Source of the DNA: Rhodococcus globerulus NBRC 14531
GTDB taxonomy: Bacteria > Actinomycetota > Actinomycetes > Mycobacteriales > Mycobacteriaceae
Assembly: GCF_001894805.1 (NCBI RefSeq)
Contig: NZ_BCWX01000003.1
Coordinates: 186,001 to 250,000 of the forward strand
Length of the DNA stretch: 64,000 bases
Direction: 5' to 3'
Made by a program: the position numbers and the translations under genes. Shown here in pieces: positions 1 to 64,000 of this stretch; position 1 is the stretch's first letter; each line of letters begins with the position of its first letter. The notes beneath the pieces were generated by a model. That model saw only the letters and a list, made by a program, of their open reading frames with translations. It did no database searches and was not told where the DNA came from.

Positions 1-357
1 GCGACGTACAACGGGCACCGCATTCACTACGACCGGAGTTGGGCTGTCGACGTCGAGGGCTATCAGGACGTCGTTGTACAGGGCCCGCTTCAGGCGGCGC
101 TTCTGGCGCGCGTTGTCACCGACTGGATCGGTGGCGGGGGATCGTTGGTGAACTTCTCGGCCTCGAACCGGGCTGTGGCCTTTCCCGGCGAACCGTTGGA
201 ATTCACGGGGACAGTGACCGGAAAACGCGACGAGAACGGTAGAGCGCTGGTCGATTTGGAACTTGCCGGAGTGCGGGGTGGTGAGGTGCTGATGCCGGGA
301 ACGGCCACCGTGCTGCTGCCACGCCGTGACAGTGCTGTCTCCGCCGGAGCGTCCTGA
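1..357 (+). CDS. MaoC-like hot-dog acyl-CoA dehydratase (5' end outside window)
   Basis: Reading frame 1 is open from the first base to the TGA at 355-357, giving 118 visible C-terminal residues. The segment NGHRIHYD, followed by GYQDVVVQGPL, is typical of the C-terminal part of MaoC/FAS1-type hot-dog dehydratases, which hydrate enoyl-CoA esters. The start and N-terminal domain lie upstream of the window. The stop overlaps the ATG of the next gene (TGATG), so translation is probably coupled. With the following thiolase-fold and DUF35 genes it forms the MaoC/Ltp/DUF35 set known from steroid side-chain retro-aldol cleavage (ChsH1/ChsH2/Ltp2). The substrate here is unknown. Confidence 0.8.
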   Translation, partial: ATYNGHRIHYDRSWAVDVEGYQDVVVQGPLQAALLARVVTDWIGGGGSLVNFSASNRAVAFPGEPLEFTGTVTGKRDENGRALVDLELAGVRGGEVLMPGTATVLLPRRDSAVSAGAS

Positions 358-1559
358 TGGCGGGACTGCGCGGTGAGGCCGCCATCGTCGGGTTCTGTGA
401 ATTGCCCGCCCAGCGCAAGCAGACCCGTCCTGAGTTGTTCACCATCGAGCAGTGGGCAATGCTCTCGAAGCTGGCAATCGAGGATGCGGGTCTGAAGGCG
501 TCGCAGATCAATGGTCTTGTCACGCATGGTATTGCTGAATCCGATATGTTTGCCCCGGCCACGTTGTCCGAGTATCTCGGGATTCCCTTGAACTTCGGTG
601 AGCGAGTAGACCTCGGCGGCGCAACGGCGGCAGGGATGGTGTGGCGAGCTGCCGCAGCCGTCGAACTCGGTATCTGCGACGCGGTACTGGTCATTGTTCC
701 TGGGTCGTTCATGACACCGAAGTCGCAGATTCAGCCCGCTGTGGATCCAGGGTATCTCGGTGCCTCGAGTGGCAAGTTCGGTTCTCCTCAAGCCGAATTC
801 GAGATTCCGTACGGTAATCTCGGCCAGAACGCGCCGTACGCCCAGATCGCTCGGCGGTATGCGTCGGAATTCGGGTACGACGACCGTGCCACCGCCAAGA
901 TCGCGGTGGACCAGCGAACCAACGCCTGCAGTACTCCCGGTGCGGTGTTCCATGGAAAGCCGATCACGATCGACGACGTTCTGGCGAGTCCGATGATCGC
1001 CGATCCCATTCGGATGCTCGAGGTTGTGATGCGGGTGCAAGGTGGAGCAGGCATTGTCGTGGCGAACGCTGACATCGCGCGTCGCGGTCGCAACAGGCCG
1101 GTCTGGGTCAAGGGGTTTGGCGAACACCTGTCGTTCAAGACACCGACCTATGCAGAAGACATGGTGCGCACCCCGATTGCGAAGGCTGCGGACACGGCAT
1201 TCGACATGGCGGGTATCTCACGCTCGGCAATCGATGTCGCGTCGATCTACGACTGCTACACGATCACGGTGGTGATGAGCCTCGAAGACGCGGGCTTCTG
1301 TGAGAAGGGGAAGGGTATGGAGTTCGTGTCGTCGAGAGACCTGACCTTCCGAGGGGACTTCCCGTTGAATACCGCCGGCGGCCAATTATCCTACGGGCAA
1401 GCCGGAATGGCGGGCGGGATGCACCACGTATGCGATGGCGTACGTCAGGTGATGGGCCGATCCGGGGCGGCGCAGGTTGCCGACTGCAATACCGCTTTCG
1501 TGACCGGGAACGGCGGCATCATGAGTGAGCAAGTCGCACTGATACTCCAGGGAGATTAG
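357..1559 (+). CDS. Ltp-type thiolase-fold protein (probable aldolase or acyl-CoA lyase)
   Basis: 400 residues with an overall SCP-x/Ltp thiolase fold. The loop that holds the nucleophilic Cys in true thiolases reads LGGATAAGM, with no Cys. The C-terminal signature is NTAGGQLSYGQAGMAGG, and a DCYT motif lies further upstream. Lack of the nucleophile argues against Claisen thiolysis and fits Ltp2-like aldolases, which depend on a DUF35 partner. The start ATG overlaps the upstream stop by one base, and a DUF35 gene begins two bases after its stop, so this looks like one operon and one complex. The substrate is not deducible. Confidence 0.85.
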   Translation: MAGLRGEAAIVGFCELPAQRKQTRPELFTIEQWAMLSKLAIEDAGLKASQINGLVTHGIAESDMFAPATLSEYLGIPLNFGERVDLGGATAAGMVWRAAAAVELGICDAVLVIVPGSFMTPKSQIQPAVDPGYLGASSGKFGSPQAEFEIPYGNLGQNAPYAQIARRYASEFGYDDRATAKIAVDQRTNACSTPGAVFHGKPITIDDVLASPMIADPIRMLEVVMRVQGGAGIVVANADIARRGRNRPVWVKGFGEHLSFKTPTYAEDMVRTPIAKAADTAFDMAGISRSAIDVASIYDCYTITVVMSLEDAGFCEKGKGMEFVSSRDLTFRGDFPLNTAGGQLSYGQAGMAGGMHHVCDGVRQVMGRSGAAQVADCNTAFVTGNGGIMSEQVALILQGD

Positions 1560-1561
1560 GG

Positions 1562-1978
1562 ATGTCGAACGAAAAGCCGTTTCCGGAACCGACGCCGGTG
1601 TCCGCACCGTTCTGGAATGCTTTGCGAGAAAGCAAGATAAAGATTCAGTACTCGCCGTCATCGGACGAATTTGTCTTCTATCCGAGATTGCTGGCTCCGC
1701 GCACGTTGGCCGACGACCTCGAGTGGCGTGAGATCAGTGGATTGGGCACGCTCTACACCTATACGGTGGCTGACCGTCCCACAGCACCGCCGTGGTCGGA
1801 TGCGTTGCCGCAGATGTTGGCGGTGGTGCAGTGGGACGAGGGGCCGCGGTTCAGTACCGAACTGGTCGATGTCGGCGATCTGGAACTGACTGTCGGTATG
1901 CGCGTGGAACCCGTGTTCTGCGACTATCCGGATCGAGACATCACTCTGCTGAGATATCGGCCTCGAGCGCTCTGCTGA
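1562..1978 (+). CDS. DUF35 OB-fold protein, partner of Ltp-type enzyme
   Basis: 138 residues matching the DUF35 (rubredoxin-like plus OB fold) architecture that usually stabilises or activates thiolase-like proteins and supplies acyl-CoA contacts. The usual N-terminal zinc ribbon (CxxC pairs) is missing. The equivalent segment reads QYSPSSDEFVFYPR and contains no Cys; the only Cys residues are near the C terminus. It follows the thiolase-fold gene by two bases. The last 26 bases of the gene are tandemly duplicated, which changes the final residues and moves the stop into the second copy. Confidence 0.8.
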   Translation: MSNEKPFPEPTPVSAPFWNALRESKIKIQYSPSSDEFVFYPRLLAPRTLADDLEWREISGLGTLYTYTVADRPTAPPWSDALPQMLAVVQWDEGPRFSTELVDVGDLELTVGMRVEPVFCDYPDRDITLLRYRPRALC

Positions 1979-1995
1979 GATATCGGCCTCTAGCG
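1944..1995. repeat. 26-bp tandem duplication across the DUF35 gene end
   Basis: Two adjacent 26-base units (1944-1969 and 1970-1995) differ at one base (G1965 versus T1991), followed by the first five bases of a third copy. A single copy would end the protein ...RPLAL-stop. The duplication, not a multiple of three, shifts the frame so that it now ends ...RPRALC-stop. This looks like a recent slippage event. Confidence 0.9.
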
Positions 1996-2020
1996 CTCTG
2001 ACACCTTCAGTATCAGAGCG
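1994..2020. terminator. Short hairpin between convergent DUF35 and padR genes
   Basis: CGCTCTG (1994-2000) pairs with CAGAGCG (2014-2020) around a 13-base loop, in the 50-base gap between two convergent genes. There is no strong T-tract, so it is only a weak terminator candidate. Confidence 0.35.
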
Positions 2021-2029
2021 ATACGAGCA

Positions 2030-2683
2030 TTAGTCTTCGTGTTTGCGGAGCTCGTCCGGGGTACGGGGTTCAGGCTTCTTCCGGCGTGCTTTGCCGGCGC
2101 TGGATTTGTCGGATCCGAGTCGAGAAATGTTCTCCAACATCCAGTTTGCGCGGTCACGCTCGGATTCGTAGTACATCTCGGACCATCGCAGCACCAGTTC
2201 GGGATATGCCCATCCAGCTTCTTCGGACGCGCCTTCGGCGTCGGCAATTGCGCGGATGCGCATCTTCTCGGACTGGTCGCGATGTTCGGTGAGTACCGAT
2301 TGCAGTTTGTCAGGGTCGGCCAGATGGCCGAGCCACATCCTGAGCATTACGCCGTGTTTGAGCACTGCGGGTTCGACCGGCGATTCGTTTGCCCACGTCG
2401 CTACCGCGTCGGTTCCGGCCGGAGTGATCGCGTACAGGCGCTTACTCTTGACGTCGTTTGTGCTCACCACGCGGGACGTGGCAAAGCCGTGCGCCTCGAG
2501 ATTACGCAGTTCGCTGTAGATCTGACTGTACGACGGTGCCCAGTAGAAGAATCGCAGGCTCCAGTCGGCCCATTTCTTGAGGTCGTAACCGGAGAGTTCG
2601 GATCCGAAGGACAGCAGACCCAGGACGGCCCAACTTGTCGGTCGCAGAGTGGGCGCGTCTGCAGGTGTTTTGTCCTTTGCCAT
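2030..2683 (-). CDS. PadR-family transcriptional regulator
   Basis: 217 residues. The N-terminal winged helix begins at about residue 12, with TSWAVLGLLSFG and SGYDLKKW followed by SYSQIYSELRNLEAHG, which are hallmark PadR sequences. The C-terminal half is the helical Vir_act_alpha_C-type dimerisation domain, and the tail is Lys/Arg-rich. I chose the ATG at 2683 because the open frame further upstream is not PadR-like. The gene is divergent from an acyl-CoA synthetase, which it probably controls together with itself. A palindrome at 2721-2735 lies between them. Confidence 0.88.
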   Translation of the reverse strand: MAKDKTPADAPTLRPTSWAVLGLLSFGSELSGYDLKKWADWSLRFFYWAPSYSQIYSELRNLEAHGFATSRVVSTNDVKSKRLYAITPAGTDAVATWANESPVEPAVLKHGVMLRMWLGHLADPDKLQSVLTEHRDQSEKMRIRAIADAEGASEEAGWAYPELVLRWSEMYYESERDRANWMLENISRLGSDKSSAGKARRKKPEPRTPDELRKHED

Positions 2684-2720
2684 AGTCGAAAGATTACCTG
2701 GCGGTAGACCTAAAGAGAGT

Positions 2721-2735
2721 ATTTCGGTTAGAAAT
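2721..2735. promoter_or_regulatory. Operator-like palindrome between padR and acyl-CoA synthetase
   Basis: ATTTC-N5-GAAAT is a perfect 5-bp inverted repeat in the divergent promoter region. An ATATG-containing partial repeat follows at about 2734-2749. It is a plausible PadR site by position only. Confidence 0.4.
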
Positions 2736-2764
2736 ATGCTGGCAATATGTCGTAGAAGGTGCCT

Positions 2765-4324
2765 GTGAACAGCTGTCTGCGTGCCGCTCCCGTAGGACCA
2801 CTGAGCGGGAGAGGCGTCAAGCCTACGTCGGCCGAGTGTTTCAATGCAGATATGCCGCGTGATCTTTTGGTATCGACGCTCGACGCGCTCTGTGTGGATT
2901 TGGCACACCGGTGCGGAGACCGGGTGGCATTGCTCGACGGCTGCCAGGAGATCACCTACGGCGAACTGACCGATCAGGCACTGCGAGTGGCCGCTGTTCT
3001 GGCAGATTCCGGTGTGCGACCGGGTGCACGGGTGGTCCTCAGCGGCCGGAATACCACCGACTGGGTCTGTATCGCACTCGGGATACTGTGCGCTGGGGCA
3101 ACCGTTGTTCCGGTGGGCCACGGTGTCAGTGGTCCCGAATATTCACGGATCCTTGATGTCACCGAACCGGCGCTCGTAGTCGACCAACCACGGATCGCCG
3201 ACATCATGGCAGCCGCCAGAACTACCGCCCCTCACCCGGATAGACCGGCAGCGGGGCCCGACGACATCGCGGTGATTCTCTCGACCTCCGGCTCGACCGG
3301 GGTGTCCAAGCAAGTTCCCATGACCCACGGACAGCTGTCGCGGTTGTACTCGGCAGTGGCAGACCGGCTCGAGCTGACCAGTGCGGATCGAGTGATCGGT
3401 GCCGTCCCGTTTGCACATTCGTTCGGTTTCAACGGTGTGCTGCTGACCGCAATGTGCGCCGGAGCCTCGGTGCGCGTCGTCGAACACTACGACAGAGCCG
3501 ACCTTGCCGATGTGATCGTCCGTGACCGCGTCAGCGTGGTGATGGGGCCGCCGACCATCCTCTTCGATCTGGTCGGCAGTGGCCGCGACGACATCGGGTT
3601 GGTATGCAGAATGGCGGTGAGCGGCGGTTCCGAAGTGCCACTCGACAGAATGCGCGGAGCGTGCCGCGAACTCGGAATCGTGAATATGGTTGTCGGCTAC
3701 GGGCTTACCGAAGCCTGTGGAACCGTCGCCATGGGCAGTATCACCGAAGGCGAATCGGGTTCGCTCGCGATGTTGACCCCCGTCGACGGACTCGAAATTC
3801 GGATTGTCGACGACTACGGCTATCCGCTGCCTCCGGACGAGGACGGCCACGTTCTCTGCTCCGGGTACAACATCATGCACGGATATCTGCGAGGGGTAGA
3901 CGATCCGGAATCAACGCCCGACGACGCAGTAGACGGTGACGGTTGGTTGCGAACCGGCGACATCGGTTGGTCGGACGACGAGGGGCACCTGTATATCGTT
4001 TCGCGGGCCAAAGACACGGTGATCGTCAGCGGATTCAACGTCTACCCGCAAGAAGTGGAGACGGTATTGATGGATCACCCGTTGATTCTCGAAGTCGCGG
4101 TGATCGGCGTGGCCGACCAACGGCAAGGACAACGGCTGGTTGCCTGCATCATTCCGGTCCACGGGTACTCCGTCGATTCCGAGGATCTGATCGATTTCTG
4201 CAAGGAACGGTTAAGTGCCTACAAGGTGCCGCGCATCTTTGTCGAGCTGGAGATGTTCCCGACAACGCACACCGGCAAACGATCACGAGAAGAACTACGC
4301 AAGCAGGTTTCGCAGAGATTGTGA
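2765..4324 (+). CDS. Acyl-CoA synthetase (AMP-binding, FadD-like)
   Basis: About 519 residues of the adenylate-forming superfamily, forming an acyl-AMP and then a CoA thioester. Visible motifs are the P-loop STSGSTGVSKQVPMTH, the substrate and ATP motif GYGLTEACGT, the GWLRTGDIG/SRAKDTVIVSGFNVYPQEVE hinge region, and the C-terminal catalytic-lysine region THTGKRSREEL. GTG 2765 has an AGAAGG five bases upstream. The ATG at 2852 (MPRDLLVS...) is an alternative start, since the first 29 residues look unconserved. The acid substrate is unknown. Its divergence from padR suggests control by an aromatic or fatty acid ligand. Confidence 0.85.
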   Translation: MNSCLRAAPVGPLSGRGVKPTSAECFNADMPRDLLVSTLDALCVDLAHRCGDRVALLDGCQEITYGELTDQALRVAAVLADSGVRPGARVVLSGRNTTDWVCIALGILCAGATVVPVGHGVSGPEYSRILDVTEPALVVDQPRIADIMAAARTTAPHPDRPAAGPDDIAVILSTSGSTGVSKQVPMTHGQLSRLYSAVADRLELTSADRVIGAVPFAHSFGFNGVLLTAMCAGASVRVVEHYDRADLADVIVRDRVSVVMGPPTILFDLVGSGRDDIGLVCRMAVSGGSEVPLDRMRGACRELGIVNMVVGYGLTEACGTVAMGSITEGESGSLAMLTPVDGLEIRIVDDYGYPLPPDEDGHVLCSGYNIMHGYLRGVDDPESTPDDAVDGDGWLRTGDIGWSDDEGHLYIVSRAKDTVIVSGFNVYPQEVETVLMDHPLILEVAVIGVADQRQGQRLVACIIPVHGYSVDSEDLIDFCKERLSAYKVPRIFVELEMFPTTHTGKRSREELRKQVSQRL

Positions 4325-4340
4325 CCTGTACGCACAGGTA

Positions 4341-5021
4341 TCAAGCTACGAAATGAATAGGCCACTGGCCGTTCACATCTGACACGTCTTTCCCTTGACT
4401 GCTCAGAAACTCGGCAAAATCCCGTTGACGTTCGGCGTGCCACTGTGCCTGATCGACCATGAGATCAAGATCGTTGATCTCCGGAAAACGCAGTGCTAGT
4501 TCTCGTGCCAGAGCTGCCGCGGCCATCGCGTCGGCCTCTGCCTCGTGCGCGGATTCGAGTGTGATTCCGTAGAACTCGCAGACCGCAGACAGCGTTCGCT
4601 TTCCCTTGCGGAACTTGTCCATCGCGCGATCGATCACGTAGGGATCGACAACCAAGCCGGGAACCAGCGCCGGTTTGCCGATTCGTAGGCCTTCGGAGTG
4701 CATGACCGTGAGGTCGTAGGACGCGTTGAACGCAACAACCGAATGATCACGTGCCCACGAATTGTGGAGAGCCTCACGGATCTCCTCGTAGCCCTCGGCG
4801 TAGTCCTGACCGTGCTCAGCCGCATATTCGGTGGTGATGCCGTGAATAGCGATGGCCCCGGCCGGAATATCGACGCCCGGGTCGAGTAACCACGTGCGGG
4901 TTTCGACACTCGAGCCATCCACGACGGCAACACACGCGCTGACGATCCGGGCTGTGGATGGATCGCGCCCCGTGGTCTCGAGGTCGAACGCGCAGATCGG
5001 GCGATCGGACCAGTTGTTCAT
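4341..5021 (-). CDS. DnaQ-like 3'-5' exonuclease (DEDDh)
   Basis: 226 residues resembling the proofreading exonuclease fold of DNA polymerase III epsilon. Exo I is FDLETTG (Asp, Glu), Exo II is AFNASYDL (Asp), and Exo III is the HEAEADAMAAAAL segment with catalytic His and Asp. All DEDDh acidic residues are present, so it should be active on single-stranded DNA or RNA ends. ATG 5021 is preceded by GAAAGG at suitable spacing; in-frame ATGs at 5048 and 5066 are less likely. It is convergent with the synthetase gene. The protein has no polymerase or UvrC-like extension, so its pathway is unknown. Confidence 0.85.
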   Translation of the reverse strand: MNNWSDRPICAFDLETTGRDPSTARIVSACVAVVDGSSVETRTWLLDPGVDIPAGAIAIHGITTEYAAEHGQDYAEGYEEIREALHNSWARDHSVVAFNASYDLTVMHSEGLRIGKPALVPGLVVDPYVIDRAMDKFRKGKRTLSAVCEFYGITLESAHEAEADAMAAAALARELALRFPEINDLDLMVDQAQWHAERQRDFAEFLSSQGKDVSDVNGQWPIHFVA

Positions 5022-5106
5022 CGGGGGCCTTTCGGTGTTCAAGTTCATGTCCGGTTCACTATGCACGCAGGCACCGACAAGAACTGGCCCGAAGCCTCTC
5101 GACCTA

Positions 5107-5150
5107 CATTGAGTCGGACCCGACAGTCACATTAAGTCGGTCCCGACAGT
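5107..5150. repeat. Two 21-bp direct repeats, each containing a GTCGG-N2-CCGAC palindrome
   Basis: Units at 5107-5127 and 5130-5150 differ at two positions. Each contains a 12-base palindrome (5113-5124 and 5136-5147). They lie upstream of the exonuclease gene and overlap the end of the pseudogene. The 23-base period (about two helical turns) would let two dimers bind one face. The binding protein is unknown. Confidence 0.75.
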
Positions 5151-5342
5151 AAATCGCTCCAGCACCTCCAGGCGCGGAGTCACACCGAAGCCCGGCCCTT
5201 GTGGCACAGCGATGTGCCCGTCCTCGATGACAAACGGTTCGGTGATGTCCTCGGCGAAGATCGGTCCGGTTGGCGGCGAAATTAGAAGTGCAGCAACGAT
5301 ATTCGTTTGTTCGAGCGACCCGTGGCCCGAGCTCGGGACCAC
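5127..5342 (-). pseudogene. C-terminal remnant of an enolase-superfamily enzyme (MenC/muconate-cycloisomerase-like)
   Basis: The frame encodes FAEDITEPFVIEDGHIAVP followed by QGPGFGVTPRLEVLER, which closely resembles the extreme C terminus of o-succinylbenzoate synthase/racemase-type enolase-superfamily enzymes (PFxxxDGxxxVPxGPGxGV). Such enzymes are about 350-400 residues, but only about 70 remain here and no catalytic barrel residues are present. The upstream portion has been replaced by the end of the SDR gene 15 bases away. I read it as a decayed fragment rather than a functional small protein. Confidence 0.65.
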
Positions 5343-5357
5343 GGGCGGCGACGTCCG

Positions 5358-6272
5358 TCAGGCTGAAGGTTGCTCGGCCACTGCCTTCCCCACGAAACGG
5401 TGGGTCTGATCGAATGCAGCGGCTACCTGGATCGAGTTGGTCATGTCACTGATTTCAGCCCAGCGTTCGGCGACCACCTCGGGCGAGAGCGCCTCCTGCG
5501 GGATGTAGACGCCCTGCGACTCCTCCATCCGGGCGATCGCGAACACGCCGGCGCCGGCGCTGAGGATCGTCTTGGTTGGTGCGTCCTCGGAGACCATGAA
5601 CAGCGCGCCCGGTGAGATCGACTCGGGAGCAAGGAGTGCAAGGGTCTTCTCGTCGAGCAGGTCCTCGGTCATGCGGGTAGCCGCTGTCGGGGCAAGTGAG
5701 TTCACTCGAATGCCCTTGCGCTCACCTTCGATGGACAACACGTTCATCAAACCGACGACGCCCGACTTGGCGGCGCCGTAGTTGGCCTGGCCGAAGTTGC
5801 CGTAGATGCCCGACGCGGACGTGGTCATGAGAATACGGCCGTAGTTCTGCTCGACCATGTGCGGCCAGACAGCCTTGGACACGATGACCGAACCCATGAG
5901 GTGAACGTCGATGACCTTGCGGAAGTCGTCCAAGTCGGCCTTGATGAACGACTTGTCGCGCAGGATGCCGGCGTTGTTGATGAGGATGTCGACGCGCCCC
6001 CACTTCTCGATAGCAGCGGCGACCATGGCGGCAACTGCGTCGGCGTCGGTGATGTCGCAGTGATCTGCAAGCGCTTCGCCGCCAAGAGTCTCGATTTCGG
6101 CTACTACCTTCGCGGCTGCGGTATCGGCGCCGCCACTGCCGTTGACGGATCCGCCCATGTCATTGACTACAACGCGTGCGCCGCGAGCGGCGAGCGCCAT
6201 GGCGTGAGCTCGGCCGAGACCGCCGCCTGCACCAGTGATGATCGCGACCTTGCCTGAGAAATCCAATGACAT
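5358..6272 (-). CDS. Short-chain dehydrogenase (MFE-2 / HSD17B4-like 3-hydroxyacyl-CoA dehydrogenase)
   Basis: 304 residues. The Rossmann motif TGAGGGLGRA is at about residues 14-23, NNAG at about 97, and the catalytic Ser and YGAAK (Tyr, Lys) at about 150-170. The insertion VVNDMGGSVNGSG and the long C-terminal extension (EESQGVYIPQEALSPEVVAERW) match the dehydrogenase domain of peroxisomal multifunctional enzyme 2, which oxidises 3-hydroxyacyl-CoA. It is divergent from a TetR regulator across 84 bases that contain a palindrome, so it is probably that regulator's target. Confidence 0.85.
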   Translation of the reverse strand: MSLDFSGKVAIITGAGGGLGRAHAMALAARGARVVVNDMGGSVNGSGGADTAAAKVVAEIETLGGEALADHCDITDADAVAAMVAAAIEKWGRVDILINNAGILRDKSFIKADLDDFRKVIDVHLMGSVIVSKAVWPHMVEQNYGRILMTTSASGIYGNFGQANYGAAKSGVVGLMNVLSIEGERKGIRVNSLAPTAATRMTEDLLDEKTLALLAPESISPGALFMVSEDAPTKTILSAGAGVFAIARMEESQGVYIPQEALSPEVVAERWAEISDMTNSIQVAAAFDQTHRFVGKAVAEQPSA

Positions 6273-6295
6273 GGGAAAAACCTCTCTGATCTGGG

Positions 6296-6313
6296 ATACT
6301 ACTGAGTATTACT
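6296..6313. promoter_or_regulatory. Operator-like palindromes between SDR and TetR genes
   Basis: ATACT-ACTG-AGTAT (6296-6309) overlaps AGTA-T-TACT (6305-6313). Both are perfect inverted repeats in the divergent promoter region of the SDR and TetR genes, so they are good candidates for the TetR site. Confidence 0.45.
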
Positions 6314-6356
6314 ATGTCAAAATGTGGAAACAAGTCAAGGCAGTGAAGGGCGAACG

Positions 6357-6974
6357 ATGAGTGCTGACGCACCTGATATGCGCTCGGTGATCATCGAGAC
6401 CGCGGCAGACGCATTTGCGGCAGACGGATATGCCGCCACGACCATTGACGACCTCGCCGATCGCGTCGGCGCCACCAAGGGTCTTGTCTACTACCATTTT
6501 CGGTCGAAATTCGATATCTACCTGGCTATTTTCGAGCAGGGTATGAGCAGGCTCAGAGCGGAAGTCGACGGAGAAGTGGCGGCGGGCGGCACCGGATTGG
6601 TCAAGCTCGCGGCGATGTCGCGGGCGCATCTGATCAATCTCATGACGCACCTCGGACATCATCATGCAATCCACCAGGGCGTGCGGGGGCAGATGAGTTC
6701 GGCGCTCAAGCCGCGCCAGCAGCAGGCGCTCGTCGAACTCAACGCTCTGCGCTTGGACTACGAGAAGCTTTTCGAACAGGTGATGATCGAAGGAGTCGCA
6801 GACGGTTCGATCCGCGCCTCGTCACCGCGCATGGCGGCAAAGGTTCTGCTCAGTAGCCTTAACGGTATCGATCTCTGGTATCGCCGTCGCGAGGGCCAGT
6901 CGGTCGCCGAAACCGAGGCGCTGGCAGACGAGATCGTCGAACTCCTGATCGGCGGGTTGCGCGCGGAACACTAG
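6357..6974 (+). CDS. TetR-family transcriptional regulator
   Basis: 205 residues. The N-terminal HTH spans about residues 10-55 (AADAFAADGYAATTIDDLADRVGATKGLVYYHFRSK in two parts), the classic TetR helix-turn-helix followed by YYHF. The C-terminal ligand domain includes LLIGGL near the end and resembles acyl-CoA-responsive TetR proteins. ATG 6357 has AAGGG six bases upstream and is preferred to the in-frame ATG at 6324, which would overlap the promoter. It probably represses the divergent SDR. Confidence 0.88.
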   Translation: MSADAPDMRSVIIETAADAFAADGYAATTIDDLADRVGATKGLVYYHFRSKFDIYLAIFEQGMSRLRAEVDGEVAAGGTGLVKLAAMSRAHLINLMTHLGHHHAIHQGVRGQMSSALKPRQQQALVELNALRLDYEKLFEQVMIEGVADGSIRASSPRMAAKVLLSSLNGIDLWYRRREGQSVAETEALADEIVELLIGGLRAEH

Positions 6975-6984
6975 CGCGGCGCCA

Positions 6985-7020
6985 GACTGTCCGTAGAACT
7001 GACTGTCGTGGCAGACAGTC
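6985..7020. promoter_or_regulatory. GACTGTC operator-like repeats upstream of the NCS1 permease
   Basis: GACTGTC (7001-7007) and GACAGTC (7014-7020) form a perfect 7-bp inverted repeat with a six-base spacer. A further direct GACTGTC lies at 6985-6991. They sit 41-77 bases upstream of ATG 7062. The PucR-type regulator in the cluster is the obvious candidate to bind. Confidence 0.5.
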
Positions 7021-7061
7021 TGTCGGTTGTCGCAGCTCTCGCCGCACCCCAAGGTTCTCTT

Positions 7062-8483
7062 ATGGCAATTACCGAGGGTGTAACCGGCGAGCAGACCGGG
7101 GTGGATCGCGAGTACGGAGATCGCGTACTTGCCGTCGAACCTGGCGGAAACGAGTTCATTCCCGACGAGGATCGCCACGGCACCCCTGGTCAGCTGTTCT
7201 GGACGTGGATGTCCCCGAACCTCGAATTCGCCACGATCTTCATCGGAGTTCTCTCCGTATCCGTATTCGGGATGACGTTCTGGCAGGCGACGCTCGGACT
7301 GGTCGTCGGAACCGCTCTCGGTGCGGCCGCGCACTTCGTGCTGTCGGCACGCGGACCGTTGCACGGTGTGCCGCAAATGGTGCTCGGCCGATTGGGTTTC
7401 GGATACCGAGGTAACGCTCTGCCGTCGGCGTTCATGTCGATCATGTGCGGCGTCGGATGGTTTGCAACCAACAGTGTCAGCGGCGCTTTTGCGCTCAACA
7501 CCCTGACCGGATTGCCGCCGGTGCCTTCACTGTTGGTGATCGTCGTCATCCAGACCGTGTTCGCTTTCTTCGGGCACAACCTGGTTCAGGCTTTCGAGCG
7601 ATATGCGTTTCCCGTACTTGCCGTGATCTTTGCCATCACTGCGATTGTCATTCTGACAAAAGCCAATCCAGGTGCGCCGGCGATCGAGGGCGGCGTCGGT
7701 GGACTCGGCGGTTTCCTCCTTACCGTGGGCACCGCGTTCGGGTACGCCGCCGGGTGGACGCCCTATGCCGCTGATTACACGCGCTACCTTCCGGCGTCGG
7801 TCTCGACATTCCGAACAGGTCTGTTCGCGTCGGCCGGACTGTTTGTCTCCTGCGTGGCACTGTCGGTGGTCGGTGCGGCATCGGTCACGATCGGCGCGCC
7901 GTCGTCGGATAACCCTGCCGACGCGTTCACATCCAATCTTCCTTCGGCACTTGCCAATCTGACGCTACTGGCCATCGCGCTCGGTGCCGTCGCCGCGAAT
8001 GCGCTCAATGTCTACTCCGGCTCGATGGCCTTTGTGACCATCGGATTGAAACTCCCGGTGAAAACGCAGCGAGCCATGGTCGCGATGGTTTTCGGAGTTG
8101 TCGGATTCCTGGTTGCGTGGTGGGCACTCGCCGACGCAGCAGCAAGCTACGAAGCTTTCCTCCTTGTCGTCGCCTACTGGATCGGTCCGTGGCTCGGCAT
8201 CATGTTCGCCGACCAATACCTGCGCCGCGGGCAGCGCATCGACAATCTCCTCTACGACCCGGAACACACCAACTGGGGTGGATTCTCAGCTTTCGTGATC
8301 GCACTCCTCACCTCGGTTCTGCTGTTCTCCAACCAAGAGAAGTTTGTCGGGTACGTCGTACGGTCAGTCCCCGAGCTGGGCGACATTACGTTCTTCGTGG
8401 GATTTGTCATCGCGGGCGGGCTTTACCTCCTCGTCAACGGTTCGAAGATCTCGCGCGACAAGCCGGTGAGCGCACAGCGCTAG
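7062..8483 (+). CDS. NCS1-family nucleobase permease (cytosine/purine transporter)
   Basis: 473 residues with about 12 hydrophobic segments. Family features are the N-terminal EFIPDEDRHGTPGQLFWTW region, GRLGFGYRGNALPS, and the WTPYAADYTRYLP loop of NCS1 (CodB/PucI-type) symporters. I chose ATG 7062 (AAGG eight bases upstream) over GTG 7008, because the GTG lies inside the GACTGTC palindrome. The adjacent cytosine deaminase suggests cytosine or a related base as cargo, which is inference. The last 120 bases overlap the 3' end of the convergent pucR gene. Confidence 0.88.
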   Translation: MAITEGVTGEQTGVDREYGDRVLAVEPGGNEFIPDEDRHGTPGQLFWTWMSPNLEFATIFIGVLSVSVFGMTFWQATLGLVVGTALGAAAHFVLSARGPLHGVPQMVLGRLGFGYRGNALPSAFMSIMCGVGWFATNSVSGAFALNTLTGLPPVPSLLVIVVIQTVFAFFGHNLVQAFERYAFPVLAVIFAITAIVILTKANPGAPAIEGGVGGLGGFLLTVGTAFGYAAGWTPYAADYTRYLPASVSTFRTGLFASAGLFVSCVALSVVGAASVTIGAPSSDNPADAFTSNLPSALANLTLLAIALGAVAANALNVYSGSMAFVTIGLKLPVKTQRAMVAMVFGVVGFLVAWWALADAAASYEAFLLVVAYWIGPWLGIMFADQYLRRGQRIDNLLYDPEHTNWGGFSAFVIALLTSVLLFSNQEKFVGYVVRSVPELGDITFFVGFVIAGGLYLLVNGSKISRDKPVSAQR

Positions 8484-9977
8484 AAGCAGAGTCGCGTACA
8501 TCGACGGCGTCGACGGGTCGTATCCGAGTAGCGCCCGGATACGGTCGAGTCGCTGATAGAGCGATTGCCGGCCCAGGTGCAGCGCAGCCGCCGAACGTGT
8601 TGCGCTGCAACCATGACGGAGATGAACCTCGAGTGTTCTGGTGAGATCACTCGAATGGGTGTCGTCCCAGGAAATCAGGGGAGCGACGACGGCAACCATC
8701 CGTTCCCGAACGTCCACCGGCAACTGGTCCACCGCGAGTTCCGGGGCCAGTTCACGAGTGGTTGTCACCACGCGCCCGGCGAGCCAGGTCCGACGAGCCG
8801 ACGTCGCAAGGCGAAGCCCTGATCGGGCAGCATGAAGTGCCGCACTGACCTCGGACGGAGTGAACGCACACGGGTCTCCGATCACCACCGTGACTCCGTC
8901 GGTGATGTTGGACGACAGGGATGTTCCGAATGCCGCACTCACGGCACCGACAGCATCGATCGTCTTGGCCGGCACTGCAACAAGACCGAACGTGCTGGCA
9001 TGTACTTCGGCTCCCAAGTTCGGTTGGCCGAGGAGTTTGGCCGCGGAATCGAGGAGGCGAGTGGCGATTCGCGAACCAGGGGAGTCGATCGCGATCGCAA
9101 CGACGCGGTGGCCGGGAGTGGGATGGAACCCAGCGGCCGCGGATCTGACGCGAAGGTCGATCTGCCGTACGTCGGTGCGCTCCAGCAGATCCGACACGAG
9201 AGTAGCGGCCGCCCGCTGGGGACGACCGGTTAGGTTTCCCGAATAGGTCAGTGCCAGCCCCAATGAACCGGCTGAGCGTTGCAACAGCCCGTGCAACGTT
9301 GCCGGATTCAGTGTCGAACCAGGCCCGGCCGTCAGAGTCCCCCAGGCTCCGTCTCTGGAATGGATAGCGGCAGTGGCAGTTCCGGCGTCAGCGGCACGCC
9401 AGGCTGACCGATCGTCGTCGACGCCATGTGCTGCGACGAGGGCGCCACTGCCGCTTGTCACGATCAAAGGGCACCCCGTTACGTCACTGATGCGCTCGAG
9501 CAGAGTGGCCACACCACTGCCCGCCATCAACTCGAGTTCGAGCACGCGAGCGAGATCATTTCCCAGGCGCAGCACAGCGACTTCACGCGAAATGATTTCG
9601 GTATTTGCGTTCTGACACAGTTCGATGAAAGGGACAACAGTCCGGAGTGCGATCAGCGGCATTCCCATGATCGCCGCTTCCTCGATCATGTCCGACGGAA
9701 TCGCGTCGAAGGTTCTGCCGAGTTCTACGGCAACTCCGGCGACGTTTCGGTTCCCGACCTCTCGCAGATAGTGCCGCCTGGTCCCCGGATCGACCCCGGA
9801 CAGACCCAAGCCGGTGGTGAGCAACAACTCGTCCCCGGACAGCAACGGGCTGATTTCGTAGATCTCGCTCGAATGGACCCAGCGGACCACACGTCCCAAC
9901 TGACTGCCACCGGCCAGAACCTGTGGATCGGCCCCACGGAACTGGTTGTCGAGTAGCTCGCGCACGGTCAGAGTCAT
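8364..9977 (-). CDS. PucR-family transcriptional regulator
   Basis: About 537 residues. An N-terminal PucR (purine catabolism regulator) domain starts at TVRELLDNQFRGADPQVLAGG, a central region is GGDEF/GAF-like, and the C-terminal HTH_30 domain is LEVHLRHGCSATRSAAALHL followed by GRQSLYQRLDRIRALLG. ATG 9977 (MTLTVRELL) places the domain at the terminus; ATG 10019 is an alternative. The C terminus runs about 30 residues past the usual LCAHRLVAR end, so the gene overlaps the convergent permease by 120 bases. It is divergent from the cytosine deaminase and probably senses a nucleobase or catabolite. Confidence 0.85.
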   Translation of the reverse strand: MTLTVRELLDNQFRGADPQVLAGGSQLGRVVRWVHSSEIYEISPLLSGDELLLTTGLGLSGVDPGTRRHYLREVGNRNVAGVAVELGRTFDAIPSDMIEEAAIMGMPLIALRTVVPFIELCQNANTEIISREVAVLRLGNDLARVLELELMAGSGVATLLERISDVTGCPLIVTSGSGALVAAHGVDDDRSAWRAADAGTATAAIHSRDGAWGTLTAGPGSTLNPATLHGLLQRSAGSLGLALTYSGNLTGRPQRAAATLVSDLLERTDVRQIDLRVRSAAAGFHPTPGHRVVAIAIDSPGSRIATRLLDSAAKLLGQPNLGAEVHASTFGLVAVPAKTIDAVGAVSAAFGTSLSSNITDGVTVVIGDPCAFTPSEVSAALHAARSGLRLATSARRTWLAGRVVTTTRELAPELAVDQLPVDVRERMVAVVAPLISWDDTHSSDLTRTLEVHLRHGCSATRSAAALHLGRQSLYQRLDRIRALLGYDPSTPSMYATLLLALCAHRLVARDLRTVDEEVKPARDDKSHEERNVAQLGD

Positions 9978-10033
9978 CGGTTCGGCGTTCCTCACTCTGG
10001 GCGACAGTATGTCCACCATAAGGGCGGCTCGTT

Positions 10034-10052
10034 ACAACAATGTGTCAGTTGT
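10034..10052. promoter_or_regulatory. ACAAC-N9-GTTGT inverted repeat between pucR and cytosine deaminase
   Basis: Five-base arms flank a nine-base spacer in the divergent promoter region. This is weak evidence from symmetry and position only. It does not match the GACTGTC repeats upstream of the permease. Confidence 0.25.
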
Positions 10053-10083
10053 GGATGTAGTCCGAACAGCAGAAAGTAGAGGG

Positions 10084-10563
10084 ATGTCGACGACTGTGAC
10101 GAGCGCTTCCCGCGCTCTCGACCCCCAGACAATGTTGCAGGCAGCGATATCCGAGGCCGAACTCGGCCGCAGTGAGGGCGGAATTCCCATCGGTGCGGCA
10201 CTCTTCGCGTCCGACGGCACCCTTCTCGGTAGTGGACGAAACCGTCGAGTCCAGCACGACGATCCGTCGGTGCACGGTGAAACCGACGCCTTTCGTGCGG
10301 CCGGAAGGCAACGTGACTACCGGCAGACCATCATGGTCACCACGCTCTCGCCGTGCTGGTACTGCAGCGGGCTCGTGCGTCAGTTCAACATCGGATCCGT
10401 GATCGTCGGTGAAAGCGTGACATTTACCGGTGGGCACGAGTGGCTCCGCGAAAACGGGGTGTCTGTCACCGTTCTGCGAGATCAACACTGCATCGATTTG
10501 ATGACCGAGTTCATCGAAACAAACCCGGCACTGTGGAACGAAGACATCGGAGTAGCGGAATGA
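10084..10563 (+). CDS. Cytosine deaminase (yeast Fcy1-type, zinc-dependent)
   Basis: 159 residues of the CDA superfamily. Zinc ligands and the proton shuttle are visible: VHGE (His64, Glu66) and SPCWYC (Cys91, Cys94). GGIPIGAAL, VVGESVTF-like sequence and the WNEDIG ending closely parallel fungal cytosine deaminase, which converts cytosine to uracil, rather than the amidohydrolase CodA of enteric bacteria. ATG 10084 follows an AGAGGG. The stop overlaps the start of the next gene (ATGA). Guanine deaminase is a less likely alternative. Confidence 0.8.
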   Translation: MSTTVTSASRALDPQTMLQAAISEAELGRSEGGIPIGAALFASDGTLLGSGRNRRVQHDDPSVHGETDAFRAAGRQRDYRQTIMVTTLSPCWYCSGLVRQFNIGSVIVGESVTFTGGHEWLRENGVSVTVLRDQHCIDLMTEFIETNPALWNEDIGVAE

Positions 10564-11516
10564 AGGCTGTATCGACCGTGGATATTTCCCTCTGGCGGGC
10601 GGGCGGTCCGGGCGCTGAAGCTGTCGCGCGTGAGGTGGACGAAGGGCTGCAACGTGCGGGCTTCCTTCTCGTGCGCGGGCATGGGATCACCCGCGAACTT
10701 GCCGCAGACGTGCGAGCCGCGGCCCGGAAGTTCTTTGCGCTACCCGAGTCGACCAAAGCGAAGTACGCCGCAATAGTCGGTGAACGCGGATGGATCGGCC
10801 CGGGGATGGAGGCCAACGGCTACTCGGAGGGAACCGAGACCCCGCCGGATCTCAAGGAGACCTTTGCGATCGGGGCTGAAACTCGGACGGGCGATCCGCT
10901 GGTCGACGACGTCTGGTTTCTCTCCAACGTCTGGCCGAGCGAGGTTGCCGAACTACACGAGCTCTTGACCGTCTACACCGCGCAGATGCGTCGACTGTCG
11001 GACGATTTGCTGGAGATGTTCGCAGCTGCACTAGGTTTGGCGAACAACCCGTTCGACGGGCTTGCCGACCTCCCCACGTGGACGTGCAACATCAACCATT
11101 ACCCACCGATGAGCGTCGTGGGTGAGCCTGAGCCGGGACAGTTCCGCATCGGTCCGCACACAGACTTCGGAACGGTGACAGTTCTCGATCGTGAGCTCGG
11201 ATCCGGTGGACTGCAGGTGTACACGGACGAAGGCGGATGGGAAGACGCCCCGTACGACGCAGAAGCGTTGACGGTCAACATCGGAGACCTCCTCGAATAC
11301 TGGAGTGGGAAACGCTGGCCGTCGGGCCGGCACCGCGTACTTCCTCCCCAAGCGGACGCTCCGGAGGAAGATCTGGTCTCGCTCATCTACTTCTACGAAC
11401 TCAATCACGATGCGCTAGTCACCCCGTTGGAGTTGCCGATCGGGCGAGTGTCCGGCCTGGAACCCGTCGTGTCGGCCGACTTCATCAAACTCAGGCTGGA
11501 CGCGATCACTCTCTAA
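10560..11516 (+). CDS. Isopenicillin-N-synthase-like 2-oxoglutarate/Fe(II) oxygenase
   Basis: 318 residues. The DIOX_N part (AGFLLVRGHGI) occupies the N-terminal third. The iron triad is visible as GPHTDFG (His200, Asp202) and SGRHRV (His258). The position usually filled by the 2OG-binding RxS motif reads LVSLIYFY, with Leu instead of Arg, so cosubstrate use is uncertain. Four-base overlap with cytosine deaminase implies co-translation and a related substrate such as cytosine, uracil, thymine or a methylated base. Fungal thymine 7-hydroxylase is a functional analogy only. Confidence 0.82.
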   Translation: MKAVSTVDISLWRAGGPGAEAVAREVDEGLQRAGFLLVRGHGITRELAADVRAAARKFFALPESTKAKYAAIVGERGWIGPGMEANGYSEGTETPPDLKETFAIGAETRTGDPLVDDVWFLSNVWPSEVAELHELLTVYTAQMRRLSDDLLEMFAAALGLANNPFDGLADLPTWTCNINHYPPMSVVGEPEPGQFRIGPHTDFGTVTVLDRELGSGGLQVYTDEGGWEDAPYDAEALTVNIGDLLEYWSGKRWPSGRHRVLPPQADAPEEDLVSLIYFYELNHDALVTPLELPIGRVSGLEPVVSADFIKLRLDAITL

Positions 11517-11661
11517 CTGGCGAAAATCCTTGGTTTGTCCCGTTCTCAGAAGAGGGGTAATGTGTGGGCGTCGTGCGCCGTCCGAGCGCATGGCGAACGA
11601 GCAGTAATTCAGGGAAGAGGAGGTGTGGCTTGTAATGCGTGGCCAACCTCCGAGTACCAAC

Positions 11662-11708
11662 TGAAGCTGTAGACCGCCCGGGTCGCCGGGTATTTTGCTG
11701 CAGCTTCA
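11662..11708 (+). other. Leader hairpin in the 267-base gap upstream of corA
   Basis: TGAAGCTG (11662-11669) pairs with CAGCTTCA (11701-11708) and encloses a smaller GC-rich CCGGG/CCGGG element. It could be a terminator of the upstream operon or a transcript-leader structure for corA. I did not recognise the conserved core of a ykoK (M-box) riboswitch. The rest of 11517-11783 shows no gene. Confidence 0.35.
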
Positions 11709-11783
11709 TCGTGTGTTCATCGGCCTCTGCTTCGCTGTGAAGCGCGCCTTGGCCGTTCACTCTTCCTTGAAAGCTGTTGCAGC

Positions 11784-12935
11784 ATGTCTGAATTCAAGTC
11801 CCGCCGGTCGTCCTTCCCGCGTCGCTCGGCAGGTTTCGGTGATAGTCGAACCGGTCACACGCCCGTCGCCCGCACCATCGTGAAGGCCGCAACGACCGAT
11901 GCGATTGCGCCTGTGGAAGCCACGGTCGTGAATAGTGGTGTGTACCGCGACGGAGCTCGGATCGCGTCGCCGTCCACCCTCGCCGAAGCGTTGTCGTGCC
12001 TGCCGGATTCGCAGTCGATGGCATGGATCGGGCTGTACCGTCCCGACGACACTCAATTGTACGCTGCAGCACAGCATTTCGATCTTCACGAGTTGGCTGT
12101 CGAAGACGCGATTGCCGCACATCAACGTCCCAAGCTCGAGCGATACGGTGAGACACTCTTTGTCGTGTTGCGCGCTGCGCGCTATCGCGACGAGACCGAA
12201 CGCGTCGAATTCGGTGAACTGCATGTGTTCTGCGGTCCCAACTTCGTTCTTACTGTCCGCCACAGTGAATCACCGGATCTCACGGCCGTGCGAACCAGAA
12301 TGGAGAACGATCCCGACCTCCTCCGTCTGGGGACCGAAGCTGTTCTCTACGCAATCCTCGACGCCGTTGTCGACGGCTATGCGCCGGTTGTCGCCGGCCT
12401 GCAGAACGACATCGACGAGATCGAGACCGAGGTATTCAGCGGCGATCCCGGAGTGTCGCGTCGTATCTACGAATTGACCCGTGAAGTGATCGAATTCCAG
12501 AGGGCCACACGGCCGTTGCTCGGGATGCTCCGTGGATTGTCGGCAGGATTCGACAAATACCACACCGACGAAGAACTGCAGCGCTATCTTCGCGATGTCA
12601 CCGACCACGCGACAACAGTGGTCGAGCAGGCCGACGGGTTCCGTCAACTGTTGGGAAACATCCTGACCGTCAATGCAACCCTGGTATCGCAGAATCAGAA
12701 CGAGGAAATGCGAAATCTCACGCAGGCGAGTTACGCGCAGAACGAGGAGATCAAGAAAGTGTCGGCCTGGGCGGCAATTCTCTTTGCCCCGACACTGATC
12801 GGAACTGTGTACGGCATGAACTTCGACGACATCCCGGAACTTCACTGGCAGTTGGGCTATCCGTTTGCGCTCTCGATGATGGTGCTGACGTGTGGAAGTC
12901 TCTACACGATTTTCAAGCGGCGAGGCTGGCTCTGA
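11784..12935 (+). CDS. corA: CorA-family magnesium/cobalt transporter
   Basis: 383 residues. A long soluble N-terminal alpha/beta domain and coiled helices lead to the pore segment. The family signature YGMNF lies at the end of TM1 (AAILFAPTLIGTVYGMNF) and is followed by TM2 (FALSMMVLTCGSLYTIF) and a basic KRRGWL tail. This is the standard two-TM pentameric Mg2+ channel layout. The Shine-Dalgarno sequence before ATG 11784 is weak, and the first 50 residues are Ser/Thr/Ala-rich and probably flexible. Confidence 0.9.
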   Translation: MSEFKSRRSSFPRRSAGFGDSRTGHTPVARTIVKAATTDAIAPVEATVVNSGVYRDGARIASPSTLAEALSCLPDSQSMAWIGLYRPDDTQLYAAAQHFDLHELAVEDAIAAHQRPKLERYGETLFVVLRAARYRDETERVEFGELHVFCGPNFVLTVRHSESPDLTAVRTRMENDPDLLRLGTEAVLYAILDAVVDGYAPVVAGLQNDIDEIETEVFSGDPGVSRRIYELTREVIEFQRATRPLLGMLRGLSAGFDKYHTDEELQRYLRDVTDHATTVVEQADGFRQLLGNILTVNATLVSQNQNEEMRNLTQASYAQNEEIKKVSAWAAILFAPTLIGTVYGMNFDDIPELHWQLGYPFALSMMVLTCGSLYTIFKRRGWL

Positions 12936-12937
12936 CC

Positions 12938-12977
12938 GTGCGCCTTTATCAACCGCGGGCGGTTGATAAAGGCGCAC
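12938..12977. terminator. Bidirectional hairpin terminator between corA and lipoprotein gene
   Basis: A perfect 19-base inverted repeat (12938-12956 with 12959-12977) lies between convergent genes. The outer arm begins GTGCGCCTTT, the same as the hairpin at 23666-23713. A-rich and T-rich stretches inside the arms give U-tracts in both directions. Confidence 0.8.
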
Positions 12978-12983
12978 AACAGG

Positions 12984-13604
12984 TTAGAGCGTTGCCGTAC
13001 AAACGGTGAACTTGCGTTCGGCGTGCTCGAATCCCGAATCTGCTTCGGAACCACAATCTTCGATGGACGTCGAACCCTGGAGGATTTCGATTACCTGGAC
13101 TACGTCGCTTCCCGAATCGGCGCAGTCGATACGGGCCGGCTCGTCGTCGAGGCCACCCGGTCCGAGGTCCATGCATCCGCCGACGACCCAGTCGATGTCG
13201 AGACAGACCGCGCCCTGTTCCTGGCCGAGCAGAGTCTCGTAGTAGGTCTGATCGATGTCGGACGCGCACTCATCCGACGTGGGGGCTTTGGCGACAACCT
13301 TGTAGTTGGATTCGTCGCTGCCGCACACGGCGTGGTCGATTTCGGCGTCGTTCGTGGTGCCGCCGATCTTGACGCAGTCGCCGATGTTCACGTCGATATC
13401 AACGTCGCCGCCCGCGTCGGTGCCCTCTTGGCCGTCGATCTTCGAGGTGGTGGTGCTCGCTGACGTGGTGTTCGAATCTGCCACGGTGGATGATGATTCC
13501 GCGATGGCTTTAGGCTCGACGTCAGATCCGCACCCAGTGGCGAAAATGGCGATTGCAGACGTCGCGATCAGTGCTGTGCACAGCCGTCCGACGATTCCGG
13601 ACAT
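12984..13604 (-). CDS. LppU-like secreted lipoprotein
   Basis: 206 residues. The signal peptide ends in FATGC with the lipidated Cys at residue 25. A Ser/Thr-rich linker (residues 35-60) leads to a domain starting GDCVKIGGTTNDAEIDHAVCG, followed by evenly spaced Cys residues suggesting disulfides. This pattern matches the actinobacterial LppU family, anchored on the outer face of the membrane, whose function is unknown. It is convergent with corA across a strong terminator, and divergent from ligC. Confidence 0.75.
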   Translation of the reverse strand: MSGIVGRLCTALIATSAIAIFATGCGSDVEPKAIAESSSTVADSNTTSASTTTSKIDGQEGTDAGGDVDIDVNIGDCVKIGGTTNDAEIDHAVCGSDESNYKVVAKAPTSDECASDIDQTYYETLLGQEQGAVCLDIDWVVGGCMDLGPGGLDDEPARIDCADSGSDVVQVIEILQGSTSIEDCGSEADSGFEHAERKFTVCTATL

Positions 13605-13693
13605 TCAAGTCTCCCTTGCTGATCTTGGATTATTCGGGCTCTATTCCACTTCACTGCTAGTCGAATAGCGAATCGGGCTGTCAGTATGAGTGG

Positions 13694-14740
13694 GTGGACC
13701 TCCCTCAGATGCCGCCGCTCGCCCCGATGTTGGCGAAGGCCGCTACGACAGTGCCGGTACAACCCGAATCCGACCAGCCGACGTGGTCGTACGAACCGAA
13801 ATGGGATGGCTTTCGGTCGATAATCTTCCGCGACGGGGACGAGGTAGTCCTCGGTTCACGCGGAGGAAAAGACCTGGCTCGGTACTTCCCCGAAATCGTC
13901 GAAGCGGTGAAGGCGGAACTGCCGGACAAATGTGTGGTGGACGGCGAGCTTGTCGTGCCCCGGGAAGTGAACGGCGTGACGCGGCTGAGTTGGGAAGCGC
14001 TGTCCGAGCGCATCCACCCCGCAGCCAGTCGAGTGACGCTGCTCGCCGAACAGACACCAGCGCAATTTGTCGGATTCGACCTGTTGGCGTTGGGAGATCG
14101 GGACGTAGCCTCCGAAGATTTCACCGTTCGACGCGCATTGCTGGTCGACACGATCGGCGGCGGTCCGAGCTGTCATGTCACAGCTGCAACTTTCGACAGC
14201 GGTGAGGCGATGCGGTGGTTCGAGATGTTCGAAGGCGCTGGTCTTGACGGTGTGATCGCCAAGAAGCTGGTCGGCCCCTACCTGCCGAACAAGCGCGAGA
14301 TGATCAAGGTCAAGCACGCCAGAACCGCGGATGTCGTACTGCTCGGATACCGTCCGCACAAGAGTCAACCGGGTATCGGTTCGATGCTGCTGGGTTTGTT
14401 CGACGGCTCCGATTTGAAGATGGTCGGTGGCGCTTCGGCATTCACCGCGGCGCGGCGAATCGAGTTGCTGGAAGAACTCGAACCACTACGCGTCGGTGAC
14501 GACGTGGTGGCGGAAGGCGAGGCAAGTCGATGGAAGTCGGCAGCCGACCGCTCGTGGGTCCCGCTCCGCCCGGAGCGGGTATTGGAAGTGGCGTACGACC
14601 AAATGGAAGGGGAACGCTTCCGGCACGCAGCGCGCTTTCTGCGGTGGCGTCCGGATCGGGTTCCCGACGAGTGCACGTTCGATCAGTTGGAGGTTCCGGT
14701 GCGGTACGACTTCGCGGATGTCCTTGCAGGTGGTGTGTGA
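13694..14740 (+). CDS. ligC: ATP-dependent DNA ligase, LigC type
   Basis: 348 residues. Ligase motif I is EPKWDGFR with the adenylated Lys at residue 36; motif III-like FVGFDLLA, motif IV LDGVIAKK and motif V MIKVKHARTADVV follow. An OB-fold domain makes up the C-terminal third. It lacks the polymerase and nuclease domains of LigD. It starts with GTG 13694. The next gene, overlapping by one base, is a Prim-Pol, giving the LigC/Prim-PolC pair known in mycobacteria to act in short-gap excision repair. Confidence 0.88.
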   Translation: MDLPQMPPLAPMLAKAATTVPVQPESDQPTWSYEPKWDGFRSIIFRDGDEVVLGSRGGKDLARYFPEIVEAVKAELPDKCVVDGELVVPREVNGVTRLSWEALSERIHPAASRVTLLAEQTPAQFVGFDLLALGDRDVASEDFTVRRALLVDTIGGGPSCHVTAATFDSGEAMRWFEMFEGAGLDGVIAKKLVGPYLPNKREMIKVKHARTADVVLLGYRPHKSQPGIGSMLLGLFDGSDLKMVGGASAFTAARRIELLEELEPLRVGDDVVAEGEASRWKSAADRSWVPLRPERVLEVAYDQMEGERFRHAARFLRWRPDRVPDECTFDQLEVPVRYDFADVLAGGV

Positions 14741-15783
14741 TGGCCAGTCCGGCAGTGGAACTGGATGTCGACGGAATCGCGGTCCGTCTCTCCAGCCCCG
14801 ACAAGATCTACTATCCGCAATTGGGCACCGACGGCGGGACCAAGCGTCATCTTGTGGAGTACTACCGCACAGTGGCGTTGCAGGGCGCCGCGGTGGCCGC
14901 CCTGAAGGATCGACCGACACACCTGCAACGCTTTCCCGACGGTATCGAGGGCGAAGAGGTCTACCAGAAACGATTGCCGGCGAAACGACCTGAACATGTC
15001 GAATCCTGTGAGGTGACGTTTCCGTCCGGGCGCAAGGCCGACGTCCTCCGAGTGCAGAACGCTGCCAACATCGTGTGGGCGGCAAACCTCGGAACCATCA
15101 CGTTTCATCCGTGGGCAGTGCGCTGCCCGGACACCGATCATCCCGACGAATTGCGGATCGATCTTGATCCGCAGCCCGGAACCGGTTTTGCGGAGGCCGT
15201 CGCGATCGCCGACGAGGTACTGCGTCCACTTCTCTCGGAACTGGGCCTGGAAGGGTTCCCCAAGACGTCCGGTGGACGGGGCCTGCACGTCTACATTCCG
15301 CTCGCGCCGCGTTGGGATTTCATCGAGGTTCGACACGCGGGAATTGCACTGGCTCGTGAAGTCGAACGACGCAGCGGCGATCGGGCGACAACGGCCTGGT
15401 GGAAGGAAGAACGTGGTGAGCGGATCTTCATCGACTTCAACCAAAATGCCAGGGACAGAACGATTGCCGCGGCCTATTCTGCGCGCAAAACTCCGATTGC
15501 AACCGTGTCGACGCCGGTGACGTGGGACGAACTGCGCGACGTACACCCCGACGACTGCACTATCGCGACGGTCCCGAATCTGCTCGCCGACCGCGGTGAT
15601 CCGATGGCAGCGATGCACGAGAAGGCCTTTGAACTCGATGTTCTCCTGGAAATGTTCGAGAAGGACATCGCAGCAGGATTGGGAGACCTCCCATATCCGC
15701 CCAACTACCCCAAAATGCCGGGTGAACCGAAACGGGTACAACCGAGTCGCGATCGAGATCGGAAGCAGACAGAAACCGAGTAG
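14740..15783 (+). CDS. Prim-PolC-type archaeo-eukaryotic primase-polymerase (LigD polymerase-domain family)
   Basis: 347 residues. The AEP catalytic motif I is RIDLDP (two Asp), motif II is TSGGRGLHVYIP (Ser, His), and motif III is RIFIDFNQNA (Asp). The opening LSSPDKIYYP is typical of stand-alone LigD-polymerase homologues. It adds ribo- or deoxynucleotides at short gaps. TGATG overlap with ligC indicates translational coupling, supporting a joint gap-fill and seal role. The C-terminal tail is charged and probably disordered. Confidence 0.88.
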   Translation: MASPAVELDVDGIAVRLSSPDKIYYPQLGTDGGTKRHLVEYYRTVALQGAAVAALKDRPTHLQRFPDGIEGEEVYQKRLPAKRPEHVESCEVTFPSGRKADVLRVQNAANIVWAANLGTITFHPWAVRCPDTDHPDELRIDLDPQPGTGFAEAVAIADEVLRPLLSELGLEGFPKTSGGRGLHVYIPLAPRWDFIEVRHAGIALAREVERRSGDRATTAWWKEERGERIFIDFNQNARDRTIAAAYSARKTPIATVSTPVTWDELRDVHPDDCTIATVPNLLADRGDPMAAMHEKAFELDVLLEMFEKDIAAGLGDLPYPPNYPKMPGEPKRVQPSRDRDRKQTETE

Positions 15784-15832
15784 CGTCTGAATCGGACAAA
15801 TCCGAGACTCGCGAGTGCATTGTGAGGTTGAA

Positions 15833-16345
15833 ATGGATCACCGGGGCGCACGGGTTACAGGATTGATAGTGGGCGGCGGGATAATCGCAGCTCTGAGCAT
15901 TGTCGGCGCTACTTCGCAGGCGTCGGCCGCAACATTGGACTGCTCTGCGAGAGGGCTCGATCAGACTCTGGTGGACGGCTCGTCGGCGTGCCGGGCGGTT
16001 GCCGATGCGGACAGTTCCGCCATCTCGCATGTCGAAGGTGACGGAGTAGGGGCCGCAGACTCGCGCGACGGCGGCACGTCTGCTGGGCTTGCGATGTTCG
16101 GTGGCGTCGCGGCCGCGGAAACTCGCGGTGGAATGCTTGCTGCCGTTGCTTTCGGGCGGGATTCGTTAGCTCTCGGGCGCACCGCATCGCCGTTTGCGGT
16201 CGTCCTGGCAGGCCCAGGCGGTCGCGCTGCTGTCGGTGATGCCGACGTTGGCGCAATCTGCGCCGGGGGTCCTGCGCTGGTTTTCAATATCGCGACTGCT
16301 CAGGGATGTTTCAGCGATGGAATTTCGACCTGGACGCTGCCGTGA
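15833..16345 (+). CDS. Small exported protein of unknown function
   Basis: 170 residues. The N-terminal signal peptide (GLIVGGGIIAALSIVGATSQASA) is followed by a Gly/Ala-rich mature part with four Cys (LDCSARG, SACRAV, AICAGG, GCFSDG). ATG 15833 has a GAGG five bases upstream. I recognise a resemblance to short secreted proteins found in Nocardia/Rhodococcus/Mycobacterium but no assigned function. Gly-rich turns and paired Cys suggest a small disulfide-bonded beta fold. Confidence 0.7.
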   Translation: MDHRGARVTGLIVGGGIIAALSIVGATSQASAATLDCSARGLDQTLVDGSSACRAVADADSSAISHVEGDGVGAADSRDGGTSAGLAMFGGVAAAETRGGMLAAVAFGRDSLALGRTASPFAVVLAGPGGRAAVGDADVGAICAGGPALVFNIATAQGCFSDGISTWTLP

Positions 16346-16452
16346 CGGTGCCCCGCACTACAGTTCACTTCGTGACACCGGTCACAAAGATGTAAAGCTG
16401 TGGTGGGTCGATCAGGGCAGCTGCCGTGATCAAACGGGGATCGGAGGACGCG

Positions 16453-17664
16453 ATGACTGCAAACGCACGACGCGGTTCAATCGCACGCACAGAGGTGCCG
16501 GCGCGGACCGAACTGTACGTCGATCGTCGATTCCTGCCACTGGCAGACCGGTTCTTTGCGATGTACCGGCAACCGCAGCAAGGCGGCGGCGCTTTGGTTG
16601 CCTACCAGGGTGGCGAGAAGGTCCTCGACATCTGGGCCGGATATGCCGACCGTGACCGCCGCTGGGACCACGACACCATCTCACTTTCGTTCTCCACGGG
16701 CAAAGGTGTGGCCAGTACCGTCGTACATCGTTTGGCTGAGCGTGGATTGATCGATTACGACGCGCCGGTCGCGCAGTACTGGCCCGAGTTCGGTGCCGCT
16801 GGCAAAGACAAGATCACCGTTCGTGACTTGATGACGCATCGCGCCGGCCTGCACAAGGTGCGTGGATTGATGCGCAATCCGCTCGATCTCATGGACTACG
16901 ACGCAGTTGTTGCCGCACTGGCTGCGAGCAAGCCGGATCCGCGCCGGCTGAAGGGCCCCGGATATCACGCGGTGACATACGGATGGTTGGTAGCCGAATT
17001 GGTTGCGCGGGTGACGGGACTGCCCTTCACGGACGTCGTCGAGGCGGAGATCGCGAAGCCGCTCGGTGTCGACGAATTCTGGTTCCGCGTACTCATCTCC
17101 GAGCGGACGCGTATCGCGAAGCTGTTTCCGCACATCAATCCAGCGGGTCTCAACTGGGCGTTTGCGTCTACGGTTCTCTCTCATGTCGGCCCCACTCGCG
17201 GTCTGGCCGAGGCTGCGATGCCCGACGGATTCGACGTGATGGTTCGTAATCCGGCGGTGCATGACACAGTGATGCCCGGTTGGAACGGAGTCTTCAGCGC
17301 GCGGGCGCTGGCGAGGATGTATGCGGCAATCGCCAACGGCGGCATGCTCGACGGAAAGCGGTTCCTGACAGAGTCGACCATCGATCAGATGGCGACCATT
17401 CAAACGCGAGAGCGTGACTACGTACTCGCGGTTCGGCCCAATTGGGCGCTGGGTTACCACCCGCCGATCATCGCGGCACGGCGTCAACCGCGAAACGCCA
17501 TCGGACACTACGGCGTCGGTGGTTCGGGCGCGTATGCCGACCTCGACAGCGGCTTGTCGTTGGGTTTCACGACCAACCGATTGGGTAGTGCCGTAACAGC
17601 ACTTGGCGACCTTCGTCTCGCCAGGCTGGGAGCCGAAGCACAGGAGCTCGCGCGTCGGGGATAA
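16453..17664 (+). CDS. Serine hydrolase of the beta-lactamase / esterase EstB family
   Basis: 403 residues. The catalytic SxxK is in SFSTGKGV, and a Tyr in HAVTYGW occupies the YxN-equivalent position. A C-terminal GHYGVGGSGAYAD corresponds to the KTG-like box (HxG). This is the pattern of class-C-like esterases and D-aminopeptidases rather than true beta-lactamases. ATG 16453 with GGAGG six bases upstream is preferred to GTG 16426. No signal peptide is visible, so it is probably cytoplasmic. The substrate is unknown; it may be a lipid ester. Confidence 0.85.
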   Translation: MTANARRGSIARTEVPARTELYVDRRFLPLADRFFAMYRQPQQGGGALVAYQGGEKVLDIWAGYADRDRRWDHDTISLSFSTGKGVASTVVHRLAERGLIDYDAPVAQYWPEFGAAGKDKITVRDLMTHRAGLHKVRGLMRNPLDLMDYDAVVAALAASKPDPRRLKGPGYHAVTYGWLVAELVARVTGLPFTDVVEAEIAKPLGVDEFWFRVLISERTRIAKLFPHINPAGLNWAFASTVLSHVGPTRGLAEAAMPDGFDVMVRNPAVHDTVMPGWNGVFSARALARMYAAIANGGMLDGKRFLTESTIDQMATIQTRERDYVLAVRPNWALGYHPPIIAARRQPRNAIGHYGVGGSGAYADLDSGLSLGFTTNRLGSAVTALGDLRLARLGAEAQELARRG

Positions 17665-17678
17665 CGAGTGAGGTGAAA

Positions 17679-18545
17679 ATGGTCGTAGATCTTGCGGCAG
17701 CAACACGATTTCTGGCCGGCAACGGCCGGATACTCGACCGTCACCGGTTGAATTTAGTTCTGGGGCAAGGCGATCGAGATGCTGCATTGGCGGCGGTCGA
17801 CGGCTACCGAAATCCCGACGGCGGATACGGCTGGGGTCTCGAGCCGGACCTGCGTTCGCCAGGTAGCCAACCCGGTGGAGCACTGCATGCGTTCGAGGTT
17901 TTTGCCGATGTCGCCGCGGTGACCCCGCGGGCCCTGGAATTGTGTGACTGGCTGCAGACGGTATCGACCGTCGACGGTGGTCTGCCCTTTGCTCTTCCGA
18001 TTTCCGAACCGGCTGGGTGCGCACCGTTCTGGGTCGACGCGGATCCGTCGGAATCGTCGTTGCAGATCACGGCCATCGTGTGCGCCACGGCGTTGCGGGT
18101 AGCCGAATTCGATTCCGCAGTGGCCAAACATCCCTGGCTCGATTCGGCGGTTCGGTTCTGCCTGGGTGCGATCGAGCGTGCCGAGACGTTGAGTGCTCTC
18201 GAATTGGCATTTGCGTTGCAGTTCCTCGATGCGGCGAACGAGGTCCGGTTGGTGGCAAAACTCGGTGCGCTCATTCCTCCGGACGGATTGGTGCACGTGG
18301 ACGGGGGAGCTGTCGACGAGTACATGCGTCCGCTCGATTTCTCGCCGTATCCTTCAGGTCCGACCCGCACGCTGTTCAGTGCGGGAGTGATCGATGAGGA
18401 ACTGTCCGCATTGGCGGCGAGGCAGTGCGACGATGGCGGATGGATGGTGGATTTCGACAGCTATTCACCCGCTGCCGTGCTTGAATGGCGTGGTCATGCC
18501 ACAGTTTCGGCAGTTGCCCTGTTGAAACGCAATAGCGTGATCTGA
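17679..18545 (+). CDS. Predicted alpha/alpha-toroid protein (prenyltransferase/terpene-cyclase-like repeats)
   Basis: 288 residues of unknown function. Repeated NPDGGYGWGLEPD, VDGGLPFAL and DDGGWMVDF motifs separated by helices resemble the QW-type repeats of terpenoid cyclase and prenyltransferase-beta toroids. The DxDD of squalene-hopene cyclases is not seen, so cyclase activity is doubtful. ATG 17679 follows GTGAGG at good spacing, 14 bases after the serine hydrolase stop, so the two are probably co-transcribed. Confidence 0.7.
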   Translation: MVVDLAAATRFLAGNGRILDRHRLNLVLGQGDRDAALAAVDGYRNPDGGYGWGLEPDLRSPGSQPGGALHAFEVFADVAAVTPRALELCDWLQTVSTVDGGLPFALPISEPAGCAPFWVDADPSESSLQITAIVCATALRVAEFDSAVAKHPWLDSAVRFCLGAIERAETLSALELAFALQFLDAANEVRLVAKLGALIPPDGLVHVDGGAVDEYMRPLDFSPYPSGPTRTLFSAGVIDEELSALAARQCDDGGWMVDFDSYSPAAVLEWRGHATVSAVALLKRNSVI

Positions 18546-18565
18546 AAACCGTTCTCGCGCCAAAT

Positions 18566-18579
18566 TGGAACACGTTATA
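18566..18579. promoter_or_regulatory. KstR-like operator upstream of the ferredoxin reductase gene
   Basis: The 14-mer TGGAACACGTTATA fits the KstR consensus TnnAACnnGTTnnA at every fixed position. It lies 48 bases before the reductase start. Sites of the same form occur throughout the sterol cluster in this window. Confidence 0.6.
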
Positions 18580-18626
18580 GTCTGGAAAGTGGATGTGCTT
18601 ATGTGTTTCAGGGATAGGGGAGAGCT

Positions 18627-20309
18627 ATGGCGTATGTGATCACGCAGCCGTGCTGTAACGACGCCTCATGTGTGGACGTGTGCCCGGTCAACTGCATTCA
18701 TCCGACGCCTGACGAAGCCCAGTTCGCCACCACCGAAATGCTCTACATCGACCCGGACACCTGCATCGACTGCGGTGCGTGTGTGGATGAGTGCCCGGTC
18801 GATGCCATCTACTCCGACAACGAACTTGCTGAAGCCGACGCGCCGTACCTCGAGATGAACGCGTCGTACTTCGAGAAGCATCCGATGGGGCCGGACTGGC
18901 CGGAGCCGATCACCATGGCCAAGATCGCTCCCGAGTTGGGGACGCTGCGGGTCGCCATCGTCGGTTCAGGGCCGGCGGCGTGTTACGCGGCGATGGAACT
19001 GGCCGGCAAGCCGCGGGTCGAGGTCGACATTTTCGATCGCCTACCGACGCCGTACGGGTTGGTCCGAGCAGGCGTGGCTCCCGATCATCCGGGTACCAAG
19101 GGCGTCACCGACCAGTTCCGCGCTGTCGTGTCGAAGAAGACGGTGCACTGCCACTTCAATGTCGAGGTGGGCAATCATATTTCGCATACCGAACTGCTCG
19201 AGCATCATCATGCGGTGATCTACGCGGTAGGTGCGGCAGGTGATCGCAAGCTCGATATCCCGGGCGAAGATCTTCCGGGAAGCCATGCTGCAACCGAATT
19301 CGTGGCCTGGTACAACGGTCATCCGAGTTACGCCGATCGCAGTTTCGATCTGTCCGGGGAGCGGGCCGTCATCGTCGGCAACGGCAACGTTGCACTCGAC
19401 GTCGCCCGCATCCTCGTCACCGACCCGGAGGTTCTGGCCAAGACGGATCTTGCGGATCATGCCCTCGAAGCGTTGCGCAACAGCAATATTCGTGAAGTGG
19501 TGATTCTCGGTCGTCGAGGTCCGGCGCAGGCCGCGTACACCAACCCCGAATTGCTGGCGCTGGGCCAGATGGCGGATGTGGACGTCATTGTGGATCCGGT
19601 GGAGGCAGAACTCGACGATTCGAGTCGGGCTTTTGTCGAGAGCGACGCCGCAGAGCCGTCGGTGTTACTCAAGGTGAAGCAGGCCCAGGAATTTGCCTCG
19701 CGCACAGCCGATCCCACACGTAAGCGCATAGTTCTGCGATTCCTCACCTCCCCGGTCGAGATCCTCGGCGACGGCAGTGTCGAGCAGGTTCGCATCGTGA
19801 AGAACCAACTGGTCGCAACACCCACCGGTCAACTGTCCGCACGGCCCACCGAGGAAACCGAGACCCTCGACACCGGACTGGTATTGCGTTCGGTCGGTTA
19901 CCGAGGAACGCCCGTCGCGGACCTACCGTTCGACGATGCTCGAGGCGTGATCCCCAACGAGAACGGCCGCGTGATCGATCCGGAATCGGGGATGCCCATG
20001 CCCGGCGTCTACGCTGCGGGGTGGATCAAGCGTGGCCCGACCGGTGTGATCGGCACGAACAAGTACTGCTCGGCTGAAACCGTGTCCATGATTTTTGACG
20101 ACTTCGCAGCTGGGCGCCTTGCAACGCCAAGTGCGGAAGCGGAGAAGTTGACGGTACTTCTGGCCGACAGGTCACCGGATCAGGTGGACTACCAAGGTTG
20201 GCAGCGGATCGACAAGGCCGAGCGCGCATCCGGGGCGGCTGTCGGTCGTCCGCGAACCAAGCTCATTTCGATCGAATCGATGCTTGCGGCCGCTCGCGAG
20301 GAAAGCTAG
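18627..20309 (+). CDS. fprB: Ferredoxin-fused ferredoxin-NADP reductase (FprB type)
   Basis: 560 residues. Residues 1-65 form a 7Fe/8Fe bacterial ferredoxin with Cys15, 19 and 23 plus the motif CIDCGACVDECP (Cys46-56). Residues 105-460 are an adrenodoxin-reductase-like FAD/NADPH module with AIVGSGPAACYAA (FAD) and AVIVGNGNVALDVAR (NADPH). The ending GWIKRGPTGVIGTN is diagnostic of this family. It passes electrons between NADPH and iron-sulfur proteins. ATG 18627 is preceded by GGGGAGAG. A KstR-like box upstream hints at electron supply for CYP125 or Ksh-type oxygenases, which is inference. Confidence 0.9.
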   Translation: MAYVITQPCCNDASCVDVCPVNCIHPTPDEAQFATTEMLYIDPDTCIDCGACVDECPVDAIYSDNELAEADAPYLEMNASYFEKHPMGPDWPEPITMAKIAPELGTLRVAIVGSGPAACYAAMELAGKPRVEVDIFDRLPTPYGLVRAGVAPDHPGTKGVTDQFRAVVSKKTVHCHFNVEVGNHISHTELLEHHHAVIYAVGAAGDRKLDIPGEDLPGSHAATEFVAWYNGHPSYADRSFDLSGERAVIVGNGNVALDVARILVTDPEVLAKTDLADHALEALRNSNIREVVILGRRGPAQAAYTNPELLALGQMADVDVIVDPVEAELDDSSRAFVESDAAEPSVLLKVKQAQEFASRTADPTRKRIVLRFLTSPVEILGDGSVEQVRIVKNQLVATPTGQLSARPTEETETLDTGLVLRSVGYRGTPVADLPFDDARGVIPNENGRVIDPESGMPMPGVYAAGWIKRGPTGVIGTNKYCSAETVSMIFDDFAAGRLATPSAEAEKLTVLLADRSPDQVDYQGWQRIDKAERASGAAVGRPRTKLISIESMLAAAREES

Positions 20310-20319
20310 CGGAGATCGT

Positions 20320-22107
20320 TCAACCTACGTGCTCGGTGAGAGACCACTGTCCCGAACCCTGCAGTTCGAGTTGCCGATTGTGAAAGACGTTGAGCGTGCT
20401 GCGGTGTCCCACGCTGACCATAATGCTGTCGGGCAGTTCGCTGCGCAGCATGCGGTAGAGCGTGTGCTCGAGGCCTTCGTCGATCGCGGATGTCGCTTCG
20501 TCGAGGAACACGGTGCGAGGCTTGGCCAGAACTACCCGGGCGAACGCCAGTCGCTGTTGTTCGCCCGGAGAGAGGATTCGGGTCCAATCGGCTACTTCGT
20601 CGAGACGGTCGGTCAAATGCGGAAGATGCACCTGGTCAAGTACCGCTCGGAGCCTGCTGTCCTTGGCGATCGAACGATCCGGATACGCCAGTCCCGTGCG
20701 CAACGACCCCAGCGGCAGGTACGGGCGCTGGGAAAGGAAAAGCGACCTGCCCACCGGCCGGGTAACCGAACCGTCCGCGTAAGGCCACAGTTGTGCGATG
20801 CTTCGCAGCAAGGTGGTCTTACCGCTTCCCGACGCACCTTTGACGAGCAGGGCGTCGCCGTGATCGAGTGTCAGATCCAGCTCGGCGATCAAAGTCTCTC
20901 CGGAAGGCTTGCGTACGTGGAGTTTTCGGATGACAAGCTGATCTCCGGCGTCGGAAACGTCGAGCGTCGGTAGTGCCCGGGCTCGCTTGTCGGCGTCGGC
21001 GAGGCCGGTCAAGCGTATGAGGGTGGCGCGAAAGCTCGCGAAATCGGCGTACGACTCACGGAAGAACGACAAAGATTCGTGGACTTGGCCGAACGCCTGC
21101 GCGGTTTGCATGACGTCGCCGAAAGTGACCTGCCCCTTGAACAACCGAGAGCCTTGCACCAAGAACGGGAAGATGACGGCGGTCTGGTTCACCGCCAGAT
21201 TGAAGCCGCTGAACTTCAGCGTCCGGAAGACAATTGCCCACATGTTGCGGATCACCGCAGCGAAGCGTGTTGCGAGCGTGCGACGTTCGACGTCCTCGCC
21301 GCGATAGAACGCGATACTTTCGCCGTACTCCCGCAATCGCACCAAGGCATAGCGAAAGGTCGCGCCGAGCTTCTCGTTCAGGAAGTTCAACATGATCAGC
21401 GGTCGGCCGATCCAGAATGCCAGCGCGGTGGTCACCAATACGTAGATGTAGACCAGGAAGATCATCGCGCGCGGAATCTCGGTACCGAAAATGGTCAGCG
21501 GTCCGGAGAGATTCCACAGGATCGCGGTAAAGCTCACTATCGACACCATCGCGGTGACCGCACCCATCGACAACGTGCGGGAATAGGTCACGAACGAGGT
21601 GATATCGGTCTGGATGCGCTGATCTGGATTGTCGATCGGGTTATGCAGGAACTCGCCGCGGTAGTACGCAAGACCGTCGAGCCAATCGTCGGTCAGGGTG
21701 TTGTTGAGCCAGATGCGCCACTTGATGTCGAGGGCCTGGCCGACGAAGTACGTGAGGAGCGAACTCACGACGTGGATGACCGCCAGGACGGCGAACACTC
21801 TGAGATAGTGCCAGAACCCGGCTTCGTCGAGGTTCTGAATCGTGTCGTAGAAATCCTTGTACCAGTAGGAGAACAACACCGTCACGCGCACAGCCCACAC
21901 CGTGAGCAGCAGCAGTACTGCAAGAATCAGTATTGGAACGGGGCTGCGCCTGGGGTTGAAGTACGGCCAGGCCATCCGTCGAAACTGGCTGCCCCAGGCA
22001 GTGAAGCGGGCCAGCAGAATTGCCGTGATCGCGAGGGCGGCGGCGGTGATCGTATAAGCCTTCGCCAGCCACAGCGCACTGTCCGGAACTGCGGTGCTCC
22101 AGTTCAC
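20320..22107 (-). CDS. ABC transporter with fused membrane and ATPase domains (SbmA/BacA, Rv1819c-like)
   Basis: About 595 residues. Six membrane helices in an SbmA_BacA-type domain (FSYWYKDFYDTIQNLD, WRIWLNNTLTDDWL) precede an ATPase with Walker A GASGSGKTT, signature LSPGEQQR and Walker B VFLDEATSA. In M. tuberculosis the similar Rv1819c imports cobalamin and hydrophilic compounds. GTG 22107 lies five bases after GGAGG and is preferred to the longer frame from 22191. It is convergent with fprB, only 10 bases apart. Substrate assignment is by family only. Confidence 0.85.
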   Translation of the reverse strand: MNWSTAVPDSALWLAKAYTITAAALAITAILLARFTAWGSQFRRMAWPYFNPRRSPVPILILAVLLLLTVWAVRVTVLFSYWYKDFYDTIQNLDEAGFWHYLRVFAVLAVIHVVSSLLTYFVGQALDIKWRIWLNNTLTDDWLDGLAYYRGEFLHNPIDNPDQRIQTDITSFVTYSRTLSMGAVTAMVSIVSFTAILWNLSGPLTIFGTEIPRAMIFLVYIYVLVTTALAFWIGRPLIMLNFLNEKLGATFRYALVRLREYGESIAFYRGEDVERRTLATRFAAVIRNMWAIVFRTLKFSGFNLAVNQTAVIFPFLVQGSRLFKGQVTFGDVMQTAQAFGQVHESLSFFRESYADFASFRATLIRLTGLADADKRARALPTLDVSDAGDQLVIRKLHVRKPSGETLIAELDLTLDHGDALLVKGASGSGKTTLLRSIAQLWPYADGSVTRPVGRSLFLSQRPYLPLGSLRTGLAYPDRSIAKDSRLRAVLDQVHLPHLTDRLDEVADWTRILSPGEQQRLAFARVVLAKPRTVFLDEATSAIDEGLEHTLYRMLRSELPDSIMVSVGHRSTLNVFHNRQLELQGSGQWSLTEHVG

Positions 22108-22390
22108 GTGCACCTCCGTCGCAGAACGGAAAAGGCGATCCCGTCGGGTACGGAAGCTGAAAAGCGGATTCACCGAAGTGGATGCCGCCAAACCTGGAAC
22201 ACCGTGCTCCCCGACCGTTGACAGCTACGGTTCAGCGAACCTTCGTATTGCTGGATTTCTCGTTTTATGTGTTAATTACAAGGGAATTGTGCGGTTTGCT
22301 CCGAATGGCGCGTTGGCGTCGATGCCAGGCGGGTATCGACGCCAGCCTCGCATGACCAGCAAATGCACGTTGTCGAAGGAAAGTAGTGAG

Positions 22391-23308
22391 ATGGTCAGCA
22401 AGCGAGTGCGTCGGACATCCCGGATAGCTGTAGCGGTTGTCGGAGTAGTGGCTGCAGGCCTCACATTTGCCGGACCGGCAGCGGCTTTCCCGCTCTTTCC
22501 CGGTGGTCCGGAGATTCCAGTACCCGTCGTCGCCGGTGTTGCCGGCCTTGATCCGGCGCTCCCGGGTTTCATGGGCACGGCGGATCAGATTCCCGCCCCG
22601 GTTCCCAACTTCTCGGCACCGTCGGTCAACCCGTCCAACGGTGAGCGTGTCGGAATCGCTCAGCCGATCATCATTCGTTTCAACGAATCGATCGACGACC
22701 GCGCCACCGCGGAACGCGCAATTCGCGTCACCACCAATCCGCCGGTCGAGGGAAACTTCTACTGGATCAACAACAGCCAGGTGCGGTGGAAGCCGACGCA
22801 GTTCTGGCCCGCGAACATCGCGGTGACCGTCGACGCCGGTGATTCGCATTCCACGTTCAGCATCGGCGATGCACTCGTCACGGTTGCGGACGACAACACG
22901 AAGCAGATCACCGTCACTCGCAACGGTGAAGTGGTGCGCACCATGCCGACGTCGTTCGGCAAGCCGGGCCACGAAACCCCCAACGGCACGTACATCGTCG
23001 GCGAGCAACTGCGTGACATGTACATGGATTCGTCCACCTACGGCGTTCCGATCGATTCACCCGAGGGCTACCGGACCTACGTCGAATACGCGTCACGAAT
23101 TTCCTACAGTGGAATCTTCGTCCACGCGGCACCGTGGTCCGTTGCGCAACAGGGATTCACCAACGTGAGCCATGGCTGCCTCAATGTCAGTACCGAGAAC
23201 GCCAAGTGGTTCTTCGAGAACGCAGGCAAGGGCGACCCCGTGATCGTGCAGAACACTGCCGGTGGAATCCTCAGCGGCGCCGACGGACTGGGTGACTGGA
23301 ACCGCTAG
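22391..23308 (+). CDS. L,D-transpeptidase (YkuD) with Ig-like domain
   Basis: 305 residues. The signal peptide or anchor (IAVAVVGVVAAGLTFAGPAAA) is followed by a Pro-rich spacer, a bacterial Ig-like domain (IIIRFNESIDDRATAERAI) and a YkuD catalytic domain ending in the active-site motif SHGCLNVS with nucleophilic Cys and upstream IFVHAAPW His. This is the mycobacterial Ldt architecture that makes 3-3 peptidoglycan cross-links in the periplasm. ATG 22391 has an AAGGAAAG upstream. It is divergent from the BacA-like transporter. Confidence 0.92.
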   Translation: MVSKRVRRTSRIAVAVVGVVAAGLTFAGPAAAFPLFPGGPEIPVPVVAGVAGLDPALPGFMGTADQIPAPVPNFSAPSVNPSNGERVGIAQPIIIRFNESIDDRATAERAIRVTTNPPVEGNFYWINNSQVRWKPTQFWPANIAVTVDAGDSHSTFSIGDALVTVADDNTKQITVTRNGEVVRTMPTSFGKPGHETPNGTYIVGEQLRDMYMDSSTYGVPIDSPEGYRTYVEYASRISYSGIFVHAAPWSVAQQGFTNVSHGCLNVSTENAKWFFENAGKGDPVIVQNTAGGILSGADGLGDWNR

Positions 23309-23329
23309 AAGCGCCTTACAGTTCTGGGC

Positions 23330-23656
23330 ATGACCGTTGCTCGTTCGCTTCTGCTGTTCGTTCTTGCCGCCGTACTCGAAATCGGTGGAGCCTGGCTGGT
23401 GTGGCAGGGAATTCGCGAGAACAAAGGCTGGATCTGGGTCGGCCTCGGCGTGATCTCACTCGGCCTGTACGGGCTGGTCGCGACGATGCAGCCCGACGCG
23501 AACTTCGGTCGAATCCTGGCCGCGTACGGCGGCATATTTGTCGCTGGATCCTTGCTGTGGGCAGTGGTGATGGACGGTTTCCGCCCTGACCGTTTCGATA
23601 TCGCCGGCGCGCTGATCTGCCTGGTCGGGGTTGGCGTGATCATGTATGCGCGGTAG
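23330..23656 (+). CDS. YnfA/UPF0060 small membrane protein
   Basis: 108 residues with four hydrophobic helices. The sequence [18 protein letters not shown] and the [23 protein letters not shown] core are the UPF0060 (YnfA) family, related to SMR-type small transporters. It starts 21 bases after the L,D-transpeptidase stop and is followed by a strong terminator. The transport substrate is not established. Confidence 0.9.
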
Positions 23657-23665
23657 GGCCTTCGG

Positions 23666-23713
23666 CCCTGTGCGCCTTTTTGGTAGCGACCACTACCAAA
23701 AAGGCGCACAGGG
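23666..23713. terminator. Bidirectional hairpin terminator after ynfA
   Basis: A 21-base arm starting CCCTGTGCGCC (23666-23686) pairs with 23693-23713 around a six-base loop, between convergent genes. The arms carry T5 and A5 runs. The core GTGCGCCTTT is shared with the hairpin at 12938-12977. Confidence 0.85.
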
Positions 23714-23721
23714 GCTTACCG

Positions 23722-24393
23722 CTAAGCCTTCGCCCGAACCACCAGAACAGTGCCGGGGAACTCGGCTGCAAGTTCGCGGCGAGCGTGCTTGATGCACGCG
23801 GTGCCGTAGCCCTTCTTCCGTGCCTGCGGAGCGATCCAGATCGCGACGTTCACTTCCTGATCGGTGAGCTCACCGAAAACCAGGCCGACGCTCTTCGGGG
23901 TATCAGACGAAAGGTCCTCGGCGACAAACCAAGCCGCGCTTTCGTCGTCGATCCGCCCCAAGCCTGCGGCGCGCTCCGATTCGACGCGATCCGAAGCCCA
24001 CGGAGCGCCGCCGTCGTCGAACTGCTCCGTGGAGCGTTCCGCAAACAGTGCGGCATCGTCGGTGCTGTCGGTGAACGGGCGCAGGTTGAAGTTCGCGCCG
24101 CTGCTTGCCGGGCGATCCACGGCGGTCCATTCCAAGGTGGCGTCGAGGTTCTCGAGTTCGCCCTGGATACGGTCGCGTGCCGCCTTGGTCAGTGCGCTGA
24201 ACTTGAGGCCCAACACGGCTTCCGCGTTGGACTCCGACGTCCCGAGCAGTTCTGCAACCGTCGCGACTGCTGCCTGATGATCGGCGCTGTCGACAACGGC
24301 GTCCAGGACCTCGTGTCGGCGTTCCAAGGCGCGAACAAGTGCGGCGGTGAGCTCGCGACGGTCCAGGATCTGATCTTGAATGTGCGTCGTCAT
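23722..24393 (-). CDS. GNAT acetyltransferase-like domain fused to a GyrA-like N-terminal segment
   Basis: 223 residues. The C-terminal half (residues 140-223) ends in NVAIWIAPQARKKGYGTACI, a GNAT acetyl-CoA-binding Q/RxxGxG/A-like loop (RKKGYG). Residues 8-85, with ALERRHEVLDAVVDSADHQ, a AVATVAELLGTSESNAEAVL stretch and KAARDRIQGELENL, strongly resemble the coiled dimerisation region of DNA gyrase A (LxxAxxILxLR, LTxxxRxxIxxEL). ATG 24393 has AAGGAG nine bases upstream. The function of the fusion is unknown. Confidence 0.75.
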   Translation of the reverse strand: MTTHIQDQILDRRELTAALVRALERRHEVLDAVVDSADHQAAVATVAELLGTSESNAEAVLGLKFSALTKAARDRIQGELENLDATLEWTAVDRPASSGANFNLRPFTDSTDDAALFAERSTEQFDDGGAPWASDRVESERAAGLGRIDDESAAWFVAEDLSSDTPKSVGLVFGELTDQEVNVAIWIAPQARKKGYGTACIKHARRELAAEFPGTVLVVRAKA

Positions 24394-24500
24394 AAATGCG
24401 ACTCCTTGCTGTTCGAGGCTACGTTGTTCGAGGCTACAAACGATTGCCGTGCGGACCGTACTGGTCAATAGTGCTCCACCTTGCACGTTATGGCACGTGT

Positions 24501-24914
24501 TCAGCCTGTGGTGCGGCGGACGAGCCGTTCGTAGCGCTGACGTGCAGCCTGGGTGCTGCCGAGCCCGAGTCCGAACGCGATGTCCTGCCACGTCATTCCG
24601 CGTTTGCGTGCGAGCGCGAGGAAGAGTGCTTCGTCCTGGTCCATTTCGGCGCGAGCCTTGGGGATGAGACTCAAGGCGGCCATGATGTCGGCGTCGTCGA
24701 CGTCCGGTTCACCGGGTTCGCGTGTGCTGCTGCCCGCGGCGAGGCCGCCGACGACGCGGATCGCGCCGTACGGTTCGAGCATGTGGGGGAGGGATTGCCT
24801 GGCGCGTTGGCCCTCTGTTGATCCGTGGCGTTCGTTGATGCGAAAGAGCCCGGCGTACTCGCGATGTGCGCGCTCACGGCCGGGCTCGATCGGTCGAAAT
24901 GGGTCATCGGTCAT
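24501..24914 (-). CDS. Small HTH DNA-binding protein
   Basis: 137 residues. The C-terminal third contains a helix-turn-helix-like LALARKRGMTWQDIAFGLGL segment followed by GSTQAARQRYERLVRR. The N-terminal part is charged with no recognised domain. Such proteins are common in actinobacteria and usually annotated only as DNA-binding. ATG 24914 starts MTDDPFRP. The TGTAAACA repeats and palindrome just upstream (about 24945-24982) may be its own control site. Confidence 0.65.
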   Translation of the reverse strand: MTDDPFRPIEPGRERAHREYAGLFRINERHGSTEGQRARQSLPHMLEPYGAIRVVGGLAAGSSTREPGEPDVDDADIMAALSLIPKARAEMDQDEALFLALARKRGMTWQDIAFGLGLGSTQAARQRYERLVRRTTG

Positions 24915-24961
24915 GCTTTTCAGGTTTGCACGATCCGTTGGCAATGTAAACACTTCGTTGT

Positions 24962-26752
<1,791 letters not shown>

Positions 26753-26804
26753 TTACGGATGGTCATCACCTCGGTGATGAAAAGGCTCATGGCAGGAGAC
26801 ATCA

Positions 26805-28055
26805 GTGGCACAGCCCGCAATCCCCCAGGGGATCGACTTCACGGACCCCGACATCTACGCAGAGCGGATGCCTTTCGAGGAATTTGCTCAGCTGCGTAAG
26901 ACCGCTCCCGTGTGGTGGAATCCGCAGCCGCCGGAGATCGGCGGGTTCCAGGACGAGGGCTACTGGGTGGTCACTCGGCATGAAGAGGTCAAGGACGTCT
27001 CGCAGCGCAGTGACATCTTCTCGACCCACGAGAACACCGCGATCCCGCGTTTTGCCGACGACATCCCGCGTGAGAACGTCGAAATGCAGCGATTCATCCT
27101 GATCAACAAGGATGCTCCCGAGCACACCAAACTCCGCAAGCTGATTTCGCGCGGGTTCACGCCGCGAGCGATCAACAGCCTGCGCGACGAACTGACCGAG
27201 CGTGCCGAGCAGATCGTGAAGACCGCTGCCGAGAGTGGTGCCGGAGACTTCGTCACGCAGGTGGCGTCGGAACTTCCGTTGCAGGCGATTGCCGAGCTTC
27301 TCGGTGTGCCGCAGGAAGACCGTATGAAGCTCTTCGACTGGTCCAACCAGATGACGTCGTACGACGACCCGGAGTTCGACATCGATCCGCAGGCCGCGTC
27401 GATGGAGATTCTCGGGTACGCGTACCAGATGGCGGATCAGCGCAAGAAGTGTCCCGCCGATGACATCGTCACCAAGCTCATCGAAGCTGACATCGACGGA
27501 AATGAGCTCTCCCCTGAGGAATTCGGCTTCTTCGTGATCCTTCTTGCAGTCGCGGGAAACGAGACCACTCGCAATGCGATCACACATGGCATGGTGGCGT
27601 TCCTGGACAATCCCGACCAGTGGGAGCTGTACAAGAAGGAGCGACCCAAGACGGCTGCCGACGAGATCGTTCGTTGGGCCACGCCGGTCACGTCCTTCCA
27701 GCGCACCGCTCTCGAGGACACCGAGCTCGGTGGACAGCAGATCAAGAAGGGTGATCGCGTCGTGATGATGTACGCGTCGGCCAACTTCGATGAAGACGTC
27801 TTCGAGAACCCGACGAAGTTCGACATCATGCGCGACCCCAATCCGCACCTCGGATTCGGCGGCACCGGTGCGCACTACTGCGTCGGCGCGAATCTGGCTC
27901 GCCTCGAAATCGACTTGATCTTCAACGCGATCGCCGATCATCTTCCCGACATCAGCCGGCTCGGAGATCCTCGTCGTCTGCGCTCGGGCTGGCTCAACGG
28001 CATCAAAGAGTTTCAGGTTGATTACAAGACCGGCGGCTGTCCGGTCAAACACTGA
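26805..28055 (+). CDS. cyp125: Cytochrome P450 CYP125, sterol C26/C27-monooxygenase
   Basis: 416 residues. The I-helix oxygen motif is AGNETTRN (about 250-257), ExxR is EIVR (287-290), and the haem loop is FGGTGAHYCVGANLAR with the Cys ligand at 359. FILINKDAPEHTKLRKLISRG and NWEx-like features place it in the CYP125 family, which oxidises the terminal methyl of sterols to the carboxylic acid that starts side-chain degradation. GTG 26805 follows AGGAG. It is under a perfect KstR-like box and divergent from fadA5. Confidence 0.9.
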   Translation: MAQPAIPQGIDFTDPDIYAERMPFEEFAQLRKTAPVWWNPQPPEIGGFQDEGYWVVTRHEEVKDVSQRSDIFSTHENTAIPRFADDIPRENVEMQRFILINKDAPEHTKLRKLISRGFTPRAINSLRDELTERAEQIVKTAAESGAGDFVTQVASELPLQAIAELLGVPQEDRMKLFDWSNQMTSYDDPEFDIDPQAASMEILGYAYQMADQRKKCPADDIVTKLIEADIDGNELSPEEFGFFVILLAVAGNETTRNAITHGMVAFLDNPDQWELYKKERPKTAADEIVRWATPVTSFQRTALEDTELGGQQIKKGDRVVMMYASANFDEDVFENPTKFDIMRDPNPHLGFGGTGAHYCVGANLARLEIDLIFNAIADHLPDISRLGDPRRLRSGWLNGIKEFQVDYKTGGCPVKH

Positions 28056-28192
28056 ACCAGCCCTATACTGAGAGGGTAACCGGCAGGTAAGTATGTGTAT
28101 GTAGGTATGTGTACGGAATCGAAGGTTGGCGCTGCGCTTTCGACTGCACAGAACTACAGTTGACGTTCTGAGGAGCCACTAGCTGGCTACTT

Positions 28193-28253
28193 GGAACTAC
28201 GGTGGCGTCTGTGGGATCCCTCATCTCCCGCAGGCGCCACCGTTTGTAGTTCC
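28193..28253. terminator. Hairpin terminator after cyp125
   Basis: GGAACTAC-GGTGGCG pairs imperfectly with CGCCACCG...GTAGTTCC across 28193-28253, with a small bulge, followed by a G-rich run. It lies between convergent cyp125 and a VOC gene. Upstream, 28085-28112 is a low-complexity GTATGTG-rich stretch. Confidence 0.7.
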
Positions 28254-28267
28254 GGGGGCGGGTTGTT

Positions 28268-28648
28268 TCAGCCCCCGTACGGTTTTGTGATGGCTTCCAG
28301 GAAGTGCCCCGACGGGTCGAGGAAGTAGACACCGCGCCCACCGTCATTGGTGTTGAAGCCCGTGCTCGATTTTCGAGGATCGGCCCAATGATCGAGTCTC
28401 AGATCGAGTATCCGCTGGTAGATTCCGTCGAAGTCGTTCTCGGATACCAGGAATGCGTAGTGCTGCGGTGAAATCTCAGCGCCTTCGTCGACCTGCGCGT
28501 AGTCCAGCATCACTCCGTGCTCGAGTTCGACGGAGAGGAAGTATCCGGCCGGCACAGGATCCGGAAGACCAAAAATGTGGGTGAAGAACCACGCAGACTC
28601 TTGTCTGTCTTGCGCGGCGATGATGGTGTGATTGAACGAAATGGTCAT
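28268..28648 (-). CDS. VOC-superfamily (glyoxalase/dioxygenase-like) protein
   Basis: 126 residues with a single VOC module. NHTIIAAQDRQESAWFFTHI, HYAFLVSENDFDGIYQRI and RGVYFLDPSGHFLEAIT are standard VOC strands with potential metal ligands His and Glu. I chose ATG 28648 with AAGGG upstream. It stands alone between two terminators, so it is probably monocistronic. The substrate is unknown; a role in detoxification or ring cleavage is possible only by family. Confidence 0.8.
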   Translation of the reverse strand: MTISFNHTIIAAQDRQESAWFFTHIFGLPDPVPAGYFLSVELEHGVMLDYAQVDEGAEISPQHYAFLVSENDFDGIYQRILDLRLDHWADPRKSSTGFNTNDGGRGVYFLDPSGHFLEAITKPYGG

Positions 28649-28751
28649 TGAAGAACCCTTGGGGTACGACGCCTCCATGCCTGGCGCAGTCCGCCATCGA
28701 CACGCGACGATAAAAACCAGGAAACCATTTCCGTGAAGCCGGCGCAACAGT

Positions 28752-28782
28752 GAGGGCTCCGGTCAGTGTGACCGGAGCCCTC
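28752..28782. terminator. Hairpin between VOC gene and SnoaL-like gene
   Basis: A perfect 14-base stem (28752-28765 with 28769-28782) with a three-base loop, followed by a T-rich run. It lies downstream of the SnoaL-like gene, which is read leftwards. It would also insulate the VOC promoter. Confidence 0.8.
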
Positions 28783-28800
28783 AATTGTTTGTTTGTACGA

Positions 28801-29211
28801 TCAGGCTTTGCGAGCTGTTTTCATGGCGCGCTCCACTTCCCAGAACGCGCGAAGTGACTGGATTTTGCCCTCGTCGTTGACGCGGTAGACAAACACGCCT
28901 TCCGCATCGACGACCATGCCACCAACCGTGCTCCGAATCTTCCCGATGTTGACGTTCTCGTTACCGCACACCAGGGAATCGTCGATAAGGAATTCGAGCG
29001 ACTCCGTGGTGGCGATCGTCATGTCGTAGAACTTGGAAATGGCTTCGCGGCCGTGATGGCCTTTGCCCTCGGGATCGAAGCCCGACGGGCCGACGGGATC
29101 TTCGACCCAGCCGTCCTCGGCAAAGAGATCCAGCCAGGCTTCCTTGTTCTTCCCACTTGCCGCTGCCCGCGATGCATTGCCCGCTACACGGGCGGGATGT
29201 TCGGTGGTCAT
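28801..29211 (-). CDS. SnoaL/NTF2-like protein (ketosteroid-isomerase fold)
   Basis: 136 residues. Helical opening (ARVAGNASRAAASGKNKEAW), then DLFAEDGWVEDPVG and the final strands VYRVNDEGKIQSLRAFWEVE, are typical of NTF2-like cone folds. ATG 29211 (MTTEHPARV) begins eight bases after the LLM gene. The sterol-cluster setting makes a steroid or acyl-CoA isomerase/hydratase role conceivable, but catalytic residues cannot be assigned. Confidence 0.75.
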   Translation of the reverse strand: MTTEHPARVAGNASRAAASGKNKEAWLDLFAEDGWVEDPVGPSGFDPEGKGHHGREAISKFYDMTIATTESLEFLIDDSLVCGNENVNIGKIRSTVGGMVVDAEGVFVYRVNDEGKIQSLRAFWEVERAMKTARKA

Positions 29212-29219
29212 CGTTTCCC

Positions 29220-30083
29220 TCACTGAATGTATTTCTCGGCGAACCTGCGCATGGAATCCTGTTTTGCCTCGAGTGGTGCGTCGAAGCCGATGCCGTCGAA
29301 AACCCAAGGAACCGTGATGATGTCGGTGACACCGGCGTCCTCGAGTTCGGCGTAGCCGTCTTTTCCGAACCGGTCCACGCACACGGTCTGGATCTCGTAC
29401 GGTTCGTTCTCCTTGCCGTACTCGGCGCGCAGTTCGCGCAGTCTGGCGATGACGCCGACAAGATCGTCGAACTTGATCATCGCCGACGTCCAGCCGTCAC
29501 CCACCCGCGCCGCGCGCTTGAGAGCAACCTCGGTGTGGCCACCGACGTAGAACGGAACCGGTTTGGTGGGAGTCGGACTCATCTGTAGGCGATCGAAATC
29601 GAAGAACTCGCCGTGGTACTCGACCATACCGCCGCCGAGGATCAGCTTGATGACGTCGATCATCTCGTCTACCCGGGCACCGCGACGCTCGTAGGGAGCC
29701 CCACACCACTCGAATTCTTCCGGAGCCCAGCCGATTCCGACGCCGAAGCCGAAACGGTTGTTCGTCAAAGCGGCGACGGACCCCACTTGGCGGGCGAGGA
29801 GCACCGGATTACGGCTACCCAGCTTCAGTACCTGCGTGTAGAACTCGATTTTTTCGGTGACAGCGCCCATCGCGGCGGCGGCGATCAGCGGATCGACCCA
29901 GGGGGTTTCGGCAGTCCACATCCGAGACCCGTCCGGCGTGTACGGGTAGTCCGCCGTCTGGGTTTCCATGAAGAACAGTGAATCCGGCAATGCAATGGAC
30001 GTAAAGCCGCACTCTTCAGCGGTTTTGGCGATACCGGGCAGCTGATCCAAGGGGTTCATCGCAACCCCGACGGTGTACTTCAT
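29220..30083 (-). CDS. LLM-class F420-dependent oxidoreductase
   Basis: 287 residues with a luciferase-like TIM barrel. FTSIALPDSLFF, LARQVGSVAALTNNRFGFGVGIGW (in two parts) and PFYVGGHTEVALKRAARVGDGW are hallmark LLM sequences; the GVGIGW loop contacts F420. It is the second of two LLM genes in the sterol cluster, shorter than the Rv3520c-like one at 33431, and lies between ltp3 and the SnoaL-like gene in the same direction. The substrate is unknown. Confidence 0.82.
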   Translation of the reverse strand: MKYTVGVAMNPLDQLPGIAKTAEECGFTSIALPDSLFFMETQTADYPYTPDGSRMWTAETPWVDPLIAAAAMGAVTEKIEFYTQVLKLGSRNPVLLARQVGSVAALTNNRFGFGVGIGWAPEEFEWCGAPYERRGARVDEMIDVIKLILGGGMVEYHGEFFDFDRLQMSPTPTKPVPFYVGGHTEVALKRAARVGDGWTSAMIKFDDLVGVIARLRELRAEYGKENEPYEIQTVCVDRFGKDGYAELEDAGVTDIITVPWVFDGIGFDAPLEAKQDSMRRFAEKYIQ

Positions 30084-30116
30084 TCTCGACTTCTCCCTGA
30101 TCGACGGTTGGCGTGT

Positions 30117-31298
30117 TTACGTGGTGGGGCGTTCGGAGCCGACGACCCACATCGCGAAGTACTGTGAGCCACCGCCGTACGCGTGACCGAGGGCCTTGCG
30201 TGCATCGGCTACCTGGTGGTCGCCTGCCCTGCGCATTACCTGCATCGCGGATTCGGCAAACCGAATCATGCCGGACGCGCCGATCGGGTTGGACGAGAGA
30301 ACCCCGCCCGACGGATTGACGGGGAGCTTGCCGCCGATAGCTGTTTCGCCGGCTTCGGTGAGCTTCCAGCCCTGTCCTTCCTCGGCAAATCCGAGGTTCT
30401 CGAGCCACATCGGTTCGAACCAGGAGAACGGCACATAGATTTCGGCGCAGTCGATCTCGCTGAGCGGATCCGTGATTCCGGCGGCCTTCCAGAGCGCTGC
30501 CGCAGCATCGCGTCCGGCCTGGGGGTTGACCTGGTCGCGACCCGCGTAGGTTGTCGGCTCGGTGCGCATCGCCGTTGCATGAATCCACGCGACGGTACGG
30601 CCTCGAGCCTCGACCTCGGCGGCGGCCTCTTCGTTGCCGATCACCAGCGCGCACGCGCCGTCAGAGGACGGGCACGTCTCGTCGTAGCGAATGGGATCCC
30701 ACAGCATTTGTGACGCCTGAACGGATTCGACGGTGATATCGGGCTGCTTGAGGTGCGCGTACGGGTTGATGCTGCCGTTGAGACGGTCTTTTGCGGCAAC
30801 AATGGCACCGATGTGCGAGGGTGCCCCCGAGCGACGGATATACGAACGGACGTGCGGCGCAAAGTAACCGCCGGCCCCGGCGCCGACCGGCATGTTGAAG
30901 GGAATCGGCGTGGACAGTGCCCACATCGCATTCGACTCCGACTGCTTCTCCCACGAAACCGTCAGAACCCGTTTGTGAACTCCGGATTTGACGAGGCTCG
31001 ATGCCACGATCGCTGTCGAACCACCGACAGACCCGGCAGTGTGGACACGAAGCAACGGTTTCCCGTTGGCGCCGAGAGCATCCGACATGGCGAGTTCCGG
31101 CATCATCGATCCCTCGAACAAGTCGGGGGCCTTGCCGATCACCACGGCGTCGATGTCGTCCCAGCCGACATGTGCGTCGAGCATCGCGGCGTCGATCGCT
31201 TCGCGGACCAAGCCGGCCATCGACACGTCGTGACGCTTTGCGACGTAATGAGTCTGGCCGGTGCCGAGCACGGCCGCGAGTTGTGGCGTTCCGGCCAT
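30117..31298 (-). CDS. ltp3: Ltp3-type thiolase-fold aldolase for sterol side chains
   Basis: 393 residues. The thiolase-fold N-terminal half has VHTAGSVGGSTAIVASSLV where thiolases have Cys, so no nucleophile is present. The C-terminal half shows NPSGGVLSSNPIGASGM. ATG 31298 overlaps the ltp4 stop (TGATG). In Rhodococcus, ltp3 and ltp4 are known aldol-lyase-type genes needed for C-24-branched sterol side chains. Position beside ltp4 and a DUF35 partner supports this assignment. It is probably in one operon driven from the KstR-like box at 33367. Confidence 0.82.
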   Translation of the reverse strand: MAGTPQLAAVLGTGQTHYVAKRHDVSMAGLVREAIDAAMLDAHVGWDDIDAVVIGKAPDLFEGSMMPELAMSDALGANGKPLLRVHTAGSVGGSTAIVASSLVKSGVHKRVLTVSWEKQSESNAMWALSTPIPFNMPVGAGAGGYFAPHVRSYIRRSGAPSHIGAIVAAKDRLNGSINPYAHLKQPDITVESVQASQMLWDPIRYDETCPSSDGACALVIGNEEAAAEVEARGRTVAWIHATAMRTEPTTYAGRDQVNPQAGRDAAAALWKAAGITDPLSEIDCAEIYVPFSWFEPMWLENLGFAEEGQGWKLTEAGETAIGGKLPVNPSGGVLSSNPIGASGMIRFAESAMQVMRRAGDHQVADARKALGHAYGGGSQYFAMWVVGSERPTT

Positions 31299-32368
31299 CA
31301 GTTCCGTCCCTCCAATACTGCTACCAGGTTCTGTTGCAGCACTGGGCCGCTGGTTGCATGGGCCAGTGCGCGATTCGCCTGGCCTCCCCAAATTGCCTGC
31401 GCTGCGTAACCGATACGTTCGAGACCACCCGCAAACATCGGGTTGCCGCTCAGTGGGCCACCAGACGGGTTGATCGTCGTTGCATCCGTGAGACCGATTG
31501 CCTCTTTGAGGATCAGTTCCTGATGGCTGAACGGTGCGTGGAGTTCGGCGATGTCGATGTTGCTGACATCGCCGCCCGTAGCAGCCTTCGCGGCGGATGC
31601 CGTCGACGGTGATGTCGTGAGATCACGTGCTCCGAGGTTCGGAGAGTCGATGCGGTGTTCGATGCCGGAAATCCAGGCCGGGCGCTCGCACAGGTCACGA
31701 GCGCGGGTGCCGGATGCCAGAACGATAGCGGCTGCTCCGTCGGTGATGGGCGCACAATCGTGGGCGCGCAACGGATCTGCGAGGAAGGGACTGGCAAGCA
31801 AAGCCTCGATGTCGACCTCGCCGGCGAGCTGCGCGTTGGGATTGCTCATCGCGTGACGACGGCTACGAGCGGTTACCTCGGCCATATCCTCGTGCGTCCA
31901 CTTGCCTGCGTCGATACCGAGTCGTGCCTGCAGTCCGGCAATGGATACCGAGTCGGGCCACAGTGGCGCAACAAGATAAGGATCGAGTTGCATGGTGAGG
32001 ATTTTGCGCAGGTGTCCTGCGGACGACTTGCCGAAGCCGTACACGAGTGCGGTATCGACCTCACCCGTCAAGATCTTGATCCAGGCCTCGTAGAACGCCC
32101 AGGCCGCGTCCATCTCGACGTGGGACTCGTTGATGGGCGGAACGGCACCGATGGAGTCGATAGCCGAGATGAAGGAAAACGATCGTCCGGCAAGATAATC
32201 GGAAGATCCCGAGCACCAGAAACCGATATCGGATTTGGTGATTCCCAGGTCTTTGTACAGTTGCTGGAAACAGGGGACCAGCATTTCGACGCCGTTGGTG
32301 GTGCCGTGGGTCTCGCGTACGTGCGGGGCTTGTGCAAAGCCCACCACTGCGATGTCTGCAGAAGTCAT
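31298..32368 (-). CDS. ltp4: Ltp4-type thiolase-fold aldolase for sterol side chains
   Basis: 356 residues. The usual Cys region reads ESHVEMDAAWAFYEAW, again without a nucleophile, and the C-terminal motif is NPSGGPLSGNPMFAGGLER. ATG 32368 has GAGGG eight bases upstream; GTG 32383 overlaps the preceding stop (GTGA) and is an alternative. It is sandwiched between the DUF35 gene and ltp3, matching the Rv3521-ltp4-ltp3 gene order. A complex with Ltp3 and the DUF35 protein is likely. Confidence 0.82.
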   Translation of the reverse strand: MTSADIAVVGFAQAPHVRETHGTTNGVEMLVPCFQQLYKDLGITKSDIGFWCSGSSDYLAGRSFSFISAIDSIGAVPPINESHVEMDAAWAFYEAWIKILTGEVDTALVYGFGKSSAGHLRKILTMQLDPYLVAPLWPDSVSIAGLQARLGIDAGKWTHEDMAEVTARSRRHAMSNPNAQLAGEVDIEALLASPFLADPLRAHDCAPITDGAAAIVLASGTRARDLCERPAWISGIEHRIDSPNLGARDLTTSPSTASAAKAATGGDVSNIDIAELHAPFSHQELILKEAIGLTDATTINPSGGPLSGNPMFAGGLERIGYAAQAIWGGQANRALAHATSGPVLQQNLVAVLEGRN

Positions 32369-32379
32369 GTCAGAAGCCC

Positions 32380-33336
32380 TCACAGGTGGTGTTGGAAGGT
32401 GGAGTACTCGGCGTCGGGTTCACCGGTCGGCCTGAAGTATTCGATGTTTTCGAGCGTGTAACCCCACTCCTCGCGTGGCTTCCACTTGGCCTCGACGCGC
32501 ATCCCCATGCGCACGTCGGCCGCGTCGCATTCCAAGATCAGATGCAGGAACGGAATGTCCGCGCCATCGAGCAGCACGTAAGCCGCGACGTACGGAGGCT
32601 TGATCCGCTGGCCGAGAAACGGAACGTTGACGATGCAGAACGTCGTGACAGTGCCCTTGTCCGGCAGTTCGACCTGTTCCTTCGTCGGAAATCCATTGGT
32701 GGGATTGGCGCCGCGCGGGGGAATGTAGACCTTGTCGCCCGGGCCGCTACGTCCGCCGATGAGTTTGCCCTCGGCGAGCCCGCGGAGGTAGAAGCTCTCC
32801 TCAGCCGACGCGGAGTGCATGAAGTTCAAGTCGATAGGCGTCGTGATCATGGTGACTGGATCCGCGCTCGAATCGACTGAGGCGATACCATTTTCGCTTT
32901 CGCCAGGCTCGAAGCACTCGATGTCCGTGATCTGACCGACTCGCTCCGACGCCCACCGAGCGCGCACGCGCATACCGGTGCTGATTGCGCTGGGGGAGTC
33001 GACGTCGACCGCGTGAAGCATGGCGGTGTCTGCGCCGTCGAGCTTGATGAGGGCCCACGCGAACGGCTTCGTGAGCGGTTGCCCGTCGATCGGTTCCGGC
33101 ATCCACGACCAACTCACGACGGTTCCGCCGTCGGACACTCCGACGAAGTCTGTGAGTGGTTCGGCGGTATCCGGATCGAATTCGGGTGGCGGCACAAAAA
33201 CTCGACCGTTCGACCCGCGCGCCCCGATCACCTTGCGATCACGCAAGGCAGTTACGAATGCGCCGATGGTCGGCCCCGTCGATCTGGTGTAGTCGAAATG
33301 GAGATTCAGTGGTGCGCTCAGTGGCTTTTCGGCCAC
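32380..33336 (-). CDS. Two-domain DUF35 OB-fold protein (Rv3521-like)
   Basis: About 318 residues with two DUF35-like halves: residues 1-150 (VFVPPPEFDP, VVSWSWM) and 160-318 (VYIPPRGANP, VTTFCIVNVPFLGQR). Each half retains the PPR/PPP strand but lacks a clear Cys4 zinc ribbon. GTG 33336 has GGAAAGAG upstream; GTG 33357 is an alternative. Longer starts would overlap the KstR-like box at 33367. It is the first gene of an operon with ltp4 and ltp3 and probably their acyl-CoA-binding partner. Confidence 0.8.
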   Translation of the reverse strand: MAEKPLSAPLNLHFDYTRSTGPTIGAFVTALRDRKVIGARGSNGRVFVPPPEFDPDTAEPLTDFVGVSDGGTVVSWSWMPEPIDGQPLTKPFAWALIKLDGADTAMLHAVDVDSPSAISTGMRVRARWASERVGQITDIECFEPGESENGIASVDSSADPVTMITTPIDLNFMHSASAEESFYLRGLAEGKLIGGRSGPGDKVYIPPRGANPTNGFPTKEQVELPDKGTVTTFCIVNVPFLGQRIKPPYVAAYVLLDGADIPFLHLILECDAADVRMGMRVEAKWKPREEWGYTLENIEYFRPTGEPDAEYSTFQHHL

Positions 33337-33366
33337 CCCGCTCTTTCCGATGGTCACAAGATCGAG

Positions 33367-33380
33367 TAGAACAGGTTCTA
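33367..33380. promoter_or_regulatory. KstR-like box between DUF35/ltp operon and LLM gene
   Basis: TAGAACAGGTTCTA is a perfect match to TnnAACnnGTTnnA and nearly fully palindromic. It lies in the divergent promoter between the two units. Confidence 0.85.
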
Positions 33381-33430
33381 GAGATTGTGGCAAGGGTCAC
33401 TTCTGATCACCGGAGACGTGGAGGCGCAAG

Positions 33431-34468
33431 ATGAAGCTTGGGTTGCAACTCGGATACTGGGGCGCACAGCCCCCCACGAACGCTCCGGAACTGATCGAAG
33501 CAGCCGAGAACGCGGGCTTCGATTCGGTCTTCGCCGCGGAGTCCTGGGGGTCCGACGCTTTCACGCCACTCGCCTGGTGGGGATCGCGAACAGAGAACCT
33601 TCGGTTGGGCACGTCCGTCGTCCAGATCTCTGCACGCACGCCCACCAGTTGCGCAATGCACGCGCTCACACTCGATCATCTCAGTGGTGGTCGGACCATC
33701 CTGGGGCTCGGCGTATCCGGGCCGCAGGTTGTCGAAGGGTGGTACGGGCAACCGTTCGAAAAGCCGCTCGCGCGCACCCGTGAATACGTGGACATCATCC
33801 GCCAGGTCCTCGCTCGCGAAAAACCCGTCGCCAGCTCCGGACCGCACTACCCGCTGCCGTACAACGGGCCCGGAAGTTCGGGTCTTGGCAAGCCGCTCAA
33901 GGCGATTACGCATCCATTGCGCGCCGACATCCCCATTTGGCTCGGCGCCGAAGGACCCAAGAATGTTGCCCTCGCCGGCGAAATCGCCGACGGTTGGCTA
34001 GCCATCTACTACACCCCGAGGCTCGCACCGATGTACAACAAGTGGCTTGACGAAGGATTCGCGCGCGCCGGAGCGCGTCGTAGCCGTGAAGACTTCGAGG
34101 TAGCTGCTACCTGCCAGGTCATCGTCACGGACGATCGCGCAGCAGCCATCGCCAAGCTCAAACCCATGACAGCCCTCTACGTGGGCGGAATGGGCGCACC
34201 GGAGTTGAACTTTCACGCCCAGGTCTACAAGCGCATGGGTTACGAGAAGGAGGTCGACGAGATCGGCCGGCTCTTCATGTCCGGTCGCAAGGAAGAAGCT
34301 GCGGCGGTCGTCCCCGACGAAATGGTCACCGAGACCATGATCATCGGCAACCTCGACGAAGTTCGGACCGGCGTTAAGCGCTGGGAAGAGGCCGGCGTCA
34401 CGATGCTCCTCGTGACCTGCCGCGACGCCGATCATGTGCGGGAATTGGCGGCAGCGGTGCGGGGCTGA
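33431..34468 (+). CDS. LLM-class F420-dependent oxidoreductase (Rv3520c-like)
   Basis: 345 residues. GFDSVFAAESWGSDAF, TSVVQISARTPTSCAMHALT, GRTILGLGVSGPQVVEGWYG and IWLGAEGPKNVALAGEIADGW are classic LLM/F420 sequences, and the length agrees with Rv3520c. It starts at ATG 33431 after an MTase-free leader with GGAGACGTGGAGGCG. A perfect KstR-like box precedes it, so it is almost certainly part of sterol catabolism. The step it catalyses has not been established. Confidence 0.85.
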   Translation: MKLGLQLGYWGAQPPTNAPELIEAAENAGFDSVFAAESWGSDAFTPLAWWGSRTENLRLGTSVVQISARTPTSCAMHALTLDHLSGGRTILGLGVSGPQVVEGWYGQPFEKPLARTREYVDIIRQVLAREKPVASSGPHYPLPYNGPGSSGLGKPLKAITHPLRADIPIWLGAEGPKNVALAGEIADGWLAIYYTPRLAPMYNKWLDEGFARAGARRSREDFEVAATCQVIVTDDRAAAIAKLKPMTALYVGGMGAPELNFHAQVYKRMGYEKEVDEIGRLFMSGRKEEAAAVVPDEMVTETMIIGNLDEVRTGVKRWEEAGVTMLLVTCRDADHVRELAAAVRG

Positions 34469-34476
34469 CATTTTTT

Positions 34477-34493
34477 GAGCGAACGTACCTTTC
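34477..34493. repeat. Lone 17-base GAGCGAACGTACCTTTC arm
   Basis: Identical to the left arm of the hairpin at 35601-35651 but here without the matching right arm. It follows the LLM gene stop after a T6 run. Confidence 0.7.
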
Positions 34494-34589
34494 AGCGCAT
34501 CTGAGGCGATCAACGCCACTTTCGCACCGCGAAAGTTATCCACAGGTGCCGGTAAAACCCCAGGTCGCCGTCGATGGTGAGGGTGACTT

Positions 34590-35558
34590 GTGCGTCATGC
34601 TGCACTCATGCGTCGAGGCGAGTGGGGGCGGGACCCCGATGAGATTTACCGAGCCAGCACGAGCGGAGTAATCCGAGTGTCGGAGTTGGCGAGACTACGA
34701 GTGTCGAACTCAGCCGTTCACGGCAGATGCCGAGCCGGCGGGCCGTGGCAACGGATACTTCCCGGGGTCATCATGCTCGGAAACGGGCAGCCGACCCCAC
34801 GGCAGCGGGCGGTAGCCGCGCTCATGTTCAGTGGCGCCGACGCGATGCTCACGGGTCGGTCCGCGTTGGCAGAGTACGGATATCGCAGCAATTCGGGTGA
34901 CGTGCAGGTTCTGATACCGATCCATCGACGTGCGCAGTCGGTCGGATTTGTGGTGGCGGAGCGCACTATTCGGCTACCTGAACCAGAGACGCGGAGCGGC
35001 CTGCGTTGTGCGCCGCTTCCGCGTTCACTGCTCGACGCGGCCCGGCGATGTAGGGGCATCGGTCCTACTCGGGCGCTGATTGCGGAGGTCATTCAACGAG
35101 GTGATGCGTCGGTGCGTGAACTCGCCAAGGAACTCGATGCGGGAAGTTGTCGTGGGTCCGCCCTTCCTCGGGCAGTGTTGCGTGAGGTGAACGCCAATCT
35201 GCATTCCGTCCCGGAAATCGAGGCGCGCGAATTGTGGAAGCGAAGTGGTCTGCCCGACATGTTGTTCAACCAAGAGATACGCGACGCGGACGGAAAATTC
35301 ATCGCAATTCCGGATGGATGGATCGACTCCGTCGCATTCGCGTGGGACATCGATTCGTTGGAGTGGCACTTGTCGCCGACGGACTACAAACGCACGGTCG
35401 AGCGTCGGACGCGGATGCAAAACGCCGGAATTATCGTGCTTCCCACGGTGCCGAGCGCGCTGCGTACCGACCCTGAACGTGTCATCGACGACCTCAAGAG
35501 ACATTTTGCGCTTGCTTGCTCTCGTCCGCGACCACAAGTGTCCGCCGTCGCGAACTGA
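34590..35558 (+). CDS. AbiEi-like winged-helix protein with Vsr/DUF559-like C-terminal domain
   Basis: 322 residues. Residues 18-100 (SGVIRVSELARLRVSNSAVH, GPWQRILPGVIMLG, AMLTGRSALAEYGYRS) match the AbiEi antitoxin-type wing HTH domain. The C-terminal third (FAWDIDSLEWHLSPTDYKRT, RMQNAGIIVLPTV) resembles a very-short-patch-repair endonuclease fold. This architecture is widespread in actinobacteria as orphan genes with no visible toxin. GTG 34590 or ATG 34608 may be the start. It interrupts the sterol gene set and has no KstR-like box. Confidence 0.65.
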   Translation: MRHAALMRRGEWGRDPDEIYRASTSGVIRVSELARLRVSNSAVHGRCRAGGPWQRILPGVIMLGNGQPTPRQRAVAALMFSGADAMLTGRSALAEYGYRSNSGDVQVLIPIHRRAQSVGFVVAERTIRLPEPETRSGLRCAPLPRSLLDAARRCRGIGPTRALIAEVIQRGDASVRELAKELDAGSCRGSALPRAVLREVNANLHSVPEIEARELWKRSGLPDMLFNQEIRDADGKFIAIPDGWIDSVAFAWDIDSLEWHLSPTDYKRTVERRTRMQNAGIIVLPTVPSALRTDPERVIDDLKRHFALACSRPRPQVSAVAN

Positions 35559-35600
35559 TCAGAATCAGCATAAGCGGGACGAAGTGGACCGAAACAGACC

Positions 35601-35651
35601 GAGCGAACGTACCTTTCGTCGCCTTGGATGCGCCGAAAGGTACGTTCGCTC
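35601..35651. terminator. Bidirectional hairpin terminator before echA19 end
   Basis: An 18-base arm beginning GAGCGAACGTACC (35601-35618) is perfectly matched by 35634-35651. It lies between convergent genes and is followed by A-rich/T-rich ends. Confidence 0.8.
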
Positions 35652-35673
35652 GAAAAGGGGAGTGGGAGGAGCC

Positions 35674-36498
35674 TCAGACTCCCTTGAACTTGGGCGCCCG
35701 CTTCTCGCCGAAGGCTCGGGGGCCTTCCTTTGCGTCCGCGCTCATGAAGACCTTCATGCCCAGCTCCGCGTCGATGCGGAAGGCTTCTTCCTCGTGCATG
35801 CCCTCGGTGTCGCGGATGGTCTTGAGGATCGCCTGGACTGCGAGAGGTCCGTTGGCGGAGATGAGGTCGGCAAGTTCGAGTGCCTTGTCGAGAGCCTGAC
35901 CGTCCGGGACGACGTGGCCGATGAGACCGATTTCCTTGGCTTCCGGGGCTTTGATGTGGCGTCCGGTGAGCAGAATATCCGCGGCGATGGTGTACGGAAT
36001 CTGTCGGACCAGGCGCACTGCTGAACCGCCGAGCGGAAAGAGTCCCCACTTGGCTTCGGACACTCCGAATTTGGCGCTTTCGCCGGCAACACGGATGTCG
36101 GTGCCTTGCAGGATTTCGGTTCCGCCGGCGATGGCGGCGCCTTCGACGGCTGCGATGAGGGGCTTGGTGAGCCGTCGGCCTTTGAGGAGACCTTCGATTT
36201 TGGACATGTCGACGCCGCCGCCGGCAAAGGCGTCTCCCGGGGGTTTGGCGGACATGTTCTTGAGGTCGGCGCCGGCGCAGAAATCGCCCCCGGCTCCGGT
36301 GAGGACGGCGACGCGGATGTCTGGGTCGTTGTCGACCTGATCCCAGGCGTCGACCATGATCGCCATCATGTCGCCGGTGATGGCGTTCTTCCGCTCGGGG
36401 CGATTCATGGTGATGATCAGGACGTGACCGCGTTTCTCCACGAGGCAGTGCGGTGCAGTTTCCGAAGTGTCGGATTTTTCGGTCGTCGTAGAGGACAC
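35674..36498 (-). CDS. echA19: Enoyl-CoA hydratase EchA19 (steroid side chain)
   Basis: 274 residues of the crotonase fold. The oxyanion-hole motifs [15 protein letters not shown] and [15 protein letters not shown] and the following [12 protein letters not shown] (catalytic Glu region) are all present. GTG 36498 has AGGAG seven bases upstream and lies below the KstR-like box shared with fadD19. In M. tuberculosis the echA19-fadD19 pair is divergent in the same way, and EchA19 hydrates cholesterol side-chain enoyl-CoAs. The first 20 residues are Thr/Ser-rich and flexible. Confidence 0.88.
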
Positions 36499-36553
36499 TG
36501 ATGGCTCCTGGGGCGTCTGTGAGCTGGCTCTCAAATTGGGTCTTGCCAGAAAA

Positions 36554-36567
36554 GGTAACACGTTCTA
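36554..36567. promoter_or_regulatory. KstR-like box between echA19 and fadD19
   Basis: GGTAACACGTTCTA matches TnnAACnnGTTnnA except the first base. It ends 11 bases before the fadD19 start, so a short or leaderless transcript is likely. Confidence 0.65.
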
Positions 36568-36578
36568 CTTTGAAGGGC

Positions 36579-38252
36579 GTGGCCCTTAACATCGCAGACT
36601 TCGTAGAGCACTCGATCGACCTCGTTCCGGACCGGGTTGCACTGGTCTCCGATGATCGGGAGGTGACGTACGCGCAACTCGAGGACCGCGCCAACAGGCT
36701 CGGTCACTACCTGCGCGAACATGGCGTGAAGCCGGGTGACAAGGTCGGCATCTACTGCCGCAATGTCATCGAGGCAATCGAGGCCATGGTCGCGATCTTC
36801 AAGATCCGGGCGGTGATGGTCAACATCAACTACCGCTATGTCGAGAACGAGTTGCAATACATCTTCGACAATTCGGACATGGTTGCGCTGGTCGCCGAGC
36901 GTCGATACGCAGACAAGATCAAGAACGTTCTCCCGAACGCGCCCCTCGTCAAGTCGGTTGTCGTCATCGAAGACGGCACCGACGGCGACTACTCGTCGTT
37001 CGGCATCGAGTACGAAGCCGCACTGGCGCAGAGTTCGGGCGAGCGCGATTTCGAGGATCGCAGCAACGACGACATCTTCATGCTCTACACCGGCGGCACG
37101 ACGGGTAGCCCGAAGGGCGTCATGTGGCGCCACGAAGACTGGTGGCGCGTGCTCGGTGGTGGCATCAACTTCGTCACCGGAGTTGCGGTCGAGGACGAGT
37201 ACGAGATGGCGAAGGTCGGCGCCGCCAACCCGAGCATGGTTCGCTATCCGATTCCTCCGATGATCCACGGCGGCTCGCAGTCGGCGGTGTTCCACAGTCT
37301 CTTCGGCGGCGGAACCTGTTTGATGCACCCTGAGTTCGACGCCCACGAGGTGTGGCAGAACATCGACAAGCACAAGGTCAACCTCATCTTCATCACCGGC
37401 GACGCGATGGCTCGACCGATGCTCGACGCGTTGATTGCCGGAAACTCGGAAACGGGTGAGCCTTACGATCTTTCGTCGCTGTACGTCATGGCAAGCAGCG
37501 CGGCGCTCTTCTCGCCGAGCATTCAGGAGCAGTTCCTGGAGCTGCTGCCCAACCGTCTGCTCACAGACTCCATCGGAGCGTCGGAGACCGGCTTCGGCGG
37601 CTTGGCGGTTCTCTCCAAGGGGCAGAAGCACACTGGCGGTCCGACGGTCAAGATCGACGCCTCCACAACGGTTCTCGGCGACGACGGCAACGAGGTCGAA
37701 CCGGGATCGGGTCAGCGCGGCATGCTTGCGCGCAGGGGCAACATCCCGCTCGGTTACTACAAGGACGAGGTCAAGACGGCCGAGACGTTCCGCACCATCA
37801 ATGGTGTTCGGTACTCGATTCCCGGCGACTACGCGCAGGTCGAAGCCGACGGCACGGTCACGATGCTCGGACGCGGTTCGGTATCCATCAACAGCGGCGG
37901 CGAGAAGGTGTACCCGGAAGAGGTCGAAGGCGCGTTGAAGGCGCACCCCGACATCTTCGACGTGCTGGTGGTCGGTGTCCCGGACGAGCGTTTCGGGCAA
38001 CGAGTTGCCGCGGTGGTTCAGGTTCGTGAAGGTACGTCTCCGACGCTGCACGACATCGCCACAGCAGCACGCAAAGAGATTGCCGGATACAAGGTTCCGC
38101 GCAGCGTGTGGTTTGTCGACCAGATCAAGCGCAACCCGGCAGGCAAGCCGGACTACCGGTGGGCGAAGGCCGAAACAGAATCCCGTGAGGCCGACGACCA
38201 CAACGGCAACGGTGCTCCCGAGGCAAACAGTGCAGAGAGCGTGGAAGCCTGA
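36579..38252 (+). CDS. fadD19: Steroid-CoA ligase FadD19
   Basis: 557 residues of the adenylate-forming family. MLYTGGTTGSPKGVMWRH is the P-loop, SIGASETGFGG binds the adenylate, and VSINSGGEKVYPEEVEGALK is the hinge region. NPAGKPDYRWAK contains the C-terminal catalytic Lys. Start GTG 36579 (VALNIADFVEH) agrees with the mycobacterial FadD19 opening. It activates C26-carboxylated sterols, and FadD19 is essential for C-24-branched side chains in R. rhodochrous. TGATG overlap couples it to the next gene. Confidence 0.92.
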   Translation: MALNIADFVEHSIDLVPDRVALVSDDREVTYAQLEDRANRLGHYLREHGVKPGDKVGIYCRNVIEAIEAMVAIFKIRAVMVNINYRYVENELQYIFDNSDMVALVAERRYADKIKNVLPNAPLVKSVVVIEDGTDGDYSSFGIEYEAALAQSSGERDFEDRSNDDIFMLYTGGTTGSPKGVMWRHEDWWRVLGGGINFVTGVAVEDEYEMAKVGAANPSMVRYPIPPMIHGGSQSAVFHSLFGGGTCLMHPEFDAHEVWQNIDKHKVNLIFITGDAMARPMLDALIAGNSETGEPYDLSSLYVMASSAALFSPSIQEQFLELLPNRLLTDSIGASETGFGGLAVLSKGQKHTGGPTVKIDASTTVLGDDGNEVEPGSGQRGMLARRGNIPLGYYKDEVKTAETFRTINGVRYSIPGDYAQVEADGTVTMLGRGSVSINSGGEKVYPEEVEGALKAHPDIFDVLVVGVPDERFGQRVAAVVQVREGTSPTLHDIATAARKEIAGYKVPRSVWFVDQIKRNPAGKPDYRWAKAETESREADDHNGNGAPEANSAESVEA

Positions 38253-39367
38253 TGAGATCCGATCTTGCCGACAAGTTCGGCATCGAATACCCGATCTTCG
38301 GATTCACGCCGTCGGAGCACGTAGCGGCCGCGATCTCTCGCGCCGGCGGACTCGGAGTCCTGGGGTGCGTGCGATTCAACGACCCCGAAGAACTCGAAGC
38401 TGCCCTGACCTGGATGGACGAGAACACCGACGGTAAACCGTACGGCGTCGACATCGTCATGCCCGCAAAGGTTCCCACCGAGGGCGGCGCGATCGATCTC
38501 GACAAGTTGATCCCGGCCGAGCACCGCGCGTTTGTCGATCGCACCCTCGACGAGCTCGGTGTGCCGCCGTTGTCCGACGATGTCGAACATGCCACTGGTG
38601 TGTTGGGCTGGCTGCACTCCGTTGCCCGCTCGCACGTCGATGTTGCTCTGGGGCATCGAATTGCCTTGATCGCCAATGCTCTTGGTTCACCGCCGAAAGA
38701 TGTCATCGATCAGGCTCATGCAAAGGGGGTCCCGGTCGCGGCGCTGGCCGGTGCTGTCGAACATGCCCGTCGTCATGTGGAGAACGGCGTCGACATCGTG
38801 ATCGCCCAGGGCTACGAAGCCGGCGGGCATACCGGTGAGATCGCCTCCATGGTGCTGGTTCCCGAAATCGTCGACGCCCTCGGTGACTCTGCGGCCGTGT
38901 TGGCTGCCGGCGGAATCGGAAGCGGTCGACAGGTGGCTGCAGCTCTTGCGCTCGGTGCGTCCGGAGTGTGGATGGGTTCGTACTGGCTCACCACGTCGGA
39001 GTACAAACTGGGCAGCGCGTCAGGGGAGGGGCCGTCGGCAATTCAACGTGCATTGCTGAAAGCGACGTCGGCGGACACCGTTCGGTCCCGGATCTATTCG
39101 GGCAAGCCGGCGCGGTTGCTCAAGACGAAGTGGACCGAAGCGTGGTCGAAGCCCGGCGCACCCGACGCGTTGCCGATGCCGTTGCAGAATCTTCTGGTCA
39201 GTGATGCGCACCAACGTATTTCGGCGTCGGAGAATCCTGACGTCGTCGCAATGCCGGTCGGTCAGATCGTGGGGCGGATGAACGAGATCCGTCCGGTCGC
39301 CGAGGTTATGGCGGAGTTGGTTTCCGGATTCGAAGATGCGCGTGCGCGTCTCGACTCCATGAAATAG
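38252..39367 (+). CDS. FMN-dependent nitronate monooxygenase / 2-nitropropane dioxygenase-like enzyme
   Basis: 371 residues with a TIM barrel. FGFTPSEHVAAAISRAGGLG (opening), GVDIVIAQGYEAGGHTGE and VLAAGGIGSGRQVAAALALGASG are PF03060 signatures for FMN binding and the catalytic His of GHTG. It overlaps the fadD19 stop by one base, so it is probably part of the sterol operon. Related enzymes in sterol clusters (IpdC-type) act as enone or double-bond reductases or oxidases on acyl-CoAs. The role here is inferred. Confidence 0.82.
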   Translation: MRSDLADKFGIEYPIFGFTPSEHVAAAISRAGGLGVLGCVRFNDPEELEAALTWMDENTDGKPYGVDIVMPAKVPTEGGAIDLDKLIPAEHRAFVDRTLDELGVPPLSDDVEHATGVLGWLHSVARSHVDVALGHRIALIANALGSPPKDVIDQAHAKGVPVAALAGAVEHARRHVENGVDIVIAQGYEAGGHTGEIASMVLVPEIVDALGDSAAVLAAGGIGSGRQVAAALALGASGVWMGSYWLTTSEYKLGSASGEGPSAIQRALLKATSADTVRSRIYSGKPARLLKTKWTEAWSKPGAPDALPMPLQNLLVSDAHQRISASENPDVVAMPVGQIVGRMNEIRPVAEVMAELVSGFEDARARLDSMK

Positions 39368-39386
39368 CAGCTCCATGAAATAGCAG
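39355..39386. repeat. 16-bp tandem duplication across the end of the NMO-like gene
   Basis: CTCCATGAAATAGCAG occurs at 39355-39370 and again at 39371-39386. The first copy contains the real stop TAG. It is a second case in this window of a tandem duplication at a gene's 3' end. Confidence 0.9.
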
Positions 39387-39393
39387 ACAGAGC

Positions 39394-39428
39394 AAAAGGC
39401 TCTCGGCCACAGTGGCCGAGAGCCTTTT
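39394..39428. terminator. Strong hairpin terminator after the fadD19 operon
   Basis: A 17-base arm AAAAGGCTCTCGGCCAC (39394-39410) pairs perfectly with 39412-39428 around a single base and ends in TTTTGTTG. It marks the border between the sterol genes and the sugar locus. Confidence 0.9.
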
Positions 39429-39434
39429 GTTGTT

Positions 39435-39593
39435 TCAGCCCGCCAAGTCGTCCGGTCCGACGTTGTCGGCCAGCCATTCTCCGCGACTGAGCACGCCGCC
39501 GTCGTCTCGACGACGGGCGATCACGAAAATGACCAGGGCAGCGGCGGCGACCAACGCGAGGATGCGCGATGGCGTCAGGTTCGGATTCTTCAT
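39435..39593 (-). CDS. Small single-pass membrane protein (52 residues)
   Basis: ATG 39593 opens a 52-residue frame: MKNPNLTPSR, then the hydrophobic helix ILALVAAAALVIFVIA, then RRRDDGGVLSRGEWLADNVG and PDDLAG. A single membrane helix with positive residues on both ends and an acidic, Gly-rich tail is a convincing small membrane protein layout. It ends just beyond the terminator of the opposite operon. No family assigned; it is short enough to be missed by ordinary gene callers. Confidence 0.55.
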   Translation of the reverse strand: MKNPNLTPSRILALVAAAALVIFVIARRRDDGGVLSRGEWLADNVGPDDLAG

Positions 39594-39665
39594 ACTTGTA
39601 ATTTTGCCGCAAGATCTGTCGGCATGGGAGATACCGTGTCGAAGATCAATGCTGCCTTGAATGTC

Positions 39666-40403
39666 CTAGGTCGATGTGTCCGCGTGCAGGTTTCCGATCC
39701 GCTGTCGTAGACCACCGAAATGCACGTCGAGAGTGTGCGCAGCTTCGATGGCATCGCCGGTACGAATAGCGTCGAGAATTGCGCGATGCTTCGACGCTAT
39801 ATCGACGAGCGGTGTATCCGAATGCCCGATTGCCTGCTGGATTTCGCTGTACACCTGCCAGAAGACATCCATCAATTGTGCAAGCACCTGATTGTCGAGC
39901 GGTGAATACAACCGGCTGTGGAAAGTCGCATCGATATCGGAGAAATTCTTTCCGGCTGCTGCGCGGACTTCCATCCCTGTGACGAGTTCGTCGAGAGCGT
40001 CGTGGTCCTCGGTGGTCATCTCTGCCATTGCGGCGCCGATCAGACCGGTTTCGAGAGCCTGACGGATATCGACCAATTCCATCGCTTCGTGGCCGGTGCC
40101 CTGAAGTGACAATCTGCCCCGGAACGTCAGGCCGTCGGCCAGCGCGTCGAAGTTACTCGGAGCGACAAACATTCCGAAACCGTGCCGGATTTCGACGACG
40201 CCCAAGGCCTGCAGAACCTTGAGAGCCTCGCGCAGAGTGTTCCTGCCGATTCCCAGTTCTTCGGAGAGTTCCGCCTCGGTGGGCATCGGATCACCGGGGG
40301 AGAGCCGACGATCCAGGATCAGGTTCATGATGTCTGATTGAAGTGCGCGCATACGGTTCTGCGCGCTGAAACGAGCACGCGGTGTGCCACTCCGAACAGA
40401 CAT
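39666..40403 (-). CDS. GntR/FCD-family regulator, probable NanR of the sialic acid locus
   Basis: 245 residues. The winged HTH spans residues 15-75 (PGDPMPTEAELSEELGIGRN and TLREALKVLQALGVVEIRHG), followed by the all-helical FCD ligand domain with metal-type His residues (DIDATFHSRLY, SKHRAILDAI). ATG 40403 has AAGGGG seven bases upstream. It is the last gene of the leftward transporter unit and also has its own half-site. By context it should respond to sialic acid or an amino-sugar phosphate. Confidence 0.82.
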   Translation of the reverse strand: MSVRSGTPRARFSAQNRMRALQSDIMNLILDRRLSPGDPMPTEAELSEELGIGRNTLREALKVLQALGVVEIRHGFGMFVAPSNFDALADGLTFRGRLSLQGTGHEAMELVDIRQALETGLIGAAMAEMTTEDHDALDELVTGMEVRAAAGKNFSDIDATFHSRLYSPLDNQVLAQLMDVFWQVYSEIQQAIGHSDTPLVDIASKHRAILDAIRTGDAIEAAHTLDVHFGGLRQRIGNLHADTST

Positions 40404-40435
40404 CGATTCCCCTTTTCCGAATTGAACGTCCTTCA

Positions 40436-40446
40436 TCCTATGTCCG
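40436..40446. promoter_or_regulatory. Possible half-operator upstream of the GntR gene
   Basis: TCCTATGTCCG resembles TCCTATGTTCG in the operator at 46022-46040 (one mismatch). It lies between the ATPase stop and the GntR start, with no matching second arm. Confidence 0.4.
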
Positions 40447-40466
40447 CTTGTCGACTCCATCGGGTA

Positions 40467-41282
40467 TCACGCATCCACGGTGCGTTGCAGCAGGCTTGGG
40501 GCCGCGCCGAGCAGTTTTGCGGTGTAGGCGTCTGATGGGTTGTCGAACACTTCTTGCGCAGTTCCCTGTTCGACGATCCGCCCGGCATTCATCACGACAA
40601 TGCTGTCGGAGACGTAGCGAACGGTCTGGATATCGTGCGAGATGAAGACCATTCCCAGCCCGAGTCGTGCCTTGATGTCGCTGAGCAAATTCAGGATCTG
40701 CGCGCGCACCGACACGTCGAGTGCGGATGTCGGCTCGTCGGCGACGATCACGTCCGGTTCGAGTGCCAGCGCACGGGCGATGGCAACGCGCTGGCGCTGT
40801 CCGCCCGAGATCTGACTCGGGATGACTTCGAGCGCGGATTGGGGAAGCCCGACCAGTCCGACCAGTTCGCGGACCCGAGCAGAGCGGGTGGAACGATTCC
40901 CGATGCCGTGTACGTCGAGTGGATCGGTGAGGATGTCGGCCACCGTCATTCGCGCATTGAGCGCGGTGGCCGGGTCCTGGAACACGATGGAGATAGCGCG
41001 CCCGAATTCCTTGCGGACCGACGCCGATCGGGTCAGAGCACTCTGTCCACGAAAGACGACGTCGCCCGACGTCGGCTTCTGCAGTCCGACCATGACCTTC
41101 GCGAGCGTCGACTTGCCGCAACCGGACTCGCCCACGATGCCGATCGTCGTCCCTCGTCGCACGGCGATACTGACATCGTTGACGGCGTGCACGGTTCCGG
41201 GTTTGAACAACGATCCCGAACGAGTCTTGTGGACGACGTGAATGTTCTTCAGTTCCAGGATGGGTGTTTCGGCTGTGGTCAT
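40467..41282 (-). CDS. ABC importer ATPase subunit (OppF/DppF type)
   Basis: 271 residues. Walker A is GESGCGKST, the Q-loop VFQDPATALN, the signature ISGGQRQR, and Walker B VIVADEPTS, all intact. It shares gene order with a permease, a permease-ATPase fusion and a binding protein of the peptide/nickel family-5 type, energising that importer from the cytoplasm. It overlaps the preceding gene by four bases. Cargo is deduced from the locus (sialic acid or sialyl derivative) rather than from the protein. Confidence 0.88.
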   Translation of the reverse strand: MTTAETPILELKNIHVVHKTRSGSLFKPGTVHAVNDVSIAVRRGTTIGIVGESGCGKSTLAKVMVGLQKPTSGDVVFRGQSALTRSASVRKEFGRAISIVFQDPATALNARMTVADILTDPLDVHGIGNRSTRSARVRELVGLVGLPQSALEVIPSQISGGQRQRVAIARALALEPDVIVADEPTSALDVSVRAQILNLLSDIKARLGLGMVFISHDIQTVRYVSDSIVVMNAGRIVEQGTAQEVFDNPSDAYTAKLLGAAPSLLQRTVDA

Positions 41283-43357
41283 CGCACGCTCTCCAATTCC
41301 GATTCTGCGGATACGGGTGCCGCGGACTGGTTGGCGAACCAGTGCTCGGTCCCGCCGATCCGAACCATCTCGGGCTTTCGGTGGGGATCGGAATCCGGAC
41401 GCAGGGAACGTTCGGCAAAACGGTCACCGGTGGCGAAGCTGCCGGGCGACGGCACGGTTCCCTGGATCTGGTGGAGCCGCGGAGCCTCGTCCTCGATGGA
41501 GAGAACGGCGCCGAGGAGGCCCTGGGTGTATTCGTGACGCGGATCGATGAGCAGATCGCTGGTGGGCGCAGACTCGACGACCTGACCGGCGTACATCACC
41601 GTGATCTTGTGGGCGAGCGAAGCAACGAGTGCAAGATCGTGGCTCACGAAAACCATCGCAAAGCCGAGCTTTTCCCGCAGATCGTTGAGCAGGTCCACCA
41701 CCTGAGCCTGGACGGTGACGTCGAGAGCAGTGGTGGGCTCGTCGGCGACGATCAGGCGCGGGCTACGCGTGAGCGACATCGCGATGAGGACGCGCTGGCG
41801 TTGACCACCCGACAACTCGTGCGGGTAGCTGGCAAGCGTGCGAACCGGGTCGAGTCCGACAAGTTCGAGAAGTTCCTCGGCGGTACGTGTTCCGCCTCTC
41901 TTGGTGAGCTGCTTGAACTGGGCGCGGATCAACATTGCCGGGTTCAGGGAGCTGAGTGCGTCCTGGTAGATCATGGCCATGTCGTGTCCGCGAAGCTTGT
42001 TTCGTTCCCGGTTGTTCAGTTCGAGGACGTTGACGCCGTCGAAGAGGATCTCACCGGTCACCACTGCGGTCTTGGGCAGCAGGCCCATGATCGCCAGTGA
42101 CGTCAGCGACTTGCCACAGCCTGATTCGCCGACCAGAGCCATCGTCTCGTTCGGACGGACCGTGAAGCTGACGTTGTCGACGATTGCGGTGTCGCCGTAG
42201 CGTTCCGGGAAACGGATCGTCAGATTGCGTACCTCGAGCAGTGGAGCGGCGTCGCCTTCGTAGACAAGACGATCGGTGCGTGTCCGTTCGGTTTCCGCCA
42301 GGATTTTCAGGTGCGTTTCGAGTGGCGTCGGCGCGACGACCGGTTTCAGCGCCTTGGTGACAATGACACTCGAGTCGGCGAAGTCATCACTGACAACCAG
42401 TGATTCGGCGTCTCGCGCGGCCTCTTCTTCCAGGATGAGCTCGTTGGACGTTTCCTCCGCAGCGGCGGTGCTGGCTGATTCGAGAGCTGTCTTCTTGGTC
42501 TTCTTCAGGCTCGGATCAGCCATCGCGTCGGTGAGACCCTCGGCGAGGACGTTCAGGGAGAGCACGGTCAGAAGAATCAGCAGACCGGGGAACACCGTTG
42601 CCCACCAACCACCGAGCAGGACCATGTTCTTGCCGTCGGCGATTACCGATCCCCACGACGGGTCCGGTGGTCGCACGCCCGCGCCGATGAACGACAGGCT
42701 GGCTTCGAGCACGATGGCGTCGGCAACCATGACCGTGCAGAACACGAGAACAGGGGCAGCGCAGTTGGTGACGACGTGCTTGACGACGATGTGGGAAGTG
42801 CTTGCCCCGATGACTTTTTCAGCGGCGACGTAATCCTCGCCGTACTGGGCGAGCACGTTGGCGCGAACGACACGCGCAACCATCGGGGTGTAGAGGAAGG
42901 CGATGGTGACGATGAGGACGGGGATCGAACCGCCGAACGCTGCAACGAGGACGGCTGCGAGCGCGATGCCCGGGAACGCCATGACGACGTCGAGCACACG
43001 CATGATGGTCTCGTCGACGGACTTTCGGCTGGTTGCGGCCACCGAACCGATGAGGGCGCCGGCGCACAGTGCCAGGAAGGTGGACCCGAGGCCGATAGTC
43101 AGTGACCAGCGTCCGCCGTACAGCAAGCGGCTGAACAGATCTCGGCCGAGACTGTCCTGGCCGAACCAGTGTTCCGCGCTGGGGCCGGACGTACCCACAG
43201 CTTGTTCGAGCGGGCTGTACTGCGTGATGAGCGGCGCGAACAGGCAGGCGAGGACGATGATCGCGAGGACGGCCATCGACAGCCAGGCGGAGAGGGGAAA
43301 CCGTGAAAAGGTGATACCGGGACGCGAAAGCTTCTCGGTGAGTTTTCTTCTCATCAT
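41279..43357 (-). CDS. Fused ABC permease (DppC-type) and ATPase (OppD-type)
   Basis: 692 residues. Residues 20-285 form the membrane part with about six helices and the conserved loop (EKVIGASTSHIVVKHV). Residues 286-365 are an acidic, Ala-rich linker. Residues 370-600 are the ATPase with Walker A GESGCGKS (410-417), LSGGQRQR (515-522) and Walker B LIVADEPT (535-542). The normal separate permease and ATPase are joined in one chain. Similar fused subunits are known among actinobacterial sialic-acid-type importers. It has four-base overlaps with both neighbours. Confidence 0.9.
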   Translation of the reverse strand: MMRRKLTEKLSRPGITFSRFPLSAWLSMAVLAIIVLACLFAPLITQYSPLEQAVGTSGPSAEHWFGQDSLGRDLFSRLLYGGRWSLTIGLGSTFLALCAGALIGSVAATSRKSVDETIMRVLDVVMAFPGIALAAVLVAAFGGSIPVLIVTIAFLYTPMVARVVRANVLAQYGEDYVAAEKVIGASTSHIVVKHVVTNCAAPVLVFCTVMVADAIVLEASLSFIGAGVRPPDPSWGSVIADGKNMVLLGGWWATVFPGLLILLTVLSLNVLAEGLTDAMADPSLKKTKKTALESASTAAAEETSNELILEEEAARDAESLVVSDDFADSSVIVTKALKPVVAPTPLETHLKILAETERTRTDRLVYEGDAAPLLEVRNLTIRFPERYGDTAIVDNVSFTVRPNETMALVGESGCGKSLTSLAIMGLLPKTAVVTGEILFDGVNVLELNNRERNKLRGHDMAMIYQDALSSLNPAMLIRAQFKQLTKRGGTRTAEELLELVGLDPVRTLASYPHELSGGQRQRVLIAMSLTRSPRLIVADEPTTALDVTVQAQVVDLLNDLREKLGFAMVFVSHDLALVASLAHKITVMYAGQVVESAPTSDLLIDPRHEYTQGLLGAVLSIEDEAPRLHQIQGTVPSPGSFATGDRFAERSLRPDSDPHRKPEMVRIGGTEHWFANQSAAPVSAESELESVR

Positions 43358-44313
43358 GCTGCGCTCCGAAGTCGTGGATTGACAAGCAGGTAGAGGATGT
43401 CGACCGCGAGGTTGACGACGACGAAACCGACTGCGATGACGATGACAACACCCTGGACAACTGCAGGGTCGCCGTTGGTGACGCCGTTGATCATGAGCTG
43501 ACCCATGCCGGGAAGGCCGAAGATCTGCTCGATGACAACGGCGCCACCCAAGAGATACCCGACGCGCAGACCCAGAACGGTGAGCGGGTTGATCAGCGCG
43601 TTACGCAACACGTTTCGCCCGATCACCACGGGGTAGGGCAGGCCGCTTCCGATGGCCGTGCGGACGTAATCCTTGTCCAATTCCTCGACCATGGACGTGC
43701 GGATGATGCGGGTGAGTTGAGCCGCGACGGGGAGTGACAGAGACAAGGCGGGGAGCGCCATGTACCACAGCCAGTCCGTGACCGAGTCGGCCGGATTGAC
43801 GTAGCCGCCGGTGGGGAACCACCCGAGTTTGACAGCTAGATACTGAATCATGAGCAGCGCCAACCAGAATGACGGTGCGGCGACGCCGGCGAGTGAAACC
43901 ACCCGGATGACCTGATCTGGCCAACGATCACGGAACAGGGCGCTGGTGACACCGAAGATCAGTGAGAGCACGATGGCGATCACCAGGCCCAGAACAGTGA
44001 GTTGAATCGTCAGCGGCAGTGCCGTGGAGATCGAATCCAGTACCGGGGTACCGGAAATCAGGCTGTCACCCATGTTCCCACTGAGGAGATCGGTGACGAA
44101 GTGGACGTACTGCAGCGGCAGTGGGTCGAGCAGTCCGTTCTCTTCCTTGAACTGCTGCAACTGTTCTGCCGTCGGGTTACCACCGTTGAACGCCGCCGTT
44201 GCGGGATCGGTGGGCGCGAACTGCATCACGATGAAAACAAACGCGATGATGCCGAGGATCAGGGGGATCAGTATCAGTAATCGCCTGATCAGCATGGGGA
44301 GGACTCTGGCCAT
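43354..44313 (-). CDS. ABC importer permease subunit (DppB/OppB type)
   Basis: 319 residues with about six membrane helices. The family loops QFAPTDPATAAFNGGNPTAE, AIGSGLPYPVVIGRNVLRNA (EAA-like) and VVIEQIFGLPGMGQLMINGV are diagnostic of BPD_transp_1 dipeptide/oligopeptide permeases. ATG 44313 is preferred over the frame from 44376. It has a four-base overlap with the downstream permease-ATPase. It forms the membrane channel with the fused subunit. Confidence 0.88.
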   Translation of the reverse strand: MARVLPMLIRRLLILIPLILGIIAFVFIVMQFAPTDPATAAFNGGNPTAEQLQQFKEENGLLDPLPLQYVHFVTDLLSGNMGDSLISGTPVLDSISTALPLTIQLTVLGLVIAIVLSLIFGVTSALFRDRWPDQVIRVVSLAGVAAPSFWLALLMIQYLAVKLGWFPTGGYVNPADSVTDWLWYMALPALSLSLPVAAQLTRIIRTSMVEELDKDYVRTAIGSGLPYPVVIGRNVLRNALINPLTVLGLRVGYLLGGAVVIEQIFGLPGMGQLMINGVTNGDPAVVQGVVIVIAVGFVVVNLAVDILYLLVNPRLRSAA

Positions 44314-44356
44314 CGGGGGATCTCTCAGTTGATGGGAAATTGCCGCGCGCGGGCGA

Positions 44357-45982
44357 TCAGGCCGGCTTTGCCGCAAGCAGGTTGACGCCGGGGTACGGCA
44401 GCGGGGTGACGTCGGTGATCTTCTGCGGATCCCACGCGGTCAGCAGTTCCTGATGCAGAACCGGGTAGTAGACAGCGTTTTCGGCGATCTGGTTCAGGTA
44501 CGACTGCACGAGGGTGCTGCGCTTGGCGGGGTCCGTCTCGCGAGTTGCCTCGTCCATCGTGGCGTAGATTCTCTGAGCCTGCGGCGTGTCGTCCCACTTG
44601 GCGTACGTCTTGGTCCACAGGCCGCCCTTGCTGTACGTGTAGCGAACGAGAAGGTCGACGTCGGATCCGAAAGCCTGCGGGTTCGACGTGCCGGCCGCGA
44701 TCTGGAACTTCTGGCCACTGTTGAGCTTGCTGACCATCGCACTGGTGTCCTGCGGCTCGAGCGTGGTGTTGAATCCGACTGCGTCCCAGGACTCTTTGAT
44801 AGTGGGGAGGCAATCGGCGAGCCAACTGACGTTGGTGGAGAGCAACGTGAGGTCGAGTCCGCTGACGCCGGCGGCAGCGAGGAGCGAGCGTGCCTTGTCC
44901 GGATCGTACGAGTAGACGGTGGACGCGCGCGAGTAGTCGGGATTGCGCTCGTACAGGTAGCTCGTGGCCGGAGCGGCCTTGCCGCCCAGGGCGATCTCGA
45001 TCATCTTCGGAGTGTTGAGAGCGTAGAACATCGCCTGGCGAACGCGAACGTCGTCGAACGGTGCCTGCGTCGTGTCGAAGAGCAGGTACATCAGGTTCAT
45101 GCCCGGATTGCCCTCGACGGTACGTCCACCGGACGTCAGCGTCGGGACGTTCGCAACGGGGATGTTGTCGGCGAGCTGAGCGCCGGCATTGTTGCCCGAT
45201 ACTCGTGCGATACGCGAGGACGTGTCGACGATGGACAGCCAGTTCATGGTCGTGAAGTTGGCCGGACGCGGGCCGTTGTACGCGGGGAAGGCCTCGAATG
45301 CCGTGTTGCTCTTGGGAGTATGGCTGGTCACCTTGTACGGACCGGAGCCGACCACGAGCGCGCCGGACTTGGCTTCGTCCCAATGGCCGTCGAAGACATG
45401 CTTGGGCATGATCTTGGCAATCGAAAGGCGTTGAGCGGCAGCGCTGAACGGGTAGTTGAAGTTGAGTGTCACGGTCTGGTCGTCGACCTTGGTGACGGAC
45501 TGCAACCAGGAAGAGAAGAAGGCGCGGATCAGCACGTTCTGCTGGGGATCGAGAATGCGCTCGAAGCTGAAGACAACGTCGTCCGAGGTGACCGGGGTGC
45601 CGTCGTGCCAGGTGGCGCCGTCGCGGATCTGCATGGTCCAGCTCGACGCGGTGGCGTCGGTGGGAACAGTCTTCGCCAGCGCGGCATACGTCTCGCCGGT
45701 GGCCGGATCGTTCTCGAGCAGGCCTTCGTACACGTGGTTGACCGCGGCCATCAGGAAGCCGGATGCGGTCTGCATCGGATCGAAACTCTGGTCGTTTCCG
45801 TAACCGATGGCGGTGGTGAGGTCGCCCGTGGACGAGGAGCCGCCCACGGCCGAGGTCGACGAGGGGCCGCCGCCGCACGCTGCGAGTGTTGCGGTGATAC
45901 CTGCAGCTGCTCCGAGCAGGCCGGTGTACCGGAACAGGTCCCGGCGGGTGATGGCGGAGCTCAGCGGTCGTTGGTTCTTCAA
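44357..45982 (-). CDS. Family-5 extracellular solute-binding lipoprotein of the importer
   Basis: About 541 residues. The N-terminus is RRDLFRYTGLL (possible Tat-like) with the lipobox LAAC (Cys36), followed by SBP_bac_5 sequences DPATGETYAALAKTV, WTMQIRDGATWHDGTPV and DVRVRQAMFYALN. It is anchored outside and captures the substrate. The start is TTG; I prefer TTG 45982 with GGAGG five bases upstream to TTG 45994. It is the first gene of the leftward unit, preceded by the operator at 46022. Confidence 0.87.
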   Translation of the reverse strand: MKNQRPLSSAITRRDLFRYTGLLGAAAGITATLAACGGGPSSTSAVGGSSSTGDLTTAIGYGNDQSFDPMQTASGFLMAAVNHVYEGLLENDPATGETYAALAKTVPTDATASSWTMQIRDGATWHDGTPVTSDDVVFSFERILDPQQNVLIRAFFSSWLQSVTKVDDQTVTLNFNYPFSAAAQRLSIAKIMPKHVFDGHWDEAKSGALVVGSGPYKVTSHTPKSNTAFEAFPAYNGPRPANFTTMNWLSIVDTSSRIARVSGNNAGAQLADNIPVANVPTLTSGGRTVEGNPGMNLMYLLFDTTQAPFDDVRVRQAMFYALNTPKMIEIALGGKAAPATSYLYERNPDYSRASTVYSYDPDKARSLLAAAGVSGLDLTLLSTNVSWLADCLPTIKESWDAVGFNTTLEPQDTSAMVSKLNSGQKFQIAAGTSNPQAFGSDVDLLVRYTYSKGGLWTKTYAKWDDTPQAQRIYATMDEATRETDPAKRSTLVQSYLNQIAENAVYYPVLHQELLTAWDPQKITDVTPLPYPGVNLLAAKPA

Positions 45983-46021
45983 GGCGGCCTCCAAGGCGGG
46001 GAGCGGGACATCTCGGGTGGG

Positions 46022-46040
46022 ATAGGGGATGTCCTATGTT
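46022..46040. promoter_or_regulatory. Operator-like palindrome ATAGG-N6-CCTAT, transporter side
   Basis: ATAGG (46022-46026) and CCTAT (46033-46037) are perfect arms. A 15-base stretch, 46026-46040, is repeated in inverted orientation at 46219-46233. It lies 40 bases upstream of the binding protein start, a good position for repression. Confidence 0.7.
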
Positions 46041-46218
46041 CGACGTCCGATGTTGCGTAACCTACATTGTGGATCAGAACGCGTCTAGAGAGTCGTGAGA
46101 ACTTGCGGGGAGAAATTTCGTATTTCGGCGAGTTTCATTCACCATTTAGTGCTCTCACCTGCATAGATGAAGACTGTGTTACCGACCTCGAATTGACGGT
46201 CGATCTCACTGGCCGTAT

Positions 46219-46237
46219 AACATAGGACATCCCTTAT
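46219..46237. promoter_or_regulatory. Operator-like palindrome ATAGG-N6-CTTAT, catabolic operon side
   Basis: Inverted copy of the other site, with one mismatch in an arm (CTTAT versus CCTAT). It lies 19 bases upstream of the first oxidoreductase start, where a bound repressor would block transcription. Confidence 0.7.
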
Positions 46238-46255
46238 CCAATCTTTGGAGACTTC

Positions 46256-47305
46256 ATGACCCGATACAAAGTCGGCGTGGTCGGTTGCGGATTCTTCGGT
46301 AGTTCACTCGCACGCGAGTTTGCTGCCCATCCACGTTTCGAACTCACGATGCTCTGCGACCGAGATATAGAGCGGGCGACGGAAGCCGCGGGAGAATTCG
46401 GTGCGACCCCCACCAACGATCACGGTGCGGTGGCGGCTGAAGCGACGATCGACCTTGTTGTAGTCGCGACGCCCAATCACACCCATGCGGAACCGGCACT
46501 TGCCGCACTGACACAGGGCAAGGCAGTGTTCGTGGAGAAGCCACTCGCAGTCGAGCTCTCCGAAGCTCGCGGCATGATCGAGTGCGCCGACACCAACGGT
46601 TCGACGCTCATGGTCGGACACATCATGCGGATGATGCCGGGTGTGCGAGCCCTGGCCGCGTCGGTCCGGTCCGGAGACATCGGTGACGTCAATGCCATCG
46701 AGACATCGAGGTCCCGGTGGATAGACACCGCCGGCGCGGACCCACAGTGGTGGAAGCTCGACAAGAGTCAGACCGGCGGCGAACTCACTCACGAGATTCA
46801 CGAACTGGATTTGATGTGCTGGCTCGGCGGTGACGTCGACGGCGTGTCGAGCATCGCGACACCGGACGACGGATTCCGGACGACGGTCGTGAAGTTCGCC
46901 AACGGCGCGGTCGGCACCCACACGATCTCGACCCGCTCGCACACGTCGTCGTGGGATCTGACGGTCAACGGATCGGACGGCGCGCTTCGGGCGGATTTCC
47001 GTACCGGACTTGTGCAGCGCTTCACCGGAGGTCAGGTTGTCGAATCCTGGCCCATCTTCGACGACGCGGACGAGAATCAGTCCTTGATCGACTCGGCAAC
47101 CAAGACGCAGAAGTACAACTCCGGCGGCGCGGCGTCGTCGGTGTGGATGCAGGCCGCGATCCGCCACGAAATCGACGAGATCGCACGGGTTCTCGATTCC
47201 GGCGCCGAATCGCCCCTCACGGCGGACACCGACCGAGCGCTGGTCGTGGCGCAGCAGGTGCGTCTCGGACAAGCCGAGCCCGCGGACATTCGAGCTGCGC
47301 GATGA
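46256..47305 (+). CDS. GFO/IDH/MocA-family oxidoreductase 1 of sialic acid locus
   Basis: 349 residues. The NAD(P) motif GVVGCGFFG (7-15) and the catalytic Lys motif VEKPLAVEL (EKP at 94-96) are intact, and the C-terminal alpha/beta sheet domain includes GGELTHEIHELDLMCWLGG with a conserved His. It is the first gene of the rightward operon, with TGGAGAC before ATG 46256. Family members include NanOx-type enzymes that convert 2,7-anhydro-sialic acid to Neu5Ac, and inositol and sugar dehydrogenases. The activity here is inferred from context. Confidence 0.85.
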   Translation: MTRYKVGVVGCGFFGSSLAREFAAHPRFELTMLCDRDIERATEAAGEFGATPTNDHGAVAAEATIDLVVVATPNHTHAEPALAALTQGKAVFVEKPLAVELSEARGMIECADTNGSTLMVGHIMRMMPGVRALAASVRSGDIGDVNAIETSRSRWIDTAGADPQWWKLDKSQTGGELTHEIHELDLMCWLGGDVDGVSSIATPDDGFRTTVVKFANGAVGTHTISTRSHTSSWDLTVNGSDGALRADFRTGLVQRFTGGQVVESWPIFDDADENQSLIDSATKTQKYNSGGAASSVWMQAAIRHEIDEIARVLDSGAESPLTADTDRALVVAQQVRLGQAEPADIRAAR

Positions 47306-48297
47306 GCGTCCGCGTTGCCGTGATCGGCAGCGGCGGAATCGCGCGGGACCACGTACGTTCGCTCGCCGGCCTGCCGACAGTGGAGGTCGCCTACGTAGTC
47401 GGTAGTGACTTGAACCGGGCTGCATCGGTGGCTGCCCTCGCACCGGGCGCGCAGGCGAGCACCGACCTGGACCGAGTTCTGGCAGATCCGTCGATCACGG
47501 CTGTCAACGTCGTCGGGGCAACTCCGGATCATGCGCCGGTGACGATTGCAGCAGGCCGTGCGGGAAAGCATGTCCACGTGGAGAAGCCGGCCGCGCTGAG
47601 CGTCGCCGACTTCGACGCCATGGTTGCAGCGACCGAAGGCAACGGTACGTCGTTGATGGTCGGTCAGACCGTGCGGTTCCAGCCGTCGATCACCTCGATC
47701 GGCGCTTCCGTCGCGCAGGGCGCTATCGGGGATCCCCGCTTGATCCATTTGAGTTGGTACACCGGCCACGTCTGGCCGGGCGGCTGGCGCGGGTGGCAAC
47801 ACGACAAGGAACGCTCCGGTGGGCATCCCGTTCACAACGGAACGCACGCACTCGATCTGGTGACCTGGCTGATCGACCGCAAGCCGATTCGCGTTTTCGC
47901 TCGCAGCTTTCCGACGTTTGCCGCCGGCATGCCCGTTCATGACAGCTTCCATCTGACCGTCCGCTTCGAGGACGGTTCCTTGGCGTTGATCGAGTTGGCG
48001 TACGCGCTGCCACAATCGGGAAAGATGTTGCGTCGCATCGTCGTCTCGGGCACGCAGGGCACTCTCGCGCACGACACGGGCGATGATCCGGGGCTCATGT
48101 CCGACACCACCAACGCGCCGCCGTCGTCGATCGAAGACGCCATGACGCATCAGATGCGCCACTGGATCGGCACTCTTGACGGTTCTCAGACGCCGTTGGT
48201 CCAGAACTGGCAGGTGCGCGCGGCGCTCGCCACAGCCGTCGCCGCGCAACAATCGCTTGATACCGGGCGCGCCGTTGCAATCGGAGGGCAGCAATGA
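47302..48297 (+). CDS. GFO/IDH/MocA-family oxidoreductase 2 of sialic acid locus
   Basis: 331 residues. The Rossmann motif AVIGSGGIARDH (6-17) and EKP (94-96) are present, and GGHPVHNGTHALDLVTWLID provides the His/Asp-type catalytic helix. It overlaps the first oxidoreductase by four bases (ATGA). It is only distantly similar to its two neighbours, so the trio is unlikely to be a recent duplication. A role in redox-assisted isomerisation or hydration of sialic acid derivatives is possible. Confidence 0.85.
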   Translation: MSVRVAVIGSGGIARDHVRSLAGLPTVEVAYVVGSDLNRAASVAALAPGAQASTDLDRVLADPSITAVNVVGATPDHAPVTIAAGRAGKHVHVEKPAALSVADFDAMVAATEGNGTSLMVGQTVRFQPSITSIGASVAQGAIGDPRLIHLSWYTGHVWPGGWRGWQHDKERSGGHPVHNGTHALDLVTWLIDRKPIRVFARSFPTFAAGMPVHDSFHLTVRFEDGSLALIELAYALPQSGKMLRRIVVSGTQGTLAHDTGDDPGLMSDTTNAPPSSIEDAMTHQMRHWIGTLDGSQTPLVQNWQVRAALATAVAAQQSLDTGRAVAIGGQQ

Positions 48298-49346
48298 CCA
48301 GCACTGGTTCGATCCGTGTCGGATTCATCAGCGGCGTAAGGCATGCCGGGTCCTACGCGGACTTGTTGCGAGCCGACCCCCGCGTGCACCTGGTCGGTGT
48401 CGCCGACGAATCATCGGTGCCCGACTGGATCCGCGAAGACGGAATGAAGATGGCCGCTGCCGCCGACATCGCGTGGATCGACGACCTCGGTGAGCTTCTC
48501 GACCCCGACCGGATTGACCTGGCAGTGATCTGCAGCGAACCGACTCGGCATGCGAGGCTCGCTATAGCTGCCTTGAACGCGGGACTTGATGTCCTCGTGG
48601 ACAAGCCGGTGGGAATCGACGAGACAGAAGCCGCGGCGGTTCAGGAAGCAGCTGAGGCAAACGGGCGCATCTGCACCGTAGTAAACCGCACGCATTCACC
48701 CGCCCTGCGGAGACTGCGCCGCTGGATCGACGCGGGAAACCTCGGACTTCCACGCCACGTGGACATCGAGTTCCTCGCCAGCGGAACACATTTTGCGACA
48801 TCCGTGGAACGGCCGGAGTTGGTTGTCGACCCAGCACTGTCCGGCGGGGGAGAAGTTGTGAACTTCCTTGGATACGCCGCCGACTACCTCCGTTACCTCA
48901 CCGGACTCGACGTCACCGAGGTGTACGCGGAGACAAGCACGTTGTACGGCGGCGCACACGAGAAGTTCGGTGTGGAAGACACCGCGCTCATTTCACTCGC
49001 GCTGGCACACGGCGTCACTGCGACCGTCACAGTCGGAAGAATCCCCGCAGCACCAGGTTTCGGTGCCAATACCGCAACGGTTCGGGTACTCGGATCGCAC
49101 GGTTACGCCAGTTCGGACGACGACAAACCAGCGCTCATGCAGTTCGGTGCTTCCGGTGATGTCACCGCACTACCCATCGGGGGCTTCGGATCCGACAATG
49201 CGGTGTCGAGCTTCCTCGCTCACCTACTCGATCGACTGCCGAACCGGATCAACCCCGATTACTCGGTTGCCGACGCTCGCGCATCGATGCGCGTGATCGA
49301 CGCCGCCTACCGGTCCGCCGCGTGCGGGCAGCCGGTTTCCGTGTGA
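48294..49346 (+). CDS. GFO/IDH/MocA-family oxidoreductase 3 with a degenerate nucleotide-binding motif
   Basis: 350 residues. The opening GFISGVRHAGSYADLL replaces the usual GxGxxG, and the Lys motif is DKPVGID (DKP at 103-105) rather than EKP. The rest (CSEPTRHARLAIAALNAGLD, GGGEVVNFLGYAADYLRYLT) keeps the family layout. It overlaps oxidoreductase 2 by four bases. It may bind a different cofactor, be structural, or act as a non-oxidative partner. A 58-base gap separates it from the aldolase gene. Confidence 0.8.
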   Translation: MTSTGSIRVGFISGVRHAGSYADLLRADPRVHLVGVADESSVPDWIREDGMKMAAAADIAWIDDLGELLDPDRIDLAVICSEPTRHARLAIAALNAGLDVLVDKPVGIDETEAAAVQEAAEANGRICTVVNRTHSPALRRLRRWIDAGNLGLPRHVDIEFLASGTHFATSVERPELVVDPALSGGGEVVNFLGYAADYLRYLTGLDVTEVYAETSTLYGGAHEKFGVEDTALISLALAHGVTATVTVGRIPAAPGFGANTATVRVLGSHGYASSDDDKPALMQFGASGDVTALPIGGFGSDNAVSSFLAHLLDRLPNRINPDYSVADARASMRVIDAAYRSAACGQPVSV

Positions 49347-49404
49347 TCAACCTTCAAGTGTTTTGCCCCGCAATTTAATCCGATAATCAACGTACGGAGA
49401 CCCC

Positions 49405-50334
49405 ATGAGCACGGACACCACGACCTTCAGCGGAATTGTTCCTCCGATCGTCACACCCTTGACCATTGACGGTGACGTCGACACGAAGTCGCTCGAGCGC
49501 CTCCTGTCGATGCAGATCGAGGCGGGCGTCGACGGCCTGTTCATCCTCGGTTCCTCGGGCGAGGTCGGCTACCTGACCGATGCTCAGCGCGCCCAGGTTG
49601 TGCAGACGGCCATCGGACACGTCGGCGGCCAGTTGCCGGTGTTGGTCGGTGTCAACGACATGACGACGAACCGCGTCATCGCAGTTGCCGAGCAGGCACG
49701 TGAGGCCGGTGCAGACGCCATCGTCGCGACAGCTCCCTTCTACGCGATCACCAACGCCGAAGAGACGGCCACGCACTTCCGCTCCATCCATGCGGCAGTG
49801 GACCTTCCGCTGTTTGCCTACGACGTTCCGGTCCGTGTTCACAGCAAGCTTTCCACCGCAATGCTGGTCGAACTCGGCCGCGAAGGTGTCATTGCCGGTG
49901 TCAAGGACTCGAGCGGCGACGACGTCAGCTTCCGCATGCTGCTGCGTCAGTCCGTCGGCCTGGAGAACTTTGCCGTCTTCACCGGCCACGAGGTTGTAGT
50001 CGACGGCTGCCTGCTCATGGGTGCATCAGGTGCGGTGCCCGGCCTGGCAAACGTCGATCCCCACGGCTACGTCCGGTTGTGGCGCGCCGCGCAGGCCGGC
50101 GACTGGGCTGCCGCCAAGGTCGAGCAGGACCGGCTCACGGATCTCTTCTCCATCGTCGACGCGCCGACGCCGGGCCGCGTCAGTGCAGGTGCTGCCGGAT
50201 TGGGCGCCTTCAAGACTGCACTGGCTCTGCGCGGTGTCATCTCGAGCAACACGATGTGCGCTCCGATGCTGTCTCTCGACGAGTCCGAGGCCGCAACCAT
50301 CAAGGTCATTCTCGAACGCGCCGGACTGATCTGA
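49405..50334 (+). CDS. nanA: DHDPS/NAL-family aldolase, probable sialic acid aldolase NanA
   Basis: 309 residues with a (beta/alpha)8 barrel. The pyruvate-binding motif is LGSSGE, the catalytic Tyr lies in LFAYDVPV, and the Schiff-base Lys is in AGVKDSSGDD. NanA cleaves N-acetylneuraminate to ManNAc and pyruvate. DHDPS and KDG aldolases share these motifs, so the choice rests on the downstream kinase, NanE, NagA and NagB. It is followed by the ROK kinase with a two-base gap. Confidence 0.75.
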   Translation: MSTDTTTFSGIVPPIVTPLTIDGDVDTKSLERLLSMQIEAGVDGLFILGSSGEVGYLTDAQRAQVVQTAIGHVGGQLPVLVGVNDMTTNRVIAVAEQAREAGADAIVATAPFYAITNAEETATHFRSIHAAVDLPLFAYDVPVRVHSKLSTAMLVELGREGVIAGVKDSSGDDVSFRMLLRQSVGLENFAVFTGHEVVVDGCLLMGASGAVPGLANVDPHGYVRLWRAAQAGDWAAAKVEQDRLTDLFSIVDAPTPGRVSAGAAGLGAFKTALALRGVISSNTMCAPMLSLDESEAATIKVILERAGLI

Positions 50335-50336
50335 CG

Positions 50337-51266
50337 ATGACGCACGGGCAGGAGCGTTGGATCGGTGTCGACATCGGGGGCACCAAAGTAGCTGCAGCCG
50401 TGGTTACCTCCTCAGGTGAAGTGCTCGAATCCGTTCGCGCAGCAACACCGGCGGCGGGCCGAGATGCGGTGCTCGACACTACAGCTGCATTGATCGACCA
50501 GTTACGCGTCACACACACTGTTGACGGAATCGGTGTTGGTGCACCGGGAATCGTCGATCGGTCCAGTGGTCGAGTGGTGTTCGCTTCCGACATCCTGCCC
50601 GGGTGGATGGGCGCAGAGGTGCGCAGTGAGCTCGAAGCGCGTACGTCGCTGCCGGTGACCGTGGACAACGACGTGCGAGTTATGGCGCACGGGGAGAACA
50701 TGATCGGTGCCGGCCACGGTCGGAGTTCCGTCTTGTTCGTCTCGATCGGCACCGGCATCGGTGGCGCGCTGTCCATCGGCGGTGAACTCCGTCATGGCGC
50801 TCACGGCACGGCAGGTGAACTGGCACATCTGCTCGTTCCCGCGGCCGGTGCCATCGGCTGTGGCTGCGGCCGCACCGATCACCTCGAAGCGGTTGCCTCC
50901 GGACCCGCCATGGCTGCCGAGTATGCCGCCAGGGCTGGTGTTCCCGTGCAGCCTTTGCCGAAGGTGGTTGCACTGATGCACTCGGGTGACCCGATTGCCC
51001 GCGCAGTGATCACCGATGCGGGTGAACTACTCGGCCGGGTTCTGGCCGGAGTGGCAACGGCCTTCGATCCCGAGGTGATCGTGATCGGCGGCGGCGCCGC
51101 CCAGATCGGAGCAGATCTGCTGTCGCCCTTGATGTCGGCATTCCGAGTCGAAGCGATGAAGCCGATCGCCGAGACCGCCATTCTCCCGGCACGGTTGGGC
51201 ACCGACGCGCCATTGGTGGGCGCCGGACTGCTTGCCGCCGCAACACGAACAGAGGTATCACGATGA
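50337..51266 (+). CDS. nanK: ROK-family kinase, probable N-acetylmannosamine kinase NanK
   Basis: 309 residues. The ATP motif is GVDIGGTKVAAAV, the second phosphate motif GVGAPGIVD, and the catalytic Asp lies in VDNDVRVMAHGE (Asp112). The ROK zinc site has His164 in GTAGELAH and Cys175/Cys177 in GCGCGRTDHLE, but the third Cys is replaced by His182. It should phosphorylate ManNAc before epimerisation by NanE, whose gene it overlaps by four bases. Glucokinase activity is the main alternative. Confidence 0.82.
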   Translation: MTHGQERWIGVDIGGTKVAAAVVTSSGEVLESVRAATPAAGRDAVLDTTAALIDQLRVTHTVDGIGVGAPGIVDRSSGRVVFASDILPGWMGAEVRSELEARTSLPVTVDNDVRVMAHGENMIGAGHGRSSVLFVSIGTGIGGALSIGGELRHGAHGTAGELAHLLVPAAGAIGCGCGRTDHLEAVASGPAMAAEYAARAGVPVQPLPKVVALMHSGDPIARAVITDAGELLGRVLAGVATAFDPEVIVIGGGAAQIGADLLSPLMSAFRVEAMKPIAETAILPARLGTDAPLVGAGLLAAATRTEVSR

Positions 51267-51970
51267 CACTCGACGAGTTACTGAAGATCATCAGCGGAAA
51301 GCTGGTCGTCTCGTGCCAGGCTGGCCATGGGCACGCGCTGCGTGACACGGCAACAATCGAGCGGATGGCCAGGGCTGCCGTCGACGGCGGCGCTGCCGCG
51401 ATTCGCTGCGGCGGAGTGGGCGGAACACCCGATGTCGCCGCTGTCGCCGCTGCTGTGACGGTGCCGGTGATCGGTCTGACGAAGATCGGATCCTCCGGGG
51501 TGTTCATCACTCCGACACGAGAATCCGCGTTGGACGTTGTCGACGCCGGTGCACAAATCGTTGCAGCCGACGCGACATTGCGCCAACGCCCGGACGGATT
51601 GACATTCGCGGATACCGTCGAGGCAGTCCATGCGCGAGGCGCTCTGGTGATGGCTGATTGTGGAACGCTCGAAGATGGCATTGCGGCCGCAGAGGCCGGC
51701 GCCGACATCATCTCGAGTACCCTTGCCGGTTACACCGAGAACAGTCGACGGCTCAGTGGTCCCGATCTGGAGCTGATCTCGGAACTGAGGAACGCACTTC
51801 CCGATGCAGTGCTGATCGCGGAAGGTCGCTACCACAGCCCGGAGCATGCAGCGCAGGCGATTGCGCTTGGTGCGGATTCGGTAGTGGTGGGTACCGCGAT
51901 CACCGATCCAGCCTTCATTACCGCGACGTTCGCCAAGGCGATCGCGGGCGCGCGGAGCGATGGTCGATGA
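51263..51970 (+). CDS. nanE: N-acetylmannosamine-6-phosphate 2-epimerase NanE
   Basis: 235 residues of a TIM barrel. VVSCQAGHGHALRDTATI and AAIRCGGVGGTPDV followed by VIGLTK are the phosphate-binding and catalytic strands of NanE, with LIAEGRYHSPEHAAQAIALGAD at the C terminus. It converts ManNAc-6-P to GlcNAc-6-P. Four-base overlaps with nanK upstream and the SGNH gene downstream imply a tightly coupled operon. The assignment is the most specific marker of sialic acid use in the locus. Confidence 0.88.
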   Translation: MTLDELLKIISGKLVVSCQAGHGHALRDTATIERMARAAVDGGAAAIRCGGVGGTPDVAAVAAAVTVPVIGLTKIGSSGVFITPTRESALDVVDAGAQIVAADATLRQRPDGLTFADTVEAVHARGALVMADCGTLEDGIAAAEAGADIISSTLAGYTENSRRLSGPDLELISELRNALPDAVLIAEGRYHSPEHAAQAIALGADSVVVGTAITDPAFITATFAKAIAGARSDGR

Positions 51971-52629
51971 CGGCTGAGCGTCGCAGAGTCGAAGCACTGC
52001 TGAAAGATTCGTCCACACCGATCCGGTGGGTGTTCACCGGCGACAGCATCACGCAGGGTTTGGCTCACACAAACGGGCAGCGCAGCTACGTCGAACACTT
52101 TGCGGAACGCATCCGTGGCGAGATGTCGTTGTTCAATCACATTGTGATCAACACCGGCGTGAGCGGTAACCGCTCGTCCGACGTCCGTGACGGATTTGCC
52201 CATCGCATCGAGATCTTCGAGCCGTCGGTGGTGTTGATCATGCTCGGCACCAACGACGCTCTCGGCGGCGGCGTCGATCTCGAACGATTCCGGGAAGACC
52301 TGTCCGACATCATCTTCCGCTCACGTGCGCTCGGTGCCGTTCCGATTCTGCAGACGCCGCCGCCCATCGACGTCCCGAACGCGCCGACGCGATCCGCGCT
52401 GATCGACTACGTCGAGATGACCCGCCGGGTTGCCGCGTCGACGCGCGCGATCTTCATCGATCACTACGAGCAGTGGTTCGCGGATTCACCGGAGGGTCCG
52501 CCGCCGTCACTCTTGGCTGATGCGTTCCATCCGAACGAGAACGGGCACTATGTGCTCGCGGACGCGATACTTCGCGAGTTGGGGATCGCCGACATGGACA
52601 GTTCTGTTGCAACACAGGTGATGTCGTGA
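51967..52629 (+). CDS. SGNH/GDSL hydrolase, possible sialate O-acetylesterase
   Basis: 220 residues. The block I Ser is in FTGDSITQG, the Asn/Gly motif follows in MLGTNDALGGG, and the catalytic Asp/His pair is in ADAFHPNENGHY. No signal peptide, so it would act in the cytoplasm. In sialic acid loci an esterase of this type removes O-acetyl groups from imported sugars. It overlaps nanE and nagA by four bases. An esterase with other acyl sugars as substrate is equally compatible. Confidence 0.8.
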   Translation: MTAERRRVEALLKDSSTPIRWVFTGDSITQGLAHTNGQRSYVEHFAERIRGEMSLFNHIVINTGVSGNRSSDVRDGFAHRIEIFEPSVVLIMLGTNDALGGGVDLERFREDLSDIIFRSRALGAVPILQTPPPIDVPNAPTRSALIDYVEMTRRVAASTRAIFIDHYEQWFADSPEGPPPSLLADAFHPNENGHYVLADAILRELGIADMDSSVATQVMS

Positions 52630-53795
52630 TCCTGCGTGGAAAGCTGATCACCGGAGGCCGCATGCTGGCCGACGGAGTTGTCGAGACGTCCGGTGATCGA
52701 GTGGTGTGGGCCGGACCCGCGTCGGAGCGGACGGACCAGCTCCCGGAACCTGCTGATCCGGGCACGACGATCATTCCCGGTCTCGTGGACGTGCACTGCC
52801 ATGGGGCCGGCGGATTCGGTTTCCCGGAAGCCGATCGCGACGGTTCCACCGCAGCGGCGGATCACCACCGACACAACGGAACGACCTCGGTGATCGGGTC
52901 GTTGGTGTCGGCGCCGCCGAATGTCTTGCATGGCCGCATCGAATTGCTGGCGTCGCTTGTGGAGCGCGGCACGCTCGCCGGAATCCATCTGGAAGGTCCG
53001 TTCCTGTCGGTACTGCGTTGTGGTGCACAGGATCCTGCAAGCATTCTCGACGGCGATCCAGCCCTGCTCGAGTCGCTGTTGGCTGCCGGGCGCGGTCACA
53101 TCCGCTCGATGACCATCGCACCCGAGACCGCGCATTTTGCCGAACTGTCGACCATGCTGACCGAGAACGGCGTGGTGGTCAGCATCGGTCACACCGACGC
53201 GTCCAATCCGACCGCCACCCGATCGATCGCACATTCGGCTCACGCACCGCTCAGTGCCACACACCTTTTCAACGGAATGGCGCCTATGCACCACCGTGAG
53301 CCTGGCGCAGTGGCTGCCTGCCTGGCGGCCGCAGCCCGTGGCCAGATGGTGGTCGAGTTGGTCGGCGACGGTGTCCATCTGGCCGATGAAACTGTCTCCA
53401 CGGTGTTCGATCTTGTCGGCCCACATCAGATTGCTCTGGTCTCCGACGCCATGGCGGCAGCAGGTATGCCGGATGGGCGGTACCCGCTCGGTCCACTCGA
53501 CGTGGACGTTGTCGACGGAGTGGCCCGACTTGCCGGACAAGGCGACACTGCTATAGCCGGCGGTACCAGCAGGCTGATGGACATCGTGCGTCGGACGGTG
53601 CTCGATGCCGGGGTTGATCTGCTCGCGGCGGTCACCGCCGCAACTGCAACTCCCGCCGCGCTGTTGGGATTGACCGGGATTGTCGGTGACCTCGTCCCGG
53701 GATGCCGCGCCGATCTTGTCGTTACCGACAAAAAACTTTTGCCCCGAGCAGTCATGGCTTCGGGAAACTGGCTTACGAACACCATGGAAAGCTGA
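52626..53795 (+). CDS. nagA: N-acetylglucosamine-6-phosphate deacetylase NagA
   Basis: 389 residues of the amidohydrolase superfamily. Metal and catalytic residues are visible: DVHCHG (His57, His59), HLEGPFL (Glu123), SIGHTDA (His189), THLFNGM (His213) and LVSDAMA (Asp274). It removes acetate from GlcNAc-6-P to give GlcN-6-P. It starts with GTG 52626, overlapping the preceding stop (GTGA). The next gene is the matching isomerase-deaminase nagB. Confidence 0.9.
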   Translation: MILRGKLITGGRMLADGVVETSGDRVVWAGPASERTDQLPEPADPGTTIIPGLVDVHCHGAGGFGFPEADRDGSTAAADHHRHNGTTSVIGSLVSAPPNVLHGRIELLASLVERGTLAGIHLEGPFLSVLRCGAQDPASILDGDPALLESLLAAGRGHIRSMTIAPETAHFAELSTMLTENGVVVSIGHTDASNPTATRSIAHSAHAPLSATHLFNGMAPMHHREPGAVAACLAAAARGQMVVELVGDGVHLADETVSTVFDLVGPHQIALVSDAMAAAGMPDGRYPLGPLDVDVVDGVARLAGQGDTAIAGGTSRLMDIVRRTVLDAGVDLLAAVTAATATPAALLGLTGIVGDLVPGCRADLVVTDKKLLPRAVMASGNWLTNTMES

Positions 53796-53809
53796 GAGGA
53801 AGAACTCCG

Positions 53810-54589
53810 ATGGAAATTGTCATCGTCAACGACGCGGATACAGCCGGCACGGTTGTCGCCGATATCTTCGACCACGCAGTACGCTCCGGCGCACGAACTT
53901 TGGGCTTGGCAACTGGATCGTCGCCGCTCTCCGTCTACCGCGAACTTGCGAGGCGCCACCGCGAGGAAGGCTTGAGTTTTGCCGGCCTGCAGGCTTTTCT
54001 GCTCGACGAGTACGTCGGCCTCCCAGATGGACACCCCGAGTCCTATGCGCAGGTAATCCGGACCGAGCTGGTCAATCACCTTGACCTCGACAGTGCTCGC
54101 GTGTTCAGTCCGAACGGAACTACCGGAGACCCGTTCGGCGCTGCCGCAGCCTACGATCGCGCGATCGCCGCCAACGGTCCGGTGGATGTACAACTCCTCG
54201 GCATCGGGGCAAACGGCCACATCGGATTCAACGAGCCGACGTCGTCGCTGACCTCACGCACACGGGTGAAAACGTTGACCGAACAGACCCGGATAGACAA
54301 CGCACGATTCTTCGAGAGCCTCGACGACGTTCCGCGCCACGTCATCACACAGGGTCTCGGAACGATCTGCGACGCAGGGCATCTTGTGATGATCGCAACC
54401 GGAGAACACAAGGCAGACGCGATCGCCGCCGCGGTCGAAGGACCCCTCGCCGCGGTCTGTCCCGCATCGGTTCTTCAATTGCACCCACACGCAACAGTTG
54501 TCGTCGACGAAGCCGCGGCGTCGAAGCTTCAGCTCACCGAGTTCTACAAGACGGTGTCAGCGCACAAGCCGCTCGCGCAACACTACTGA
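53810..54589 (+). CDS. nagB: Glucosamine-6-phosphate deaminase NagB
   Basis: 259 residues. Phosphate-binding LGLATGSSPLSVY, catalytic LLDEYVGL (Asp66, Glu67) and GIGANGHIGFNEP (Asn135, His137, Glu142) are all present. It converts GlcN-6-P to fructose-6-P and ammonia, joining sialic acid and chitin breakdown to glycolysis. ATG 53810 follows GAGGAAG. It is the last gene of the operon and nearly meets the convergent fadD17. Confidence 0.9.
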   Translation: MEIVIVNDADTAGTVVADIFDHAVRSGARTLGLATGSSPLSVYRELARRHREEGLSFAGLQAFLLDEYVGLPDGHPESYAQVIRTELVNHLDLDSARVFSPNGTTGDPFGAAAAYDRAIAANGPVDVQLLGIGANGHIGFNEPTSSLTSRTRVKTLTEQTRIDNARFFESLDDVPRHVITQGLGTICDAGHLVMIATGEHKADAIAAAVEGPLAAVCPASVLQLHPHATVVVDEAAASKLQLTEFYKTVSAHKPLAQHY

Positions 54590-54604
54590 GCCGACGCGGC
54601 ACCT

Positions 54605-56239
54605 TCACTGTGCTCCGACCGTGACTTTCTCGAGAGTGAGCGCCCGCTCAGGCGTGAGCAACTGGAATTCGGCCTCGCCGCGTTGACGGATCCAGACCGG
54701 ATCGCTGGTATTCCAGCGCTCCGCGCTCTGGGTTCGGGTGACAACTTTGAAGGTTGCGGTCCGCGGAAATTCGCTGCAGACCCGGATGAGTGTGGGCTTC
54801 TGCTTCGGGCCCAGCTCAGGACGTGAATCTATGTATGCGGCAACCGCTTCGGGATCGAAGTTGCTGACATCACCTACCGGGATGACCGACGCCATCACTC
54901 GGTCGCCGACATCGCTGTCCGGGACTGCGTAGACGGACACCTGCGCAAAGCCGGGGTAGGCGGTGAGCGCGCGTTCGATGGGGGCGGCGCCGATGTTCTC
55001 GCCGTCGACGCGCAGCCACCCGGAACTGCGCCCCGCGAAGTAGACATATCCGTCGGCGTCGGCGTACGCGAGGTCGCCGGTCCAGTACTGACCGTTGCGC
55101 ATACGTTCGGCGTCGGCTTCGGGGTTCTTGTAGTACCCGGCGAAGGCTCCCGGACCGGTCACGTTGACCATTTCGCCGGTTGCCTCGTCTGCGTTGACGA
55201 TCCGGCCATCCGCGTCGAATTCTGCAGGTGGGCAGGGAACTCCGGTTTCGGGGTGAAGAATCTTCACGCCTTCGGGGAGCAGTCCGAGAGTGCCGGCACG
55301 GGGGATAGGCGCTGCGCCGATCGACACTCCACCCTCGGTGGAACCGAATCCGTCGATGACGCGCGCGCCGAAGCGACGGACAAACGTGGCGACTGCGGGA
55401 GCGGCACCCTCGTTGCCGTACATGATCTTCAGAGTGTTGTCGTGATCGTCGGGCTGCTCGGGTGTCGCGGCGATGAAGGAAAGCGGTTTGCCGACGTAGT
55501 TGGAGTAGGTGATCCCGTATTTGCGGACGTCAGGGAGAAATCCCGAAGCGGAGAACTTGCGGCGCATGGCAATTGCGCACTTGCGATGCAGTGCGATTGC
55601 CCACGCTGCCATGATCGCGTTGGAATGGAACATCGGCATTGCCATGTAGATGACATCGCTCGGCCCGAGTTCGAATCGATCGCCGAGCATGATCGCGGGA
55701 TCTGCGATCTTGGAGTGCGTGCAACGAACAGCCTTGGGATCGCCGCTGGTCCCCGAGGTGAAGATGAGCATCATCAGGTCGTCGGGAGAGACTGCGCAGG
55801 CGTTGTGCGGGGAACGGGCGAAGGGCGCCAACAGTTCCGCCCACTCCGGCGAGTCGACGTTGATTACCCGAACGTCGCCGAGGTCGACCCCGTCGAGAAG
55901 GTGCGCCTGACTGTTCTCGGTGAAGATGATCTGGCAGTCGGCCAATGCGACATCTCGAGCCAGCGCCGGCCCCCGCCTCGTCGTGTTCAGTCCGGCCAGC
56001 ACCGTGCCGGAGAAGGCCGCTGCGCCCAGTAGCAGCGAGAACTCCGGAATGTTCTCCATCAACAAACCGAAGTGTCGTGGACGCTCGTGGTCGAGCACAG
56101 CATCGAGCATCGCGGCGCGGTCGAACGAGGCCTGGATATGCTCGCGCCAGGTGATGGCCTGGTCCTCGAATCGGATGCCGTACGAGTCGATCTCACTGAC
56201 TCCGAGGAGCAGATCTGAAACGGTGGGGCTCTCACTCAT
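54605..56239 (-). CDS. fadD17: Steroid-CoA ligase FadD17
   Basis: 544 residues of the adenylate-forming family. FTSGTSGDPKAV is the P-loop, GFGSTEGGVSIG the adenylate motif, and RSSGWLRVDGENIGAAPIER the hinge region. The C-terminal FPRTATFKVVTR carries the catalytic Lys. FadD17 activates C26 or C24 sterol side-chain acids. ATG 56239 (MSESPTV) is 76 bases after fadE27 and in the same leftward operon as fadE26/27, matching the fadD17-fadE27-fadE26 order of M. tuberculosis. Confidence 0.88.
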   Translation of the reverse strand: MSESPTVSDLLLGVSEIDSYGIRFEDQAITWREHIQASFDRAAMLDAVLDHERPRHFGLLMENIPEFSLLLGAAAFSGTVLAGLNTTRRGPALARDVALADCQIIFTENSQAHLLDGVDLGDVRVINVDSPEWAELLAPFARSPHNACAVSPDDLMMLIFTSGTSGDPKAVRCTHSKIADPAIMLGDRFELGPSDVIYMAMPMFHSNAIMAAWAIALHRKCAIAMRRKFSASGFLPDVRKYGITYSNYVGKPLSFIAATPEQPDDHDNTLKIMYGNEGAAPAVATFVRRFGARVIDGFGSTEGGVSIGAAPIPRAGTLGLLPEGVKILHPETGVPCPPAEFDADGRIVNADEATGEMVNVTGPGAFAGYYKNPEADAERMRNGQYWTGDLAYADADGYVYFAGRSSGWLRVDGENIGAAPIERALTAYPGFAQVSVYAVPDSDVGDRVMASVIPVGDVSNFDPEAVAAYIDSRPELGPKQKPTLIRVCSEFPRTATFKVVTRTQSAERWNTSDPVWIRQRGEAEFQLLTPERALTLEKVTVGAQ

Positions 56240-56315
56240 AATTGCATCATTACCGATTCGTCGAGGACCAGGTCCGGGTATTCCGCTTGGTGGGACTCCG
56301 ATTGGTGAGACAAGC

Positions 56316-57437
56316 TCACGCGGGTTCGTCAGCGAGTTCCTTACCGAGACTGCGCAGCAGATCGGTGGTGTTGCCGAGCAGGAATTCGTGACGCTTGGCA
56401 GCGAGGAAGTACCGGTGGATCGGGTGATCCTCGTCCAATCCGACACCGCCGTGGACGTGGACAGCGGTGTGTGCGACGCGGTGGCCGGCGTCGGCTGCCC
56501 AGAACTTCGCGGTCTTGACGGACTCGGTGGCAGGGAGAGATTCGCTCAGTTGCCAGGCCGCTGCCCAGAGAGTCAGACGCACTCCCTTGACGTCGATGTA
56601 CCCGTCGGCCAGTCGTTGAGCCACAGCCTGGAAGCTGCCGATCGGGCGACCGAACTGGACTCGCTCGCGCGCGTATTCCGCGGTCAATTTCAGGGCCTGA
56701 TCGAGTACACCGTATTGGTATGCGCTGGAACCGAGTCGGGCACGTTCGACGATCCATTCGCTGATCTCGGAGCCCTGAGCCACCGAGCCGAGCACCCGGT
56801 CGTCCGGTAGTTGGACCGCATCGAGATCGACCTGGCCTGCGCTGCCGAAGTCGACTATCGACTGCCGCGTGACACTGACACCGACGTCGCCCGGCTGCAC
56901 CAGGAACACGACAACACCGTCGTCGGTACTTGCGGGGACCAGGAAGAGGTCGGCTATCGGTGCGCTGTCGACCACGATCTTCGTGCCGGTCAGCTCCCAA
57001 CCGGTTTCCGTTCGGTTCGCATGCGTGAACGGGAGAGCTGGATTGTCGCCCCATTCTTCGGACAGCGCTGCTGTCAGGATCTTCTCGCCGCGTGCTGCGG
57101 GCGCAGCCCAGTCGGCGCGCTGGCTGTCGTCGCCGAATTCCGCGATCGCGGCGGCGGACGACACGATGGACGTCAGATATGGCACCGGTGCAACAGCCCG
57201 GCCCAATTCGACAAGAATGCTGCACTGCTCGAGCACACCAAATCCGTCTCCGCCCACCGATTCCGGCAAGGCTGCGCTGAGAACGCCGGACGATGCGAGC
57301 GCCGCCCACAGTGTGCGGTCGGTGCGGTCCTGCGCTGCGTCGAGTTCACGGAGGCGGTCGTTGGTGACCAGTTCGGTGACAATTCCGCGGGTGAGGCCGG
57401 CCAGATCGTTCTGGGCCTCGGTGAAGGTGAAATCCAT
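56316..57437 (-). CDS. fadE27: Acyl-CoA dehydrogenase subunit FadE27 (ChsE5-like)
   Basis: 373 residues of the acyl-CoA dehydrogenase family. VLDQALKLTAEYARERVQFG and VHVHGGVGLDEDHPIHRYFL are family signatures. With FadE26 it is known in mycobacteria to make a heterotetramer that oxidises sterol side-chain CoAs, each pair sharing one FAD. The gene follows fadE26 by 14 bases, so co-production is likely. The position normally holding the catalytic Glu cannot be confirmed from sequence alone. Confidence 0.88.
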   Translation of the reverse strand: MDFTFTEAQNDLAGLTRGIVTELVTNDRLRELDAAQDRTDRTLWAALASSGVLSAALPESVGGDGFGVLEQCSILVELGRAVAPVPYLTSIVSSAAAIAEFGDDSQRADWAAPAARGEKILTAALSEEWGDNPALPFTHANRTETGWELTGTKIVVDSAPIADLFLVPASTDDGVVVFLVQPGDVGVSVTRQSIVDFGSAGQVDLDAVQLPDDRVLGSVAQGSEISEWIVERARLGSSAYQYGVLDQALKLTAEYARERVQFGRPIGSFQAVAQRLADGYIDVKGVRLTLWAAAWQLSESLPATESVKTAKFWAADAGHRVAHTAVHVHGGVGLDEDHPIHRYFLAAKRHEFLLGNTTDLLRSLGKELADEPA

Positions 57438-57451
57438 GTCGCGAGGTGTCC

Positions 57452-58633
57452 TTATCGCTTTGAGGGCGGCAAGCCCAGGGCCGTCATACCGATGATGTCG
57501 CGCTGCACTTCGTTTGTGCCGCCGCCGAACGTCAGGATCAACGAGGAACGGTGCATCCGTTCGATTCGTCCACGTAGGACCGCGCCGGGGGAGTTCTGCC
57601 GGATGACGGCCGACGGTCCGAGGATTTCCATCAGCAATCGGTAAGCCTCGGTGGCGAATTCGGTGCCGAACACCTTATTGGCCGATGCCGCTTCCGGACC
57701 GGGGGAGTGATCGGTGGTCGACGCGATTTCCCAGTTCATCAGCTTGAGGTACTCGGCTTTGGCATGCACCCGCGCCAGGTTGATCTGAACCCATTCCTGA
57801 TCGATCATGCGTCGGCCGTCGGGAAGCTTGGTGTTCTGGGCCCACTCGCGGACCTCACGCTGCGCCGTCAGAATCGGACCTGCCGAGGTGAGCGCAACAC
57901 GTTCGTGATTGAGCTGATTGGTGATCAGGCCCCAGCCGCCGTGTTCCTCACCGACGATCGACGACGCCGGAACACGCACATCCTGGTAGTAGGTGGCGCT
58001 GGTGTCCGGTCCGGCCATGGTGTGCACCGGTGTGTAGGAGAATCCTTCGGCGGTGGTGGGGACGATCAGCATGCTGATTCCCTTGTGCTTCTTGGCTTCC
58101 GGATCGGTGCGGCAGGCGAGCCAGATGTAGTCCGCGTACTGGATGAGGCTTGTCCACATCTTCTGACCGTTGATGATGTAGTCGTCGCCGTCCTTGACGG
58201 CGGATGTGCGCAGCGATGCCAGGTCGGTTCCGGCTCCGGGCTCGGAATACCCAATGGCAAAATGCAGTTCGCCGCGCGAGATCTTCGGCAAGAAGAATGC
58301 CTTCTGCTCCTCGGTGCCGAAATGCATGATTGTCGGGGCCACAGAGTTGATGGTCAGGAAGGGCACCGGCGCTCCGGCGATCGCAGCTTCGTCGGTGAAG
58401 ATCAGCTGGTCCATGGCGGATCGTTCCTGCCCGCCGTACTCCTTGGGCCAGCCGAGCGTGAGCCAGCCGTCCTGGCCCATCTGTGCCACAACCTCGCGGT
58501 ACACGTTTCCTTCGCCGTACTCGCCGGTGGTGGCTGCGAGGGCTTCGCGGCGAGCCGGGGTCATCAGTTGAGCAAAGTACGCGCGCAACTCCTCCTGAAG
58601 CGCTTGTTGCTCAGGTGTGTAGGTGATGTGCAT
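57452..58633 (-). CDS. fadE26: Acyl-CoA dehydrogenase subunit FadE26 (ChsE4-like)
   Basis: 393 residues. FAIGYSEPGAGTDLASL and the WTSLIQYADYIWLACR flavin-binding strands, then SLILTFGGGTNEVQRDIIG, are acyl-CoA dehydrogenase signatures. ATG 58633 has GAGAGGC upstream. It starts the fadE26-fadE27-fadD17 operon and carries KstR-like boxes in the promoter. It acts on cholesterol side-chain acyl-CoAs of C24-C27 length by analogy with ChsE4-ChsE5. Confidence 0.9.
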   Translation of the reverse strand: MHITYTPEQQALQEELRAYFAQLMTPARREALAATTGEYGEGNVYREVVAQMGQDGWLTLGWPKEYGGQERSAMDQLIFTDEAAIAGAPVPFLTINSVAPTIMHFGTEEQKAFFLPKISRGELHFAIGYSEPGAGTDLASLRTSAVKDGDDYIINGQKMWTSLIQYADYIWLACRTDPEAKKHKGISMLIVPTTAEGFSYTPVHTMAGPDTSATYYQDVRVPASSIVGEEHGGWGLITNQLNHERVALTSAGPILTAQREVREWAQNTKLPDGRRMIDQEWVQINLARVHAKAEYLKLMNWEIASTTDHSPGPEAASANKVFGTEFATEAYRLLMEILGPSAVIRQNSPGAVLRGRIERMHRSSLILTFGGGTNEVQRDIIGMTALGLPPSKR

Positions 58634-58669
58634 GGTTGCCTCTCGAAGTAGAGATACAAATCGACTATC

Positions 58670-58683
58670 TGGCACAGGTTCTA
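58670..58683. promoter_or_regulatory. Imperfect KstR-like box upstream of fadE26
   Basis: TGGCACAGGTTCTA fits TnnAACnnGTTnnA except for one base (CAC for AAC). It lies 37 bases before fadE26. Confidence 0.45.
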
Positions 58684-58767
58684 TAGGCAGGTTCTCCGGG
58701 CGTGGCACGCACGTGGGCGAATCCAGGCACTCGTTTCTGCTACTTTTCCGAATCATTGCACACGAGG

Positions 58768-58781
58768 TGGAACAGGTTCTA
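58768..58781. promoter_or_regulatory. KstR-like box between fadE26 and fdxD
   Basis: TGGAACAGGTTCTA matches TnnAACnnGTTnnA at all fixed positions. It lies in the divergent promoter of the fadE26 operon and fdxD. Confidence 0.8.
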
Positions 58782-58878
58782 GTGTTATGGCAGGAACGGT
58801 GCGGAGCGCAGCCCTGCGATGCCCGTTTCTCCACTAGTCTGTGGCGCCCAAATGTGTGAGTAGAGAAGAGGAATACCC

Positions 58879-59070
58879 ATGGAGGTCAGGGTTGATCTGG
58901 ACCGTTGTGAGGCCAACGGAGTCTGCGTCGGTATCGCCCCCGATATTTTCGACCTCGACGACAACGAGGAGTTGGTGATCAGTTCGGCGCGTCCACCGGA
59001 GGATCGCTGGGAGGATGTTCGTTCCGCGATCGCCCAGTGCCCACGCGCCGCATTGACGGAACATCCGTGA
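58879..59070 (+). CDS. fdxD: 3Fe-4S ferredoxin FdxD
   Basis: 63 residues. CEANGVC and a third ligand in AQCPRAAL give a three-Cys cluster site, as in P450-associated [3Fe-4S] ferredoxins. The IAPDIFDLDDNEEL core is shared with mycobacterial FdxD. It probably supplies electrons to CYP125 or other sterol oxygenases, with the FprB-type reductase at 18627 as a possible source. ATG 58879 has AGAGGAA upstream. It sits beside hsd4A and mce4 as in M. tuberculosis. Confidence 0.88.
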   Translation: MEVRVDLDRCEANGVCVGIAPDIFDLDDNEELVISSARPPEDRWEDVRSAIAQCPRAALTEHP

Positions 59071-59087
59071 GGGCTATTGCCCAAAAC

Positions 59088-59101
59088 AGGAACACGTTCT
59101 A
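59088..59101. promoter_or_regulatory. KstR-like box upstream of hsd4A
   Basis: AGGAACACGTTCTA matches TnnAACnnGTTnnA except the first base. It lies between fdxD and hsd4A, 80 bases before the start. Confidence 0.65.
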
Positions 59102-59181
59102 AAGTTGCGAAGTCGTGAGGCCCGACAGGCTCCGCCGAGACGGTCGGGTTCACGATCGCACAGAACTGGGAGAACGCGTCG

Positions 59182-60099
59182 ATGAATGCTGTGAAGAGCG
59201 AGGACACCAGTCTCGAAGGCAAGGTCGCCATCGTGACCGGTGCCGGATCGGGACTCGGAAAGTTCGAGGCCATCGCCCTGGCGAAAGCCGGCGCGTCGGT
59301 GGTTGTCAACGATCTGGCGCCGAACGAGGCCGTCGAAACAACTCTCGACGAGATTCGTAGCCTGGGCGCCAAGGTCGAATTTGTAGCCGGCAATGTCGGC
59401 GAACGTTCCACGGCGGACGCGCTCATGGAGAAGGCGCAAGGCCAGTTCGGCAGTGTCGACATCGTAGTCAACAACGCCGGAGTCGTCCGCGATCGGATGC
59501 TGTTCAACATGTCCGACGAAGACTGGGATCTGGTACTCGAAGTCCATCTGCGTGGGCATTTTCTGTTGTGCCGCAACGCCGCTGCGTATTGGCGCACAAA
59601 GTCGAAGGAAGCCGGCGCGCCGGTATACGGGCGCATCGTCAATACGTCGTCCGAAGCGGGATTGCTGGGGCCGGAAGGTCAGCCGAATTACGGTGCCGCC
59701 AAAGCGGGCATCACGGCGCTGACTCTCTCCGCCGCTCGCGGGTTGTCTCGATACGGGGTGCGCGCCAATGCCATCTGCCCACGGGCACGGACGTCGATGA
59801 CCGAGGGTGTTTTCGGTGACGCGCCGGACGAGGGCATCGATCCGCTCTCACCCGAGCATGTGGCCTCGTTGGTGTCGTATCTGGCATCGCCGGCAGCAGA
59901 CGCAGTCAACGGTCAGGTCTTTATCGTCTACGGCCCCATGGTCGCGCTGATGGCGGCGCCCGTGGTGGAGCGGCGGTTCGACGCCGACGGGGCGGCCTGG
60001 TCGCCCGAGTCGTTGTCCGTCGCGATCGGTGATTACTTTGCCGACCGGGATCCCGCCACGATGTTCTCGGCTTCTGCAGCTCTTCGGGAGTTGGGCTGA
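59182..60099 (+). CDS. hsd4A: 17-beta-hydroxysteroid dehydrogenase / hydroxyacyl-CoA dehydrogenase Hsd4A
   Basis: 305 residues of the SDR family. TGAGSGLGKFEA is the NAD site, NNAGVVRDRM the structural Asn, and NTSSEAGLL...YGAAKAG gives Ser, Tyr and Lys. The C-terminal extension (VFIVYGPMVALMAAP, RDPATMFSASAALRELG) is shared with Hsd4A, which has both 17-beta-HSD and side-chain 3-hydroxyacyl-CoA dehydrogenase activity. It lies between fdxD and the mce4 operon in the order known from mycobacteria. Confidence 0.88.
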   Translation: MNAVKSEDTSLEGKVAIVTGAGSGLGKFEAIALAKAGASVVVNDLAPNEAVETTLDEIRSLGAKVEFVAGNVGERSTADALMEKAQGQFGSVDIVVNNAGVVRDRMLFNMSDEDWDLVLEVHLRGHFLLCRNAAAYWRTKSKEAGAPVYGRIVNTSSEAGLLGPEGQPNYGAAKAGITALTLSAARGLSRYGVRANAICPRARTSMTEGVFGDAPDEGIDPLSPEHVASLVSYLASPAADAVNGQVFIVYGPMVALMAAPVVERRFDADGAAWSPESLSVAIGDYFADRDPATMFSASAALRELG

Positions 60100-60578
60100 C
60101 GCGGGTTGCTGCCGGCTTGCCCACGACACGAAACTCAAATTCACAGATATCGCCGTTGTCGTCGTGTTTTTTGGTAGAAAGAGCATGGTCACATGTCCGA
60201 ATGACTGATTTGTCGCGAATACGAGACTGTCGGTCTTCAAAAAAGTGGACTGTGTTCTAATTTCGCGCGTCATGGGCAGGGTGGTAGAACCCGCGAACGG
60301 AGCGCGCGTTTTCTGATTGTTGACGGCATCGCCGATGTTGATCATCCACCAAAAGTATTAACTTGCATGATATTTCGATCATTTGGCCGCAAATGGCGGA
60401 CAGTATGAGGTGTGTTCGATGCAGGGTTTCCCGGTCGTGAAATTTGGCTATTCCCGGTGATATGCGCCCGTTTTTGACAGGTGAACACGTTCTAGTTAAT
60501 ATGACCTGAGTCACAAGCTGTCGGGGGCTGGACTATGCAAACAGACAGTGTTGCGGCAACAAGAGACGAGGAGGACGG
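60100..60578. other. 479-base intergenic region upstream of the mce4 operon
   Basis: No convincing gene. It holds two KstR-like sequences: a good one at 60481-60494 and a poor one (TGGACTGTGTTCTA) at 60246-60259. The middle part is AT-richer than the genes, compatible with promoter DNA. Short leftward frames in it lack a ribosome-binding site and family features. Confidence 0.6.
60481..60494. promoter_or_regulatory. KstR-like box of the mce4 operon
   Basis: GTGAACACGTTCTA matches TnnAACnnGTTnnA except the first base; the core GAACACGTTC is palindromic. It lies 84 bases upstream of yrbE4A. Confidence 0.7.
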
Positions 60579-61343
60579 ATGGTAGACCTCGTCGAGGTGC
60601 CATTACGGGCGGTCGGTGGCTTCTTTCAGATGTCAGCGGAAACCTTGCGGGCAGTCTTTTCTCGTCCCTTCCAGCGTCAGGAATTCATCGATCAGGCCTG
60701 GTTCGTAGCCCGGGTCTCGATGGTCCCCACCGTGCTGGTCGCCATCCCGTTCACCGTGCTCGTCAGCTTCACCATCAACATCCTGCTGCGGGAGATCGGC
60801 GCTGCCGACCTCAGCGGTGCGGGAGCCGCGCTCGGCACCGTCACACAGGTCGGCCCCATCGTGACAGTCCTCATCGTCGCCGGCGCCGGCGCCACCGCAA
60901 TCTGCGCGGACCTCTCCGCCCGTACCATCCGCGAAGAAATCGACGCGATGAGAGTGCTCGGCATCAATCCGATCCAGCGGCTTGTTGTGCCTCGGGTGCT
61001 TGCGTCCACCGGAGTGGCCCTGCTGCTCAACGGCCTGGTCATTACCATCGGCATCCTCGGCGGTTTTGTGTTCTCGGTATTCATCCAGGACGTCAACCCC
61101 GGAGCATTTGTCAACGGCATCACCTTGCTGACCGGATTCGGCGAGCTGATGCTCTCGATGGTCAAGGCTGGACTCTTCGGCATGATCGCCGGACTTGTCG
61201 CCTCGTATCTCGGGCTCAACGTCAAGGGCGGCGCCAAGAGCGTCGGCGACGCCGTCAACCAGACCGTCGTGTTCGCCTTCATGGCGCTGTTCGTCGTCAA
61301 TGTGCTCATCACCACCATCGGTATCAAGTTGACGGCCGGATGA
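60579..61343 (+). CDS. yrbE4A: Mce4 permease subunit YrbE4A (SupA)
   Basis: 254 residues, MlaE-like permease. The helices around VAIPFTVLVSFTINILLREI and LFGMIAGLVASYLGLNVKGG are standard, and the signature REEIDAMRVLGINPIQRLVVPR is the conserved permease loop. The ATPase is encoded elsewhere (MceG). It starts with GGAGG five bases before ATG 60579. With YrbE4B it forms the inner membrane channel of the Mce4 sterol importer. Confidence 0.92.
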   Translation: MVDLVEVPLRAVGGFFQMSAETLRAVFSRPFQRQEFIDQAWFVARVSMVPTVLVAIPFTVLVSFTINILLREIGAADLSGAGAALGTVTQVGPIVTVLIVAGAGATAICADLSARTIREEIDAMRVLGINPIQRLVVPRVLASTGVALLLNGLVITIGILGGFVFSVFIQDVNPGAFVNGITLLTGFGELMLSMVKAGLFGMIAGLVASYLGLNVKGGAKSVGDAVNQTVVFAFMALFVVNVLITTIGIKLTAG

Positions 61344-61398
61344 GGCGCACGGCGAGCAGGAGAACTGTGACACACCACGACGGACGGGAGGCGTACTG

Positions 61399-62250
61399 AT
61401 GGCATTGGCAGCAGCAGGGCGTTTCCCGCGAACTCGGCGGCAGATTCGATCCGTCTCTCGCGGCGTCGACAGCATCGGTGATCAGGCACTGTTCTTCGCG
61501 AAAGCAATCGGACACGCACCAAAGGCTTTGATGCGCTATCCACGCGAGACACTTCGCTTGATCGCCGAGATCAGCATGGGAACCGGAGCACTGGCCGTCA
61601 TCGGTGGCACCGTCGTGATCGTCGGCTTCCTGACTCTCTTCACCGGAGCCACCATCGCCGTGCAGGGCTACAGCTCGCTCGGAAACATCGGCGTCGAGGC
61701 ACTGACGGGATTCTTCGCAGCGTTCATCAACGTTCGTATCGCCGCACCCGTCATCGCGGGAATCGGTTTGGCCGCCACCATCGGTGCCGGCTCCACCGCG
61801 CAACTCGGAGCGATGCGTGTGTCGGAGGAGATCGACGCCCTGGAGACGATGGCCATCCCGTCCATCCCGTATCTGGTCAGCACCCGTGTCATGGCCGGCA
61901 TGATCGCCATCATCCCGTTGTACTCGCTGGCAGTGATTGCGTCGTTCATGGCCAGCCGTTTCGCGACGGTGTACCTGTACAACCAGTCCGGCGGTGTGTA
62001 CGACCATTACTTCACAACCTTTCTGATACCCACGGACATATTGTGGTCGTTTGCGCAAGCGATAGTCATGGCCCTAGCGGTCATGTTGATTCACACCTAC
62101 TACGGCTTCAACGCGACCGGTGGCCCGGTCGGCGTCGGCGTCGCCGTGGGTAATGCGGTGCGCGCCTCACTGATTGCGGTTGTCACCGTCACCCTGCTCA
62201 TCTCACTCGCCATTTACGGTGGGTCCGGCAACTTCAACTTGTCGGGATAG
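61399..62250 (+). CDS. yrbE4B: Mce4 permease subunit YrbE4B (SupB)
   Basis: 283 residues of the MlaE family. SEEIDALETMAIPSIPYLVSTR is the conserved permease loop, and LIHTYYGFNATGGPVGVGVAVGN a conserved C-terminal helix. ATG 61399 is preceded by GGGAGG. The gene follows yrbE4A by 55 bases with the same orientation as in other mce operons. Steroid import by Mce4 is established in Rhodococcus and mycobacteria. Confidence 0.92.
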   Translation: MALAAAGRFPRTRRQIRSVSRGVDSIGDQALFFAKAIGHAPKALMRYPRETLRLIAEISMGTGALAVIGGTVVIVGFLTLFTGATIAVQGYSSLGNIGVEALTGFFAAFINVRIAAPVIAGIGLAATIGAGSTAQLGAMRVSEEIDALETMAIPSIPYLVSTRVMAGMIAIIPLYSLAVIASFMASRFATVYLYNQSGGVYDHYFTTFLIPTDILWSFAQAIVMALAVMLIHTYYGFNATGGPVGVGVAVGNAVRASLIAVVTVTLLISLAIYGGSGNFNLSG

Positions 62251-62262
62251 GGGACGGAGAGA

Positions 62263-63444
62263 ATGACAGTTCCCAGGTGGCACAAGAAACTTGCCGCGGC
62301 CGGTTTGATCCTCGGACTCGCGGCAATCGTGGCCGTCGCACTCACCATGTTTGCGGGCGGCTTCACCGAGAGCACCCCCATCACCGTGATGTCCGCTCGC
62401 GCCGGTCTTGTCATGGAACCGGACGCCAAGGTGAAATTGCGCGGCGTGCAGGTGGGCAGCGTCGAATCGATTTCCCTCGACGGAGATCAAGCGAGTCTGC
62501 AACTGGCGATGTATCCCGACCAGATGTCGAAGATTCCGTCCAACGCCGGCGTGGAGATCAAGTCCACCACCGTCTTCGGAGCCAAGTACGTCAACATCGT
62601 CATCCCGGACGATCCGTCGACACAGCCCATTCAAGAAGGTGCGGTCATTACCTCCGACAGCGTGACCGTCGAGTTCAACAGTGTGTTCGAACATCTTTCG
62701 GAGGTACTGGCCCAGGTCGAGCCGGAAAAGCTGAACGCAACACTCGGTGCTATTTCGACGGCACTCAACGGCCGCGGCGAAGCACTCGGCGAGGTTCTCG
62801 AATTGGGCGACACCTACTTGCAGAAGATGAATCCCACGCTGCCGCAACTGCAAGAGGATCTGGCGAGCGCGGCCACGGTCACCAACCTGTACGCGGACGT
62901 GGCACCGGACCTACTGCGCATCCTCGACAACGCAACCACTACAAGTGGTTCCATCGTGGCCGAGCAGGCCAACCTGGATCTGCTGTTGCTCAACATCACC
63001 GGCCTCGCCAACACCGGTAACGCCTTGCTGACCGACAACGAGCAGGACCTCACCACGTCCCTGGACACCCTGACGGCAACCACGACGCTGCTCGAGGAAT
63101 ACTCACCCGGTCTGACGTGCTTCCTCGTCGGATTGAACGACGGGCGCATCAAATTCGAGCCGATGGCCGGCACCGGTGACAAAGCGGCCTTGATGCTCAG
63201 TGCGAGCTTCATGTGGGGTGCAAAGGCGTACACCAATCCGGAGTCCCTTCCCAAGGTTGCCGCATCGGGCGGCCCGAATTGTTACGGCTTCCCCACCTTC
63301 GATCCGAAGGTCGACGGTAAGGCCCCGTTTGCGGTCACCAACACCGGAAACGTGCCGTTCGTACCCAACACGGAGTTCGAGGTGACGGTTCCGACGATCT
63401 TCCAGTTCCTCTTCGGGGACTCTTACGAACAGGACGGGGAGTGA
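62263..63444 (+). CDS. mce4A: Mce4A, MCE-family sterol-binding protein
   Basis: 393 residues. A membrane anchor (LAAAGLILGLAAIVAVALTMF, residues 8-30) is followed by the MCE/MlaD beta-barrel domain with VKLRGVQVGSVESISLDG (residues 60-80) and KSTTVFGAKYVNIVIPD. A long helical region follows and a compact C-terminal domain. It is thought to form part of the periplasm-spanning tunnel for sterols. It starts at ATG 62263 after GGAGAG, and TGATG overlaps the next gene. Confidence 0.92.
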   Translation: MTVPRWHKKLAAAGLILGLAAIVAVALTMFAGGFTESTPITVMSARAGLVMEPDAKVKLRGVQVGSVESISLDGDQASLQLAMYPDQMSKIPSNAGVEIKSTTVFGAKYVNIVIPDDPSTQPIQEGAVITSDSVTVEFNSVFEHLSEVLAQVEPEKLNATLGAISTALNGRGEALGEVLELGDTYLQKMNPTLPQLQEDLASAATVTNLYADVAPDLLRILDNATTTSGSIVAEQANLDLLLLNITGLANTGNALLTDNEQDLTTSLDTLTATTTLLEEYSPGLTCFLVGLNDGRIKFEPMAGTGDKAALMLSASFMWGAKAYTNPESLPKVAASGGPNCYGFPTFDPKVDGKAPFAVTNTGNVPFVPNTEFEVTVPTIFQFLFGDSYEQDGE

Positions 63445-64000
63445 TGAGACCGACAACGGTAAAGCTCTTGATCTTCACACTCGTCATGTCGGTGATTTTT
63501 GCCGGACTGGCCATCGTGTTCAGTCAGGTGCGATTCAGCAGTAGCAACGGTTTTCACGCCACGTTCGCCGATGTTTCCGGTCTGAAGTCCGGCGACAAGG
63601 TGCGGATCGCCGGTGTTCCGGTCGGATCCGTGACGGGCGTGTCCATCGATGATTCCAACCAGGCTGAAGTCAGCTTCGACGTCGATACCCAGTACTCGTT
63701 GATGAAGAGCACCAAAGCGACGGTCCGCTACGAGAACCTGGTCGGCGATCGCTACATGGAGCTACTGGAAGGCACCGGTTCGACCGAATCTTTGTCGTCC
63801 GGCGGTTCGATTCCGGTTGATCAGACATCGCCCGCTCTGGACCTGGATCTGTTGCTCGGTGGTTTCAAGCCGCTCCTGCGCGCGCTGGATCCTCAGCAAG
63901 TCAACGATCTGTCAGGAGCGCTGCTTCATGTCCTGCAAGGCCAGGGCGGAACTCTGGTTTCTCTTCTGGGAAACACCAATTCATTCACCAATACGCTCGC
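63444..64000 (+). CDS. mce4B: Mce4B, MCE-family protein (3' end outside window)
   Basis: 185 residues are visible. A membrane helix (TVKLLIFTLVMSVIFAGLAIV) precedes an MCE domain with FADVSGLKSGDKVRIAGVPV, GSVTGVSID and ENLVGDRYMELLEG. The ATG at 63444 overlaps the mce4A stop, as in the usual mce gene order. The helical and C-terminal parts are beyond the end of the window, so it continues past 64000. Confidence 0.92.
   Translation, partial: MRPTTVKLLIFTLVMSVIFAGLAIVFSQVRFSSSNGFHATFADVSGLKSGDKVRIAGVPVGSVTGVSIDDSNQAEVSFDVDTQYSLMKSTKATVRYENLVGDRYMELLEGTGSTESLSSGGSIPVDQTSPALDLDLLLGGFKPLLRALDPQQVNDLSGALLHVLQGQGGTLVSLLGNTNSFTNTL

Follow-up and report, generated by a model that had tools for sequence, protein, structure and literature searches.

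The stretch of DNA analysed here (the window; 64,000 nucleotides of the soil bacterium Rhodococcus globerulus NBRC 14531) carries, at the head of a sialic acid operon, three consecutive and intact open reading frames of the Gfo/Idh/MocA oxidoreductase family. They encode proteins of 349, 331 and 350 amino acids, called below GFO1 (46256..47305, + strand), GFO2 (47302..48297, +) and GFO3 (48294..49346, +). All three match PF01408 in a domain search (E = 3e-30, 2e-20 and 5e-14, respectively) and each also contains a Gfo/Idh/MocA C-terminal domain, all above the gathering cut-offs, which bears out the original prediction of three such genes in a row. That prediction also had the genes overlapping by four bases each up to the aldolase gene: this is correct for both junctions inside the trio (47302-47305 and 48294-48297), but there are two overlaps only, because a 58-base gap separates GFO3 from the aldolase gene starting at 49405.

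Downstream of the trio, the same operon continues in the order nanA-nanK-nanE-esterase-nagA-nagB. The first of these genes (49405..50334, +) encodes a nanA-like N-acetylneuraminate lyase of the DHDPS family (PF00701, E = 2.5e-52), whose best PDB match (5c54/5c55, E = 4e-85) bears the entry name dihydrodipicolinate synthase/N-acetylneuraminate lyase. It is followed by a ROK kinase, presumed to be the ManNAc kinase NanK (50337..51266, +; PF00480, E = 1e-59), and by the ManNAc-6-P 2-epimerase NanE (51263..51970, +; PF04131, E = 3e-51), which scores 259 bits against NCBIfam PRK01130 (cut-off 189) and is the sole match within the genome. nanA, nanK and nanE lie inside 10 ORFs (49405-51970), as a nan cluster is defined. 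The operon further encodes an SGNH/GDSL hydrolase that may be a sialate O-acetylesterase (51967..52629, +; PF13472, E = 5.5e-27), a NagA-like GlcNAc-6-P deacetylase (52626..53795, +; TIGR00221, 192 bits, under the cut-off of 226) and the glucosamine-6-P deaminase NagB (53810..54589, +; TIGR00502, 243 bits, over the cut-off of 237).

The trio operon is divergent from a SatA-like ABC transporter operon that encodes, on the - strand, a solute-binding protein (44357..45994), a Dpp/Sat-type permease (43354..44313; an ORF with orthologues in the examined nan loci), a permease-ATPase fusion (41279..43357; a single ORF of 692 amino acids, with orthologues), an ATPase (40467..41282; likewise an ORF with orthologues) and, as its last gene, a NanR-like GntR/FCD regulator (39666..40460; PF00392 and PF07729). 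The binding protein matches the SatA structures 5za4, 5z99 and 5yyb (E about 1e-102), of which 5z99 is SatA bound with Neu5Ac (PMC11364026), and the operon thus has the SatA-like binding protein, permease and ATPase genes that mark a Sat-type transporter at the sequence level. It resembles SatABCD of Haemophilus ducreyi in this binding protein, whereas the host here is Gram-positive. NanR (PRK03837) is the best NCBIfam match of the regulator (E = 1e-23), at 84 bits and below the cut-off of 260. Together, nanA, NanE, the ROK kinase, the NagA-like protein, NagB and the SatA-like binding protein support the predicted link of the trio to sialic acid. A search of the genome for a BNR_2 sialidase gave no match, so that other organisms would have to supply any anhydro-sialic acid, a point against the entry module proposed below.

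Two near-identical operator-like palindromes stand one on either side of the divergent promoter, namely ATAGGACATCCCCTAT (46022..46037, -), near the start of the transporter operon, and ATAGGACATCCCTTAT (46222..46237, +), 18 bases upstream of GFO1. These are the two matches observed in the window, against 0.2 expected, and such palindromes are kept across the loci of six Rhodococcus species. Their presence at both operons suggests that the transporter and the trio are under shared regulation.

Motifs and relationships of the three oxidoreductases

A PDB search returned YjhC (6o15, E = 2e-32) as the best solved relative of GFO1, and in our tree GFO1 is the sister clade of NanOx, the grouping that joins it to YjhC of E. 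coli and the NanOx of Microterricola having 97/97 support. The dinucleotide motif GxGxx(G/A) is present. The essential residues of RgNanOx are K93, K163, H175, H176 and H178 (PMC7535918), and four of the five are found in the aligned GFO1 sequence (K95, K167, H179 and H182). GFO1 shares with the 2,7-anhydro-Neu5Ac hydratase-type oxidoreductases NanOx and NanY (YjhC) the fold family, the EKP lysine, a second lysine, two of three motif histidines and the linkage to nan genes; it differs from NanOx in having HExH in place of HHxH and, where aligned, is 29% identical to the Microterricola enzyme. The glutamate, E180, occupies the position of the essential His-176 of RgNanOx, whose H176A mutant has lost activity (PMC7535918), and so speaks against a NanOx-like role; the HExH variant is kept across four lineages. 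GFO1 is best read, from these sequence comparisons, as a putative NanOx-like anhydro-sialate converter.

With its GxGxxA, EKP (K95) and H178-N-G-T-H182 motifs, GFO2 resembles an ordinary NAD-using enzyme, and its orthologues are 56-97% identical within the aligned sets. HNGTH replaces HHxH, and the protein lies outside the NanOx clade. A structure model computed from an eight-sequence alignment (pLDDT 82) places its predicted fold near many family members, including GenD2, inositol dehydrogenase and, at TM 0.80, RgNanOx.

GFO3 is more divergent: SxVRHA stands where GxGxxG is expected, so that the GxGxx(G/A) pattern is missing, and the PF01408 match starts only at profile position 18. The protein has DKP (K104) and N190-x3-Y194, the N-x3-Y taking the place of HHxH, and it too lies outside the NanOx clade. 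Its structure model, also built from eight aligned sequences (pLDDT 81), still has the Gfo/Idh/MocA fold, and the matches of the GFO2 and GFO3 models in fold searches are generic family members and give no clue to the substrate. SxVRHA is invariant among GFO3 orthologues. Omega values of 0.05-0.08 for GFO3 (0.04-0.08 for GFO2 and GFO3 together, with nanA and nanE similar at 0.04-0.06) indicate that GFO3 is under purifying selection despite the loss of GxGxxG; a decaying pseudogene is ruled out by the same values.

GFO2 and GFO3 are each monophyletic and are not each other's sister, and phylogeny and motifs indicate that the trio is not a set of copies of one enzyme, GFO2 and GFO3 being lineages apart from GFO1. 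Recent tandem duplication is ruled out by the separate clades and by the identity of about one-third between GFO1 and GFO2 where they can be aligned. The suggestion that the enzymes are of the NanOx type is accordingly supported for GFO1, with its YjhC match and 97/97 sister clade, but not for GFO2 and GFO3, which form separate lineages, GFO3 without the NAD motif.

Conservation of the GFO2-GFO3 pair

GFO2 and GFO3 are adjacent in all 15 genomes inspected, with overlapping frames at every junction read, and nanAKE lies beside the pair in 14 of them. Of 28 genomes of the genus Rhodococcus, 6 encode a full-length NanE, and it is these same 6 that encode GFO3; they are close relatives with common flanking genes and therefore not independent events. 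R. erythropolis NBRC 15567 is one strain with the locus. The co-occurrence with NanE that had been proposed as a check is thus seen in the genus and in other genera; the outcome that would have counted against the prediction, ordinary dehydrogenases that do not co-occur with nan genes, does not describe these loci. Since the trio arrangement is kept in six Rhodococcus species and is contiguous also in genome G295 and in Leifsonia, and GFO2-GFO3 by itself has a still broader distribution, the arrangement is not due to chance. GFO1 is absent in some genomes or replaced by a true NanOx, and GFO2-GFO3 is therefore the invariant core. In Microterricola, for example, nanA adjoins a true NanOx, which shares 45% identity with YjhC of E. 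coli, and GFO2-GFO3 is retained. The Streptosporangium locus has GFO1 and GFO2-GFO3 together with an SBP_bac_1-type sugar ABC transporter in a unit separate from nanAKE, which fits a peripheral feeding module. In three Microbacteriaceae genomes the end of GFO3 is overlapped by four bases by a gene for DUF4862, a family of unknown function; the window operon showed no such gene, and searches returned neither a PDB relative nor a paper for this family.

A first search of the genome contigs with GFO3 as sole query gave no match, and a plasmid search gave relatives all below 60% identity (up to about 33% among the matches listed). Neither the trio nor the pair was found described in the papers that could be searched. 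In a survey in which Rhodococcus is entered as partly nan-positive, nanOx is found in only 5 of 255 clusters (PMC8754123), and searching the main text of that paper by terms showed no mention of Gfo/Idh/MocA genes. The window resembles the actinobacterial clusters of that survey in nanA/K/E, an ST3-type SatA-like ABC transporter, a FadR-type GntR regulator, nagA and nagB, but here the operon is headed by three Gfo/Idh/MocA genes. That the transporter belongs to the Neu5Ac type (ST3) and not to the 2,7-anhydro type (ST7) of the same study counts against the entry module proposed below.

A possible entry module and its alternatives

To our knowledge, sialic acid breakdown has, NanOx aside, no obvious need for more oxidoreductases. 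We give an even chance to the reading that the trio is a two-part entry module of the actinobacterial sialic acid pathway, composed of NanOx-like GFO1 and the GFO2-GFO3 pair, the latter being best read as a second peripheral pair that would supply another modified sialic acid to NanA. GFO1 with NAD+ would transiently oxidise C4 of an anhydro or unsaturated sialic acid, upon which a 2,3-ene intermediate would arise and be hydrated, and GFO1 would re-reduce C4 and release Neu5Ac. GFO2 and GFO3 would be co-produced and act jointly on a second modified sialic acid, possibly a sialoside, another anhydro form or an epimer. NAD-dependent hydride chemistry would fall to GFO2, and GFO3, with its altered nucleotide loop and conserved K104/N190/Y194 pocket, may perform a partner step (elimination/hydration or reverse reduction) or, alternatively, form a mixed oligomer with GFO2. 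Neu5Ac would then pass via NanA, the ROK kinase, NanE, NagA and NagB to fructose-6-phosphate.

How GFO2 and GFO3 would share this work can be read in other ways. That they form an obligate mixed oligomer, with GFO3 as a pseudo-oxidoreductase that takes no part in redox chemistry and serves as a structural, regulatory or lyase subunit, is possible if rather doubtful: the constant adjacency of the two genes and their overlap at the junctions read, the SxVRHA of every orthologue under purifying selection and the predicted fold agree with it, but gene overlap by itself is no proof of a complex, GFO1 and GFO2 overlapping too, and the retained K/N/Y pocket suggests catalysis. Our literature search found no papers on inactive Gfo/Idh/MocA partners. 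The levoglucosan pathway, in which LgdA and LgdC are two Gfo/Idh/MocA enzymes of a multi-enzyme oxidation-elimination-hydration-reduction (PMC10066097), offers a precedent for splitting the oxidation and reduction of an anhydrosugar between enzymes, and resembles the window in having two such proteins and an ABC transporter in one operon. By analogy, oxidation of a sialoside or an anhydro-sialic acid would fall to GFO2, elimination and hydration to a further protein, be it DUF4862, GFO1 or some other, and reduction of the ketone to GFO3. Although the position of DUF4862 in Microbacteriaceae and the scores of GFO1 (88 bits) and GFO2 (60 bits) against the levoglucosan dehydrogenase model NF052479 point this way, these scores and that of GFO3 (45 bits) are far under the 650-bit cut-off and equalled by other family models, no PF01261 eliminase is visible in the window operon, its downstream pathway is another one, and DUF4862 has the drawbacks given above. 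Such a relay, which the first proposal also allowed for, is unlikely, and uncertain because the loss of GxGxxG in GFO3 argues against simple NAD use.

The first proposal, three NanOx-type enzymes each handling one sialic acid form, appears improbable: GFO1 and the predicted fold of GFO2 accord with it, but the NanOx grouping is limited to GFO1 and neither other protein has HHxH. Most improbable is that the three are common dehydrogenases of inositol or glucose that have no connection with sialic acid and lie in the operon by chance; matches to inositol dehydrogenase models are weak and generic (95, 111 and 91 bits for GFO1, GFO2 and GFO3 against the IolG model TIGR04380, cut-off 355), nan linkage is conserved in many genomes and presence follows NanE in the genus, and the operator-like sites are common to both operons. 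We rejected this explanation on model scores and conserved context.

It is conceivable, though again unlikely, that GFO2-GFO3 is a new two-protein NAD-dependent sialic acid enzyme, such as an intracellular oxidative sialosidase or an anhydro-sialate lyase, in which GFO3, a Gfo/Idh/MocA fold lacking the usual NAD motif, would have become the non-redox partner of a canonical GFO2. That two coupled oxidoreductases are conserved alongside nan genes across several genera of actinobacteria points to a sialic acid form or chemical step that is missing from current pathway maps, and GFO3 may serve as a test case of an NAD-dependent fold kept by selection after loss of its standard nucleotide motif.

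A conserved GFO2-GFO3 pair

Three Gfo/Idh/MocA genes, GFO1 (46256-47305), GFO2 (47302-48297) and GFO3 (48294-49346), head the sialic acid (nan) operon on the forward strand of the window (G000:C3:186001-250000; host genome 6.73 Mb), joined by two overlaps of four bases each and separated from the next gene by 58 bases. The invariant core is the GFO2-GFO3 pair and not the trio, since the pair is kept where GFO1 is not seen nearby or where a NanOx stands instead. GFO2 adjoins GFO3 in each of the 15 genomes examined, namely six of Rhodococcus, those of Leifsonia sp. TF02-11, Microterricola pindariensis with its close relative G819, Streptosporangium violaceochromogenes and Curtobacterium pusillum, and the comparison genomes G295, G976, G780 and G697. 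Their frames overlap by four bases at every junction read, except in Streptosporangium (11 bases), the start assigned in G780 being provisional. The nanA, ROK kinase and nanE genes lie alongside the pair in 14 of the 15; in Streptosporangium they are found on a different contig (L073) from the pair, which belongs to a standalone GFO1/transporter/GFO2/GFO3 unit (L074:9055-16228) that has a GntR gene of its own and whose transporter is a sugar ABC transporter of the SBP_bac_1 type. In Curtobacterium, G976, G780 and G697 no GFO1 was seen in the neighbourhood of the pair; in Curtobacterium, the sole genome searched genome-wide for it, the best match (E 3.5e-28) is no closer than a paralogue. Microterricola and G819 instead have a true NanOx, with HHxH, beside nanA.

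Within the genus, where the named members compared were R. erythropolis NBRC 15567, Rhodococcus sp. P-2 and IEGM 1379, the genomes with a full-length NanE match (E below 1e-48) and those with GFO3 are the identical 6 of 28, a coincidence of 1 in 376,740 arrangements by chance, the six being close relatives with common flanking genes and therefore not independent events. GFO2 at E 1e-90 or better was found in 6/340 genomes of a Microbacteriaceae sample, all six with GFO3 and nan genes adjacent. Among 296 genomes sampled across the phylum, GFO1 and GFO2 were each detected only in the window's genome and G295 at the thresholds used, and GFO3 gave one extra weak match.

The surrounding locus

Downstream of the trio lie a DHDPS-family lyase (closest solved structure 5c54/5c55, E 4e-85), a ROK kinase, NanE, an SGNH hydrolase (51967-52629), a NagA-like protein and NagB. 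Divergently, on the opposite strand, are encoded a SatA-like solute-binding protein (E about 1e-102 against 5za4/5z99/5yyb, 5z99 being SatA with Neu5Ac; PMC11364026), a permease, a permease-ATPase fusion (41279-43357, one protein of 692 residues), an ATPase and a GntR/FCD regulator whose top NCBIfam match is NanR, scoring below the cut-off. Such fusions recur in several related loci. Two palindromes, ATAGGACATCCC(C/T)TAT, near both operon starts (46022-46037 and 46222-46237), are kept in six Rhodococcus loci and are the sole window matches allowing up to three mismatches (chance expectation 0.2). Judged by sequence (the surrounding nan genes, the SatA-like transporter and the shared palindromes), the locus serves sialic acid catabolism under joint regulation and is of the actinobacterial type that PMC8754123 surveyed; that survey lists 9.7% of Rhodococcus species as nan-positive and counts nanOx in just 5 of 255 nan clusters. 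As no BNR_2 (PF13088) sialidase match was found across the whole genome, an external source of free or altered sialic acid is probable.

GFO3 shares a four-base overlap with a DUF4862 (PF16154) gene in three genomes of the Microbacteriaceae (L087:11768-12739, L085:7245-8201, L086:11738-12838). This family of unknown function is here tied to sialic acid catabolism; searches found neither a PDB relative nor a paper on it. An AXE1 esterase gene (L026:12084-13052) adjoins GFO3 in Curtobacterium, and its product and the Rhodococcus SGNH hydrolase are candidate sialate O-acetylesterases of different families. In Curtobacterium pusillum, nanA and the ROK kinase gene are separated by a fumarylacetoacetate-hydrolase-family gene (L072:1466-2194). 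In G295, where nagB was not seen near nanE, an adjoining SIS-domain gene (L009:5760-6800) may encode a non-orthologous deaminase.

GFO1 as a NanOx relative

The closest solved structure to GFO1 is Escherichia coli YjhC (E 2e-32), and in a maximum-likelihood tree its clade is sister to the NanOx clade (support 97/97). Mutants of K93, K163, H175, H176 and H178 in RgNanOx lose activity (PMC7535918); GFO1 retains four of these residues (K95, K167, H179, H182), whereas H176 is replaced by E180. The resulting HExH motif is kept in Rhodococcus, G295, Leifsonia and Streptosporangium. A reaction like that of NanOx, redox-neutral and proceeding via a 4-keto intermediate (PMC7315737), would be the natural reading for GFO1, but the changed histidine leaves room for a different substrate. 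GFO1 changes faster (omega 0.15-0.19) than GFO2, GFO3, nanA and nanE.

GFO2, GFO3 and a proposed reaction

The nan locus, its transporter and NanOx are already known; neither the HExH sister group of NanOx nor the GFO2-GFO3 pair was found in the main texts of the open-licence papers searched. GFO2 and GFO3 each form a well-supported clade and are not mutual sisters. Their predicted folds are family-typical (pLDDT 82 and 81), and the GFO2 model is also similar to RgNanOx and to glycoside hydrolases that depend on NAD (8qc2-8qc8). GFO2 carries GxGxxA, EKP and HNGTH motifs. GFO3 has SxVRHA at the glycine-motif position, DKP, and N-x3-Y replacing the D-x3-H pair, all invariant across its orthologues; some family members have tyrosine in the place of the histidine (PMC7535918). 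Purifying selection on GFO3 (omega 0.05-0.08), similar to that on GFO2 (0.04-0.07) and close to that on nanA and nanE (0.04-0.06), argues that it is functional, and SxVRHA at the glycine-motif site that it is probably not a standard NAD enzyme.

In levoglucosan breakdown, two Gfo/Idh/MocA enzymes act with eliminase and hydratase steps in between (PMC10066097). This pathway, the fold likenesses of GFO2 and the DUF4862 linkage hint that the pair may carry out oxidation-elimination-reduction on a modified sialic acid, in which GFO2 would be the dehydrogenase and GFO3 its partner.
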